Shown here piece after piece: positions 1 through 64,000 of a DNA stretch of 64,000 nucleotides (positions are counted from its first letter, which is position 1; each line of letters opens with the position of its first letter). The stretch comes from Clytia hemisphaerica (taxonomy: Eukaryota > Cnidaria > Hydrozoa > Leptothecata > Clytiidae). The stretch spans positions 248,001 to 312,000 of the forward strand of contig CACVBU010000064.1 of the NCBI GenBank assembly GCA_902728285.1, given 5' to 3'. The position numbers were made by a program, and so were the translations under genes. The notes below the pieces were generated by a model, which was given only the letters and a program-made list of their open reading frames with translations, was not told the origin of the DNA and made no database searches.

Positions 1-1598
1 GGACATAAATCACACCTCCATCCATAACCTCCTGGTATTTCACCGTACACTTTATATCTTCCAGCTCCACATGTCATGTTTGGGCAATGAGTACTTGTGT
101 CTTTTTCTATTTTATTAGCATAGACCCTGTATGTTGTATAATAGAAATTTCTGTAATCTTCTCTGACATTGGTCCACTGCTGTGGCTGCTTGTAAATTTT
201 TAGTTTAGTTTTTATATATGTCGTTATACGTTTAAATTCTCGCAGTTGATATGCTATATCGCCGACATCGGAATTGAATATAAGTTGAGTATTGGTGTAC
301 CAAAGATTTGAAAATAGATTATCGAACTCGTATAACATGCATTTTGGCAGGTGGTCAATTTTCCGGTTTGTTCCAGCTGAGAGCGATCGGCGGTAACCGT
401 ACGGGTCTTTTCCTCCTAATCTTTTTCGATCGTAATCCAAAATGTCGTAAAATGTTCTTGGATAGAATCGTAAATTACCACGGAGATTGTTGAATAGATA
501 TCTGATATCAACATCGTGTGTCAGAATGGGGATCCCAGTTTGATCGAAAAGTTTTTTGATACGCCATAATGTTCCTGTTTGAATAAGAAAATGAAGATAT
601 TTTGATGTCAGAGAATTGTCGTAAATTTCATGAATGGTCCATAAATTCGTAAAATAAGACGACTGTTCAGAATTTTTTTAGTTTTTTACAAAAATAGTTT
701 TCTACAAATGCTATTTCCTTAATTCAAAATAAATCTTACTGTTTTTTTTCCTTGTAGAAAAAGACTAGCATAAGAGAAATTATTACATATTACATTTTGA
801 TTTAAATACGATGATAAATATCTACTTACCTCTCAGAAAACGATCTCTACCAAATAGTATAACCGCTGGCTTTTGGTGGCCCCTCAGAAAAGTCAAATTG
901 AAATCGTTTATACTGTTCAATTCTCTAGCTTCAAGATGGTGAAATTGTACGCATTTTTGATTTTCGACGAGTCTTTTTATACTGTTCTCATAGTAGATAT
1001 GATAGGGAAAGAAATCATCTCCGTCTGTTATTGAGACTAGGAGTAAATCTTCCCATTGGAAAGTTTCTACCAAGTGTAATAAATGATTTGTGTAGTAATA
1101 TAACTTGGGAGAAAAGAACATGCCATCTTGTTGCTGAACGAGCTCAAATAAATGTACTGGTGTATCTGTGAACGAGAAAATATCATAAACATGACGACTC
1201 ATTTCTGGTGCCATGTGAGTATACACGAAAGCTACTATAGATTCACTAACATTGTTTGATACGTCGGGAAATTCAAATTTAGCATCCAATAGAAGTTCAA
1301 TGGATATTTTTATCAATCGTTGTCGGTCGTTACAAACGTCGTATTCAACGTATCTGAAAAGTCGATCAGGGTTTTTGAACTTTTCGAATCTTGAGTCTTT
1401 CGTATGATCTTGTATGATCTCTGGAATCAAATTACTGTAGAATTTGGCATCTAGATTTCTTGAACTCTGATATGTAGAGTTTTGACAAATAGAGAATATA
1501 CCGATGTGGTAGAAAGTCAGATCTGATGAGTAGCTTTCTAGAGCTGTCAGCGAAATAATCAGAATCACTAGCAGGTGTCGGTTATTCATTGTTGTCAT
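1..1598 (-). CDS. Class C GPCR (metabotropic receptor-like), 5' part of gene
   Basis: Start at 1598 opens a hydrophobic signal peptide of about 25 residues. A Venus-flytrap ligand-binding domain follows (ANF_receptor type), with the early YDVC motif typical of mGluR-like receptors. Exon 1 runs 1598-830 and ends at a GAGAG|gtaagt donor in phase 1. A large exon at 662-1 continues the domain. It ends in a cysteine-rich stretch (PNMTCGAGRYKVYGEIPGG then WRCDLC) that looks like the start of the NCD3G domain leading to the seven-helix region, which lies outside the window. The two exons do not join in frame directly. An 11-base micro-exon at 750-740, flanked by ag and gtaag, would restore the phase; otherwise there is a frameshift. 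The role would be sensing an extracellular small ligand at the plasma membrane. The ligand cannot be told. Family assignment is fairly sure; the splice model between 830 and 662 is not. Confidence 0.72.
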
Positions 1599-3490
1599 GG
1601 GTTCACTTACGTTGTTTTAGAAATGTACCCGTCTTAAAAAAACTTTGTCTTTGGATGTAAAGACTGTATAATTTTATCCAGTTAATCTCCAAAACAAATC
1701 TTCAGTGAAATATTTTTTTTGCAAATTCAATTTTTAAATAGATCCAATGCGGCCTCTGACGACTCTCCCGCTAGTTCCATGGGAAATTATGATAAAAAAA
1801 GTCGACCAGAAATGAATTAAATGAGATTTATATCATTTATTTCGCGATATTTCAAAAAAGATTTCGTAACGTTTGTGTCCTTTCGAATCTCTACGTGAAA
1901 TTTAATTTCAAAATATTCAATTTGAAAACTTTAAATAAAAATGTTAATATATCAAATAAATAAGCGAGAAAAAAAGACGTTCACCAATTTTAGCCTTTAT
2001 CCTTCATACTTTTTATCTCTTGGGCTGAAATATTATCATTTATAAGCGATAATTTCAAAACTATCAAATTAGATTTCTTATGGGTCTTATGAACCCCCCG
2101 ATCAATCTTTGATAATGTTTATTGCGATCCCTTGATTTTCAATGAACATTTAATTTTTGAAAAAAAAAATGTTACCATGCTTATGTCGCGAAATTAAATC
2201 AAGTACGCTTTTTTATAAGATCGTTCCAGGTTTTCGAAACTTTTTCATGTTCGCAACTTTTCGAGTTTCAAGTCTAAAAAATATAGTAAGAATTGAATGA
2301 TTCCATACCAATTCTTGAATTCAAAGTCTGACTTATTTTCAACTTGACTCTAGAAACTTAATAAAACAGCCGTAATGACGGCTTTAACTCCGGTAATTTT
2401 CATTTTTGCATAATAGCAAACCATTATGTTAACATCTTTATGGTGGTCAGCCTTTCTTAATATATCTAACATAAAATGTAAAATAATATATCCTAGTAAG
2501 TGCGAGCGCAAACGCAAACGAAATCGGGAAATCAAACCGGAAAGATCGGGAAATCGAACCCGACTATCAAGATTAATCGGATTTACGCACAATTACAAAT
2601 GAAATACACTGATTTTAAGAAACTCCTTCACTGGAGTTTAATTAGTCGTGAATCTATGATCAAGAAAAATCTAACCTGATCAAAGTAGCATAATCATTTG
2701 GTTTATCAGACCAGTCATGGTAAAATGCTTTTATTACGCGCGCAGCGCGTCTCCTTTGGTATAATGTGCGCGCGGTCGACTAAGTTCCTGTATATCGCTC
2801 AACCACTTTCAAAATTCAAGGTTCGTGTATGACTACATGACATCAATTTTCGTATCAATTTTTAAATCCTCAGATCACTCCGATCGCAAGTGAAGGATCC
2901 TCAGTGCTTTATATTTTAAATGATGAGATTGCTCAAAAATGCTCATCCGTTACCATTAGTTACGTAAAGATGACTGGTTGACCAATGACCGAAGCAATTT
3001 CTGTTGAAATTTGTCAGTTTGTGGAATTTTCTCCTCCGAGCTATTTCCACAAGGACCATATTCTATGTTATAATTGAATATAGAATTTTGAGTATCAATG
3101 CAAAGAAGCTTGTATTCAAGTCAAATTTCTTCATACCCCATCAACAGTAGACAGCACCAAACAAACAGATAGACAGGGCAGCACCAATCAACAGTACAAA
3201 GGGAAGTATAAAATTTTGTATAGATATTCATCTACAACATTGCCCCTTGATTTTCCAACTTGAGGGTTGTTGGCCTTAACTTACCTAGGCTAGCGCTAGC
3301 AACATCCAAAAGACCAGTATACTGTACAACTAACAAATAAAAGCGAAAAAGGGATTTATACAAAATATATTTTGAATATTTACTTGTAGCTGTATCATCA
3401 CTCTCAGTTATAAAACGCATAATAGTTGTATTTGAATTTATTAGCTAACAAAAAATTAATCGAAGTTTTTCAATATCCACCATCTCAAAT
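1599..3490. other. Non-coding stretch, no convincing gene
   Basis: AT-rich sequence with short alternating-GC patches near 2740-2775. Apart from one doubtful 90-base exon-like segment at 2874-2963 (see findings), I see no domain, tandem repeat or long inverted repeat here. Confidence 0.5.
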
Positions 3491-4380
3491 ATGAATTCTC
3501 GTGAACAACAGAGAAATTCACCATTGCCCCTGAAAAACATGGGACAAAATATTTGTTTCTTTAATTCAGTTCTCCAAGCCCTCTTTTCTCTTGATGGTTT
3601 TCGTGAATACATTTTTAACCTAGTAACTGATAGTAGTCCACAGCTGGTAATTAAAGAATTGTTTACTTCTATGAAGTTCTCTGACATACCAATAGAAACA
3701 TATAGATTAATGCCATCAATCCAGCTTTTACATTACAATCACCAACTTCGTGAGCAGTTTGATGCTGAAGAATGTTTAAGGCATCTCATAAACACGGTAT
3801 ACACTTCAACTCTTGACAATAATTCTATATCTGAAAATAACATATTCCGGCTTTCATTTACTGAATCAATATTATGCCAAAATTTGTCTTATTCCATCAG
3901 AACAAAACTCTAGAAGACATCACATGCCACATCGAATTTCCTAATCCTTTTAACAATCATTCAATTGAAAATGAAATATCAAAACTTGTCAATGATCCCC
4001 ATGGAAATTTTATGGATGAGTTATATGACTGTAATGTCTGCCCGTTTCGAACAAATGCAACAAAGAATAAAACTCTTTTTCATGTCTCAGATTATTTAAT
4101 CATCCAATTAAGCATTTTCAAATTTGATAGGAAAACTCTCGCGACTGGCAAAATTGCTCCAAACTTGAATGTTGAATTGCAATTTCATAATATACTGTTA
4201 GGAACCCTTGATTTAAACGCAATTGTTTTTCACCATGGTCAAAGTCCTAATACTGGTCATTATACTGCAGCTATAAAGCATGGAGAGGTATGGTACTCTG
4301 CAAATGATAATAAGATTGAACCCATTCCGAATCCTTTCTTTCGTTGTTATGTTAATGACAAAGATTATTTATTGATTTAA
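3491..4380 (+). pseudogene. USP-type deubiquitinase (peptidase C19), intronless, frameshifted
   Basis: Two overlapping frames together make a compact ubiquitin-specific protease of about 295 residues with almost nothing outside the catalytic core. The Cys box is NMGQNICFFNSVLQAL near residue 16. The His box GQSPNTGHYTAA is near the C-terminus, followed by the Asn/Asp-type WYSANDNKIE segment. A zinc-ribbon CxxC (CNVC) is present in the second half; its first-half partner is degenerate. Frame 1 ends at 3913 and frame 2 carries on from the same place, so one base is missing near an A-run at about 3900. The gene has no introns although it lies just upstream of split PAAF1 exons. This suggests a retrocopy or a transposon-carried gene. 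If repaired it would cleave ubiquitin from substrates; as read here it is broken. Confidence 0.72.
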
Positions 4381-5309
4381 AATAGTTCAATTATTTGTAA
4401 AATTTTTTTATTGTTGTTCCAATTGTTCATAATAATTTAAAAGATCAAAAAATTTAAATTACAAAAAATTTAATAATTTATAAAGTTTCCAATCATCAAT
4501 CATCATAATGATCGGCAATTAACACAAAACTATTTAGTTGCTCTTAGCTCTTTTTGAAAGACTTAGTACTAAGTTCCTCCCAATCTGCGTGTTTTTCAAA
4601 TATTTTGAAAATTATTAAATATTTTGGACTTGAAATTCTATATCCTTTAAACAAATTCGGTCGGAGATAAAAAATCGGGTAAAAGTTTCAAAAGAGTGTC
4701 CAACTAAAAAGCTGTGAATCTGCCCTGTTGTTTTTCACTTTTTGCTAGTGCTCAGTCCCCTCAAGAGTCTACCCTAACCAAGAACTTTCATGGGTTAACT
4801 AGTAAACAGCGTTCTTTTTATATTTTGAAAAAACTTACCGTGCTAGGTCGGTCTGTTAAGGTCACAGATATCTTATCCAAAACACTCGATGGAGCTATTC
4901 TGTGTTTCCCAAACATATTTTTGCAACGCAAACAGAGTGGAGGAACGTACTTAAGCGTTCTGGAGCGCGCGTAGCCCCTTTTTCTAAACATTGATTTCCT
5001 TAAGTGTTTTTCTAAGGATGATTTCTTGGGATAGGTATTCGAATTAGATTTTTGCGTAGCTTTTAGCTTTTGCTTTGATCCCAAGTAATTTGCACGAAAA
5101 AAATCAAGTAATCAAAGCAGAAAGTGGCCGTGCCACAAGCGATTTTAGCACATTTTCTATTTTGGCCAAAAACATGAGAACATCTATCATCATTTTATAA
5201 GGCATTTACGCTTGTTACTCGCTGTGTTTACTTGATATTTTTTCGCGTGCGTAGTTAGTTCGAAACCCGTGTATTGTATGAAAGACCTGTCACATTTCTT
5301 CGTGTTTAG
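4381..5309. other. Spacer between USP-like gene and PAAF1 exons
   Basis: AT-rich. Open frames overlap on both strands at 4714-5084 but show no domain. I looked here for the missing WD-repeat exons of PAAF1 and found none. Confidence 0.4.
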
Positions 5310-6695
5310 GTGAGAAAGAATGTGGTACAGAAGGCAAACTTTTGCTGCTGGCGAAAGAAAACGGAACATTGAAAGCTCTCGATGTACATTCAAGGGATAA
5401 GGTGAAAAATTTTTATCATTTCTATCTAGCATCTCTTCTGTGACTTGAAAAAATCCGAGATAACATTCTCTACATGTGGAATTTACCCCAGAGAAGACAT
5501 CTCATATAAAAAAACCAAAAGGAAATTCAAGATATCGATTCAGCGAGCGTGCACTGGATTTTAAAACGAGGTCAAAACTCAATAACAAGCAATTCTAAAA
5601 AGTTCGGATATTTAATATGGGAATGATAAATATTTTAAAAATTAAATTCTTCTCTTAAAGCGCCTTAACGTGTACTTCCATTTTTCTTGCTTTTTTTATT
5701 TTCAGGTTTTTGAACTTAAATTCGCTTCGGCTTTGAACAGTTGCTGTTTCATCAATGAACATCGAGTTGTTACTGGACAACAAAATGGTAGCTTATCTGT
5801 GGTGGACATAAGAAATCCAAGGTAACCATTACCCCGGCCATTACCATCAGCTGGGAACCCAAGTGGTCTAAAGAATGAAGTGTCTTTCAAAATTTATTGC
5901 CTTATTTATAGTCGTGCGTTTCGATCAGCGTAAAATTCACTTTAGTAAAGGGTAAAGAACGGAGTTAAACTGGTTTTACACGTTGCCATTAATCAAAATA
6001 TTTTACACTTTTCTTTACAGAAAAGCTGAATATGTTTTGAAGCATGGTAAATCACCGATTAATTGCGTCAAGACGTATTATAAGGATCGAGTTCTTGTAG
6101 GACGAAGTAAGACCGAACTTCATTCATTTCATTGTTGACCCATTGTTTTATTCTAAAAATCTTCCTTTTTAGCTGAACTTTAACTTGGAGATTCTTTCAC
6201 GGAGGCTGGACCTTCAAAGCCATGAAAAAGGGAAAATTTCGAATTTAAGATTTGTTACATAGAAAAAATCTTTTCAGATTTGTCATTTTGCCGTGATAGA
6301 AGTGATTTCAGATCTACACCCTTTTGCCTTTTATTGTCTACTACCCAAAACTGGGCTTCGGAGAAGTTCTTTGTAAGCGTTGAAATTTTTTCAGGACTTT
6401 TGTGAGGGTAACATAAATATTTGTAATTCTTGCATAATGGTAAGGGTCCTAGTGGTCAGACATTCATTTCCTCCAAACCTTCATGTTTGTTTTTTCAGGT
6501 GATGGTGCTTGTTCATGCATTTCTCTCGATAACCCAAACCAAGACTCATACAAAGAACAAAACTTGATTACCCAAGAACTTATCGGATCCAATCACGACC
6601 CCATTTATGATATTGCTTTTTCAAATGATCATGTTTACACGGCATGTCGTGACGGTGTTGTTAGAAAATATTGTGTTGATGTCACGTCAACTTAA
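5310..6695 (+). CDS. PAAF1: PAAF1 (proteasomal ATPase-associated factor 1), last four exons
   Basis: Exons 5310-5401, 5706-5821, 6021-6106 and 6499-6695 all have ag/gt borders and join in phase (0, 2, 1) to the stop at 6693-6695. The protein resembles the C-terminal half of vertebrate PAAF1. It has the EKECGTEGKLLLLAKENGT segment, then WD-type blades (GQQNGSLSVVDIRNPR) and the terminal YTACRDGVVRKY that matches the family's C-terminus. PAAF1 is a WD40 protein that binds the 19S proteasomal ATPases and regulates 26S assembly. The first exon needs about 170-200 upstream residues (N-terminus and early WD repeats) which I cannot find in the 5 kb before it. The gene is therefore either split by a very long intron or truncated. 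No frame errors are seen in these exons. Confidence 0.8.
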
Positions 6696-6997
6696 AAGCC
6701 ACTACGTTTTTAACCTTGGAGGCAGATACTAGCTACTAAATCACAAAGTTTTTCACTTTTGTAATGGAAGAGAAGCCATTCATTTCTTTGCCAAATTTAT
6801 GAAGTTAAGTAAATATGGATCTCTTTGGGGACTAGATTTCTTTCGGAAACTCTCTTATTCAAAAGTTCTGAGAGATGAAACACCATATTAATACTAAGCA
6901 AATAGGCCCTTTCCTTATCAATGATTATTAAGAAAGTTTATTAAAAAAGATCGATCAAAAATTATAATACAAAGAATTTGAAACTTTTTGAAGTTGA

Positions 6998-7623
6998 TTA
7001 ATTGTAGGTGAGTCGTGCACGTGGGAACACGGTAGCGCACAAATAGTTATCACGCCATGTATGACCCAACGGTTCTGATAGTTCAATCCATTGTATGCAA
7101 TGTTTTCCAGGGATTGGTCCAGCCATCGACCATTCGAAAAGGAAGGGGCTGTGATGTGGAACGCATATATAGTTATCTCGCCATGTGTGTTTGGCTGGTG
7201 AACTGAACTCGATGATTCGTGTGCATCTCATGCCAGAGATTGGACCTGTTGTGAGATGATGAAATAAGTATCAATTTTTTAAAGAATAGTTTCTGTTACT
7301 AACAGGATAATAGTGAGCGTCTGAGATTCAAAAGAAACTAAAGAGATTCGAAAAAAATATTTCAACGTTTAAAAAACGTTGCATCACTCACCAGCGTAAC
7401 TCCATCTCATACTGCTTGCAATGTAGGCTGGTCCTGTTCGCTCGCAAAATTAATTGTCCGCCCATGTGTATGGATCTGATGGTTCCAGAATTCTTGTGCA
7501 TCTCCAGCCATTACCAAGATGCCCTGCATATGACCAACGAAATTCACGTGGCCAATGTGGATATGTTGGACATTGCCCGTATGTTAGACCAAGAAAGCCA
7601 AAAAATAAGAGTAACTTCAACAT
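6998..7623 (-). pseudogene. Secreted WSxAG/HTWxDNYLC repeat protein, copy 1, with nonsense codon
   Basis: This is a mirror copy of the gene at 11205-11804. Exon 1 is 7623-7392 and exon 2 is 7245-6998, each the same length (232 and 248 bases) as in the partner. It has a signal peptide (MLKLLLFFGFLGLTYG) followed by three about 33-residue repeats with the pattern WSxAGxIxGxxCxxxxEPSxPHTWxDNYLC, two Cys per repeat. Codon 58 is TAA, at 7452-7450, where the partner has TAC (Tyr). Translation would stop inside repeat 1. Everything else, including donor, acceptor, phase and stop, is preserved, so the loss looks recent. The protein family is not one I can name. Function unknown; probably extracellular. 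Confidence 0.7.
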
Positions 7624-7701
7624 TTTGTCAACTGTGCTTTTTGAATTAATTTTTTTCTTACACTTTGATTGTTGCTTGATTATTTCCAATGTTCTTGAGA
7701 A

Positions 7702-7712
7702 CCTTTTATATA
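7702..7712 (-). promoter_or_regulatory. TATA box of secreted-repeat gene copy 1
   Basis: TATATAAAAGG on the minus strand, about 80-90 bases before the start codon at 7623. The same box, and the flanking sequence for about 40 bases upstream, recur in front of copy 2. Confidence 0.6.
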
Positions 7713-7839
7713 CAATACGGCCCCTGAAAGTTATGCCCCTGGTTTTTATCGATTTCAGGTTAGAAGTATTATATTTCATACTTATGACATGGGGGTTTTT
7801 CTCACGATTTAATTTTTTAATTTCCCACTGAAGCCGCAT

Positions 7840-10406
7840 GGAATAATAAAAGAAGTATCATTATAGAATTATAGAAACCACGGAGGAGGGGAAGCATTTT
7901 GAAACAGAAACAAACTTTACTTTATCTCGTTATATTTATTGAAAAGGAAGCTTATAGCTACAATCCCACACAAAATATTCTAGGAAAAGGGGATTTCCTA
8001 GTGAAATTTAAACACCACAAATGATCTTCAGCTTGTTAAACTAGAGTTGGAAAGTGGAGTTTTAACTCTTAGCTTTAACAAAAGCTCAAATTTGCTTCAA
8101 TAAGGCTCGGAATGTAGCGTAGAAGCCATCGAACCCCTCCAAAATCGAAATATTTAATGAAAGAAAGTTGAAGTGCTAAAACAGCAATTCTCGCCCGAAC
8201 TTTAAATTCTGTAAAAGGTTGAAATCACTAAAATCTCAATATATTTTGAGCAAGATTACAGCATTTCATGAAAAATCACTTTTTAAACACGTGATAATCA
8301 TGACACGTTTTTAATAGAGCAATAAGATCTCATCATGTAATTTTTTGTAGCTATTTATTCTTTCTAAGAACCATGCCTGCAATCTCGGACATACGATCTG
8401 TAGACTTTTTTCAAAAGTTCCTCAATAGTGCCAAGAAAAGCCTTTTTGACACCAAGGAAATTCCCCAAATGAATCACAATTGCTAGCAGTCCTTCTGGCA
8501 TTAGTCCTTGTGATTTTTAGACTTCAAAGACTTCAAATGACTGAAAATGGGTGAACTTGAGTCACACAGTTGGTGGGTGCACCAGAGAGCTCTGAAAAGT
8601 TGTTTATAATTGATTGAACCATCTCAAATGTTCTAAAATAGATGTCTTCTAGAAAAAATTGAAGAGCAAAACTCATTGAGCCTTCAATCTAAGAAAAGTC
8701 AGATTTGATGAGTAGCTTTCTAGAACTGTCAGCCTCCTTTAAGCTGTTTGAACTTTTACCGTCAAAAAAATACGCATGCAGAGATAACTTACAACGAGAG
8801 TTCAGGGAAGAATTTTTATCAAAAGATGAAAACTTTTGCAAACTCATCTCCCGAAACGGAAACTCCTTGCTACGCCTCTGAAATACCACATGGTGATTCC
8901 CTTCCTTGTCACTCAACAATTTCACAATCCAAGTAAGCTACTTCCTTGTCATTTTTGGATTAGTGAGGGAAGTTTCTTTTCCTGTTGGACGTTCCATGGA
9001 CATGTGTTTGCTGTGTATTGACAAACGAATACAATATTTATAAGAGCAAACAAGCTAAGAACATTTATGGCTTTGCGGACTCTAGAACACCGAATTTCAT
9101 GAGTACATTGACAAAAACATTCAAAAAATGGCAAAAATTGATAACATTTTTAGGCTTAAAACTCGAAAAGTTAAGAACATCCTAAGGCTTCAAAAATGTT
9201 GGGCGTTTGTTATAAAAAAACGTTTAAGCGAAGTAACGATCAAAAATTAACAGAGCGTTGATCCAGCATTGATAATAGACTAATTAAGTTACTAAGCTGT
9301 GTAATTAATTAGTAGTATAATTAGTAAAATAATTAGTGATTAAGCAAATTTTGTTTCTATTCCGAAATACTACCACACATCAGGCGCTCTCAACCAAGAG
9401 GTTCCATATCTAATTGGCTAATTTCCAAAGAAGAAAATCGATACTTTGTATATCATCCCAGTTGATAGTTTTCGAGATTATGAGTTAATTTTGGTAGGGA
9501 TTAAATCTGGCGTTGTTGGTGAAGTTTGATAAAATCCCCGCCTAAATCTCGGAAATCGGCCTTTCACAGAATGGAATCCTCGTAAAAATCAAAGCTTTTT
9601 TGTATTTTTATAGTAATTCTTTAACCATTTTAGAGTCCGTAAATTTCCTGATTCGCTAAATTTGACCTAAATTAGCAGTTGATTCTCAAATCGAATTATC
9701 ACCAGAAATCGTCGAAGTTTATCCAATCATGTTGTCTTTTAAGCCCGTCTGATGACCCATGGCATGTCCCGCCCTTAGTTAAGGGTAGGTTTTTCGAGAC
9801 TCTCGAAATGCACTGTAAGGGTGGGTCTTCTTTTATCTGGGTACACTGTAAGGATATGTTTGAGGACTACTGAATTGCAAGTCTTACAGTAAAAAATTTA
9901 TGTATCTTTATAGTTTTGACTCGCACCCATCTTGATTAGTTTTACACATTGTGTTAACATCTCAAAATAAGAAATGAAATCAGACTACACTGTAAAGGGT
10001 ATCTCTTCACTGCTATAGAGTTGCACTGTAGTGGTCCGGTTTTGAAAGCCATTTTTTTGGCGGCACATGCCGTTGTTCAGAAATCGGGTGCCCCCCGGGG
10101 TTTTCAGCCAAAGTCAACTTAAGCTTAGATAAATCCTAACGATTCAAGCGATCGAAACACCTATGTAACTCAGAAAGTAAATGATAAATTTCCCTTCGAA
10201 TTATATCTTCAAAACTTGGAGAAGATTGAACTACATATCGCGAATGGTTCTAGTGAGTACTAGTATACTGATTTTAAAATGTCAAAGATTCCCAAAATCA
10301 CAAATAGCAAGAAACAATGGGTCTCGTTTAAACGATAAAGGCCTGTTATCGTGGCATAATAGAAGAATTCTCCAAATATGATTAAAAAGAATACAGAAAC
10401 GATAAA
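7840..10406. other. Spacer between the divergent repeat-protein genes, repeats only
   Basis: It contains an interspersed repeat at about 7975-8280 and a fragment near 8697-8735 resembling the 5' coding end of the GPCR gene. Near 9780-10030 there are recurring cactgtaagg-type words. No gene is supported. Confidence 0.4.
7975..8280 (+). repeat. Interspersed repeat family C, copy 1
   Basis: Shares blocks such as gagttttaactct-type and aaatctcaatatat-type sequence with 15865-15985 and 19985-20330, all in the same orientation. No coding capacity; a short non-autonomous element is likely. Confidence 0.5.
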
Positions 10407-10676
10407 GGGGGGGGGGGGTTGTAAGGGTTCGAAATACCGTTTTCCCGTCAAAATTTTTGCTGAACCCTGGAATCCCGAAAATTGAAAAAAGTAATAACAC
10501 CGTCACACCGGCTTATACTGGTTCAAATACCGCCATAATGACAAGATAAGGCCAAATACCGTCACCGTCTGATTTTAAAATACCGTTTTCCCGTCCTTTT
10601 TTTCGTCAAATCCCGTAATACCGTACTAAAAAAAAAGGGCCAATCCCGTCACACCGTAAAAGTACAAACCCCCCCC
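10407..10676. repeat. Small inverted-repeat element bounded by G and C runs
   Basis: Begins with a 12-G run followed by TTGTA and ends with TACAAA and an 8-C run, so the ends are inverted copies. The inside repeats aataccg/ttttcccgtc words several times. About 270 bases, non-coding; MITE-like. Confidence 0.45.
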
Positions 10677-10743
10677 GACAAAGCCTAACAGCCTGTAAGT
10701 TGAGAGCTGTTTCGCAAATTGCGAATCAAGCTTCAAAATAGAG

Positions 10744-10887
10744 GAAGAATATGCATTAGAAGGAAGAATATGCATTAGAAGGAAGAATATGCATTAGAAG
10801 GAAGAATATGCATTAGAAGGAAGAAAATGCATTAGAAAGAAGAATATGCATTAGAAAGAAGAATATGCATTAGAAGGAAGAAAATGA
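10744..10887 (+). repeat. Tandem repeat, 19-bp unit, about 7.5 copies
   Basis: Unit GAAGAATATGCATTAGAAG, starts at 10744, 10763, 10782, 10801, 10820, 10839, 10858 and 10877. Only a few substitutions separate the units. It lies about 220 bases upstream of the TATA box at 11114. Confidence 0.9.
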
Positions 10888-11113
10888 ACCACAATATTGA
10901 GTTAATGAAACTTTTTTATTTGTCTATTATCCCAGCTACTACAAACATTTGGGTTTTGTCCCCAAGGTTGCATACTTGCGTCAGATTTGGTTCCCTCACG
11001 ACCATAAAAATGTAAAATCACATGATTACCCCCCTTCTTACAAGCTAAGAAAGAATATTTCATCTTCCAAAACTGTAAAAACCAGGGGGTATGATCTTCG
11101 AAAGGTCGTATCG

Positions 11114-11124
11114 TATATAAAAGG
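11114..11124 (+). promoter_or_regulatory. TATA box of secreted-repeat gene copy 2
   Basis: TATATAAAAGG about 80-90 bases before the ATG at 11205. It is conserved with copy 1 (7702-7712), together with an upstream ccagggg-type block. Confidence 0.65.
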
Positions 11125-11204
11125 GCTTTAAAACTTTTCTAAAATATCGATTAACGCAGTTGGCTAAATTCAGAACATAATACACAAAGATAGCAATTGA
11201 TAAA

Positions 11205-11804
11205 ATGATCAAGTTACTCTTAATCTTTGCCCTTCTTGGCCTAACATACGGGCAATGCTCAAGATTTCCACACTGGCCCAGTGAATTTCGTTGGTCATAT
11301 GCAGGAAATCTTGGTAATGGCTGGAAATGCACAAGAATTTTGGAACCATCAGATCCACACACATGGGCGGACAATTACTTTTGCGAGCGAACAGGACCAG
11401 CCTACATTGCAAGCGGTATGAGATGGAGTTACGCTGGTAAGTAATGGAACGTTTTTCAACATTGAAACAACGTTTTTCGGTTCTCTGCTAAGTTTCCTGT
11501 TAGCAACAGAAAATATTCTTTAAAAAATTGATAATTATTTCTTCATCTCACAACAGGTCCTATCTCTGGCATGAGATGCACACGAATCATCGAGTTCAGT
11601 TCACCAGCCAAACACACATGGCGAGATAACTATCTATGCGTTCCACATCACAGCCCCTTCATTTTTGAATGGTCGATGGCTGGACCAATCCCTGGAAAAT
11701 ATTGTATACAATGGATTGAACCATCAGAACCGCTGGGTCATACATGGCGTGATAACTTTTTGTGCGCTACCGTGTTCCCACGTGCACGACTCACCTACAA
11801 TTAA
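11205..11804 (+). CDS. Small secreted protein with three WSxAG/HTWxDNYLC repeats, copy 2 (intact)
   Basis: Exon 1 is 11205-11436 and exon 2 is 11557-11804, joined in phase 1 (GCT G|gt ... ag|GT CCT), giving 159 residues. MIKLLLIFALLGLTYG is a clear signal peptide. The mature protein is three tandem repeats of about 33 residues. They read roughly WSYAGNLGNGWKC...HTWADNYFC, WSYAGPISGMRC...HTWRDNYLC and WSMAGPIPGKYC...HTWRDNFLC. Two conserved Cys per repeat suggest one disulfide each, and the invariant Trp residues suggest a small repeated fold. I do not recognise a named family. A carbohydrate- or surface-binding secreted role is only a guess. A TATA box lies at 11114. The gene is the intact member of a divergent duplicated pair. 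Confidence 0.82.
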
Positions 11805-12132
11805 TTTATTAACAATGATTGAAATTTGAAATAGACGATTAGATTACAATAGTTTGTAGACGATGACAATAAATGCAAAATCTTAATTTGACTTTTCAAT
11901 ACTCCAATCTTTAATTTCTACTCCAATTCTTTTTGGAAAATACTCATCTCGATGAGAAAAATCTGTCAGAAACTTTTCTATATTATAAAGTTGAAAAATG
12001 GTTCAGAATGCACAATAGTAGACCTTTTTTACAAATTAACTCACGATCAACGCTTATACCTAGTTTTCAAAATGTCGCTTTGGTAATTGATTCTCTGAAG
12101 AGTTCTTAAGAAGTTTACTCTTTTAATCAAAG

Positions 12133-12824
12133 CAGGGATATGTTATAGCGGAGCTGGATAAAGGACGAGAATTCCTTGGCGGATTGCTTCTTTGTCTTTT
12201 ATATTGTAAACTGTTCATAATAGAAATCCATCTCTGTCCCCTTCAGTGGTCTGTTTTTATAAGAAAAATTAAGCAGACAAAGTATTCATGTAGTACGTTT
12301 GCACATATTTTCCTATGATGTTCCCGCTTTAAAATAATATTTGCAGAAGATACCTTAAAGGCTTCCTTGTAATTTTATCAGCGTGTGTTATGAATTTGAT
12401 CTGGCTTTAATGATTCCTCTTTAAAAATTTCGGATGTAAATATTTGGACAAATATTGTTTCAATTGACTTGAATTTTTTTCCATAGTCAGACTTGCTATC
12501 TGAAAACATCAGTTAGAAAGTGAGGCACCCGCGGTGTAGCGCGGTATTTCAAATGGAAAAATGCTATTTATAATCTTACAGAAGAAATTTCTTATAACTT
12601 TACTAATGAAAACAATGTTTTTCATTTTTTTAAATTGTCATTCACCAATGTTTTACAGACCCTCTTGATAATTAAAAGTTTTTAATCGTGAACACGAAAA
12701 TCCAAATCTCGTGAGTTTGTAATTAAAAAAGTTAAATTTCATATCAAATTTTAATGCCAGAGACAGAGATAGAACAAGGCTTTTTCAAATGTGCGTTATC
12801 CAGCTCCACTATAACATATCCCTG
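12133..12824. mobile_element. Non-autonomous element with about 30-bp inverted repeats
   Basis: CAGGGATATGTTATAG at 12133 reappears inverted and ends at 12824, with few mismatches over about 30 bases. The roughly 690-base interior has no ORF with a domain. MITE-like. Confidence 0.6.
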
Positions 12825-12924
12825 ATGAAAGCACACTTGAAGACTCAAGGTGTTTAATAAGCTTGGTAATGGCTTCAAATCGAGGCAGTCGTTGTACCCG
12901 GCGTTGCACTCAAAATAATTTATA

Positions 12925-13032
12925 CACCCCCTTCTCACAGACCCACTGGGAACCCTTCCCACTGGAAAAGTTGGCCAAAATATCGTCTCCGGTGGAAAAT
13001 TATCCTCCTATTTTTGTCCCCGCTGAAAATTA
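12925..13032 (+). mobile_element. MITE family A, left part, interrupted
   Basis: Matches the left end of the more complete copy at 24082-24340 (acaccccc ... cactgggaaccc ... aaaatatcgtc ... ggaaaattatcctcc). The element is broken by two later insertions and resumes at about 15758. Confidence 0.55.
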
Positions 13033-14686
13033 TTAAGGGGGTAGTCATATGAGATTTTGAAAATTGGTGAAAAATTTATCAATTTCGGGATTTAAGGCTT
13101 TTTAGTATCCTTTATCCTTCCTGAACATACCCTGAAAATTTCAAGGCCGTAGCATAAATATCTGCCGATATATAGGGTTTCTTATGAGCCCTGGTATACA
13201 ATTTTCTCCTTAGCAACGGTAAATCGCATGCGTTGCTAGGGCCTCATTTCCGTATGGCTGCTCTAAACATAGCATCATGACATACCAAATGAAAGCTCTT
13301 TTTACGCCCTTTTTGGGCGTCTAAGTCAATACCGCCTTTTTTCCCCGGGATTTCTAAATATGACGTAATTAAAGATGGTAACCGAAGAAGTGGTATTTTC
13401 AAAAACATTCACATTTTGGAGGCAGTCAGCTGTGTTTTTGACATGGAAACTGAGCTTATGTATTGTTTTGGATTGAATTATGATATTATTGAATGTTTCA
13501 TTTCATTTCTCACATCTGGGAAAGCTTTGGAAGCCTATAATTTGAGTGAAAGCAACAATTTGATTCTGCGAACTGATGTTTTCGAGCAGTAAAACTTGTA
13601 CACCGAAAAAACTTTTCAAAGTGATGGACTATAGACTATGAACCATGGTATGAATAAAGTTTGAAACAAGGAACTAAACACATTCAATGATGTATCCATT
13701 ATGAGTCTTAAATCCAGTGGAAATCTAGTCTTTGATGAATCGTGGCACTCATGGCGCCAGGAGGCGATCCTGGAAAATTGAGTAAAACTATGCATGATTG
13801 ACGTTAACCTGAAGACACGTTTCCCTAAGATCAACACTGAAATTCAACTGTAAATGATATAAACAGATTTGAGAGAGCACAAGGATGATATATTTTGTTG
13901 GCAATATGTTTTTTGAAGAGAAAATGCACTTTTATTGACTTAAAGCCATGTTTACGCGTTGTACGCAGAGTTGACGCAAAATACTTGGAGATTCCCGGAG
14001 CACGTGGAAGGCCATTTTTTTCAAAAAACTTGGACTATTTTAGTATTTCCAGTACCTTTTCAACATTAAAAGTAATGTGTCAATCCATTTTGGTCAACCA
14101 CAGCAAAAATTTTGTAAAACGGTCTATGTATCGCAGAAAAATTGAGAAAAACCTCTATTTTTAACTTTCTGCGCCGTTTTCTCAAAACACGTTTTAAGGG
14201 GTTTTCCCGCACCTTGTCAGCCTTTTCTCGGGATTGAGAAAAGCTATTGACTTGAAATTTTCAGGGTAGTTTTCCATTATGGTAAGCCTCAGGATGAATG
14301 AAGCAGTTTTTCAAAAAAATCATTTTTTGACTTTTAAACTGAAAAAGTACAAATTTTAGGTTCCAGACCCCCTGGCTTGAAATTTTGAAAAATTTTTCCA
14401 CTCATTCTGGAGACTTTCATAATACTAACCTTCACCAAAAAAAAATTTTTGAATAGCTTTCTTAGCTTTTCTTAAAAGGTTGACACAATATTTTTATAGC
14501 TTTTACCCCCTGGACGATATTACCCCCGTCTTTGCTATTTTTAGAATTTTTTTTTACTTTTTCATATCCTTTATAGTTGTGCTACAATTGTGGAAAGTTT
14601 CATTGAAAAATATTTACTACTTCACAAGATATAACAAAAAGTTTAAAAAATGACATTTCAAATTTCTCATATGACTACCCCCTTAA
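13033..14686. mobile_element. TTAA-flanked inverted-repeat element (piggyBac-type target), non-autonomous
   Basis: Flanked by TTAA at 13033-13036 and 14683-14686. The termini are GGGGGTAGTCATATGAGA and its exact inverse at 14682, giving an element of 1646 bp. TTAA duplication is the hallmark of piggyBac-like transposition. The longest frame inside (13895-14164) has no transposase signature, so this would be a deletion derivative moved in trans. It sits inside a family A MITE. Confidence 0.72.
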
Positions 14687-14706
14687 ATAAACCAATCCTC
14701 GCTAAA

Positions 14707-15757
14707 ATACACGCTTTCTTTATAAGAATATCCTCTAAGAATATCAGGGTGAAAATTGGCCAAATCGTAAGAATACCCTAAGAATACCCTCTAGGGTATA
14801 TTTCACAGAATTTGATAAGAATACAGCAACGATGTAAAAATAATAGATAACCAACTTGCCTTGATTCTCAAAAAACATCCGTGTTATGGTTGTAAAAATA
14901 TTAATGACATTTTGCATCGTAAAAAGTGCAATTAAATAAAAACTTGCTTCATTTGCAACCTTCTATTGGACAGAATCGATCACGTGATGTATATTTTTCC
15001 AAAATTTGGGTTATAAAAAGTGTATTTTCCTATAGGCAGCCTCACAGAAGGAATTTTTTAATTAAATATTATTGTTCTATAAACATTCATCTGTTTATTT
15101 TGTATCAGGCAACCTTCATGCACTTTTCATTCGTGAGATATCGCACTTCAAATCACACATATATTTTTCAGATAACATCATTTTATGAGCGTTTATTTAT
15201 CCAAATGAAGATTAAGTGGTATCAGGCCGATCCGTAGTCAATTTGTCTAAAGATTGGTACCTTTATCTTTTGAAAAAAATTCCAAAATTTGCAGTAAATA
15301 ACAATTTAAATTTTCTATCAATTCAGTGGATGTCAAAAAGTGTGTCAAAATCTAGCTAAAAGCATAACACGCACTGCACACAGAGCTATTTAAAGGAGTG
15401 CTCATTTCAATAGGAAAACAATGGTTGTTCTCTTGGGAGAAGTGCCTTCTAGAGGTAGTTGGTTATCTATTATTTTTACATCGTTGAATACAGTCATTTT
15501 GTATTTGGTTAACAGAAAAAAACTGCTTCCTTTGTTAGAGATAAATTGAAGCTTTGAGGAATAAACGTAATTTTAACCCAAATCTTCACTCAAAAGTCCA
15601 AAACTCTCTATGATCATTTCTCATGATTGTAAAAAAGTCAAGTCTAAAAAAGTAAGAATACGTTAAGAATGTTTCACCCTCAATTTTGGCACTTTCTTAA
15701 GAATACTTGACCCTCATCCAAAGTACACTATTCTTATAAAAAAAAGCGTGCTATTTT
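14707..15757. mobile_element. About 1.05 kb inverted-repeat element nested in MITE A
   Basis: Left end CACGCTTTCTTTATAAGAATA recurs inverted at the right end (about 15730-15755). A second inner inverted pair (14832-14860 and 15463-15491, AACGATGTAAAAATAATAG core) lies within. No domain-bearing ORF. Confidence 0.55.
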
Positions 15758-15850
15758 TCCATCCCAACTCAATTTTCTGACTTTGAAAAAAAGAAATTGA
15801 AATCCCCAGCCATAAAACATAAGGGAATATCAATCCCCATCGAGTTTCAG
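15758..15850 (+). mobile_element. MITE family A, resumed right part
   Basis: Matches 24210-24295 (aattttctga, gaaatcccca, tatcaatccccatcgag blocks) and then stops. The terminal repeat of this copy is missing, replaced by a family C repeat. Confidence 0.5.
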
Positions 15851-15864
15851 TCCGTTTAAAGCGA

Positions 15865-15985
15865 GTTAAACTACAGTTGGGGAATGTAGAGTTTTAACTC
15901 AGAGTTTCAACATGAGACTTTAGTCTTCGGACCTTAGGATTTCATGGTTTAAAAGCTCAAATTTGCTCATAAAGAGGAATGAGAT
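15865..15985 (+). repeat. Interspersed repeat family C, copy 2
   Basis: The tagagttttaactc block and what follows match copies near 8040 and 20060. Confidence 0.45.
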
Positions 15986-17499
15986 TTAATGATAGCAGTC
16001 GATTATTATGACAATAAACACATATGGAAACGTGAAAATTTCGATAGAAGTTTGGACAGTACATTGAAGTGAAACATTTCGATACTTTTTTTGGGTGTTT
16101 CACCTTCAAATAATTCTAGAAGAATTGAGAGGAGAAGATTCCAGTAGGGTGAGTATTTGAAAGAAAAGTTCTACTGGGGTGTGTTTAGAATCATTTTGAT
16201 TTTGTTATGTATGAATATTTCAAAGATTTTCAATGGGGCAACAAAATTTCAGAGGGACTAAATGATTTTTCCAGTGGCCCGAATGAGATAATTTTGGAAG
16301 AGTTTTTACTGGGATGACAAGTGGGCGGGTCACCAGAGGTAGGAGTGTGCCGATAGCAGCACCTAATTTTTGACTTAATTGATTCTATTTTTCATATTTT
16401 GTAGGGCCAGGAACTGCTTCGAATGATTAATTCGCATTCATAAACATGATGATGAGAAAAGGTATCAACGATTTTCTTAACCTTTCGATAGTCGCTCATC
16501 AAAAACAACGAAATTTTCTTCAACGATCCACTTAGAATTTAAATCTTCAAGCTTCGATTGTGGGCATTATAGTATGGGTTTCAGTTAAAATCTTTGGCAA
16601 CAACAGAGATCAACGGGGACATTTTGACTGAAACATAGCATTATTGTGAGCTGTCCTGTCCTGGCATTTTACGGTACTTAGACTACAAAATATATTGACG
16701 AACAATATTCAACAATACAGTTGGTGGACCGTAATGTACAAATTAACAACAGGTGATCTATTATAAAAAGGAATTTTTTTTCTGTAAACAATCCCCTTAT
16801 ATTGTCGGAATATTGCAAATCGAGCTGAAAATATATTGCGAACATCTTTTTGATATGTCGGCACTTAGCAAAATATCGTCAATATCTTGCCTGACAATGT
16901 ATTGTGTTAATGTATAATATAGCCCTGAAAGGTCAATTCAAGGGTTAAATTTGTTGTTGATGATTTGAAATGCGAATAAAGTTTTTCTATATTCAACAAT
17001 TTATACATTTTAACTGAACACCATATCAGTTCATGCTGCGTAGTAAAACTTGATCAAAAACGTCACTTGCGTAGTTGTCATCATCGTCATCGAAATCATT
17101 TTCCAATTTTTTACTCATTTAAAATGAATTGGAAAATCTTTTCAAAACTTAATGGATCTTCTCTTCGTTACGTCCTTTGTCTTAAGAGGTACCCAAACCT
17201 ACTGTCGTATAATTTGTAACCCGGTATATACTTATGTTAGTTGCCTACTCGGCGCACTTTGTACTTATGCACGTGTTTATACTTGAAAGACCAGTTCATG
17301 ATTATACTTTATACAACATGGTCCATACCGAACTGGATTGAACTCGTTTTTTAAATTTTACAAATTGAAATGCCACTTGGGGCATTTGTGTTTTGGTTGT
17401 TGGAAGAGATATAGAAAACATACAACAACAACAAATAAGAAAAACAAATTTTGATTATTTGATTATTTGATTATTTGGTTATTGAGTTATTGATTTAAA
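15986..17499. other. Region upstream of the gag fragment
   Basis: Around 16090-16330 it has degenerate MITE A words (actggggtg). The 17000-17460 part may hold the leader and LTR of the BEL element, but I could not find paired LTRs or a primer-binding site I trust. Confidence 0.3.
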
Positions 17500-18142
17500 A
17501 TGGCTGAAAAAAATTCAAAGAGACAGCGTGCTGGACTCTCGTATGTTAAGAAATTATTAGAAGGAGATATCAAAGAGATTATGACTACTGTACAGTCAAA
17601 GTTAGTGAATTACAAAATTGAATATCTCGTTGTTTTGAAAAACACTGTCAAAGAAAAATTGAAAAGTATCATGGAGTTATACCAAGAAATTGCAGATGAA
17701 GAAACCGAGGATGATGATTACAATTTGATTATGAATGACGCATTGGATTACGAAGTCAAAACAAACTACGAAATACATAAGATTGAGAATTTTGTTACCA
17801 AATTTTCTAGGGGAAAGAGCACTGGTGGGGGGTCTTCAAATGTCGAGCTTTCTACTCCTGTAAGTTCTGTCCAATTTGTCGCAAAAGCAAAAACAAACGT
17901 GAAACTTCCGACTTCCGACGTGAAACTTCAAACAATTTTCTGGGAAGCCTGCTGATTACCAGTCATTCATAGAATCGTTTAACGTTGCTGTTCACAATGA
18001 AAAAAGCATCCCAGATGTACAAAAACTTAATTATTTGTTGGGTTACCTCGAAGGAGAGGCAGAAAATTTATTGAAGGGATTTCATTTATCGAGCGAAAAC
18101 TATTCAAAAGCTCTAGAACTGTTAAAAGAGCGTTTCGGCCAA
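17500..18142 (+). pseudogene. BEL/Pao-type LTR retroelement gag fragment, frameshifted and cut
   Basis: The first frame (17500-17955) is a coiled, charged N-terminal segment. It ends early because of a one-base frameshift near 17935. The next frame continues with features of the BEL/Pao gag (DUF1759) region: an YQSFIESF-like motif, a VQKLNYLLGYLEGEA-like motif and a LLKERFG motif. It stops abruptly at 18143, where the terminal repeat of the large MULE begins. No protease, RT or integrase of this element is present, and the sequence after the MULE's right end is not the continuation. This is a dead fragment. Confidence 0.7.
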
Positions 18143-18372
18143 CGCAAAATTTTTTTCCGTAAGCGACCCAAGCCCTCATTTAGCGGTCCAAGCCCTCTTT
18201 TTAGAATTCTATGATTGCGCCAGCGGCCCAAGCCCTACTTTAGCGGTCGTAGCCCTCCGAAAAGTATTCTGCGGCTCAAAATAGCGGTCCAAGCCCTCAA
18301 ACAACGGTCCAAGCCCTCGGAAACTTAGTCACTTTTTTATTCTGGGTGATAATCAGCGGTCCAAGACCTGAA
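18143..18372 (+). repeat. Left terminal inverted repeat of the MULE
   Basis: 230 bp beginning CGCAAAATTTTTTTCCG. It contains seven iterations of an about 17-base word close to AGCGGTCCAAGCCCTC, which are likely transposase-binding sites. Its exact inverse order is seen at 29748-29977. Confidence 0.88.
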
Positions 18373-18681
18373 TATTTCTGACAACGAATTTCCTAAACCA
18401 AATTGGCCGGAAAACAAGAAATTTGATTTTTTTGTGCGCGAAATTATTATGACTTTAACGGCCCAAGGCCTTAAAGCATTATATTTAGACTTATCATTTC
18501 ATGCTACTTTTCACGGCGAAAGTGAGAGGTGTGATTTTAGACAAATGCATATAAAGCGAGTGAGTGAGTAAAAATTACGAGTGTTTGGAGATTTTAACTT
18601 GGAGTTTTTGTTGAATGAGTAATATCTGTAATATTAATTTCTTTCTTTCTTCTCAAGATTTAAAGTCTTTTTAAATTCAAA

Positions 18682-21600
18682 ATGGACGAACATGCACGTG
18701 GAAGGGTAGAATTAATTTTAGATTACTTCAAGGAAGCTAAAATCCTTACTCAGGATGGGAAGGAAGAGGATGAACAAAGTCCGAGCATAGTGTTCGAATG
18801 TGATGTCAAAAATCAAGAGGATATTGACAACTTTTTGGATTTTTATATGAATGAGACGAATGAAATCATGAAAATAAAAGTAAAAAAAACACCAGGTCAG
18901 AAGAGCATTTATGCAATCAAATCAATTTACCGATGCCATTTTGATACAAGATATGAGAATACCAGAGACGCTGAATCTATTTTGAGGAAGGACCCATCAA
19001 AACGATTCAAGAATACAATGTGTCCTTTTCAAATTTCATTCAAAGTAATCAAATGCCCCTCTCATTCGAATGCCTCTTGTCAACTCACTATGACTTACGA
19101 GCATAACCACCCAGTGAATTCCTTAGAAGCACTAAGCTTTAAAAGAATTTCGGAGGAAATTCTGATCGAAGTTCAGAACCTTTTTGAAAAGGGCAATACA
19201 CCATCCCAAGCATATCAGGAATTTCTCAGAACTCTCAAGCTACATTGTGAAGACCAAATCAAATTTCATTTGAGTAAAGCTGACAGATCAAAATGCCCAC
19301 GACGAAGAGACTTTAATTCACTTTATATAAAGTTTTGCAAAGAAAAATTTGGTGGAAAGAATGGAGCTGATATGTTTGAGAAACTTAAAGAAAGAATTAA
19401 TCAGTTTGAAGAAAACATGGACGGGATAAAAGTCGCATACCAGCTTTACAACGAGGACGAAAATTCGGCATTGATTTTGGCTATTTTGACACCTTTGATG
19501 ATAAGAGTCCACAGAATGGTAAAGACAACTATATTACATTACATTTTTTGAATTTTAAGACATGGATTTCCGAGTGGGGATGAAATGAAAGTTAATTTCC
19601 CAGTGGGGCTTAAATTACAGGGTATTTCCGGGTATTTTCCGGGTATTTTCCCAGTGGGGACCAAATTTTTGCCAAATTTTCCAGTGGGGATGGGGTCCTA
19701 GTGGGTCTGTGAAACAGGGGTATAATAATTGATTATTCACAAGAGCAGCCACCGGCTAGGAAGCCTAGGAAGTATGAAATACTTGTTCTTGAGGTCCTTT
19801 TTTCCTGGAAAAAACGAACTGTTTTGTATCCTGGACTCTCCTGGATTATATCATTTGCTCTGGGAAAAAATGAGACTCCTGTATATCTGTTCTCTTGAAA
19901 TATTATGCTCCTGGAAAAATATAACAGCTATTTTCTAAGAAAGTTATAATGTTCCTAGAAAACTTACTACAATACTGGCAATAATATTTGGGAAAAAAGG
20001 GAAATCCCCACGAAATCTGAAATCTGAAAACCAAAAATAATTTGAAAGCCCTCTAAATTAGATTGGAATGGTAGAGTTTTAACTCTGAGCTTTAACATTA
20101 GACTTAACACCTAGGACCTTAGGATCTGAGGATCCAAAAGTCCAAGAATGGTCCTACAGGGCTCAGAATATAGCCAATAAGTCCATTAACCCCACCCAAA
20201 TCGAAATATGCGGATGAATTTATCAATTAGCCCAAAAACGACTTTCTCGCCCGAACTTTAAATTGTGAAAAACGAGGAATTAACCAAAAATCTCAATATA
20301 TCATGGCCAGCATTGTAGCTTCATGTTTAGCCTTGCTCTTTCACATCACAGCAATCAACAAGTCTTACCAATATTAAATTTTCATTATGTTTTATTATGT
20401 TTGTAGGTCAGGGAATCTTCAGAAATAGTTTTCATTGACTCCACATCAAATCTCGACGAGCATAATTTGCGATTCTTTCTCTTGGTTACACATTCCGTTG
20501 CAGGTGCTTTACCACTCGGTATGTATTGCGCATAATTCTATCGCATTAAAATATTTCTCGGAATATTCATTCAGACAAAAGATATCAGACAAATCTCTAA
20601 GCTGATTGACCTCTAAACGCTTTTTGTTTTGCTACTTTTAGGGTCAATCATTTATATCATTCCATAAGTTATGAGCATTTCAGATTCTTGACAGCCTTTT
20701 TATGAAACTCTTTTTAGCTTACTAATTTGAAACTCATTGTCTTCTTGCAGGTATTATCATTACCAGCGACGAGCGAGAAGAAACTATCGTTAAAGCACTG
20801 ACCCTATACAAAGGAATACTACCGGAAGAAGCATTTTACAATAGTCCAACCGGGCCCGACATTTTTATGACAGACAATTGTGGTGAACTACGGAATAGTC
20901 TGCATAAGATATGGCCTGATTCAACTTTGCTTCTTTGCATTTTTCATATTCTCCAGCAAGTCTGGAGATGGTTGTATGATAAAAATCATGGGGTATCTCA
21001 AAACGATAGGGTTGAAATTATGAAGCTGTTTAAGAATGTCATTTACGCACTAAACTTGGAGGAATTTGAAGAGACTTCAGTCCTGCTTCAGGAGTCGAAT
21101 GTTACGTCAAAATACGAACATTGCATTTCATACTTTGAAGAGCTGTTTTCATTAAGCAAAAGTTGGGCAAAATGTTTTTCGTTCTGAAATTCTAATCCGT
21201 GGTTCACACACCAATAACTATGTGGAATCTCAATTTCTCGTTATCAAGGATTCAATTTTGAGACGACAACGTCAATTTAACATCAACATGTTGCTGGATA
21301 AATTGATGGTTGAATTCGAGGACCACTATAAGAATCGCTTACTTTCAATTGCAGACAGTACATTCGATGGAGTATATAGTCAGCGGTTTTTAAGCAGATC
21401 AAATTAAAAAAAGTGCCAGGTAAATTTTGCCTGCCTTAAATTATTGAGAAAAACAGCACTCTTCTATGGCGTCCTCCAGGTTTTCAGGTCCCCCATCTGG
21501 GGCCTAATACTCCCATTCGGTCTTTTCCAGCTATCCTTTTTCTGGGGCTCCCCCCTACTGGAAGAATATTTTTGTAACCAACAGATTCGACCGTACAGCT

Positions 21601-22878
21601 TCCGATCCATAACAATTTTTGGATGATACTTTCCTCTTCAAAAGATTACTTATAGGGATTCCTGTTTTTGTCATAAATTTACGAGGAGAGTCCTGTTTAT
21701 CTCAAAAATTTAATGGGAGCTGCTTTCTTTCTCAAAAGTACTTGGACCTGGTTTCTTTGACCTCATGTCCGACCTGGGTCCTGTTTTTACAGTACGCCTT
21801 CAAAAACAAAGAAAGGGTGTCCCGTCTGAATTATTAGATAGCAATTAAGTGTAATTTAGAGACTGTTAATTGAAAATTTAGAATGAAACATTTATATTGA
21901 AAATAAAAGCTAAAGCTAACGATTTATTTTTCCAAAAATGGTCAAATTGTCACCTTTTTTTTTCGAAAATTGCAACTAATCAACTGTTTAACTCATTATT
22001 TTAAGTTTTGATCGGGTCTTTAGTTTCCCATTGATTTTTTTTCATTCTCAGAATCTTACGATACCAAAAGCAATGTCAAAGAGATAGCTTCTGATTTGTT
22101 CACCGTCAAAAGCAAAAGTGATGAAAAGCTGGACTATGTAGTTGACATGTCCATTGGAGTGTGTGAATGTGTGGCAGGAAGAGATGGTTCACCTTGTTGG
22201 CACCAGTGCATATTATGGAAAGAAGGTTTTGCAAGGTCAGGGAATTTCTTACCGAAATTCGATAAATTTGAACGCAAAAGATTCGCTGAAATTGCATTAG
22301 GAGAGTCACTCGATATCTCATACTATGAATCCATTCATTCTGATATTAATATCCATGACCCTGAAATCTACAAATCTACGAATCTAGAATCTACCAATGA
22401 TCAAAATATGAAGCAACCACGCAACATCGAAGAAGCTTTCGGAGATACTAACGATAATAAAACAGATTTAGCTTTGAATCACTTTGGACAGTTTTCTGAA
22501 GCAATGTTAGAAAAAATCCAACAAGGTAATAAGGAATTTAATGTAGCTGTCATCAAGTTCGTCAAACGTTTTGAAACTCTTAGTCAAAATCAAAGAGTTT
22601 CTTCATTACAGAGTTTTGGTAGTACGTTCTATGGAAGGAAACGCTCAAAAATCAAAGTTCAACCAACGGCAGTTTCTAGAAGAAAGTCTGGCATCGGCAG
22701 CCGTCAAAAGCAAAGTAATTCCAAGCACAGAAGTTTACCAAATCGACACGTGAATTTAAAGAGGAAGCATAATATTACACGTGCTATAAATGAAAATGTA
22801 CCTCCAGCCAAAAAAGGTGGCGGTCGTTCGATGGTTAGCAACACTAAGCACTTTGTAAAGCAACCAATAAAGAATTAA
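18682..22878 (+). CDS. MULE transposase, four exons, two frameshifts
   Basis: Exons 18682-19518, 20407-20518, 20751-21419 and 22052-22878, with gt/ag borders and compatible phases (0, 1, 1). Exon 1 holds a FAR1/FLYWCH-like zinc-binding region (YRCHF, MCPF, then YEHNHP). Exons 2-3 hold the DDE core: first Asp in VFIDSTSN, second in FMTDNCGEL. The MULE CxxH signature follows (LLCIFHILQQVW), then the TNNYVESQF segment with the probable catalytic Glu. Exon 4 has a SWIM zinc finger (CECVAGRDGSPCWHQ) and a basic tail rich in Lys/Arg. One extra base in a T-run near 21178 and another indel in a T-run near 21388 break the frame of exon 3. The enzyme would cut and join the TIRs in the nucleus. As read, the copy is inactive unless those indels are sequence errors. 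Confidence 0.85.
19562..19724 (-). mobile_element. MITE family A fragment in transposase intron 1
   Basis: Words such as cccagtgggg recur and the end (gggtctgtgaaacaggggtata) is the inverse of the family A terminus at 12925. Only one terminus is visible. Confidence 0.5.
19985..20330 (+). repeat. Interspersed repeat family C, copy 3
   Basis: Same blocks and orientation as 7975-8280, here inside the first intron of the MULE transposase. Confidence 0.5.
21420..22051 (+). other. Third intron of the MULE transposase gene
   Basis: Starts gtaaat and ends ctcag. Filled with a gag/tcctgttttt-rich repeat similar in style to 19790-19930; no coding signature. Confidence 0.5.
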
Positions 22879-23386
22879 AAAGTGAAAAACATGACACTAT
22901 TTTTTGTATTGATGCCACAATTATTTAGTTTTATAGTTTATTTTGAGTTTTTTTGGTACATTCTTTTATTAAGGTTCTTTTCTAGGAATATCAAAGATGA
23001 AAAAATGTTGTTGAAAATAGCTCTTTTTGCTCACCACAAGTTGTCTTATCACAAGATTTACTTTTTTGTTCGCACCAGGTTATATTTTTGTTATTTAGGT
23101 ACCTCTTTGCAGGTCATGGGTCTAATTGGGAGAAAGTTGATAAATGGGCGTCTGCTTATTTAGGAAATAATTGAAAATGAGAATAAGAAAATTAAGAAAA
23201 AATTCAGCTTCGAGAAGAACTATTTTTAAATGAGCTTAGAATGAATTTTAAGACATTGTTGTTACTTTTAAACTTCATTTTTTTACTCTAATCACGATGA
23301 TATAAACAAAATTTACATGGTATGTAAAAATGAATGTTTGCAAATGAATGCAATCCTATAAACATCAAGATGTTCGCGATAATAAA
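22879..23386. other. Gap between the two convergent MULE genes
   Basis: AT-rich sequence between the transposase stop (22878) and the zinc-finger gene stop (23387). It probably holds both 3' ends. Nothing else is seen. Confidence 0.5.
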
Positions 23387-26300
23387 TTACTTGTGTTTTG
23401 TTTTTTGGTGTCTTACCATGTTGTCCTTTCGTGAAAACTTTTTGTTGCAGACAGGACACATAATATCTTTGGATTTATCATGTGTTTTCTGATGGCGACT
23501 TAATTTCGAAGCACATTCAAAACATTTTCCACATTCTGGCTTATCACACATAAACTTATGACTGTGTTTATTATCGTGGGCTTTCAATGCCTGTGGTGAC
23601 TCGAATATCAATTCACATTTTGTACATGCAAAGGTTTTTGGACATATGTTCATGTGTTCTTTTCGTCGTTTAGCGTAGTTGAATGCTGCCCCACATAAAT
23701 GACAAGGTGGTATCGTTTTTCCCTCTCTCGCTTTTGTATTGTAATTCTTAAATACAAAAGAAAAAACAAGTCATTGCTTTTTTTACTGTCCCCGTCCTAG
23801 CTAACTAAAAAACAAAAGCAAATCACCCGCAAATTTGAAGAGAAAAAGTGGACAAGAAAAGAAGTACAATCAGTTGATAACAAATGAGATACCTTTCTTT
23901 CCTCAGATGAAAGTGAATTCCACGACTTTCTAGCTTTTTTAGCAATCTCCCCGAAAGATTCATCAGATGATTTTTCCTGTAAAATCAGATGAAAATTTCT
24001 ATGCAAATAAATTCGATCAATCAAAAGAAGGATTGAAAAAATAGATATTGCTATGTTTGTTAGAAGTCTAAGATAAATTAAGACACCCCCTGGGAACCCT
24101 TTCCGCACTGGAAAAATTGTCCAAAATATCGTCCCCGGTGGGAAATTATCCTCCAATTATGATAATAATCAAATAAACCAATCCTCGCTGCAAAAATATC
24201 CCATCCCCACTGAATTTTCTGATTTGAAAACAAAAGAATTGAAATCCCCATTCATAAAATATGGGAATATCAATCCCCATCGAGTTTCAGTCCGTTATTT
24301 TCATCCCCACTGGATCCCGGGTCTGTCTGACAGGGGTGTATGAAGGACCCCCTCACTTCAATTTATGTAATCCTTATTAAGTGTTTTAAGGAAAACTGTA
24401 GTTATTAAGGTAAAAAATAAAAAAATGTATCAATGTTGTTTACTTACAAGGTTTTCACTCATGTATTTTTGCCAACCATTTAATGACAAACGGCGTTTAT
24501 GTGTTAAATCAGCTGGAATAAAAAAACACGGTTGGTCATGATACCTTAAAGGAAGAAATTTTGGCGGGAATTTAATTTGGCGGATGGACGAAAAAACTAA
24601 ATTTGGCGGGAATTTAATTTGGCGGTCGCTTAAAAAATTAACCTTAAGATGGCGTCAAAACAGCGAAAAAATAGCAAAAACACCTTAAAAGAGATCATAT
24701 TTTCAAAATGTTTAATTTGGCGGGAATTTAATTTGGCGGATGGCGGAAAAAAGAAATTTTGGCGGGAACTTAATTTGGTGGATTTCAGCCAAAACCGCCA
24801 AATCCGCCAAATTTTCTTTCTGCCAAAATTTCTTCCTTTAAGGTAATACAGACAAACTTTTTATGGACTTTGGACTTTTTTAAGTATGGATTTAGATTTT
24901 TACTACCCAGGGTTTGCTAGGAATGTTTTGGAAACATGGGTTTGCACTTTCATTGTTTTCATTCTCTAGGGGTACCTAGCTCTATAATTTTAGAAAATGT
25001 TTTTCTAAAAAAATTATGAGCTTGGGTATCCAGGCTACAATTGATTATGATTTGCATTTTAATACGCACTTTTTGTTTATATTTTTCAATAATAACGAGG
25101 CGAAAATTGGCCGATAGACGTTATCGCATTTAGAAAAAAGCGATGGATTGTGGGATTGTTATGGGAGTATTACAATCCCAGCTGGCACACAACGTTGTTT
25201 CAACGTTCATCTAACGTTCGCAACATCCATATAACATTAAATTAGCGTTAAAACTACGTTGCGTGCCAACTGGAATAGAATTCCCTCGAGATTTCTATTG
25301 TAATACCTCCATAACAATCCCACAATGCATCGTTTTTTTCTAAATGCGATAAGGTCTATTAAAGAACAAGCTGAGCCTCAGAATTTTCTGAGAAAATTTT
25401 AGAGTAACCTAAATTTTGCTCAAGAACATTTAAGCCTGAAAATTTAAAAAAATTAAGAACAACTGAGTTTCAGCCAAAATTTACTGATTGTTATAAAAAA
25501 AAGCATGAAAAAGGCTTGTAGTTATACTTATATTAGCTAATTTATTATATCTTCTTTTCTAAAGAACAATGAGTAGCTTACCACTTGTATCATTCAAAGT
25601 CTCAATTGTTTCGATTTCTTCTTCAACTTGATTGGTTTCGACTCCCATTTCTGCAGTTTCATTTTTCCTTGTAGTTTTACTTCTTGCAGTTTCATTTCTT
25701 GATGTTTCATTATCATTATTCCTTGATGTTGACGATTCAGCTTTCTAGTAAAAAGAATGATCGCGACAGTAAAAATGAACACATTACATTGCAATTCCAA
25801 CACTCACAAACGGTATATCAAAGTATTGGTTACTTAAAACACCCTTGCATCACAGCCCCAGTGGAACCTTTTTCCTCAGGATAAAAACTCTTTGACACAG
25901 GGGTGTCTTTACTGACATATCTGTAAAATACACGTTGACCACGCCCCAGAACAAAGGAACTACTAGAGCTTTTGATTTGTCAGATTTTAACAAGTGATAA
26001 ATCATAACCATCTAAGACGATGGGCGAAACTTCATGTTAGTCGTTCACATGGTTCGTATTTTACAGACTGGTCAGTAACTGGTTCAGTGGGGTTGCCACA
26101 GGAAATTTGAGCAAAAATACCCACATGTGAAAATAGTTACAGGGGTCCCATTGTTGGTATTTTTAAAATGATAACATAATATTGTAACAAGCGTCATCAA
26201 TGATAATTTGATAACAAAGTTTTGCCAAAAAGCTATAATCAATATTTTGTTCACACTGGGAAAGTTTCAAGTCAATCATATCAGTATTTCAGAAATTATC

Positions 26301-27492
26301 AAAAATTATTGCGTATTCCAAGATGCAAGCAAAAACTACACAGAAAGAAAAGGAATGCAAACAGGGACGAAGCAAACATACTTGACTAGTAGATTTCAAT
26401 CCAACATCAATCACATTGATTGTCTTATTTTGGTACCACTTGATCAAAACGGTTCTGACAAAGTCATTGTAAGCATGCATCTTTCCTACCCATGACACTT
26501 TTTCTGACAGTGGCAGACCTTGCAACACCACACATGTTCGAGTTTAGCCCTTGATATGGGAAGATATTGTCATTACATTTTCCTGTGTTAGCAAAAAGAA
26601 GGTCAAATGAGTCTATTCCGAATTGTTCTTCAAACAAAGAAGTTATAAAGTTGAGGCATTCCATTATATTTGGTGGAGCGTCCCAAACCAGAGAATCGCA
26701 ATAAAGCATTCTACCCTCAGGGATAGCTAACGATACACACACCCAGTGCGTTCCTTGAAAACCAGGTGAAAAAACAGAAAAGTAAGTTTCTCCAGAACCA
26801 TTATGTTTTCCAACGTTTGCAATAATATTCATCACTGTAATGTTCTTTTCATGTAAAGAGGCTATCAGCTTTTGAAGACAATCACCGTCGTCCTTAATAT
26901 TCTTTAATGAAGCTAAAGTGATAGAGAAAACATTTTTTCTCAATTTGTTCAGTAAATTCAAATAAAAATTTAAGACAGGCAGTGTTAGCCAACCGCTACC
27001 AATGATCGATGCCAGGTCTGATATTTCAAGTCCCGGATAATCTTTATGGGCAATTGAATAGTTATTTCCTTCGCGAATTACTGTCATAAAACTTGAGAGC
27101 GTGCTTTGATCGACCCTTTTCAAATTAATGGGTGCAGTAAAACTCTTTGAGCGGTTGAACCATGTTTTTTCTTTCGCCAACTTTACTTTGATTGACTTAA
27201 TTTGGTGAATTCTTAAACATGAATAAATTTGCTTTTGGTAATAAAAATATTCGTTTTCTACTACAGCGACTTCGGAATCGGAATCGTCATCGTCACTTTT
27301 AAAGTGTTCTATTATTTCATTACAAAAGCTAAAGGGAAGGAGAAGCTTTTCCTCGTAACCATTTTTCAGATCATCCACATTAACCTTTGGTTTGTATTCA
27401 ACAGTAGAAACTTGGATTGGAAGAGGTACAAAATAGATTTCCATGTCAGAACGTTTCAATCTATCGAATAGATAAACATCTTGAGCAGCATT
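23387..27492 (-). CDS. Ulp1-type protease - HMG box - C2H2 zinc finger protein, in the MULE
   Basis: Five minus-strand exons: 27492-26382, 25744-25582, 24512-24448, 23976-23893 and 23746-23387. Each has ag/gt borders, and the phases chain correctly (0, 1, 0, 0). Exon 1 encodes a C48 (Ulp1/SENP) protease with His in GTHWVCVSL, Asp in LYCDSLVW and Cys in NSNMCGV. A one-base indel near 26537, just after the catalytic Cys, shifts the frame. The linker exon is Ser/Thr/Glu-rich. The next three exons build an HMG box: KRRLSLNGWQKYMSEN, SFGEIAKKARKSWNSLSSEE, then NYNTKARE. Four zinc fingers follow (one CCHC, three C2H2). A 5' exon before 27492 is required; a possible one lies near 29155-29090. SUMO-type proteases deconjugate or mature ubiquitin-like modifiers, and the HMG box and fingers would bring it to DNA. 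The exons could instead be two genes; RNA evidence would settle it. Confidence 0.7.
24082..24340. mobile_element. MITE family A, most complete copy
   Basis: Starts acaccccctgggaaccc and ends ggatcccgggtctgtctgacaggggtgt-type sequence, so the ends are inverted copies. It lies in an intron of the Ulp1-HMG-zinc finger gene. Related termini occur at 12925, 19724, 25900, 41060, 41325, 41825 and 42257. Confidence 0.6.
24542..24845. mobile_element. About 300-bp MITE with 24-bp inverted ends
   Basis: TACCTTAAAGGAAGAAATTT opens the element and its inverse closes it. The interior repeats aatttggcggg words in both directions. It sits in the same intron set, upstream of the HMG exon 24512-24448. Confidence 0.7.
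25113..25365. mobile_element. MITE with a second MITE nested at its centre
   Basis: The outer arms (gatagacgttatcgcatttag and inverse; attgtgggattgttatgg and inverse) pair over about 60 bases. Inside, at about 25177-25272, is another inverted-repeat unit (cagctggcacacaacgtt ... acgttgcgtgccaactgg). The latter family also occurs at 54843-54949. Confidence 0.6.
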
Positions 27493-27626
27493 CTAAGAAG
27501 GAGAAATACATTAATATATGAGAACATGCGTATGGAGGGTCAAAAATATTTTATAATTAGTATATATAAATTTAAAGGCTTTCAAAAATAATTGACAGCT
27601 GAGACAAAACAAGCTACATGCTGAAT

Positions 27627-28740
27627 GGACCTACCTGAAGATTGATGTAATAAGACAATTGAAAAATGAGAACAATAGTATGAAAATGCAGAATAATACG
27701 AGAACAACTCGAGAAATTCATGGAATCCGGCGATTCTCGGCTGTTCTAGCGATTTTTAGAAAGTTCCTGTACCAAAATCAGTTTCATTGAAAATTGAACC
27801 ATGCTTAATCGTGGAATTCTTATAAATGATGTTTTTGTTTGAAAAAAACAAAGACATGAAACGAAAAAATCCAATGAAAATCTGCAAAAACGAAAATTTC
27901 CGGCTTTTTTGGCCGGAAAAAACATTTTCTCAAAAATCGAACTCGGTCATGTTTTGAGCATTGCGAATACACATCATTCTGCGAAAAATCAGAGAAAAAT
28001 AAGGATGAAAATTCGAGAAAATGTAAAAAAAACCGGTTTTTCCGGCATATTTCCGGCATTTTCGGCCGGAAAAAAAATGTTTTTCGAAAATCGGGCCCCG
28101 TCACATTTTAGGTATTGTCATTTTGCATCAGTGTGCAAAATTTCATAAAAAAATATAAAGTACAGCTCGAGAAATTCAAGAAATACTGTCTTTCCGGCGA
28201 AAATAGGTTGTTCCGGCGATTTTTAAATAGTTCCGGCTTCAAAAATCAATTTTATTGAAAATTGAAACATACTTGATGGTGGGCATTGCTATTAGTAATG
28301 TTTTTGAATGAAAAAAAAACCAGTTATAAGGAAAAAGTCCAATGAAAATCCAGAAAAACAGCGATTTCCGGTATATTTCCGGCATTTTCGGCCGGAAAAA
28401 ATTTTTTCTCAAAAATCGGACTCAGCCATGTTTTGTGCATTGTTAATACGCATATTTGAGCAAAAAATCAGAGAAAACTAATGATAAAATCTCGAGAAAG
28501 TGCCAAAAAACCAGTTTTTCCGGGATATTTCCGGCATTTTCGGCCGGAAAATTTTTTTTTCCGAAAATCGGGCTCCGTCACATTTTGGGCATCGCCATTT
28601 TGCATCATTGTGCAAAAAATCAGAAAAAACTAATGAGCCAATCCCGAGAAAAGCTGGCAACAGACGAACGAACGGACGAACGAACGAACGGACATGGGTT
28701 AATTTAAAGGACCTCCACCGGGGTACCCGGAGGTAGGTCC
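27627..28740. mobile_element. GGACCTACC-ended element, copy 1
   Basis: Ends are GGACCTACC and GGTAGGTCC. The body is about two and a half tandem copies of a roughly 300-450 base unit with ttccggcattttcggccgg words, then an acgaacgaacgg simple repeat. The same terminal block occurs inverted at 55464-56825. It lies inside the MULE. Confidence 0.6.
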
Positions 28741-28745
28741 AAAAA

Positions 28746-29087
28746 CTGTAACTTTTGATAGAATTTTAATAAGATAACGATTTTTGTGCTCGTTGTAAAG
28801 ATTTGTGTGGAATATTATTGACTAAAAAATATAAAATAAAAGTAAAAAATGAAGAAAAAAAGTAAACTTTGAGTACAATTGTTCTACTGTATAATATCCA
28901 TTTTCATAGGGATGATGATTTTCTGATCCTAGAACATCATCAATGTGAACAAAATGGTTATATGATAAAAAAAAATACAATAAAAGTTTATTTTGGAATT
29001 TTTTAGCCGATAATATTTCACTCATTGAAATATTTTATAACGAGCAAAAAAATCGTTATCTTATTAAAATTCTATCAAAAGTTACAG
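28746..29087. mobile_element. 342-bp palindromic MITE
   Basis: CTGTAACTTTTGATAGAATT at 28746 is inverted at 29087. The arms pair over about 50 bases with one or two mismatches. It abuts an exon-like stretch of the MULE's minus-strand gene (29155-29090). Confidence 0.75.
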
Positions 29088-29747
29088 CCTGTTTGCCTCA
29101 AGCAAATCATTTTGAATAGACTTTAGCACCTCTTTTGTGCTTAAATAGGTTGACTGGCTGGAATAAGCAGGGGGGTACAGTAAGTAATACTTCGGAAGAA
29201 AAATCATAAAGTGGTGTGAAATGAGGTATAATAAATTGCTATGGGGTGATTTTCAAGAATTTCACCTAAAGAAGGGGGAAGTATCCAATTAAATGGAAGG
29301 CAGTCGAAGTTTTCATTTTGAACTTATACTTATTATGGACGCAAGACTAAAATTCAAAAAGTTAAGGATTAAAAAGTTTTTGATTTCTTTTTACTACTGT
29401 ACACGGTCTTTCAGTTGAACTGATTATTGATTACAAGTAAGAGTTTTGAAAACCCAATTTCAAAATCCTTTCAAAGAAATCAAGAAATAAACTTACAAAA
29501 ACATCCATATTTTTTTCGCTTCTTCAGAGATCGAGAGATTTCACTTCAGAGCATACTGACATTCCAAGTGGTCGGAATAATTGTGTTAATAGAAACTTTG
29601 TTTACTTTTCTCATTAATTATTATAAACATTATAACAAAAAAGCAAAGAAAAAAAAACACGTGGCTCGTGTGCGTATAAATTCGAAGGCTTTAGTGTGAA
29701 AGCCAATTCTGTTGTTCTTTCGGCATATTTTTCTGCTTTCTAACCTT

Positions 29748-29977
29748 TTCAGGTCTTGGACCGCTGATTATCACCCAGAATAAAAAAGTGACTAAGTTTC
29801 CGAGGGCTTGGACCGTTGTTTGAGGGCTTGGACCGCTATTTTGAGCCGCAGAATACTTTTCGGAGGGCTACGACCGCTAAAGTAGGGCTTGGGCCGCTGG
29901 CGCAATCAGAGAATTCTAAAAAGAGGGCTTGGACCGCTAAATGAGGGCTTGGGTCGCTTACGGAAAAAAATTTTGCG
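29748..29977 (-). repeat. Right terminal inverted repeat of the MULE
   Basis: Inverse of 18143-18372 along its whole length, with the same seven subterminal GGACCGCT-type words. It is followed by a G-rich run with no target duplication of the left flank. Confidence 0.88.
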
Positions 29978-32025
29978 GGGGGGAGGGGGTACTCGATTTT
30001 CGACATTTTAGTGCGTACGTACTATGTGGACGGCCCCTTTGGCTGAAAAGTGTGCTGAGGTTAGGTAGGAAATCCTACTAGGTCATGTGACATTACAATA
30101 GAGCTTCAACGCTTGACCAAAGATTTATTATACACTGGATAAACGACTCATAAAATGATGGAGAGCGATCATTGTATTTTCATTGTTTCAGAAAACAATT
30201 GATGTTCTAGCTTTGTCCGCAAAGGACAACTGTTATGGCGGTTCGAAGATGTCTGATTTTTAAAAATGTTTATCAGTCTTATTTTTAAAAAGTTCTCTAG
30301 CTCTTTCTTTTTGTACATTTGCAGAAAAAAAGTTTGAAAGTAAGGCTAGCATTCCAAGCTGGATACATTTGTGAAATCTAATGTGAGAAAAACATCATTA
30401 GACAAGAAATTTAGACAAAATGCTTATAGTGACACGAAATTTTCAATTGGAAATATCTTTCCAAGACTGTCCCCAGAAGAGCTGAAATTAACATACATAA
30501 GACTTGAGTGTCTTGGCTCCACTGTGGTATGAAAATCCTTTGGAGGCACGTGGTGGCAAGGTGGTTTTTTTTAGGTTGAAGTTTGAAAATTTCCGGTGTC
30601 AACATTAAATTTCTTATACACAACACGTCTTTTGTATCTTTCTCACAGCTTGAAACGTCATAACGACATAATTAGCAATTAAGTGGAAGAATCTGACTCT
30701 CACAGGAAAGTTTTGAGTCTCTTTTGGGATTTGGATGAGTGATTTTCGATAAGAAATGCAATAAAAATGCTTCGAAAAAACATTTAATGAGGGAAGGAGA
30801 GTGAACAATAAAATCATTACTGCGGACATAGCTAGTGCACGAGAAATCGGCAAAAATCTCTTACTTTTATATCCAGTGTATAATAAATCCTTGGCTTGAC
30901 CAATAAGAAGCTTTGTGGGTTTTCGAAAACAATGGTAGCAATATTTTATGTGATATTCACTTTTTTTTGCTTGGAAGAGCTTAAAGCACGACATCTAGCC
31001 ATTCGGGCTTTAAAGAAATCCGTGGTTTATCGGTCTTTTCCATCATGAATCCAAACAACACGTACTCAACCAAATTTGGTAACCACAGCACAAAAATTAA
31101 GAGAGCAATAATCAGTTAATCTTATTGTTTAATTAAAGAATGCTTTTTCGAGATCCAATTACTTTGTTTGTTTGTGTTTTATAAGTTAACTTCAAATTTG
31201 TTTTATCTCGGCATTGTGTTTCTCTCTGACATTATAGTGTTTGTGAGCAAAATGTATTTATGTTTGGTTGGGCAGTGTATAAAGTTAAGAAAGCATCTCG
31301 TTACTTTAAAGGTTTTGTTTTTAAATAAGAGTGATATCGTTTGCTTACTCATCCCTTTTAATTCACAAGCTTTTTACATTGGATTGACACGGATGTGGAG
31401 TAAGATTGGTAAGAAAAAGGAAAAAAAACATCTTTTTGCTTATATCAGCATAATATAACAATAGCAAGACAATGTCCTGGTATGAGCGTGATATGAAACG
31501 GGAACAATTATGTAAAAACAAAAACTTTAAAAGATGATAAGGGTTACAAGATATCTGGATAATATACAGGCACTTAACAGTTTTCGGACTTTCTCTTGCG
31601 TGGTGCGGTGATGAAGATTTTTCTTAGGGCGTGATGGCGTGGATCAAGATCTTGACCTGATGGGGAATAGGGGAAGAATTTGAGGCGTGATGGTGAATTG
31701 AGCCATTTTTCGCAACTTTTAGCTTGATGACAAGTTTTAGCGATCTTTGTGATGTGTGCTAGGACATGCCATAAATTACGCGTTTCATATTACGTGAATA
31801 TAGTTGAACAGAAGTTCTTATTTCTTCACATATACCCGGTGTGTTAAAATTGAAAATTCGACGTAGCTTTTTCTACTTATGCTGATAGGCTCAATTGTTA
31901 TTTTTTTAAAACTTTGTCAGCCTAGCATGAAAAGTTACGTCAAAATTTCAATTTTAGGCCTGCTTTTTCTGACACACAAAGTATATCTAATGAATATAAT
32001 TTATTTATTTTTAGATATCTAAAAC
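29978..32025. other. Spacer between MULE and P450 gene
   Basis: Contains an inverted pair with core GATTTATTATACACTGGATA at 30119-30138 and its inverse at 30870-30890, probably the remains of an element. A repeat at 31300-31545 is shared with 50925-51175. No gene is recognised; open frames here lack domains. Confidence 0.4.
31300..31545 (+). repeat. About 245-bp interspersed repeat, copy 1
   Basis: Matches 50925-51175 in the same orientation (aataagagtg, tttgcttactcatc, ggattg, catctttttgctta blocks). Open frames within it are by-products of the repeat. Confidence 0.6.
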
Positions 32026-33564
32026 ATGATAGCTGAGCTCGTCTGCTTCATTGTGGTGGCATATATAGCGATCAAAATATACTGGGAACAATCAATAAGA
32101 CCATGGAGCCATTTCGAACCCATTCCCTATAAAGTGTACCCTCTGATTGGCCAACTACCAAACTTAAGTCAGTTAGACGATGAAGCTTTTTGTAAAGAGC
32201 ATTTCAAGTGGCTTGACGATAAAGAAACTAAGAAACTTTTCTTGGGCACTCAAAAATATCTCCTTACACGGGATATAAAGTTGATTGAAAAACTTTTAAT
32301 GAGTAATACGAATATAAGAAAGTCTGATGCGTATTGGATTCTCAAAGACTGGTTGGGATCGTCTATTCTCCTGACTACAGGATCACATTGGCGAAATAAA
32401 CGAAAAATGATGACTCCATCATTTCATTTTGACATTCTGAATGATTTCTTTCCAACCATTGAGACATTGACTTTAAAACTATGCGAACATTTTGAGAATC
32501 TTGCAATAAATGGTCTGTCTTTTGATGCATGTAAAGTTATGAAATGGCATTCGATTGGAGTTATGTGTCAAACTATTTTTGGCGTTGAAATGGGTGATTT
32601 CTTAGAAGCCGCCTTTAATGGCGTTCAACAAAATGACAATGCAGAAATGGAAACTATCAAATTTGTAGAATGTATCGAGTTCATTTTACATTTTGTCAAT
32701 TTACGTGGGAAATGTATATGGTACTGGAATAAACATATTCTTAAACTATTTCCAATTGGGCGAGAATATTTCAAAAGACTAGATTTCGTCAAGAAATTTG
32801 GTACCAATCTGATTGAGAAGCGAATCGAGAAATTGAAAAATGATTCATTAGTAAAAGATCCAAGTGCAAGTAATGCCGAAACTAAGAGAGTGATCTTTTT
32901 GGATAAATTGCTTACAAATCTCAACAAAGGTGAAGTCACAGTGAAAAGTCTCTTTTATGATACTCAAACCTTCATTTTTGCTGGTTATGATACGGTTGGT
33001 ACTGGATTAAGCTGGTGTTTGTTTATGCTTGGTTCCAACCCACAGCATCAAGCCAAAGCTTATGATGAAGCTCAAAAGATCAGGAAACTTGGTCTACCAA
33101 TTGATCAAGCAACCAAGGAGATGAAGTATATAGAATGTTGTATCAAAGAATCCTTAAGAATCCACCCACCTGTTCCATTAGCTAGTCGTATCTTAGATGA
33201 GGGTTTTACCATTGATGGTGTTGATTATCCGAAAGACACCAACATTGGATTTGATATCCTTGCATTACAACGTGATCCAAAGATTTGGCCAAACGCTGAA
33301 ATCTTCAAACCAGAAAGATTTTTGAGCAAAGAGTCATCTGCAGCTTCAAGCAGTTTTAGTTTTATCCCTTTCTCAGCTGGACCAAGGAATTGCATTGGAT
33401 TGAGGTTCGCTATGATGGAGTTGAAGGTTACCATTTACCATTTGTTGTTGAGATTTGAGATAATGGCAATGCAGAAAGCCGAAGAACTGAGAGAAAACTT
33501 CGGTATCTTACATGATGTAGCAAATCCTGAAGGGATTCAAATCAAAATGAAAATGAGAGAGTGA
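32026..33564 (+). CDS. Cytochrome P450, CYP4-like, intronless
   Basis: 512 residues, normal for a microsomal P450. An N-terminal hydrophobic anchor of about 20 residues is followed by a WxxxxPxP-type hinge (the PIPYKVYPLIGQLPNL region). I-helix motif AGYDT is at 319-323, the ExxR of the K-helix at 375-378 (KESLR), and the heme loop FIPFSAGPRNCIG has ligand Cys456. Together with the AGYDT variant and overall spacing this fits the CYP4 clan, whose members often hydroxylate fatty acids or related lipids in the ER with P450 reductase. The actual substrate cannot be told. The single-exon structure in an intron-bearing genome hints at a retrocopy origin, but the frame is intact and all catalytic motifs are present. 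Confidence 0.9.
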   Translation: MIAELVCFIVVAYIAIKIYWEQSIRPWSHFEPIPYKVYPLIGQLPNLSQLDDEAFCKEHFKWLDDKETKKLFLGTQKYLLTRDIKLIEKLLMSNTNIRKSDAYWILKDWLGSSILLTTGSHWRNKRKMMTPSFHFDILNDFFPTIETLTLKLCEHFENLAINGLSFDACKVMKWHSIGVMCQTIFGVEMGDFLEAAFNGVQQNDNAEMETIKFVECIEFILHFVNLRGKCIWYWNKHILKLFPIGREYFKRLDFVKKFGTNLIEKRIEKLKNDSLVKDPSASNAETKRVIFLDKLLTNLNKGEVTVKSLFYDTQTFIFAGYDTVGTGLSWCLFMLGSNPQHQAKAYDEAQKIRKLGLPIDQATKEMKYIECCIKESLRIHPPVPLASRILDEGFTIDGVDYPKDTNIGFDILALQRDPKIWPNAEIFKPERFLSKESSAASSSFSFIPFSAGPRNCIGLRFAMMELKVTIYHLLLRFEIMAMQKAEELRENFGILHDVANPEGIQIKMKMRE

Positions 33565-33924
33565 TAGAATCAAGAACAACTTTAAAAGCAACAGCACTGA
33601 TATCTTTAGAGTAATGTTTAAAAATCGAGGAAATTCAAAGTTAATTAAAAGCTAAAAATATTCCATTCTTTGGGGGCAATAAAGCCTCATTCTGTACAGT
33701 ACTGATTCTGTATTATATAATTTGAACACAAAAGTTTGTTGAAAATCGGGTTAATTTAGAAATGTTTGATTTTAGATTCCTCAAAACCCCGCCACATTTA
33801 TGATCGGATAGGGTCCAAATTTGGTCTTTTGTGGTCCTGATATTGTCTACCAAGATGGTCTACTTTTTGCTAGGACATTGGTTTTTGACAGGATTTAGTT
33901 TTCAATTTAGTTTTTGCATAGTCT

Positions 33925-34090
33925 TGTAATTTTTTTGTGCACTTTTGTAATTTCTGCGCACTCTTGTAATATTTTATGCACTTTTGTAATTTTCTAAGCA
34001 CATTTGTATCTGCACACTTATGTAATTTCTGCGCACTTTTGCAATATTTTATGCAATTTTGTAATTTCTGCGCAGCTTTTGTAATCTTTC
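33925..34090 (+). repeat. Degenerate minisatellite of cttttgtaatttctgcgcac type
   Basis: About seven imperfect units of 20-26 bases, each containing a tttgtaat core and usually a gcac word. Non-coding. Confidence 0.65.
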
Positions 34091-34326
34091 TGCTAGCGTA
34101 TCTCTATCCCAACACGCAATTTTTTTATCACGGTGTCGAGGAAAAAGCCGTGGTCGTCTGGTACCAAGCAAACTTTCTGCGTACTTTTGTAATTTAGAGT
34201 TGCACAGTTGACTGCTGCGTAATTTGTAATTTCGGAAAAAAAAAATCATTTGAATGCTTATGAAGAACACTTTAAAGGTCTTGGATTCCTGGTTGTCTTC
34301 AAATTATCTGCTGTATTCGTTTACAG

Positions 34327-34834
34327 GAGAAGAGATCATCCATGAAACAGAAGATAGTATTAAGTAAGTGGAAATATCACCAATAAACAGTAGCACCTTT
34401 AGACGATGACGTAATCAGTGAACAGCACATCGTATTTTCTAGGTCGGGCAAAACGGATAAACTTTCAAATGAAAAACAGATGAGAAAGATGAAAGATGAC
34501 GGATCACTTAAAATTCAATGTGGAGTACGTGATTTTTTTATTTTACTGATTTTGCTTTTGATTTTTTTGATTAATTGATTTTTTTTATTTAATTGATTTT
34601 TTTTATTTTGACTTTTGATTTTGTTTTTGATCTGTCTGATTTTATTTTGATTTTTTTTTTAATTTTATTGATTTTTCTGATTTTAGCTCTGATTTGGAAA
34701 AAAAAGTGTATACATGATTTTCCCGAGTCTTTTACTCCTCGAATGACATTCTCTAGAGCTATACGTGGAGAATCAAGAGGACCTGCTTGGTGTTACCCTG
34801 AGTATCAAAAGGTTGAGTTTTCAAAAACATATTA
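34327..34834 (+). CDS. Possible last exons of an unrecognised gene
   Basis: Exon-like segments are 34327-34361 (cag before, gtaagt after), 34442-34525 (tag before, gtacgt after) and a terminal segment ending at the TAA 34832-34834. Read in phase they give a charged stretch (ETEDSIK; SGKTDKLSNEKQMRKMKDDG). A distinctive tail follows (TPRMTFSRAIRGESRGPAWC, then YPEYQKVEFSKTY). The acceptor of the third exon is uncertain: a good one near 34688 is out of phase, while a weak one at about 34726 is in phase. The proline/tyrosine tail style resembles small ciliary microtubule-associated proteins, but that is only an impression. Upstream exons were not found. Confidence 0.35.
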
Positions 34835-35857
34835 ACCTCTGAGGACCAAGTAAAAAATTGTATCGCGCATGTGTCAATCTAATCACTGTAGAAAGAACCA
34901 AAGATGAAGAACAAAGATTACCATATTAATATCTAGCAGACTGTATCAGTATGCAGTTTACTATTGACGAATTCCCCAGAAACCTCCAAGTGTAATTGAA
35001 ATGAGCTTCTTTCAATAAAAGAAATCTTCTACATGATTCCCAAATGTATAACAGTAATTACTAAAGTATTAATTATGGTAATGTTACTTCAATGGAATCG
35101 AAATAAGAGACAAATCTTATGTTATTATTATTATCTATCATTGGCTCTTTATAAAACTCTCTGTAAAGCCCGAATCACTAGATCCGCGGCCTTTATCGAA
35201 AGTGAAGTAAGTTTTGGTAGGATTCCTACCGAAAGCATCCACCGAAGGGGGACTTCAAAATATCTGTTCTGAAAGCACATTCCAGCTGGATATGGCGGTC
35301 TGTGGGTCTGTTCTTAGTGAACTAAAGAAAAAAGTCTGCTGGGAAAATATGATCTGTTCTGTCGGTGTTTTTTTACACTTTTGGCAAAAACGTGACATTA
35401 AATCTTCTAAAAAACGGTTTTTCTTGAATAAAATGAATTTGAACGAGCATTTTGGGATGAAATCTTCCAAAAAGGTGTAACACACGAGCTTAGAACCTTT
35501 CGTTTTGGTCCCAGGAGCGAAGAAGGATCCAATATTCCAAAATATTAGATTTTAAGAATTTTGGAATTATGAGAGTTAAGTGGCTCTTGGATTGATTCTG
35601 ATGGTCTGAACTTGTTACATGATCTCTATATTTTATGAAACAATGATGAAGAGCACTTTTGGATCCGAAATTCCATCCGAAAAACATCTCTGAACTTGAA
35701 CAATTATAAAAGATGCATTTCATCGTTAAAATGGACTGATCACAATCTAAAATTAATCAAAAGTCACTTCACTTAACTTTAACATTTTTAGATACCAAAA
35801 AGTGCGGTTTCGCGAGCGTTTTGAGATTAAAAATTTCATTTTAAAGTGGTGAACCTA
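34835..35857. other. Spacer, no gene seen
   Basis: AT-rich; has a short gaaagcatccaccg-type patch and scattered words also found in 38760-39300 (ctgttct, gctggaaa) that suggest old repeat debris. No domain-bearing frame. Confidence 0.35.
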
Positions 35858-37238
35858 CCCCAATTATGGCTGGCCGCATGTAGCAAAATTCAATACTTTT
35901 ATTTTTATTCAATATCCATATTTATATTCAATTTTCTATATTTATATTCAATTTTCTATATTCATGTTCAATTATTTCATATTTTCATTCAATAATTATT
36001 GTCAATAAAAAAGTATTTGCCAATAAAAAAAATATTTGCCAATAAAAAAAATATTGCCAATAAAAAAAGTATTGCCAATAAAAAAATGTTGCCAATAAAA
36101 AAGTATTGCCAATAAAAAAAGTATTGCCAATGAAAAAAATATTGCCAATAAAAAAGTATTGGCAGTAAAAAATTATTGCCAATAAATTTTCTCATTCAAT
36201 AAGTTTTCAGTAAAGGTTGAATGAAGGTCTCCACAATAGATATATCACGTGATCACTTAAGGAATTCGTGATTGTTTACTTGGAACCTCAGCCATACAAC
36301 AATGATTACCGAGTTTATGTATTTGCACTTTCGAGGACGGTAGAGTGACTGAAGCGATTTGAATAACCCGCAATTCCGCCCCGCAAAATCGAGGACGGTA
36401 AAAGTGCTGATTTACCGTCGTCCTCAGCTGGTCAGGATCTACTCAAATTAGAACCTTACCGTCTCCGTCGCTGAAAAACACACATATAAACTCGGTATTG
36501 AAAAGCACACAGCGCGCTAGATAAAGCGTAATAAAATGCGATCTTGTTTTACCCTCTTGGCAGGCTATAAGATATAAAAGAACTACCTGTTTTTTGCACT
36601 GTACTGGTGCTGGCTGTCTGAACAGCATTACCTACTGCACTGGGGGAGACAGATACTTACCCCTGGAGGGTCAAGAAAAGTACCCAATCTAAACTGTTAA
36701 ATTGCATTACAGAAGGTTATCAAGCAAGTTTACCAACAGCCCAACAGCCAACCAGCCAACCTCCTTCAGTCCTTTTCTCAAGTTTTGCTTTGCAAGAAAC
36801 TCACATGTTTATTTTTCGTGCGAAAGAATCACGAATTATATCACGTGACCGGTGTAAAAAATGTTGAAATGTTGTCACGTGATTTTTTTGAAGAGACAAA
36901 ATACATTCAACGTTTGCTAAAAACTTATTGAATGAGAAAAAAATTATTGGCAATAATTTTTTTATTGGCAATATTTTTTTTATTGGCAATATTTTTTTAT
37001 TGACAATATTTTTTTTATTGGCAATATCTTTTTTATTGGCAATAATTTTTTTTATTGGCAATATTTTTTTATTTGCAATATTTTTTTTATTGGCAATAAT
37101 TATTGAATGGAAATATGAAATAATTGAACATGAATATAGAAAATTGAATATAAATATAGAAAATTGAATATAAATATGGATATTGAATAAAAATAAAAAA
37201 GTATTGAATTTTGCTACATGCGGCCAGCCATATTGGGG
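35858..37238. mobile_element. 1.38-kb element whose long inverted arms contain a minisatellite
   Basis: Arms 35858-36207 and 36919-37238 begin CCCAAT(T)ATGGCTGGCCGC and its inverse. Both contain attcaattttctatatttat repeats. About ten units of an about 17-base word (TTGCCAATAAAAAAATA) follow in the left arm, in inverse form in the right. The middle holds a second inverted pair with tcacgtgat and no clear gene. Confidence 0.75.
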
Positions 37239-37850
37239 CTCTATCTGAGCTTATTTTAGGTCATTAACGTAACAACATATCATGCATAACGTAAAAAATC
37301 AGTTTAGAGCCTTGTAGGATATTTCATTCCAGACTAAGACGCTCATTTCGGATAAGGCAAAGTATATTACTTTCAATGAAGGATTTGAGAATCCTTAGAT
37401 GCTCTATTCTATTGGAAAATCTTATTTTCGTGTTCTTAAGAGACTAAACCTTCCAAATAGTTAAATTTGAACTACTTAATATCAAATAAACATACTACAG
37501 TCTTCAGTTTAAAAAGGCTTGAACTCAAAGAAAAATTAGGAATAAGTGATCCCCAACTGCTCCCAGCTGGAAGATTTTTTTAGGAATAGAAAATACATAA
37601 ATGCTCCATCCTGCCAGATTTCAGTTCTAAAGCCCCATTAGATCAAAAGTTATTGCTCATGGAATCCATAATCCATTTTCATTATGGAATCGTTTAATCC
37701 TACGTGCTCCTAACTTTAAGAGGCTATAAGTACTGGTTTAGTTTCTCTAGAACGCTCGGGAAAAATGGAATAGAATCTTCAATCCTTTGCCGATCCCCTG
37801 ATATCATATTAAGAAAGGGTGCATTTTGTATTTATTTTAAAACCTTTAAA

Positions 37851-38767
37851 CTCAGGCAAGTTACGGCCTGTGCAAAAAATTCGATAAGCCGTGACGGCCA
37901 GTTGTTCCACCCCTTTTTATGGGAAGATTTTTCGTTATTTTAACTCTTCATATTAATACCTTTCCAAAAAGTCCTGGGCCAAAAATTCTGTTTCAGACAT
38001 TTTCGGAAATTTAAAGCAAAACACTTTTTGCTGACGTCAGCAAAAATTTGAAATACTAATATCTCCTGGATTATTTATTGAAATGAGCCCAAATTTTGAA
38101 CGAAGGTAGGGTTAATAAATGTCCTTCATTTCCAAAAAAAAATTTCAAAAAACTGATGACGTCAGCACTAATCAGCAATTTTCGTTTTTTCTGACAAAAT
38201 GCTGACGTCATCAATTTTTTGAAAATTTTTTTTTGGAAATAAAAGATATTTATAAACTCCACCTTCGTACCAAATTTCAGTTCATTTGGATAAATATTCT
38301 AGGAGTTATTAGCAATTTCAATTTTTGCTGACGTCAGCAAAAAGTGTTTTTCCGTAATTTTCCCAAAATGGCTGAAACAGAATTTTCCTATAAATTGATG
38401 ACGTCAGCATTTTTTGAGGAAAAAAGAAAATTGCTGATTTTTGCTGACGTCATCAATTTTTTGAGATATATTTTTTTGAAACGAGAGATATTTTTAAACG
38501 CCCTACCTTCGTACCAAATTTGAGCTCATTTGGATAAATATTCAATAGTTATTAGCAGTTTCAATTTTTGCTGACGTCAGCAAAAACTGTTTTTCCCTAA
38601 TTTTACCAAAATGGCTGAAACACAATTTTTGGCCCAGGACTTTTTGAAAAGGCATTAATATGACGAGTGAGAAAAACCAAAAAAATTTCCCGAAAAGGGG
38701 GTGGAGCAACTGGCCGTCACGCATTATTTGATTCGTTAATTTTTGCACAGGCCGTAACTTGCCTGAG
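37851..38767. mobile_element. 917-bp inverted-repeat element with seven TGACGTCA sites
   Basis: Opens CTCAGGCAAGTTACGGCCTG and closes with its inverse; arms pair for more than 100 bases. TGACGTCA occurs at 38032, 38157, 38203, 38329, 38399, 38445 and 38572, mostly within gctgacgtcagc contexts. No ORF with a domain. Confidence 0.72.
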
Positions 38768-39903
38768 AAAAAACTTCACGTTTTTGCCAAAAGTGTAAAA
38801 AACACCGACTTAAACTACTGAAAATTGGGACCAGGCTGGAAAAATATAATCTGTTCTTATCTTATGAAAAAATAGTTTGATATCCAAAAATTAAGGCGTC
38901 TAAGAATTTCCTATCTGTTCTGAGGGATTTTCAAATAAGTCTTTGAGATCTGTTCTTTTCCTTCTGAATGTGGTTGCCTGCTGGAGTGGCAGAAAACGTT
39001 TTTCATTAGTATAATTTAAGACCCCCCCTTACGGCTTGAAGCCGTTAAAGAAGGATTCTCGAATGTCGAAGGCCCCTTAATATGTATGTCCTGGAAATTG
39101 TTGATCTGTTCGCACAAATATTTAAACTGCTAGCTGGAAATTAAGTTTCTGTTCTTAAAGTCCTTCAATGTCGAGCTGGAATTTAGCGATCTGTTCTTAT
39201 AAGATTTTGTCAGTTCTGGTAGATAAGAACAGTTAACTTGCATAAACTCAGTCACCTGGTAATTTCGTACATGTTCATTCCGAAAGTTTTTTTACCTCCT
39301 AGCTTGAAAATATAATAACTGTTCTGAAGTAAAAATTCGGAGAAATCTATCCAGTTGGCAATAAGAATAGATTTTCGCAAATTTTATTTAGGTCGGTGGC
39401 TGCTTCTGTCCTCCTACCACCAAAGAAATCACGTGACAACAAGCAATTTCACTGGTTTGAGAGATGCAATTTGCAAAATAGCGTTTGCCGCCTACTTTTT
39501 TTTATCTCGCGCTCCGAGAACAATTAAAATGCTAGATCCAATCCATCGGCACGAAATTTAAAAAGTCAAATTTTTTTCGGGCTTTACAGATCTGTGGTTT
39601 AGGGGGGATGATGTGTTGGGTGTTTCAAACCCCCGAAAAAATGTTTCAAATATTTGCGCGGGGAAAGTAATAATGGTGGCTGCTAACTATGTACTGCGAA
39701 CAGAGATCTTAGAAAAGTGCAGTGCAAGTGGTCTGGTGGTGGGCATACAAACATGAAACTGCACACTGAGACGGTGGACGCAAGGAGTTATGACAACTGA
39801 ATAAGCAACTCATAAAAAGGGATGTAAGTGATCATTCTCTCTCAGTTGTTTCAAACAACACACAGTGAATTCACTTTATTTCCTAGAGCTCTAGGTACTA
39901 GAG
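38768..39903. other. Spacer, repeat debris
   Basis: Several gctggaa ... ctgttct words at 38840-39310 recur at about 60-90 base spacing, suggesting a degenerate tandem array. No gene is seen. Confidence 0.35.
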
Positions 39904-42900
39904 ACCAGACCCGATCAGTCGAACAAATCGAACCGATTTTTTAATCGAACTAATCGAACCTGATCGAACCTAATCGAACGATTAGAGTTCGATTAATCGA
40001 ACTAATCGAACTTTCAGATTTTCCTTAAAATTGTGAGTGTTCGATTAAGTTCGATTAAGTTCGATTAAGTTCGAGTTTGTTCGATTAGTTCGATCAAGAT
40101 ATAGTTCGATTAGTTCGATTATATTTAATGGTTCGATTAGTTCGATTAGATTTAATTGTTCGATAGTGGTTTCTTTGTTTTCGAGCGTGTTCCTACGTTT
40201 AATTTTTCTTCCAAATCCAATCCGATGTTTGATTGAAAAGCACGTGGGTGGGATCGCTAACTTATCGGACTTAATAGAACTAATGACTTGTCAAGTTATC
40301 GAACTACTCTTGGGTATCTAATAGACGGGAGGGTTGAAAAAGCGGGGTGGGTGGAAAAAATTTCAAAACTTAATAAGCGGGGGAGGGGTTGGAATAAGAA
40401 TGTCCTGGGTGGAAAATTTTCGAAAAAATAATTAGCGGGGGTACCGTAGGACGGGGTGAATCGGATAGAATTGGAAGGTTTTGAAATTGCCTCTTCCCGA
40501 CGAGACCTACCACCTATATACCGCAGAACTTGACGAGTGGGGTCTAATTCGCGAGTTTTAAAATTTTGATTAGTGTGCGCTATGAAAAGTGTTGGTTGAA
40601 TGCACGATAGAAAGTGCAATGTAAGAAAATGAAACGTCTCTGAAAGGTCTGACTACATTAGCTAAATCCAAGTTTGTTTTTTATCTAACACTTGCGTTTC
40701 GTTCCAGAGAAAATGAAAAGGGAGAAGTAAATAAATGATTAAAAAAGAAGAGCATTAGAGAAACTGGACAACTTACGAAAATATCAAATTTTCATCGAAG
40801 CATCGACCGATAGAGTCAACAAACACATGGTCGTTAGTTATATGGTCGTTATATTCCGCGGTTACAGAAATATATCATACCCAGCAGGTGCGTATTTCTT
40901 TTAATCCCAGAAGAGTCTAGCATACCCACAGCTCTGTTTCACATTCACAGGCTAGGTTAGGTTAATAGAAAATTCGCCCGAAAAAAAACAGTGTACATAT
41001 CCCGTTGTTTTACGGACGTTATAAAAGAACATTGTTTTGACGTTTAGCGTCCATAGAATACCCCTGTCTCAAGTATCCACTGGACTTCTACTAATGCCCC
41101 ATGAAAAGCTAACTTTTTCCAGTTTCGCAGCGATACTGGGTGTATTATAGCTGAGCCGATAAAAAGAGTAGAGAAATTAACCTGATCATCGTATATTTTT
41201 GTTTTCCCGTTATTTCAGGTGGTACTGAACAATCTTAGATACTTGAGAGAGGGAGAAGATTATCAATAACGCTCTGGTTAACTCTAAGATTTGTCGACAA
41301 AATGATAAGAGAAAGCGTATGATACACCCCTGTATCAGTGACCCGGTCACAGATCCTGTCCGATGGAAACCGGTGAAAAAATTACAAAGAATGACCTAAC
41401 TCTAACACGTTCACAGTCAAGCCATTTTCAGAAATTTGACTTCATTGAATTTCATCGAAAGTTTGACTTTCAGAGGCTCCGGTGGCCTTGGTTCTGCTTT
41501 AAGTGTGTACAAATTGCCTACCGATCGACGCAGAATTTAAGGAAGATTCCAAAAATACAAAAACGAAGCAAGCTAAAGTATATGTATCAAAGGTTATGGC
41601 CCTTGGAGAACTGTCGGTATTTTGACACCTCTACTGCAACAAGGTCAACCCGGTCAAAATCGAAAAAATATTATTAATGAATTCTAGGAATAATGCTTAA
41701 AAGTGAATTTTTCCGTACTCCAGCGAGTATTAAGAGATTACAAATACAGACTCGGTGTGTGTGACGTTTTACTTGTTTCATAACTTCTCCGATGGTCGAT
41801 TTCAAATTTTCACTGAGTTACTGAGACAGGGGTATTACGGTGGCACTTAAAGAATTCAGAACCAGCGTGGAATCGCCATGAACACAAATACAGGAGACAG
41901 TATTAATTCTATATGGTATTCAATGCTCAGATGCATAGTATACTCGTAGTTGGCAGCAAACTTTTTAAGATCTTATTTGGAAAATATGTACTTTTTGTTC
42001 TTTTCTTAGCGAAAGAAAATACTTTATAACATTGTCTCTCTCAGTGCCCGGTGAGAACTTTTATACCCTATGGGAAAATGAAGGATAAAAAAATGGTAAG
42101 GAATATAGAAAATAAAAATTTATCGGGTTCTTAAATGTCTGGGGCATATTTTCTCACCGGGCCGATTATTTATTGCCAATTGTTCCACTAGGAAGGGGAT
42201 CCACCGTGTCATACTTTTTTGCCCCTTTTTCCAATTTCCGCTTGCAGAAATATTTGCACCCCTGTCTCAGAGTCAGAGATGATTTAAGCCAGGGGATGCG
42301 AGACCTCCGAGAGAATGAACAGCATATGAACGAACGGGAAATTATGTCTTGCTTCATACTGTACCATGTCTAATTATCAAGCCTTTAGAAATAATCCCTT
42401 TCGTCAAAGACATTTTCTAGAAAGGACGAGAGATCGAGGCGTCCATTTCTTTAATAAACGTTTTTATCCTGTTGTAAAGTGTTTGTAGCCTTACCCTTCC
42501 CACTATCTTCTTCTGGAAAATAATACATAACATATAAACTCCTAAATTATCACTATACAAAATATACAAAGACATTGTATTCACGTGAACAACAATGAAC
42601 AATGAGTGACTATTAACATTTGAACATTTATTCCTAGCTACTCTGAACACTAACAAGCCTCTTGGGATAGTCAGGCAGCAATTAAAAATGACATAATGAC
42701 GGCATTTGATATTTTTTAATTATTCAATAATTTCTCGGTTCCGTATCACTTAACAACGCCTTCAACTTGGGGCGCAAATGGGCGATTCGCGTTTTAACGC
42801 GAACAATTTTCCGCCCTAACTTTAGAATGAAAATACGAAGAATAGACATTGTTTTTCGTTTAGTGAACCAAAGATTGTGTACAACTGGCTTTCGTAGAAC

Positions 42901-43605
42901 ACAATGCCAAAGGAATCTCCAATCACGGTCACTTCATTATTTCTTATTCGGCATCTCAAAAAAGGGTCCGAAAATCAGAAGGTTTTCTTCTTCAATTTCC
43001 GAAGAACATGTTCCAAATCTTCGAAGCCATATTTTTCAGATAGCTTGATCGATCAGTGAACGGCATCTGAAAACAGAATGGAAAAAGACATCGTCAGTGA
43101 AGTATGAGAGGCGATTAAACAAATTATCCGATTCACCCCGGGTATCCGATTCACCCCGTCCTACGGTACGAGAGTAGTCGCTGATTTAACCTATCGCACT
43201 AATCGGACCTAATCGAACCAATCACTTGTCAAGTTGTCGAACCAATCGAACTTAGTAGAACTAATCGAACTAATGAATTGTCAAGTTATCGAACTAATCG
43301 AACTAGTCACTAGTTTAACTTATCACACTAATCAAACCTAATCGAACTAACTGGTCAAGTTGCCGAACTGATCGAACTAATCCGTAGTAAACCAATCGAA
43401 CTAATCGAAATTAATAGAACTAATCGAACTAATCACCTGACGACTCATCGAACTAATCGAACTCGAGTTTTATCAAAAATTGTGAGTGTTCGATTAGGTT
43501 CGATTAAGTTCGATAATCGAACTCTAATCGTTCGATTAGGTTCGATCAGGTTCGATTAGTTCGATTAAAAAATCGGTTCGATTAGTTCGACTGATCGGGT
43601 CTGGT
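39904..43605. mobile_element. 3.7-kb element with arms made of TTCGATTAG repeats
   Basis: The ends are ACCAGACCCGATCAGTCGAA and its inverse. Both arms (39904-40165 and 43175-43605) are arrays of TTCGATTAG/CTAATCGAA words. AGAG at 39900-39903 and 43606-43609 may be the target duplication. A second, perfect 27-bp inverted pair lies inside at 40441-40467 and 43143-43169. Between them are MITE A-like termini (41060, 41325, 41825, 42257) but no recognised protein. Confidence 0.65.
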
Positions 43606-44376
43606 AGAGACAGGACACCTACCCGTCCTGTATTTTTATAACATATAATCTGATGTATATAGGACCGGTATGACCTGTGAGGCAGATTTCTGCCTCAAAG
43701 AATTTACAGTGGGAAATTCGAATTTAGCGCTCAATTACTAAAATAAAAACCAAATTTTGGAACTTGCGCTTTCTCTAAAAGAAAGCGTGACCAGTAACTT
43801 AGGTGCCGTGGCTAGTGGATTGCTAAAAGCGTAGTCGTCTAAGAAAAAACATTCTTTTTAGAATCTTCCTTACAATCTAGTTTTTCTATTTATAAAAAGT
43901 AGATTGCTGACACGTGTGTGGAAAGGAATTTCGGCATGACTGATCCTTTTGTTTCGATAATAACATCAAAGCTACAATCCAGAAGATTTTTCAAATTTTA
44001 ATTTTTTTTTCAAAACCTATCCTATCTTGTAGAGCTTTGAAAAGAAAAGAAAATGAGAGGTCAAAGGCCTCCAGAGGATGTGGTTGTAAAGATATTCAAA
44101 TTTCAGTGTCAAAAATTTGACTAAAAATGTCAAAAAAAAGGTTAGGAAAATAGCTTGGAAAAATTCAAAAAATGTGTCAAAAAAGAAAAAAAGAAATTTT
44201 CCAGTCATGCTTCTTCAATTTTGCATATCTCTTTTTCTAGTGTAGCTAGCTAGAGACCTGAAATTTGGAGGGAGAATTCTTTGATGGTGTTAGAATATTA
44301 TTATATAAAAATATTTGTAAAATATTTAGTATATTTATCAAAATAATGAAAGATATATCCGGTTAGTGTAAAACGC

Positions 44377-44417
44377 AGGTCACAGGTCGCAGGTCACAGG
44401 TTGCAGGTCACAGGTCA
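44377..44417 (+). repeat. Six AGGTCA-like half-sites spaced by one base (DR1 array)
   Basis: AGGTCA, AGGTCG, AGGTCA, AGGTTG, AGGTCA and AGGTCA start at 44377, 44384, 44391, 44398, 44405 and 44412, each separated by C. This is a perfect seven-base period. Confidence 0.85.
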
Positions 44418-44554
44418 ACAAAGTGCAGACCGGAAAAAAAAATAAGATCATAACATATACATAACATAACATCAATACGTAGCGCATTAAATTACAAAAA
44501 AGTAATACATGCTATTTAGATTTTATAAAATGACAATTGAATAGAATAACAACC

Positions 44555-45175
44555 TATTTTGACATAGTGACACTTACTTACAAAAATAATGACAAAATCA
44601 TAAAATATGATGCAAAAGCACGAAAAATATTTATTATACAAAATGTGATGTGGATGGTGGGAATGGATATAAAATGGCACCAAACAGAAGCTTGCAAGGA
44701 CCCTAAGAGAGTGGTTTTAGAAGGATGGAACTAATTAATTATTCAGTTATTATTTTAATGTCTTAATGACAATTTTTGACAAAAATATTAATAGAATCAT
44801 AAAATATGATGCAAGAACAGACAAAAAAACGAAAAATATTTATAATACAGAATGTGATGTAGATAGTGTGAATGGATATAAAACGGCACCAATCAGAAGC
44901 TTGTGAGGTCCTTAAGAGAGTGGTTTTAGAAGGATGAAACTAATTAATTATTCAATTGTCAATTTAATGACTTAATGACAATTTTTGACAAAAATATTGA
45001 CAGAATTACAAAATATCATGTCTTACAAGAGAAAAACACCAAAAATATTCAGCATGCCGAATGTGATGATAACAATATGGCTGGATATAAAATTACACCA
45101 ATCAGAAGCTCGTGAGTTCTCTGAGAAGGTAGTTTTAGAGCGATTTGTTTTATTGTATGTAACCATCATATAACA
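44555..45175 (+). repeat. Three tandem copies of a roughly 210-bp unit
   Basis: The marker gtgatg...ggatataaaa occurs at 44644, 44854 and 45063. Other shared words are gacaaaaata, caccaa(t)cagaagct and agtggttttaga. The third unit is the most diverged. Confidence 0.7.
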
Positions 45176-45416
45176 TTACAAACATTACAATATGTAATAT
45201 ACCTGTTATACGTATAATATGGTTTCAAATATTTTCTGGTCTGGGTTATACACGGCGCAAACCGCGAAAGATCGATAAAAGCACATGGTTAAATTTTGAT
45301 GTTTGAAATGGTTTTATATGGATGAAATTGCTTGAGAATTATGTTTTTGATAATTCTTTGTGTTTTCCAAACATTTTCCTCTGCAATGACATTGATTAGA
45401 GTTAACCTGTCATCAC

Positions 45417-45450
45417 TGACCTGTGACCTGCGACCTGTGACCTGTGACCT
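45417..45450 (-). repeat. Mirrored DR1 array, five half-sites
   Basis: TGACCT/CGACCT words start at 45417, 45424, 45431, 45438 and 45445, the inverse of the array at 44377-44417. Confidence 0.85.
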
Positions 45451-46207
45451 GCGTTTTACACTAACCGAGATATATCTTTCTTTGAAAAAAGAAGACATTG
45501 CATTGTTTTATTTTTGTTTTTGAAGAAAATTAGCTTGCAAAAGGTTGAAATGAGTCAAAAAAGGTGGTAGGACCCATTTTCAAGGGGCCTCTGGAAATGG
45601 AGGAACAAAAACTTATGAATAAAGAACAAGTTTTTCTGAAAGGAGAAACCCCAAATGAAAAGAAAATCCATTTCAGCAGAAATAAAAACTTTTTTTTGGG
45701 ACATTCCCATGCAAAAGAAGCAAAAAAGTGAAAAAAACTACATGAAAATGAAAGAATTAGAATTAGCGATGGTGATTTTTGAATTCCTCACCCTTTTTCT
45801 GATAAACATACAAAGTTTCAGCCTTCAAATACGTTTTCCTCCGTTTCCAGACACATTTGTTCATCGATAGTTGGAAATTTTTTTTCTCCCGTCGGCAAAC
45901 AATTTTCAAAATTTTGCAAAACGTTCGGCATTTTACCAATTTGCCGTCTAGCCTGTGTCCACAGTGTTATATACCGCTGGAAAGCAGATCAAGGGCTTTC
46001 ATTTAGTAAAAAATGGAACGCTTTAGCAAACATAGAAAAAAAGTTCGAAGGGTTCAAAGTTCACGGAAAAATGAAACATTTGGTTTAACGTCAACGAAAG
46101 TTGCATGACTTCTGGAGTCGCTATCAAAGCGGGAATTAATTTTCTTCTCGGTTCTTTCTTTCCTTTTTCTTTCTTATCAGTTCAGGCTTTCTCTCACTAC
46201 TTTCAAA

Positions 46208-46358
46208 GCGTGGTTAGCTCAAGCGGTTAAATCGTCTGTCTGAGTTCAATTCCAAAATTAAAAAAAGAAAATTGAAGAATTGAAAAATTGGACACCCATC
46301 GGAATCGAACTCGGAGCATATGAGACAGACGATCTAACCGCTAGAGCTAACCACGCTT
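46208..46358. repeat. tRNA-like (SINE-type) sequence pair in a hairpin
   Basis: On the minus strand, 46358-46291 has an A-box-like TTAGCTCTAGCGGTTAGA and a B-box-like GAGTTCGATTCC at normal tRNA spacing. On the plus strand 46208-46253 repeats it with about ten bases missing. The stems of a full cloverleaf do not pair, so it is tRNA-derived rather than a tRNA gene. Confidence 0.5.
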
Positions 46359-46560
46359 TGAGAGTGGGGAGGGAAAACGTGAACTTATAAGAAATAAAAA
46401 GGAAAGAAAGAAACGAGAAGAAAATTAATTACCGTTTTGATGTTATTATCGAAACAAAAGGATCAGTCATGCCGAAATTCCTTTCCTCCACACGTAGAAA
46501 AACTAGATTGTAAGGAAGATTCTAAAAAAAAATAGCTGTTTTCTTAGACGACTACGTTTA

Positions 46561-47222
46561 AAGTTTCAAAAATAAAGAAAAAATTCAAAATGTCCATGAC
46601 CAACTTTTTTATATGTTTCCTAGTCAAGTTGAGGTTGCTGATTCCAAATTTGAATGTTACCAAGCTTGTAAACCCGCAGTTTTTGCGTAATTTGCGATTT
46701 TTGGGTTTTCAGGCAAAATTCTAAGCCCTAAAAATTCATTTTTGGGGGGTCTTCAAAATCAAAAAAGACCTATATACCACATGATAGAGCTCTTCAAACG
46801 AGCAAAAAAATATTTTACATCAAATTCTCAACTTCTCTTGATCAAAAGTTATAGACGTTTTTGTGGTCAAAAAATGATAGAAAACACAAAACGCATAATA
46901 TGCATAATTTATGCAAAATTATAACACTTTTTGACAACAAAAACGCCCATAACTTTTGATCAAGAAAAGTTGAGCCTTTGATGTAATACATTTTTTTGCT
47001 CAGTTGGAAGAGCTCTAGGTCTTTTTTGATTTTGAAGACCCCCCAAAAATCACGAATTTTTAGGGCTTACAATTTTGCCTGAAAACGCAGAAAATTGCAA
47101 ATTACTCAAAAAATGCGGGTTTTCAAGCTTGGTAACATTTAAATTCCAAATCAGCACCCTCAAATTGAGTTGGAAACATATCAAAAAGTTGGTCACAAAC
47201 ATTTTGAAAAAAAGTGAAACGT
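46561..47222. mobile_element. 660-bp foldback element
   Basis: The two halves are inverted copies over about 330 bases (aagtttcaaaa...; tggggggtcttcaaaatc; catcaaa...cttgatcaaaagttat) with the turn near 46890-46920. It lies within the right arm of the preceding element. Confidence 0.7.
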
Positions 47223-47250
47223 TTTTGGGTCACTGGCCACGACCTAATTT

Positions 47251-47969
47251 AAAGAATAACAAAATTTGATTGGCTATTTTTCAACCGTTATTAGGATCTG
47301 GGAAATTCAAACTCTCAGCCCATACCATGCTATATATTTCTCCAGGCTAACCCCGGCCGCGCCAGCAAGAATCAATTCTTTGAAAGCACCAAAAACGGCG
47401 GATGAAATCTAGCCTTCTCCTTGTGATAGGCGTTTATCATGTTTTTATTGGTTGAGGGAAAGTACAGTAATGTGGAGTAATTAGTTATTCAAGAGACTGT
47501 TGGGTTCGCCAAAACATCTATTACCAGTTAGGGGTTAGAGTAGTAGCTCCAAAAAAGCACTTTTTTGTGATTTTCTCTTAATATATAGTCTGGTCTGTAG
47601 TATGTATTCACACTTTGATTTTCATCTTTTTGGTATTAATACTAATTTAGGGGTCTACTCATCACACAGCTACCATCAGATGATTAAAATTTTTGTGGAT
47701 TAGCTTTGGTGATTTTTCACAAATAGGTTGTTCGCCTTGAAATTAGTCATGATTGAAAATCATTCCTTGTGTAAATATTAATCATCATTTTTTTACATAC
47801 AAAACTTTTTCTTCAATTGTGACCCTCGTGCATTCTAGGTTGATTTTCTTATAGTTATTAAGGTTTGGATTAAAAATTGAACCAAAGGGAAAATTAACAA
47901 GTTCATCTTATTTGTTTCCCATCTTATACTGAAGACTTGCAGATTTACTGAAGACAACTGAGAGCAATA
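47251..47969. other. Upstream region of HEXD
   Basis: Short GC patch at 47349-47360, otherwise AT-rich. It likely holds the HEXD promoter and 5' UTR, but no clear TATA box or initiator was picked out. Confidence 0.35.
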
Positions 47970-49424
47970 ATGGATACTGTTGAATCAATGGAAAAATCGC
48001 CAGCTAGAAATGGCCCTTTAAGCAATAGGATTGTGCATTTTGATTTGAAAGGTGCTCCACCCAAAATAAGTTATTTATTGGAATTGATTCCACTAGTCAG
48101 GCAATGGGGTGCTACTGGAATCTTGGTTGAATATGAAGATATGTTTCCTTACAAAAACAAACTCAGTGTTCTCTCAAAACCGTTTGCCTATAGCTCAGAC
48201 GACTTGAAACTTTTGCAAGAAGCTACAAAGTCGGAAGGGATGGATTATATTCCTTTACTTCAATCCTTTGGACACGTTGAATTTATTCTAAAGCATCATC
48301 AGTTTGAGCATCTCCGTGAGGCATCAATAAATCCAATGTCGTTATGTCCAAAGCATGAGGAATCATTACCACTGATTGAGGAAATAGTGGACCAGTTTAT
48401 GCAAGAACATCCTGATATTGAGTACCTTCATATCGGTGGTGATGAAGTATTTTGCATCAATGTTTGCAAAAAGTGTGTTGATTCTCGAGACTCGATACCA
48501 AAACTCTATTTGAGTCATATGGAGCCATTGATTTTGCTTATCCAAAACAAGTTCCCAACTTTAAAGCTTTTTGTATGGGATGATATGTTTAGAGAATTTT
48601 CTGTGCAAGAGCTTGAAGAGCTAAGCCCTCAGATAATTCCTATGGTCTGGTCATATGTAGACTATCTGGACTCCCAATTTCCAAATGATATGTGGAGACG
48701 ATACGGAAGTGTATTCGAGGAAATTTGGATAGCTACTTCTTTTAAAGGTTCTTCAGGACCTACTTGTGATCTTGTACCTATTCAGCATCATGTAAACAAC
48801 CATTTGTCATGGTTTAACCTGATTGAGAGTTTTGACCAAGAATTAAAAGTAAAGATCAAAGGAGTTGCTGTAACAGGTTGGTCACGGTATGATCATTTTG
48901 CAACATTATGTGAATTGCTACCAGCAGCTTTTCCATGTTTAGTTTTATGTTTACAAGTATTAAGACAAGGGTCCTTTACTAGGACTCTGCACGAGAACGT
49001 TTCAAAATCTCTTGGCTATGTAAATGCAATTCCATTATCTGGATATTTTAATGAGAATGGAACTGGTAATTTTCCTGGTTCAGAACTAATTGGATACATC
49101 TGTCAGCTTGAGTTTGCCAAGCGACAACTGTTAGTTCTACAAGAACGATCAGATGGTTGGATGGATGATTGGCACACAGAAGTGACACAGGAGGTCAATC
49201 TTGGACATATTGATTTCATTTATAACCTTGTAACACAAATTATTCAGCTCTATGAATCCATCCGGGGCCCAATTCAAGAATGTTTGTCCACATATTTCTA
49301 TGAAGAAACTGCACTGGAAGTTGTAAAATCAAAGATTGATAGCAAATTGAAAGTGATTAATCTTATAATGGACAAAGTACAAACTGTCAAATCATTCAAA
49401 GATAAACAATTGACCCAGTCTTAG
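47970..49424 (+). CDS. HEXD: Hexosaminidase D (GH20), intronless
   Basis: 484 residues, close to the usual length of vertebrate HEXD. It opens VHFDLKGAPPKISYLLELIP, a segment very typical of this family. The GH20 catalytic Asp-Glu pair is D158-E159 in HIGGDEVF. Other family landmarks are EYEDMFPY, QSFGHVEFILKH, LFVWDDMFRE, SFKGSSGP and VTGWSRYDH. HEXD is a nucleocytoplasmic beta-N-acetylhexosaminidase with preference for galactosaminide substrates, unlike lysosomal HEXA/HEXB, and there is no signal peptide here, in agreement. The start at 47970 is the first ATG and places the conserved segment at about residue 22. There are no introns in the coding region and no frame errors. Confidence 0.93.
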   Translation: MDTVESMEKSPARNGPLSNRIVHFDLKGAPPKISYLLELIPLVRQWGATGILVEYEDMFPYKNKLSVLSKPFAYSSDDLKLLQEATKSEGMDYIPLLQSFGHVEFILKHHQFEHLREASINPMSLCPKHEESLPLIEEIVDQFMQEHPDIEYLHIGGDEVFCINVCKKCVDSRDSIPKLYLSHMEPLILLIQNKFPTLKLFVWDDMFREFSVQELEELSPQIIPMVWSYVDYLDSQFPNDMWRRYGSVFEEIWIATSFKGSSGPTCDLVPIQHHVNNHLSWFNLIESFDQELKVKIKGVAVTGWSRYDHFATLCELLPAAFPCLVLCLQVLRQGSFTRTLHENVSKSLGYVNAIPLSGYFNENGTGNFPGSELIGYICQLEFAKRQLLVLQERSDGWMDDWHTEVTQEVNLGHIDFIYNLVTQIIQLYESIRGPIQECLSTYFYEETALEVVKSKIDSKLKVINLIMDKVQTVKSFKDKQLTQS

Positions 49425-50241
49425 ATTTTATGCATCAATAATCTTTTGAAGTTATCCAGTATTAAAAAGTTTTTTTTTCATCAATTCATAAGCACACTAG
49501 GCAATAGAGTGAATACCTATTACTTTTGGGGCTTTTTTGTACAGCTTATCAATATTGTCTATACAAAAGCTCTCTAATTTTGGACTTACTAAAGGGGTAT
49601 TTTGAATATTTTCATTACGCATAAACTATCAGAAAGGCATTTCTCCAGTCATTTGTATTACATTTTACACTTTTATATTTAAAAGTTTACATTTTTTTAA
49701 TTTTGTTTTTGCTACTTCTATTAGTGATCAGACTTATTTTTGTTTTTAGGTTGAAGAATTTTAAAACTGAAAATTTAGATTTGTATAATAAAAAGGATTG
49801 GTATTAAAAATGACAACTAAGTATTATAACAAGAGTATTATATCAAACATTGGTCTTGTTGTTCATATTCTAGAAAATGTCTGATTGTTGAAAAGATGAC
49901 TTTGAAAAATCCTCCTTCTTATAAAATCTTATTCTATAAGAAAACTATAAGTCTGTGTTTATCAACCCTATTCATCTGGAAAAAAGTTTATCTTGGCTTG
50001 GATCAGTAGTGGAGAAAGCATCCTTCCCCTGCCCGAAGATTGGAGAAGGAGCTTTCGAAACGTAGCCGAAAGTGATCTAGGCCACGGAAATCTCTATTCA
50101 TTGCTACAACAAAGTTTCAAATCAATGTTCAATCTCTACAGAATTCATTTTGTTTGTTACTAAGAAGTTTTTGATGATGTCTTTAAAATATTGTTTATTC
50201 TACTATCAGATATAAGAAAATGAGAGAATATAAGATAAATG
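49425..50241. other. Spacer between HEXD and CCDC171
   Basis: AT-rich 3' flank of HEXD and 5' flank of CCDC171. Nothing else is recognised. Confidence 0.4.
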
Positions 50242-53200
50242 ATGGATCCTAGCGCTTATGAAAGTTTACTAACAAATGAAAACACAAAGGTAAGAACACT
50301 ACCTTATTGGAACTAATATTTGCGGTCTAAAAAAAATTGGAAAAATAGCATTTCGCAGGTTTTAATTTTTGCGGTTTTGCCCTTTTTTGGACAAATCTTT
50401 TCATTTTTCTAGGGCTTTTTCAAGTTTTTCAATGAAAAACCGCAAAAAGCGCTAAGATTAATTCCTGCAAAAATAAGTTCCAATAACTTATTTATGTTTT
50501 TTACATCACTCTACTATTCTAAATGGATAGAATATACAAGATTGATTTAAAAGAATTAGTAAAGACATTCATTTCCTGATATAGAAAGGAGACACAACTA
50601 TAGGCTGACAAAGCAGAACAAAGGGTACATTGCTTTGTTTGAAAATGCTGTGTAAGCGGAATAGCCAGTTTTGTTTTGATGTAATCGCGCATGCGTAAAC
50701 TCTAAGTTTAATTTTTGGAGTATGTTGGAAATCGCGTGGCATGACACAAATGGTAGGAGATAACGTTAAATGATGCCTTATCAATGTTCTTTTAAATGGA
50801 TGATTAATATCAACATTTTTTATTTTTTTTTGTCAGAGTGTTCTCAAGAAGCATGATAACAAAGGAACAGAAGGTATGTATTGTTTCTGGCAGTGTTGAA
50901 TTCTTGAACCCATTTGAAATATTTCGCTTAGAAAGGTTTCGTTTTTGAATAAGAGTGGTATAGTTTGCTTACTCATCAATTTTAATTTACAAGGTTTTTC
51001 ATATTGGATTGGCACAGATGTGGAGCAAGATTGGTCAGAAAGAGGAAAGTAAAAACATCTTTTTGCTTACAGATCAGCATAATATGACAATAGGCAAACA
51101 CTGTCCTGATATGAAATATGTGTCTGAAACGGGAACATTTGTGTAAAATAAAGCCTTTTTTAAAAGATCAAAAATTGCTAAGAGTGCTATTATGTTGTCA
51201 TGTTATAATTATTGTTCTCAATTTATAGACTACACAATAAATGATTATCGTAAAAAATGTAGTCAATTGGAATTAAGACTTGCAGAGGAATCGAGTAACT
51301 ACAATTTAGAGGTAGGAACAATTAAATTTATAAGAAGTGAATCAAAAGGACATGTTGTAAAGGAAACAAAATATTTTTAAGGTCAGGGAGGGGATATTAT
51401 TAGGGCTTTATCAGAAAATCTTTAATTCGTATCCATTCATTCATACCATGTGTGATAAAAAAGGGAGACAATGAGGACACCATGCACAAAGTTCAGTTTA
51501 TCTTTTAAAGTTAAATTTGGGACAGACTCTTTTAGAACCCCCTATCTAAGCAGATTGAGATTATCTTGAAAATTTTGAAAAAAGCATGCTGATGATTTTG
51601 CGTCAGAAACGTTTTTCATATGGTGGTAAAGTTTTCTTCAGATTCATTTTATTAACCAGCACTGCTTGTTTTTTATTTTCCAATACAGATCGGGAAGTTG
51701 CACGAGAAGATCAGTAAGATTCAGTCCTCTTTTGAGAAAAATGAATTAATCCGACAAAAATTGGAATATGAACTGACAGTTTCTCAACAAGAGACAAACA
51801 AAGAAAAGCGAAAGAGAGCTGAAGACCAAAAGAACTTTAAATATGAAATTGAACAATTACAAGGTGAGTGGTTTTTTATTATATACTGTAGATTTTTCGA
51901 AGTTATTCCTATTTTTCTAAGTGTGGGAAGGATTGCAATTGCTTTGATAAATTCTTTATGAATTTGCGCTACTGTAGCTTTTGAGTATTTTACGATAAAT
52001 TTTCCGCAGGTTTTGAATAATGCAGATCAGCTTTTCTGCAAAATCTTTAGCTATTACAGTAGGGACTTTATCATCGCTACTCAGCCATTCCACAAAACAG
52101 TGGAATAGCCATTCCACAAAACAGTGGAATAAATTGGATTTGAGAACAATTATTTTTTTCTTTATAAATTAGGGATTTTATATGAGACAATTCCTGAGCA
52201 CTCTCAAAATTTTCCTATTGCTAGTTGAGAATTCCTGAGAATTCCCAGGAATTCCTGCTGTGCTTTGGTATTAAAACAGTTTAATCAATTATTTTGTTAT
52301 TTTGTCTTTTTTTAACAGTACATATCACCAGCCTGCAATCGAAGTTAGAATATTCTGAATCAGAGCTATCAGAAGTTAAACAGGAATATGAATTAAGACT
52401 CTTCAAGGATGAAGAGAATTTGAAAAAAGTTGAAGGTTCTGTCAGACAGGTGAAAAAAGAAAATGAAGTCATTTATCAAGAAAAACTGGCTGCTGAACAG
52501 TTGATCATTGTATGGAAAAAGTGAGTGATCCTTTTTCACATTTTCTATGGCTTGACGAGATAACATGCTTTTCATATTATAAGAAGAGGCTTTTTTCTGA
52601 CAAAACCAAAGAGAAAGATAAAAAATTCAACCTCAGGCCTTACAAAAAGGTATAAAATAGTGCTGAATTATTATTAAGGACATTTCTAAACTTGAAAATC
52701 TGCCCTATTAATATGGAAATATGATATGTACTAGTAATCTCATGGTTATGAGGGAAATTCTGGATAAATTTCCCGAGGTCAATTTTGAAATTTTTTGAAA
52801 TTTCCCGAGTGCAACGAGGGAAATTTAAAACATTTCGAAATTTGACCGAGGGTAATTTATCCAGAATTTCACGAAAACAAGCATGGGATTCCTGGTTAAT
52901 CTCATGGTTTGGGTTGAAATTCTAGCAATTCTGAAAGACGTCAATTTTACACTGGAAATCAATCTGAAACTTTAAAAAGAGGTCTGAAAAAAGTCATAGA
53001 AGCGCGAATGGAGTTTTAATTGAATAATATTCCATTTAATTAAGCCTTCGAAGTTAGTAAGAAATTTGAAAAAGGTGATGAATTTCCAAACGATGGACAT
53101 TTCACTTTCGCGGGAAATTACAAAATCTAGGAGGGAAATTACAAAAGCTAGAAGGGAAATTACAAGTTCGCGGGAAATTACAAATTAACGTAAGCTAAAA

Positions 53201-56200
53201 CGTCAATCGAATTTCAATCAACCATGAGATTAGGTGTTAAACAAGGTTTTACTTCTTTCTCTCAATAATATTTTTCAATTTTTTAGCAAACACGAAGAGG
53301 TGCTTGAAAAATGTCAAGTAATCGAGAGTAAGTTTATCACCTTATTAAATTCATTAAACTTTTATTTTCCTGCACTTACTACAGTAAATGTTCTTCTTTA
53401 GGTAGCGCCTTCTTAAGATTTCTCTTTTAAGGGCTCTGACCATAGTCCAAAAATTGATTTTGGTATTTGAACATAAAAGTTATATTTCAGGTTCCTTAAC
53501 ACTTTTAACAAAGACTTGCCTTTATAAATTGCTTTTTAATCGAATCCCTTAAGAGTAATTAAGAATTTAATTGCAAAAATGACGTTATGAACTTTAAAAA
53601 GATGTTGATAATATGTTGCATCACCCTCTTTCACAAAAAGTGCTCAGTTTTAATGGGTAATTGACTTTTTTGTTTCAAAATTTCTTTACACTGTCCGCAA
53701 AGAATTGAACTATTTTAAATTTTGCGGAAAATTTTTCTAAAAAGATGTGTCAAAAGTTATGACTGTTTTTTAAGCAAAATCCAGATGAAAAATTGATGAA
53801 AACCACTATTTTGAAGATTTCGAAACAAAGAAGCATTTACAAAATTTTTCCGCCAAAATTTTTATTGTTCGGTAAAAGATACACCATCTACTGCAAAAAA
53901 ATTTTCAAAATGTTTTTTCCTCGCCGAAACTAAGCTCTTCAAAGTTGAAATACTCTTCCTTGCAAAAGTCTTCATTTTCTTCTTCATCAAATTTTTTCAA
54001 TGCAATTTTTGAATTTTCAGATTCAGGAATAGTTTGTCTAACAGAAAATGTATAACATGCCATAGTTTTGTTGGTTACATCAGTCAGAAAACACATTTTA
54101 AACACGGCAATTATGAAAAATTCACTATGGTCAGAGCCCTTAAAGAGAAATAAAGTGCCTAAAGTTGTAAGTGTTAAAGGTTACCTTAAAAAGTATTTAA
54201 AAATAGTGACACGGCTTTCTCATTTTAACGAATTGTATTCTTAAATAGTGCATCTACATAATATTTCCTCATTTTCCTTTAGCTTCTTGGCTAAATATGA
54301 CCCCGCCAAATAAATAAATATGTCTGCCTTTTAAATCGATCATTTTTGCGGACAATCCAATACAAAAGTTGTACTTACAATTTTTTTTTTATATTTCGTG
54401 AGCCCCAAATGCTTGCAAAACTAGTGATATTTTTTTCTACTGTACAATTATTTAGTAGGTCATCAATCGCTGATTATTTTTTAACGTTCTATGTGTTTTT
54501 GTAGAACAATTTCAAGATCAATCTTTCACTATACAAAAATTGCTCAAAGAAGGTGAATACGCAACAACTTTGGAAAGTGAATTAGTAGGAAAGATGAAGG
54601 TTGGTCATTATTTTTTGCTCTAGCCATCAAGAAGCAGCATAATAGTTAATAGCTTTTTTTACAACGACGGTTCGAACAACTTATTTGATTATTTAACCTT
54701 TTGGGTCTGCCATTTTATGCGATCTTTAACTAAATTTCGTTTGGCTCAACACTGCTTGGAAAAAAGATATGATTTTTCTGGAAAAAAAAAGAATTTATTT
54801 GTCTTTTGGTAGTTAACTTCAATAACATAGATATGAAATCCCATCTGGCACAAAACGTTATTTGAACGTCCATGTAACAATATACGGATGTTAGGGACGT
54901 AGGAAGGACGTTGTAATGACGTTTTTTTTGCCAGCTGGGATATAATTTCATTTGTTTCAGCATCTGCAAGATCACATCCAAAATGTCGAAGAAAATATTC
55001 AAGCCGAACGCGCAGCACATTTAGAAACGAAATTCAATACTGAAGTTGTGCAAGTAAGCTTATACTATCGGGTACCTAAAAGCGTCCCCCCGCTAATAAA
55101 TGTTTCAAAAATTTTCAACCCAGGACATTCTTATTCTAACCCACCCCGCTTACCTTATCGGGGAAAACTTCGTCGGGGAAAAGTGACGAAATTTCGGCCA
55201 AGTGACGAATATTTTTCCCCGACGAAAATTTTCCCCGACGAAGTTTTCCCCGATAAGGTATTTATTTTCGGGAAAGTATATTAGATTCCACAAGCCCTTC
55301 GGGCTGTAAACTCAATGGTTTTCTTTCCATTTAACAGTTGAAGTTGAAAGAAACTGAAAGCATTCTTGAAATGGAGAAAGTAAAATTGATTGAAAGTCGA
55401 CAAAGTTTGGAAAATGCTGACAAGAAATTTAGGTAAATTCAAGTCTTTTCGAATTAGTTTTTTGGACCTACCCCGGTGGGGTGAAGGTCCTATAAATTAA
55501 CCCGTGTTCGTTAGTTAGTTAGTTAGTTAGTTCGTTCGTTAGTTACCAACTTTTCTCGAGATTGGCTCATTCAATTTTTCTGATTTTTTGCACAAAAGTG
55601 CATTACTATAAACCCTCGAATGTGACGAAGCCCGATTTTCGAAAAAAAAATTTTTCCGGCCGGTAGAACCGGAAATGTCCCGAAAAAAGCGGTTTTTTGA
55701 GATTTTCTCGAGATTTTATCATTAGTTTTTTGCGATTTTTTGCACATAGATGCACATTAGTACTGCCGAAAAAGGTGTCGAAAAACCGTTTGCCAAAAAA
55801 ATTTTTTCGGTCTGTAGAACCGGAAATGTGCCGGAAAATCGTCGGTTTTTTCACATTTCCGTCACATTTTTTCAACTTATTTAATTGTTTCTTTACAGAA
55901 AAATGTTCTTTATGATGATGCCCAAAACTTAGCATCGTTTGATTTCCAAAAAAATCATCCTTTGAATCCGGAACTCCTTAAAATCGCCGGCGGAACAGGC
56001 GACGCGAAAACCGCGTTTTAAAACGGTTTTCCTTCATTTTTTCAACTTATACTCGACAGATTTTCATGATTTTTTGCACAATGATGTAAAATGGCAATGC
56101 CCAAAATGTGATAGAGCCCAATTTTCGAAAAAGAAATTTTTCCGGCCGGTAGAACCGGTAAATGTCCCGAAAAAAGTGGTTTTTTGAGATTTTCTCGAGA

Positions 56201-59200
56201 TTTTATCATTAGTTTTTTGCGATTTTTTGCACATAGATGCACATTAGTACTGCCGAAAAGGGTTGTCGTAAACCGTTTGCAGAAAAAAAAAATTTTCCGG
56301 TCTGTAGAACCGGAAATGTGCCGGAAATCGTCGTTTTTTCACATTTCCGTCACATTTTTTCAACTTATTTAATTGTTTCTTTACAGAAAAATGTTCTTTA
56401 TGATGATGGCCAAAACTTAGCATCGTTTGATTTCCAAAAAAATCATCCTTTGAATCCGGAACTCCTTAAAAATCGCCGGAACAGCCGAAAACCGGCGTAA
56501 AACGGTTTTCCTTCATTTTTTCAACTTAAACTCGACAGATTTTCATGATTTTTTGCACAATGATGTAAAATGGCAATGCTCAAAATGTGACAGAGCCCAA
56601 TTTTCGAAAAAGAAATTTTTCCGGCCGCTAGAACCGGAAATGTCCCGAAAAAAGCGGTTTTTTGAGATTTTCTCGAGATTTTCTCATTAGTTTTTTGCGA
56701 TTTTTTGCACATTAGTACTGCCGAAAAGGTGTTTCTTAATTGCTTTCTCCGTTCCAATAGATATATAATTCGAAATTTAAAATTCCATTAAATTCTAATT
56801 ATTCGTTTTATAAATAGGTAGGTCCATTAAAGTATTGCTTGTTTAGATTCTTTTATAATTAAGATTGAATATTATTTCTTGCCTCGTTGTTCCTTGGTAG
56901 TCCGTACGGTTAAGCAATTGAAGGTGCAAGTTATGATCTAAGTGATAACCAAACTGGGAATTTAGATTATGCGTGTCTTTCCATCTCATCCGACGCAGTA
57001 ATCTGCGATTTTTATTTGGACGATCTTTTTTATTGTTTCCTGGGTTTCCCTGGTGATGCTGCCCGACTATAAATGTACACTGTTACAGGGAGGTGTGTCG
57101 AAATCCTAAAAAGGATAGCAATCTGAGTGTAGCTCGTAAACAACAATGGAAATTGTTTCGGAGTGTAATTTTTCCCATTCAGCCTCCAATGGGGATGAAA
57201 TAAGATAAAATGGGACTTTCACAGTGGGCTAAAAATTTCAGGATTTCCACCGTGGACGATTTTTTTAGGGCTTTCTAGGGTTTGTGACACGGTGTGTAAA
57301 AATGTGGAAATAGTGGCGTCGCATGGCATAATTTGTAGAAAAAATTAATTTTTGTGATGACGTCATAACCAGAAACTCGAAATATCGTCATTTTTAGACT
57401 TTAAGCATATCTTTGTCCAAAATGGCTTAAATGTGTCCAAACTTGACCAAAAGACTTATTTTTGGAAGGTGATTATAAGATGAAAATGAAAAACCCTTGA
57501 ACCATTTTTTTTTCAAAGTGGAAACCCCTGGGTTCTAACGAAGATGCCTGAAACCACTTGTCCAATCCTACATAATTTATAAGTTAAATTCATAATTTAG
57601 ACTTTACTTACATACTTTCTCCCTTTCAGAGAACTTGAAGGTGCTTACCATAAAGAGCGCGATAATTTGAACCAATATAAATTGAAATTCGACAAAACGA
57701 AAGAGGAATTACATTTACACAAAACGCAAATTGCTGCAAAAGACAAACACTTGGATGGGATTACTGCTGAAGTGAAAAATTATAACCAACATGTTAGTGA
57801 AGTTGTCGAAGAACTAGATAAGGTTAAACATTTTAAACGTTTCTTTTAGATTCAAAAATTAATCCTTGCTTACAAATTTATCCCTTTCTATCACTTCTCT
57901 TTTGAATTTCTTTTTTGAGTTTCTTTACAATAATAAAGTTTTGTATAAAGATTTCCTTATGGTTTAATGCTGAATCTAATGATTCTACATTAAACTTTTT
58001 GAAATTTGCTTCGCACTCTATTTAAGAATATTAACTTGTCAGAAATGAAAGTATTTTGATAAAACGAAATAAGGTTAAACATTTTAAACGTTTCTTTTAG
58101 ATTCAAAAATTAATCCTTGCTTACAAATTTATTCCTTTCTATCACTTTTCTTTTGAATTTCTTTTTTGAGTTTCTTTACAATAATAAAGTTTTGCATAAA
58201 GATTTCCTTATGGTTTAATGCTGAATCTAATGATTCTACATTAACTTTTTGAAATTTGCTTCGCACTCTATTTAAGAATATTAACTTGTCAGAAATAAAA
58301 GTATTTTGATAAAACGAAATGTCACATCATTATTCTTCTAAAAGTATTTAGACCCCTTTCTTTGAAATTCTCCTTCGCCTTTATTTCTTATCCTTTCTTT
58401 ATAAGGCCCTTTTATTGATTTTTTGGGAAGGCTCTGTTGCCTCCCTTTAGAAAAGGAATTTCACACACATTAGTATCCATTCCATTTGTGTTTGCTAAGG
58501 AAGCGTGTTAATGTCCTTCCTTAAAGGAATAATCGGATGGTTTGTAGACTGGAGTCGTTTATAATGCGTGTAATACAGTAGTATAGGCGTTATATGATAA
58601 TACGACTATTGTTGCGAGTTTTAGTAAGATTGTTCCCTCCATATCTCAATCCATCACTTTAAAATTGGGATATAAAAACTTTACCAGGAAAATTCATTAA
58701 ATATCTAAGCCTCTTATGCTATTATTTCAGACAAAAGAGACGTTGGTAAAGATTGAAAAAGAGAAGAAGAAAGCGTACAGAGAAGTCGAATATCTAATGA
58801 ACAATTATAAACTTGTTTCGGATATTGTAATATCACCAGGTAAAATATCCTTTCTTCGCACCTATCCAAATTTATCGTGAAAGTCAACAGTGAAACAGCG
58901 ATTAAAACCCTTTTTTCTTTCAGCCAAATACCTCTGGCGATATAACTTAGTGCCTAGCGGGGCGGGGAAGGAGACTATTTTCTTGCCAGTAGTGTTTCAT
59001 CTTATTTGTTCGTTATGTACCGTGTAATCCATATTATAACCGAAAAAAAAAACCTCGACGACTGCTCTGAACTAACGTCCTGCAAAACTTACTCCCTATA
59101 GCTGACGGATTTACCAGTAGGGTAACACTTTTTCAAAAACTCCGATCTGGTTTATTAAAGCTAAGTGGTTCAAATTATAGAAAGATTCAAATAACAAATA

Positions 59201-60390
59201 TAACCAAGAATGAGCGCACTATATAATTTACGTAGAGTTTGTCACCCTTATTCTCATGTAAAAAGTCATCGTTTTTAACTTTCTAGTTAAAGGTTGTGAT
59301 GCAGAGTTGAGTTTTTTGGACATTGTACATAAGTTGCGACAGATGATGGAACGATTTCAAGATAACGTGATGGACATTCAAAATAAGGTACGGATCGGAA
59401 GATGTAACATTTTTCAGGACTAGATTCCCGGAGAAAAGTATACTATTTCTCCGAGCTCCCCCCTAGACAAAAAACTTTGACCCCGAATAAAGTATTTCAT
59501 TCTCTTGATACTAGTTTAACCCCCGAACGTTTGTTTTAGCTCCTTGAAAGTGTAAACCTACCCCCGGACAAAAACATGAATTTTTTATCCTTTGATGCTA
59601 AAAATATTTTTGGTTTGGTATCCTAATCTCAATGCATACAGGAAAAAATGTGTGAAATGCGAGGCGGGGGTTGGGTTTGCTAGTGTGAAACAATTTCGGG
59701 ATGTGATATTGCACTTTTACATGCATTAGTTTTTGATTTTCGGGGTGCTCAAAATTACATTTTTTGGTGCACGGGTTTAATTTAGGGTGTAAAGTGCACT
59801 TTTAAATCCATGAGATTTTTCTTTTCGGGGTGTTAATTTCCATTTTATGTTAAAAACAGTTTAAATGAAGAATCAATACTAATATCAAAGGTATTTTAAT
59901 CAAAACGAAGTCTGTGCTTCAGAGACCTTAAATCAGCCATTTGAAAGTTCCCAATTATAAAATTCAATCATTTTACGGCTTTTCGAATCTTTAATGGGTA
60001 AATAACAGAGAGAAAGTTTTGCTGTTTATAATAAATTTTGTCATTTTGGGTAGGCAAAAAATGTTCAGTTTTTTGAACATAACTTTTGTTTGACTGAACC
60101 GATTTATATTCCAAAATTTTAAGTTGAGCTTTCCCCTGTAAAATAAAAGCAGAATTAACAAAAAATATTTAACCGTAAACTCACAATATCTTGACAAACA
60201 AAGACTTGACTTTTTCTTGGCGCACCTGGTATATATAAGTACATCGGATTTATTGATTGTGTATGATTAATATAAGTCGAAACTCTCTTCCTTCATTTAG
60301 CACAAGGAGACACTGCTCATGCTCGATAAACTAGAGCAAGAGTGTTCTGTTCACAGAGAAGTGGCATGGAATAAAGATCGAGCTTTAGAG
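50242..60390 (+). CDS. CCDC171: CCDC171 (coiled-coil domain-containing protein), first 13 exons
   Basis: Exons: 50242-50289, 50837-50873, 51229-51311, 51689-51863, 52319-52520, 53287-53327, 54505-54599, 54961-55053, 55338-55432, 57630-57822, 58731-58839, 59287-59387, 60301-60390. All have ag/gt borders and phases chain without error, giving 454 residues and ending in phase 0, with the rest beyond the window. The product is almost wholly coiled coil. The strongest match is exon 8 (NVEENIQAERAAHLETKFNT), nearly the same as a conserved stretch of vertebrate CCDC171. The RQKLEYELTVSQQE segment of exon 4 and ELEGAYHKERDN of exon 10 also match in order. CCDC171 is a poorly characterised long coiled-coil protein; a structural or cytoskeletal role is assumed. 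The introns carry at least five MITE-like insertions and a 250-base tandem duplication. Confidence 0.85.
50925..51175 (+). repeat. About 245-bp interspersed repeat, copy 2
   Basis: Counterpart of 31300-31545, same orientation, in intron 2 of CCDC171. Confidence 0.6.
52735..53232. mobile_element. Inverted-repeat element in CCDC171 intron 5
   Basis: Ends are TAATCTCATGGTT and its inverse. The interior contains a gggaaattctggataaattt palindrome and gggaaattacaaa repeats. Confidence 0.5.
53421..54165. mobile_element. 745-bp inverted-repeat element in CCDC171 intron 6
   Basis: Arms centred on ttaagggctctgaccatag (53430-53455) and its inverse (54126-54150), about 35 bases in all. Confidence 0.6.
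54843..54949. mobile_element. Short MITE of the cagctggcacaaaacgtt family
   Basis: Ends tctggcacaaaacgtt and aacg...tttgccagctggga are inverted. Same family as the nested unit at 25177-25272. It stops just before the acceptor of CCDC171 exon 8. Confidence 0.5.
55151..55260. mobile_element. 110-bp hairpin MITE
   Basis: The first 32 bases (TACCTTATCGGGGAAAACTT...) are perfectly inverted at the end. The loop contains an additional ttttccccgacgaaaa copy. The flank at 55075-55150 matches, inverted, 40330-40445. Confidence 0.8.
55464..56825. mobile_element. GGACCTACC-ended element, copy 2
   Basis: Starts GGACCTACCCCGGTGGGG and ends GGTAGGTCC. The interior is nearly three tandem units of about 450 bases (cgattttcgaaaaa, ccggccggtagaaccggaaatg). 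Same family as 27627-28740, inverted relative to it. It lies in intron 9 of CCDC171. Confidence 0.65.
57085..57290 (+). mobile_element. Degenerate MITE family A-like copy
   Basis: Ends acagggaggtgtgtc and gtttgtgacacggtgtgt, with aatggggatgaa and cagtgggcta words inside. Assignment by resemblance to 19562-19724 only. Confidence 0.35.
57821..58320 (+). repeat. Tandem duplication, 250-bp unit, two copies
   Basis: 57821-58070 and 58071-58320 are nearly the same (aaggttaaacattttaaacg... to ...gataaaacgaaat). The first unit begins with the last bases of CCDC171 exon 10, so the aag|gttaaa donor is also duplicated. Confidence 0.9.
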
Positions 60391-61529
60391 GTATGCAAAT
60401 GTATCTTCTTATTTGGGTATTCATCTGAGATAATTATAAATCAAACTAAATACTTTTTAGTTACTTTTAACTTAGGAATATGGGATGGAGTTTTTACTAA
60501 CCTGAGATCAGATTGTGAATGTTTTCTGCACACCACGCTGAAGCTCTACTAAAGGGATGTGTGAAAACATAACAATCTGACGAATTATGCAATCTCGAAA
60601 TCGTAAGGACCGCGTTCGTCTAAAAGGACTAGGAACGACAACAAAGTTGCGTGATTGTGTTTATGAATAGGGCCCCGTATCAGTTTTTTGACTTTCCGGC
60701 GCAACAAGATTCTTGTTGTAGAATTTTCCACGGCAGGACTTTTTTCCTCAGATGTATAATTTTCAAGCACCTTCAGAGGTTTACCGTGCGCGTAAGAAAT
60801 TTATGGACAGCTGTTATGAGGTTAGTTTTTACAAGCTCTTATATGAGTTGATTAATAACCAATAATAAAACAATTTTTTTACTTTTCCTTTGTTTATTAC
60901 TTCAATTGACCAATTATTAAAGTATCACGGCACACTTTTCAGCCAAAACATTCTATCAAGCCCGGAAATTACAGAAATTTGCGGCTAAAAAGTGACTTTA
61001 ATTTTGAGCACGTTTAAAAATATGCATATAGATTATATCATGATAATATATGAGTATATAATATTTTCAATTGATTTTTGGCTGATTCGAAAAATTAAAT
61101 CAAAAAGGCGCGCGTCTTATTCTTGAAAAGCAGAATCAATAAAAGATTTTCCGAATTTTCTACTTCCGCGGCGTTGGAGGGGGCGGTTCTTTCTCTTGTT
61201 TAAAGAAAAATAAAGCACTTTATTAAACAAATCATAGAACTTGATTAAAGCAGGGGTGGGGTACAAAGGCTGGGTACTATAGCCGGGTGGTGGTGTCTAT
61301 TTTTGCATTTCAAAAAAGTTGGTACCTTTAGGGGTGAGGGTGAGTATTTTTCACTCTTCTAGCAAGTACAGGGTACTATTTGGGTACTTTTTCACAGAGT
61401 TTTGCTCCTTTTTCAATAAAAAAGTAGTCTTTTGTAACATTTTGACTTTTTTCAAACATTATTTTTTTGATTTGAAATTTTTTTTAAATGAGAAACTTTT
61501 GAGACATTTTTTGATTAAAGACAAAACTT
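60391..61529. other. Intron or downstream sequence of CCDC171
   Basis: One exon-like 27-base stretch at about 60747-60776 (cag before, gtttac after) is too short to call. The rest is AT-rich with no clear feature. Confidence 0.35.
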
Positions 61530-62918
61530 CCGAAATGGTCAAGAGGTGTGTTATTAAAATCAAAGACGAAGGTCTAGCTGCGGTCCGTAAGGCTCTTGAG
61601 CGTCGAGAGGATAAGTCTATTTCATCTGACACTCTTTTAGAACTCACTGAGCTCGTGCTTAAGAATAACATCTTTGAGCACGATGGTAGGTTTTTTAAAC
61701 AAAAGAGGGGGACTGCCATAGGTACCAAGATGGCGCCATCATACGCGATTCTTTTCATGGACGAACTCGAGCAAAGGCTTCTCGAGAGTGCCATTGACAA
61801 GCCTCTAGTATGGTGGCGGTATATTGATGATGTTTTTTTCATTTGGGAACACGGGGAAGAAAAACTTCGGTTATTTTTAGATCATCTTAACCAAGCTGAG
61901 TCTAGCATTAAGTTTACCGCTAATTTTTCTCAAGATTCAGTTGAATTCCTGGATGTTAAAGTTATTCGTCATGGGGATAGTCTAGTAACCGATCTCTACA
62001 TAAAGCCCACTGATACGCACCAATATCTCCATGCGTCTTCCTGTCATGTGTATCACTCGAAACGCTCGATACCATACAGTCAGGCTCTTCGACTCAATCG
62101 CATCTGTTCAGAGCCTAGTTTTTTTCGACCAACGGTGCTATCAGCTTCAACGGTGGCTTTTGGAGAGAGGTTATAAAGAGAAGATGGTACGTGATCAGAT
62201 CCTTAGAGCGCGTGAACATAAACGCGACGATCTCCTTTTTCGAGAACGGGGGAAAAAGACCAACCCAGGGATAGTGTTAAATATTACTTACCATCCTTCT
62301 TATTCTAGGCTAAAGTCGATATTATCTAAGATCCATATCTTGCTAACACCTGACAATGAACACTGCAATCTTTTCCGAAACGTCCCGGTTGTTGGTTTTA
62401 AGCGGGGGAAAAGTCTTAAAGATCTTTTGGTTCGTGCTAAGTTGCCTGTTAAATCAGAGGGCAACGAGGGTAGTGGTCGATGTGGAGGAAAACGCTGCGG
62501 CGTCTGTCCCTTTATAAAAGAGACAGGTTCATTCTCAGGTAAGGACGGCAAAGAATATAAGATCAGGGCGAAGAACTTGAATTGTAACTCCAAATGTGTT
62601 GTATACTTATTCACCTGCAAAACTTGCCGTATACAATATGTTGGTAGCGCTAGCACTCCTTTTCGATCTAGGTTTAACAATTACAAGTGCTGCCATAGGA
62701 AACACAAATCAGGTTCTATCGTTACCCAAGCCTCCTTTCATGCACATTTCGAACAGGCAGACCATCACGGTATGGATGATTGGGAACTTACTCTAATCGA
62801 TGAGGCTCCAGATCTTCCATCAGTACGCCGTAGGGAGTCATTTTGGCAATATAAACTAAACTCATTTGCTCCCTATGGTCTAAATGATCGAGATGTGCCG
62901 TTAGAGGACTTTGGCTAG
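61530..62918 (+). pseudogene. Penelope-like retroelement ORF (RT plus GIY-YIG), 5'-truncated and frameshifted
   Basis: The frame from about 61530 enters a Penelope-type reverse transcriptase in mid-domain. It shows RGTAIGTKMAPSYAILFMDE (motif B) and WWRYIDDVFFIW (motif C, catalytic Asp pair). The upstream part with motif A is absent. Near 62129 a T-run shifts the frame. The second frame carries on (DQRCYQLQRWLLERGY), reaches a Cys-rich linker (CGGKRCGVCPFI) and then a GIY-YIG endonuclease (VVYLFTCKTCRIQYVGSAST, with RSRF), and stops at 62916-62918. Penelope-like elements use this nuclease to prime reverse transcription. The copy cannot be active, lacking the N-terminal half. Confidence 0.85.
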
Positions 62919-63540
62919 ATTTAATCCGCACTCCGATTTTTTAGTTTTTTAATTACATCATTTCTTTTTTCTTTATTTTTGGTCGGTACTATTTTTGCCT
63001 TTTGGACATTTATAATTGAGTTTTCTCTGCAAATATGTAATTATATTTGGTGGGTCACAAAAGCCTAGCGAGTAAGGGCCCATTATATACTAGACATTTA
63101 GCTAGTTTTATACCTAGATTATTCTTATAAATGTAATAGTGCTTACTTTAATGTGTTTTTATTTTCTCTATTGTCTTGGTTTTAGTAGGAGACAATAGAA
63201 TAGTGTTTTTAAAATTTTTGTCGAGGAGTATCTGCTTGCACATGCCTCCCTTGCCAATTTTAGCTTGTTCTCATGAGAATTTTTCATCATTTCTGTTTTT
63301 TTAACACTTTTAAATACCTGTACATAAAGTTTTTTATCAATTAATTTTTCCTTTATAAATTTAATTTCTATTCCCTAAGTATTTCTTTTATCAAACAAAA
63401 CCTTTTATTCTTTTAATAATTTTTTTATTTTATTATTCCCTTGACGATTATATTGTTAGCCAGAAATCATGTAAATACCACCTCAGTTTGTACAGACTTC
63501 ATTACTTGACAAAGACAAACGTCGAAATATTGTACACGTG
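62919..63540 (+). mobile_element. 3' non-coding part of the Penelope-like element, with ribozyme-like end
   Basis: AT-rich tail of the element. At 63503-63530 the sequence TTGACAAAGACAAACGTCGAAA has the form of a hammerhead core (CUGANGA - short stem GAC/GTC - GAAA) but with changed core bases. Hammerhead motifs are known in Penelope-like element ends. Confidence 0.4.
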
Positions 63541-63619
63541 TGTGTTTTTTCTGTGAAGTTATATAAAACAATAGATAGAGCTACTCTGTATACTACTATC
63601 TACTCTCCCGAGCAACGAC

Positions 63620-63822
63620 AGGTGAAGCAAAATAATGCGCCATCTTTGCTGAAAGTAGGTCACAATAGGTCACAGCTCGCTGCCGGCAATTTTGTTCAAT
63701 CAAACAAAAAGAAAACCTGAATGGCGTGAAGTGACAAAGCGAAAGATAGGCTTGATCGATAAAATTGCCGACACCGAACTATGGTCTACTTATCAAAGAT
63801 GGCGCATTATTTTGCTTCAGCT
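63620..63822. mobile_element. About 200-bp MITE
   Basis: GAAGCAAAATAATGCGCCAT near 63624 is inverted near 63820 (atggcgcattattttgcttc), arms about 28 bases. The central part has a further ggcaatttt inverted pair. Confidence 0.65.
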
Positions 63823-64000
63823 GGGAACAAAGTAGCTTTATCTAGTGTTTTATCTTGTCAAATTAAAACCAATTTTCTCCGTCTATGCGAGAGTGTATAC
63901 AATATAGCGTAGTCAAGAAAAACACATCATCTTTCTATGAATATTTCGGCCAACTGGCCTTTTTTATGTAAGATATCTGTACTTATGACATATCTGGCGT

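Follow-up and report, generated by a model that had tools for sequence, protein, structure and literature searches.

Why would a DNA transposon in an animal carry, beside its transposase gene, a second gene in which a predicted protease is joined to DNA-binding modules? The question is raised by a locus in a 64,000-nt stretch of DNA (hereafter the window) from the hydrozoan Clytia hemisphaerica. A first-pass annotation had described this locus as a Mutator-like element (MULE) with 230-bp inverted repeats, a gene for a transposase and, convergent with it, one for an Ulp1 protease, an HMG box and zinc fingers, all in an animal genome. As described below, this outline holds, while the novelty and the origin that it assigned to the protease gene do not.

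A damaged copy of a two-gene MULE

It was confirmed that the locus is one damaged copy of a group of two-gene Mutator-like DNA transposons of Clytia (Table 1). Its terminal inverted repeats (TIRs) are long, as is expected of a MULE, and in an inverted-repeat search of the window the two 230-nt arms were 100% complementary. A MULE transposase domain (PF10551) was matched at 20726-21184 with 28.8 bits against a cut-off of 27.6. MULEs are also recognized by target-site duplications of 8-11 bp. In each of the four further copies of which both ends were read (C920, C340, C826 and C810), a 9-bp duplication was seen by eye, whereas none was found in the flanks of the window copy. In the copies with duplications, the real end of the element lies one base inward (GCAAAATTT..., by eye), which gives a TIR of 229 bp. 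The TIR of the window has at least 49 matches in the Clytia genome, and the best 13 are 98-100% identical to it. C920 is 98.4% identical to the window copy in a single alignment that covers the element and runs about 600 bp into the right flank. The 9-bp duplications in four of four copies and the near-identical TIRs show that this element group was mobile in the past.

Table 1. Features of the element copy, in window positions
Feature	Position	Strand	Remarks
Whole MULE copy	18143..29977	.	11,835 bp (~11.8 kb); without target-site duplication
Left TIR	18143..18372	+	230 bp
Seven-site array of the 15-bp motif AGCGRYCSAAGMCCT, left TIR	18162..18369	+	starts 18162, 18182, 18222, 18242, 18283, 18303, 18355
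Transposase exon 1, N-terminal domain, Cys/His zinc-binding-like pattern (by eye)	18682..19530	+	289-codon open frame; end approximate, taken from Clytia protein P0004
Transposase exon, first catalytic Asp (FIDSTSNLDEHNLRFFLL...)	20407..20523	+	
Transposase exon, second Asp, C..H and Glu motifs (by eye)	20726..21404	+	PF10551 match
Transposase C-terminal exon, SWIM-like CxC...CxH, basic tail (by eye)	22024..22878	+	
Second gene, last exon to stop: HMG-box end and four zinc fingers	23387..23746	-	
Second gene, HMG-box exon 2	23893..23976	-	
Second gene, HMG-box exon 1	24448..24512	-	
Second gene, linker exon	25582..25744	-	GT-AG and phase
Second gene, Ulp1-like protease exon	26382..27492	-	His/Asp/Gln/Cys present
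Right TIR	29748..29977	-	230 bp
Mirror-image seven-site array, right TIR	29751..29958	-	

The first gene codes for a DDE (MULE) transposase, which would move the element by cut and paste and leave the 9-bp target duplications. Its first exon has 88 matching rows in the genome; no Pfam model scored above its cut-off on that exon, and the Pfam SWIM model did not match the C-terminal exon. In the protein database, 113 relatives of the transposase were found, including proteins of Clytia, of Dendronephthya gigantea and, weakly, of the fungus Rhizophagus irregularis. The window copy is damaged in both genes: the Ulp1 frame is lost just past the catalytic Cys, and the transposase is frame-shifted in the exon with the PF10551 match, which is continuous in C920 and C340.

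The second gene encodes a predicted Ulp1/SENP-type protease

Read in the convergent direction, the second gene is predicted to encode an Ulp1/SENP-type cysteine protease domain, then an HMG box, then four C2H2-like fingers, in a protein of about 600 residues (a length taken from the C308 relative). An independent gene model, the public Clytia gene prediction P0117 (578 residues), also places the Ulp1 exon and the fingers in one protein, and leaves out HMG exon 2. P0117 was the single match when the protein database was searched with the second gene; within the sensitivity of that search, no relative was found in any other named species. Viral contigs scanned with P0001 gave no relative.

Is the N-terminal part really an Ulp1-like protease? 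The Pfam model PF02902 did not match the frame of the window, C364 or P0117. Among the relatives scanned, only P0002 passes the cut-off (23.5 vs 20.7); L071, L080, P0001 and L077 scored 13.1-14.9 bits, and L076 gave no match. Since Pfam failed on the window frame, the question was put instead to a profile built from relatives and to a fold prediction. The profile matched yeast Ulp1 (1euv) with an E-value of 6.1e-6. The fold was modeled on the C364 frame (mean pLDDT 68), and all 29 PDB matches at E <= 0.001 were Ulp1, SENP or NEDP1/Den1, with modest TM scores of 0.34-0.46 by query length. Foldseek again matched 1euv (E 1.3e-5, probability 1.00, TM 0.44 by query length). The protein database yielded three Ulp1 relatives; in an alignment of 11 sequences, including three database proteins, one of them a fragment, each of the residues His, Asp, Gln and Cys is nearly invariant (at least 90%). 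The predicted fold and the conserved His-Asp-Gln-Cys set support the assignment to Ulp1/SENP-type proteases.

The domain may instead be dead, or a fold used only for binding, in which case the second gene would regulate the element through DNA binding, as an activator or a repressor. The C928 copy (L075) has Asn at the position of the catalytic His, and the Ulp1 exon carries lesions in C920 and in the window copy, and separate frame breaks in C364 and C340. However, the near-invariance of the four residues argues against a dead domain, as do the Ulp1 frames without stops at C306 and at both C308 loci, and I regard this explanation as improbable.

The HMG box is spread over three exons and reached a Pfam cut-off only after these were joined (HMG_box_2, 22.4 bits for a cut-off of 22.4); PF00505 scored 21.8 on the joined window exons, under its cut-off of 25.4. 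When the C308 exons were scanned, no HMG model was among the best 25 of 50 rows. In the finger exon, PF00096 matched three finger stretches (1.6e-14), and the fourth finger, the N-terminal-most (first), is CCHC-like by eye.

The second gene looks old rather than captured

Does the second gene belong to the element? A tally was made of every row of the genome matches to PF10551, Ulp1, the fingers, and the first and last transposase exons, with a distance limit of 12 kb. An Ulp1 or finger row lies within this limit of 17 of the 91 PF10551 rows, where about 0.9 would be expected by naive chance, and the arrangement is convergent in 16 of the 17. Both counts were unchanged between a tally with 27 of the 145 finger rows and one with all rows (MULE 91/91 and Ulp1 27/27 in both). 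At 23 loci both the first and the last transposase exons were present; a convergent piece of the second gene was seen at 17 of these and no piece at 6. When clusters with a match to either exon of the window transposase were counted, 21 of 67 were positive, and the piece was absent in 45; many of these are single-exon fragments or N-domain-only elements, and six have both exons.

The first-pass annotation had named two observations that would count against it: TIR copies lacking the second gene, and second genes found consistently outside TIRs. The former do exist. They include miniature elements as well as C810 and C826, two deletion derivatives that retain the first transposase exon but not the DDE exons; in four single-end copies (C170, C695, C558 and C408), no second-gene exon aligned in the ~13 kb read. 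In my reading, all of these are non-autonomous or broken. For the latter, the signs are weak. Among the 20 best finger rows, 17 have a transposase exon no farther than 12 kb away and three have none; of the 27 Ulp1 rows, 16 have one at this distance and 11 do not, two of these 11 being C364, where the contig ends inside an element. Purifying selection, about which the annotation had also asked, was found for the HMG and finger exons. Compared with the C882 family, these have a dN/dS of 0.15 (40.5 nonsynonymous changes per 325 sites and 40.5 synonymous changes per 77 sites; Fisher p 7e-13 with rounded counts). Among the close copies C920, C340, C364 and C651, the changes were too few to be informative.

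MULEs are described as tending to acquire fragments of host genes (PMC6446971), and the second gene could be such a captured host gene, carried as functionless cargo like that of a Pack-MULE. But the gene and its convergent orientation are kept in families whose Ulp1 sequences are as little as ~25-30% identical, its intron phases are identical in the two families compared, and its HMG and finger exons are under purifying selection. Moreover, the three distant finger rows (C70, C539 and C486) lie amid other finger matches and not beside an Ulp1 row. The insert therefore differs from that of a Pack-MULE, which would have been copied from the host recently. Because of this conservation and selection, I reject both the host-capture and the dead-passenger readings, and consider such an origin very improbable. 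The word "capture" used in the first-pass annotation is misleading, since the gene is common to several diverged families. From the sequence comparisons, it looks like an old, long-standing part of the element.

A spaced motif array in the TIRs

Each TIR carries seven sites of a 15-bp motif, a feature absent from the first-pass annotation. In four of the five array-bearing families compared, the first six sites lie at offsets 0, 20, 60, 80, 121 and 141 although the spacers have diverged; in the array alignment, motif columns are 76-83% identical and spacers 23-50%. The C680 family has a different site spacing. Genome-wide, 109 core pairs were found at the 20-bp spacing, against none for the reversed pattern and none at a 22-bp spacing. 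The 15-mer with up to four substitutions occurs 35 times, on both strands, in the 52 kb of the window outside the element. Because of these chance occurrences, single matches mean little, and it is the number, order and spacing of the sites in the TIRs that carry the argument. The stretches read at C661 and C853 contain finger exons but showed no array.

What binds these sites? Array sites are kept in miniature and N-domain-only elements that lack the second gene, so they may be there for the transposase only. Most likely, the TIRs are platforms of candidate binding sites for the transposase, the second-gene protein, or both. The finger contact residues (by eye), read with the zinc-finger code, predict roughly xAG-GGx, which is compatible with GAGGGCTTGG in the window TIR. 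This match is short, was made after the fact and is weaker in other families, and it was not counted as evidence. From one family to the next the finger helices and their contact residues hardly change, whereas the motif does, so that these residues do not link the fingers to the motif.

Possible role of the second gene

I lean towards an account in which the HMG-finger part of this two-gene MULE brings the predicted protease to the element's own ends, countering silencing or aiding transposition. The HMG-finger part would most likely take the protease there, where it would strip SUMO or a related modifier off chromatin or repressor proteins; the element would then escape silencing, or transposition would proceed. 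Local removal of SUMO/Ubl at the element is likely by analogy, as suggested by the plant KIU/VANC proteins. The idea in the first-pass annotation that the transposon edits SUMO/NEDD8 marks on its target chromatin is likewise an inference.

The second gene may act in the transposition reaction and not in silencing, taking SUMO or ubiquitin off the transposase or off DNA-repair proteins at the excision site. A similar role for transposon Ulp1/OTU domains is proposed in the Ginger paper (PMC2836005). A Peptidase_C48 match also adjoins another MULE lineage of the genome, on the same strand, at six loci (by eye), so that the pairing occurs in more than one arrangement. However, a role in the reaction gives no reason for joining the protease to an HMG box and zinc fingers, and I hold it possible but not probable.

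With delivery of the protease to the element's ends as the preferred account, a bolder and quite tentative proposal is that animal MULEs carry an element-specific anti-silencing factor, namely a self-encoded predicted SUMO/Ubl protease anchored by the HMG box and fingers on the seven-site array. SUMO is described as promoting Argonaute-directed silencing in C. elegans (PMC8131101). It is conceivable, if somewhat doubtful, that such a factor removes modifiers needed by small-RNA-guided silencing, as an animal counterpart of plant VANC/KIU built from other domains.

Transposons that are not related to each other (MULEs, Ginger and Crypton) repeatedly carry Ulp1-like proteases. In Clytia, a laboratory-kept and genetically manipulable animal, the predicted protease lies in a separate gene with its own DNA-binding modules, and the element's ends hold a rigid array of candidate sites. 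Binding, substrate and silencing effect can therefore each be tested separately, which offers a route to why such elements carry proteases.

Comparison with known systems

In plants, VANC proteins are described as recognizing motifs, often in tandem repeats, in their MULEs and as causing loss of DNA methylation (PMC5735166); some VANC genes carry Ulp1 and are called KIU (PMC13317346). In the VANDAL MULEs of Arabidopsis (Kaonashi), KIU/VANC-Ulp1 resembles the Clytia case in being an accessory gene that combines Ulp1 with recognition of the element, the VANC targets often being tandem repeats in the element (PMC13317346, PMC5735166). In contrast, the plant elements are non-TIR, whereas the Clytia element has long TIRs, a fixed seven-site array, an HMG box and C2H2 fingers. 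The VANC domains DUF1985 and DUF287 (Pfam) did not match the second-gene pieces scanned or P0117.

Among animals, a MULE with Ulp1 is not new, contrary to the first-pass annotation: Mutator elements of hydra, another hydrozoan, and of the lancelet were already known to encode Ulp1, as PMC2836005 states with reference to Repbase Reports of 2008-2009. These may be the same group as the Clytia elements; the citing description, on which this comparison is based, does not state a separate convergent HMG-finger gene in the part used here. Ginger1 is likewise a transposon with Ulp1 in a hydrozoan (Hydra), but it is described with a Gypsy-integrase-like transposase that has Ulp1 at its C-terminus (PMC2836005). 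Tm1, a Mutator/Foldback element of root-knot nematodes, shares with the Clytia group the 9-bp target duplications and internally repeated TIRs of an animal MULE, but the portion of its description drawn on here mentions no Ulp1 and describes no fixed-spacing array (PMC3169594). Beyond the Ulp1 already known from animal MULEs, the separate Ulp1-HMG-finger gene and the fixed array look like new features of the Clytia elements.

Structure of the window copy

The first-pass annotation had described two inverted arms at the ends of the element, and these were borne out (Table). Between them, the plus-strand transposase gene matches PF10551 at 28.8 bits (Pfam cut-off, 27.6); its short exon with the first catalytic Asp was outside the range of the first Pfam scan.

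Features of the window
Feature	Position	Strand	Remark
Left TIR	18143-18372		230 nt, fully complementary to the right arm
Right TIR	29748-29977		230 nt, fully complementary to the left arm
Transposase exon with first catalytic Asp	20407-20523	+	recognized by comparison with two related loci and with P0004, a public Clytia transposase relative
Transposase exon	20726-21404	+	frame-shifted; open throughout in the copies on contigs C920 and C340
Flank in common with the C920 copy	29978-31180		includes a repeat of ~780 bp with dozens of genome copies
Ubiquitin hydrolase exons	3491-4380
Cytochrome P450	32026-33564		512 codons, single frame
Glycosyl hydrolase 20 frame	47970-49424
Reverse transcriptase, then GIY-YIG nuclease domain	61319-62918		a combination known from Penelope-like elements

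The second gene lies on the minus strand. Its five exons, which are bounded by GT-AG and fit together in phase, encode a Ulp1-like domain, a linker, an HMG box over three exons, and four zinc fingers, in this order. The joined HMG exons score exactly at the Pfam cut-off, and Pfam gave no Ulp1 match for the Ulp1 frame of the window copy. A profile of eleven related sequences found yeast Ulp1 at E 6.1e-6 and matched bacterial enzymes of the same fold better still (1e-7). When the Ulp1 frame of contig C364 was modelled (mean pLDDT 68), all 29 of the 29 structure matches at E <= 0.001 were Ulp1, SENP, or NEDP1, with modest TM-scores. P0117, a public Clytia protein model, independently fuses Ulp1 and the fingers in one protein, skipping the second HMG exon. 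A relative on C308 has the HMG exons and the fingers with identical intron phases (by eye). The Ulp1 sequence of another locus, L075 (G000:C928), has Asn at the catalytic His position and is otherwise nearly identical to the C308 copy.

The Ulp1 exon of the window copy is no longer open through to its end; it falls 57 nt short of the C364 exon, and the frame stops just past the catalytic Cys. The C920 copy has the same short exon. Since the transposase is frame-shifted and the Ulp1 frame ends early, the window copy is most likely not autonomous. A BEL/Pao-type fragment, matching DUF1759 in Pfam, adjoins its left end. The right flank is common to the window and C920 copies over the 1.2 kb tested, and the C920 copy is flanked by a perfect 9-bp duplication, whereas the window copy has none. 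Thus, the left border of the window copy has probably been rearranged.

The TIR array and the TIR family

Each TIR of the window copy contains seven 15-bp sites. With the comparison anchored on the first site only, offsets 0, 20, 60, 80, 121, and 141 are common to four families (window, C308b, C308a/C306, and C839), with a seventh site at 183-193. The C680 family has an array with other spacings, and no array was seen in the C661 and C853 stretches compared. Between families, the motif columns of the six shared sites are 76-83% identical and the spacers 23-50%. Mean motif identity, 0.79 in register, dropped to 0.57-0.61 when the motif frame was shifted to one side and to 0.65-0.71 when it was shifted to the other. 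Loose single matches are frequent by chance (35 in 52 kb). Genome-wide, 109 core pairs were found at 20-bp spacing, against no pairs for the reversed core pattern or 22-bp spacing. The array is the trace expected of a multi-site protein-binding platform, with the transposase, the second-gene protein, or both as candidate binders.

The TIR was found in at least 49 places in the genome of Clytia hemisphaerica, a hydrozoan cnidarian (417 Mb in 951 contigs). There are three long copies (window, C920, and C340), two deletion derivatives (C826 and C810), several single ends, and miniature elements with ~54 bp of end in common. The conserved end was present in 11 of the 11 miniature loci read, and both ends in nine.

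One mini-element of ~1.25 kb (L095, G000:C851:614100-615700), flanked by a 9-bp duplication (by eye), has a seven-site TIR at both ends and a frame of 205 codons for the transposase N-terminal domain alone. It is reminiscent of derivatives that act as repressors, for instance the KP form of the P element. About ten further matches to this domain alone were found (e.g., C352, C341, C515, C949, and C672); only L095 was read.

Pairing of the transposase and the second gene

Is the second gene a part of the element? Every match of five genome searches was tallied with a distance limit of 12 kb. An Ulp1 or finger match lies within this distance of 17 of the 91 PF10551 matches, convergently in 16 (the exception is on C694), against a naive chance expectation of about 0.9. 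The transposase matches were grouped into 135 clusters, 67 of which include a match to the first or the last exon of the transposase in the window copy; a convergent second-gene piece accompanies 21 of these, one has another orientation, and 45 have none. Among clusters with both outer exons, the convergent piece is present in 17 of 23 and no second-gene piece in six (C188, C281, C626, C753, C850, and C915).

Finger matches lie near a transposase match in 17 of the best 20, 18 of the best 25, and 21 of all 145, most of which are host finger genes judging by their surroundings. For Ulp1, 16 of 27 matches are near a transposase match and 11 are not, two of the latter being on C364, where the contig ends inside an element. 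Wherever both are present, the fingers sit between the transposase and Ulp1. Arrays in opposite orientation bracket the transposase, fingers, and Ulp1 on C308 (array pairs 1325554-1336255) and C566, and the transposase and fingers on C839, where the Ulp1 match is absent. On C306, TIRs bracket the transposase and Ulp1; the fingers and the last transposase exon were not found. By these genomic arrangements, the second gene is a component of the element. Against the C882 family, dN/dS is 0.15 for the HMG and finger exons and 0.32 for the Ulp1 exon, in which the C882 copy has six new stops; among close copies, the differences are too few for a test.

In another MULE lineage, the MULE match is followed on the same strand, ~2.5-3.7 kb downstream, by a Peptidase_C48 match. 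Six such loci were recognized by eye (C207, C340 at 1024-1028 kb, C735, C417, C899, and C118), a second arrangement of Ulp1-MULE pairing.

Possible function and comparison with known systems

The transposase would move the element. The second protein combines a protease fold, relatives of which act on SUMO-like modifiers, with two kinds of DNA-binding module, and the site arrays at both ends suggest local recruitment. In C. elegans, SUMO acts to promote silencing directed by Argonaute (PMC8131101). The VANC proteins of plant MULEs lift silencing and recognize motifs in related elements (PMC5735166; PMC13317346), and some of them carry Ulp1 (PMC13317346). Because of the role of SUMO in C. elegans silencing and the VANC parallel, I favor the idea that local removal of modifiers may shield the element from silencing. 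The main rival is that the second gene instead helps the transposition reaction.

The word Ulp1 is absent from the main text of a broad MULE survey (PMC6446971), and no Ulp1-HMG-finger gene in a MULE was found described in the portions covered of the open-licence full-text literature, Repbase Reports excluded. Ulp1 in animal MULEs is already on record for hydra and lancelet (PMC2836005). Thus, within the open-licence literature covered, Ulp1 in an animal MULE is known, and the Ulp1-HMG-finger gene of Clytia looks like a new form of this pairing.
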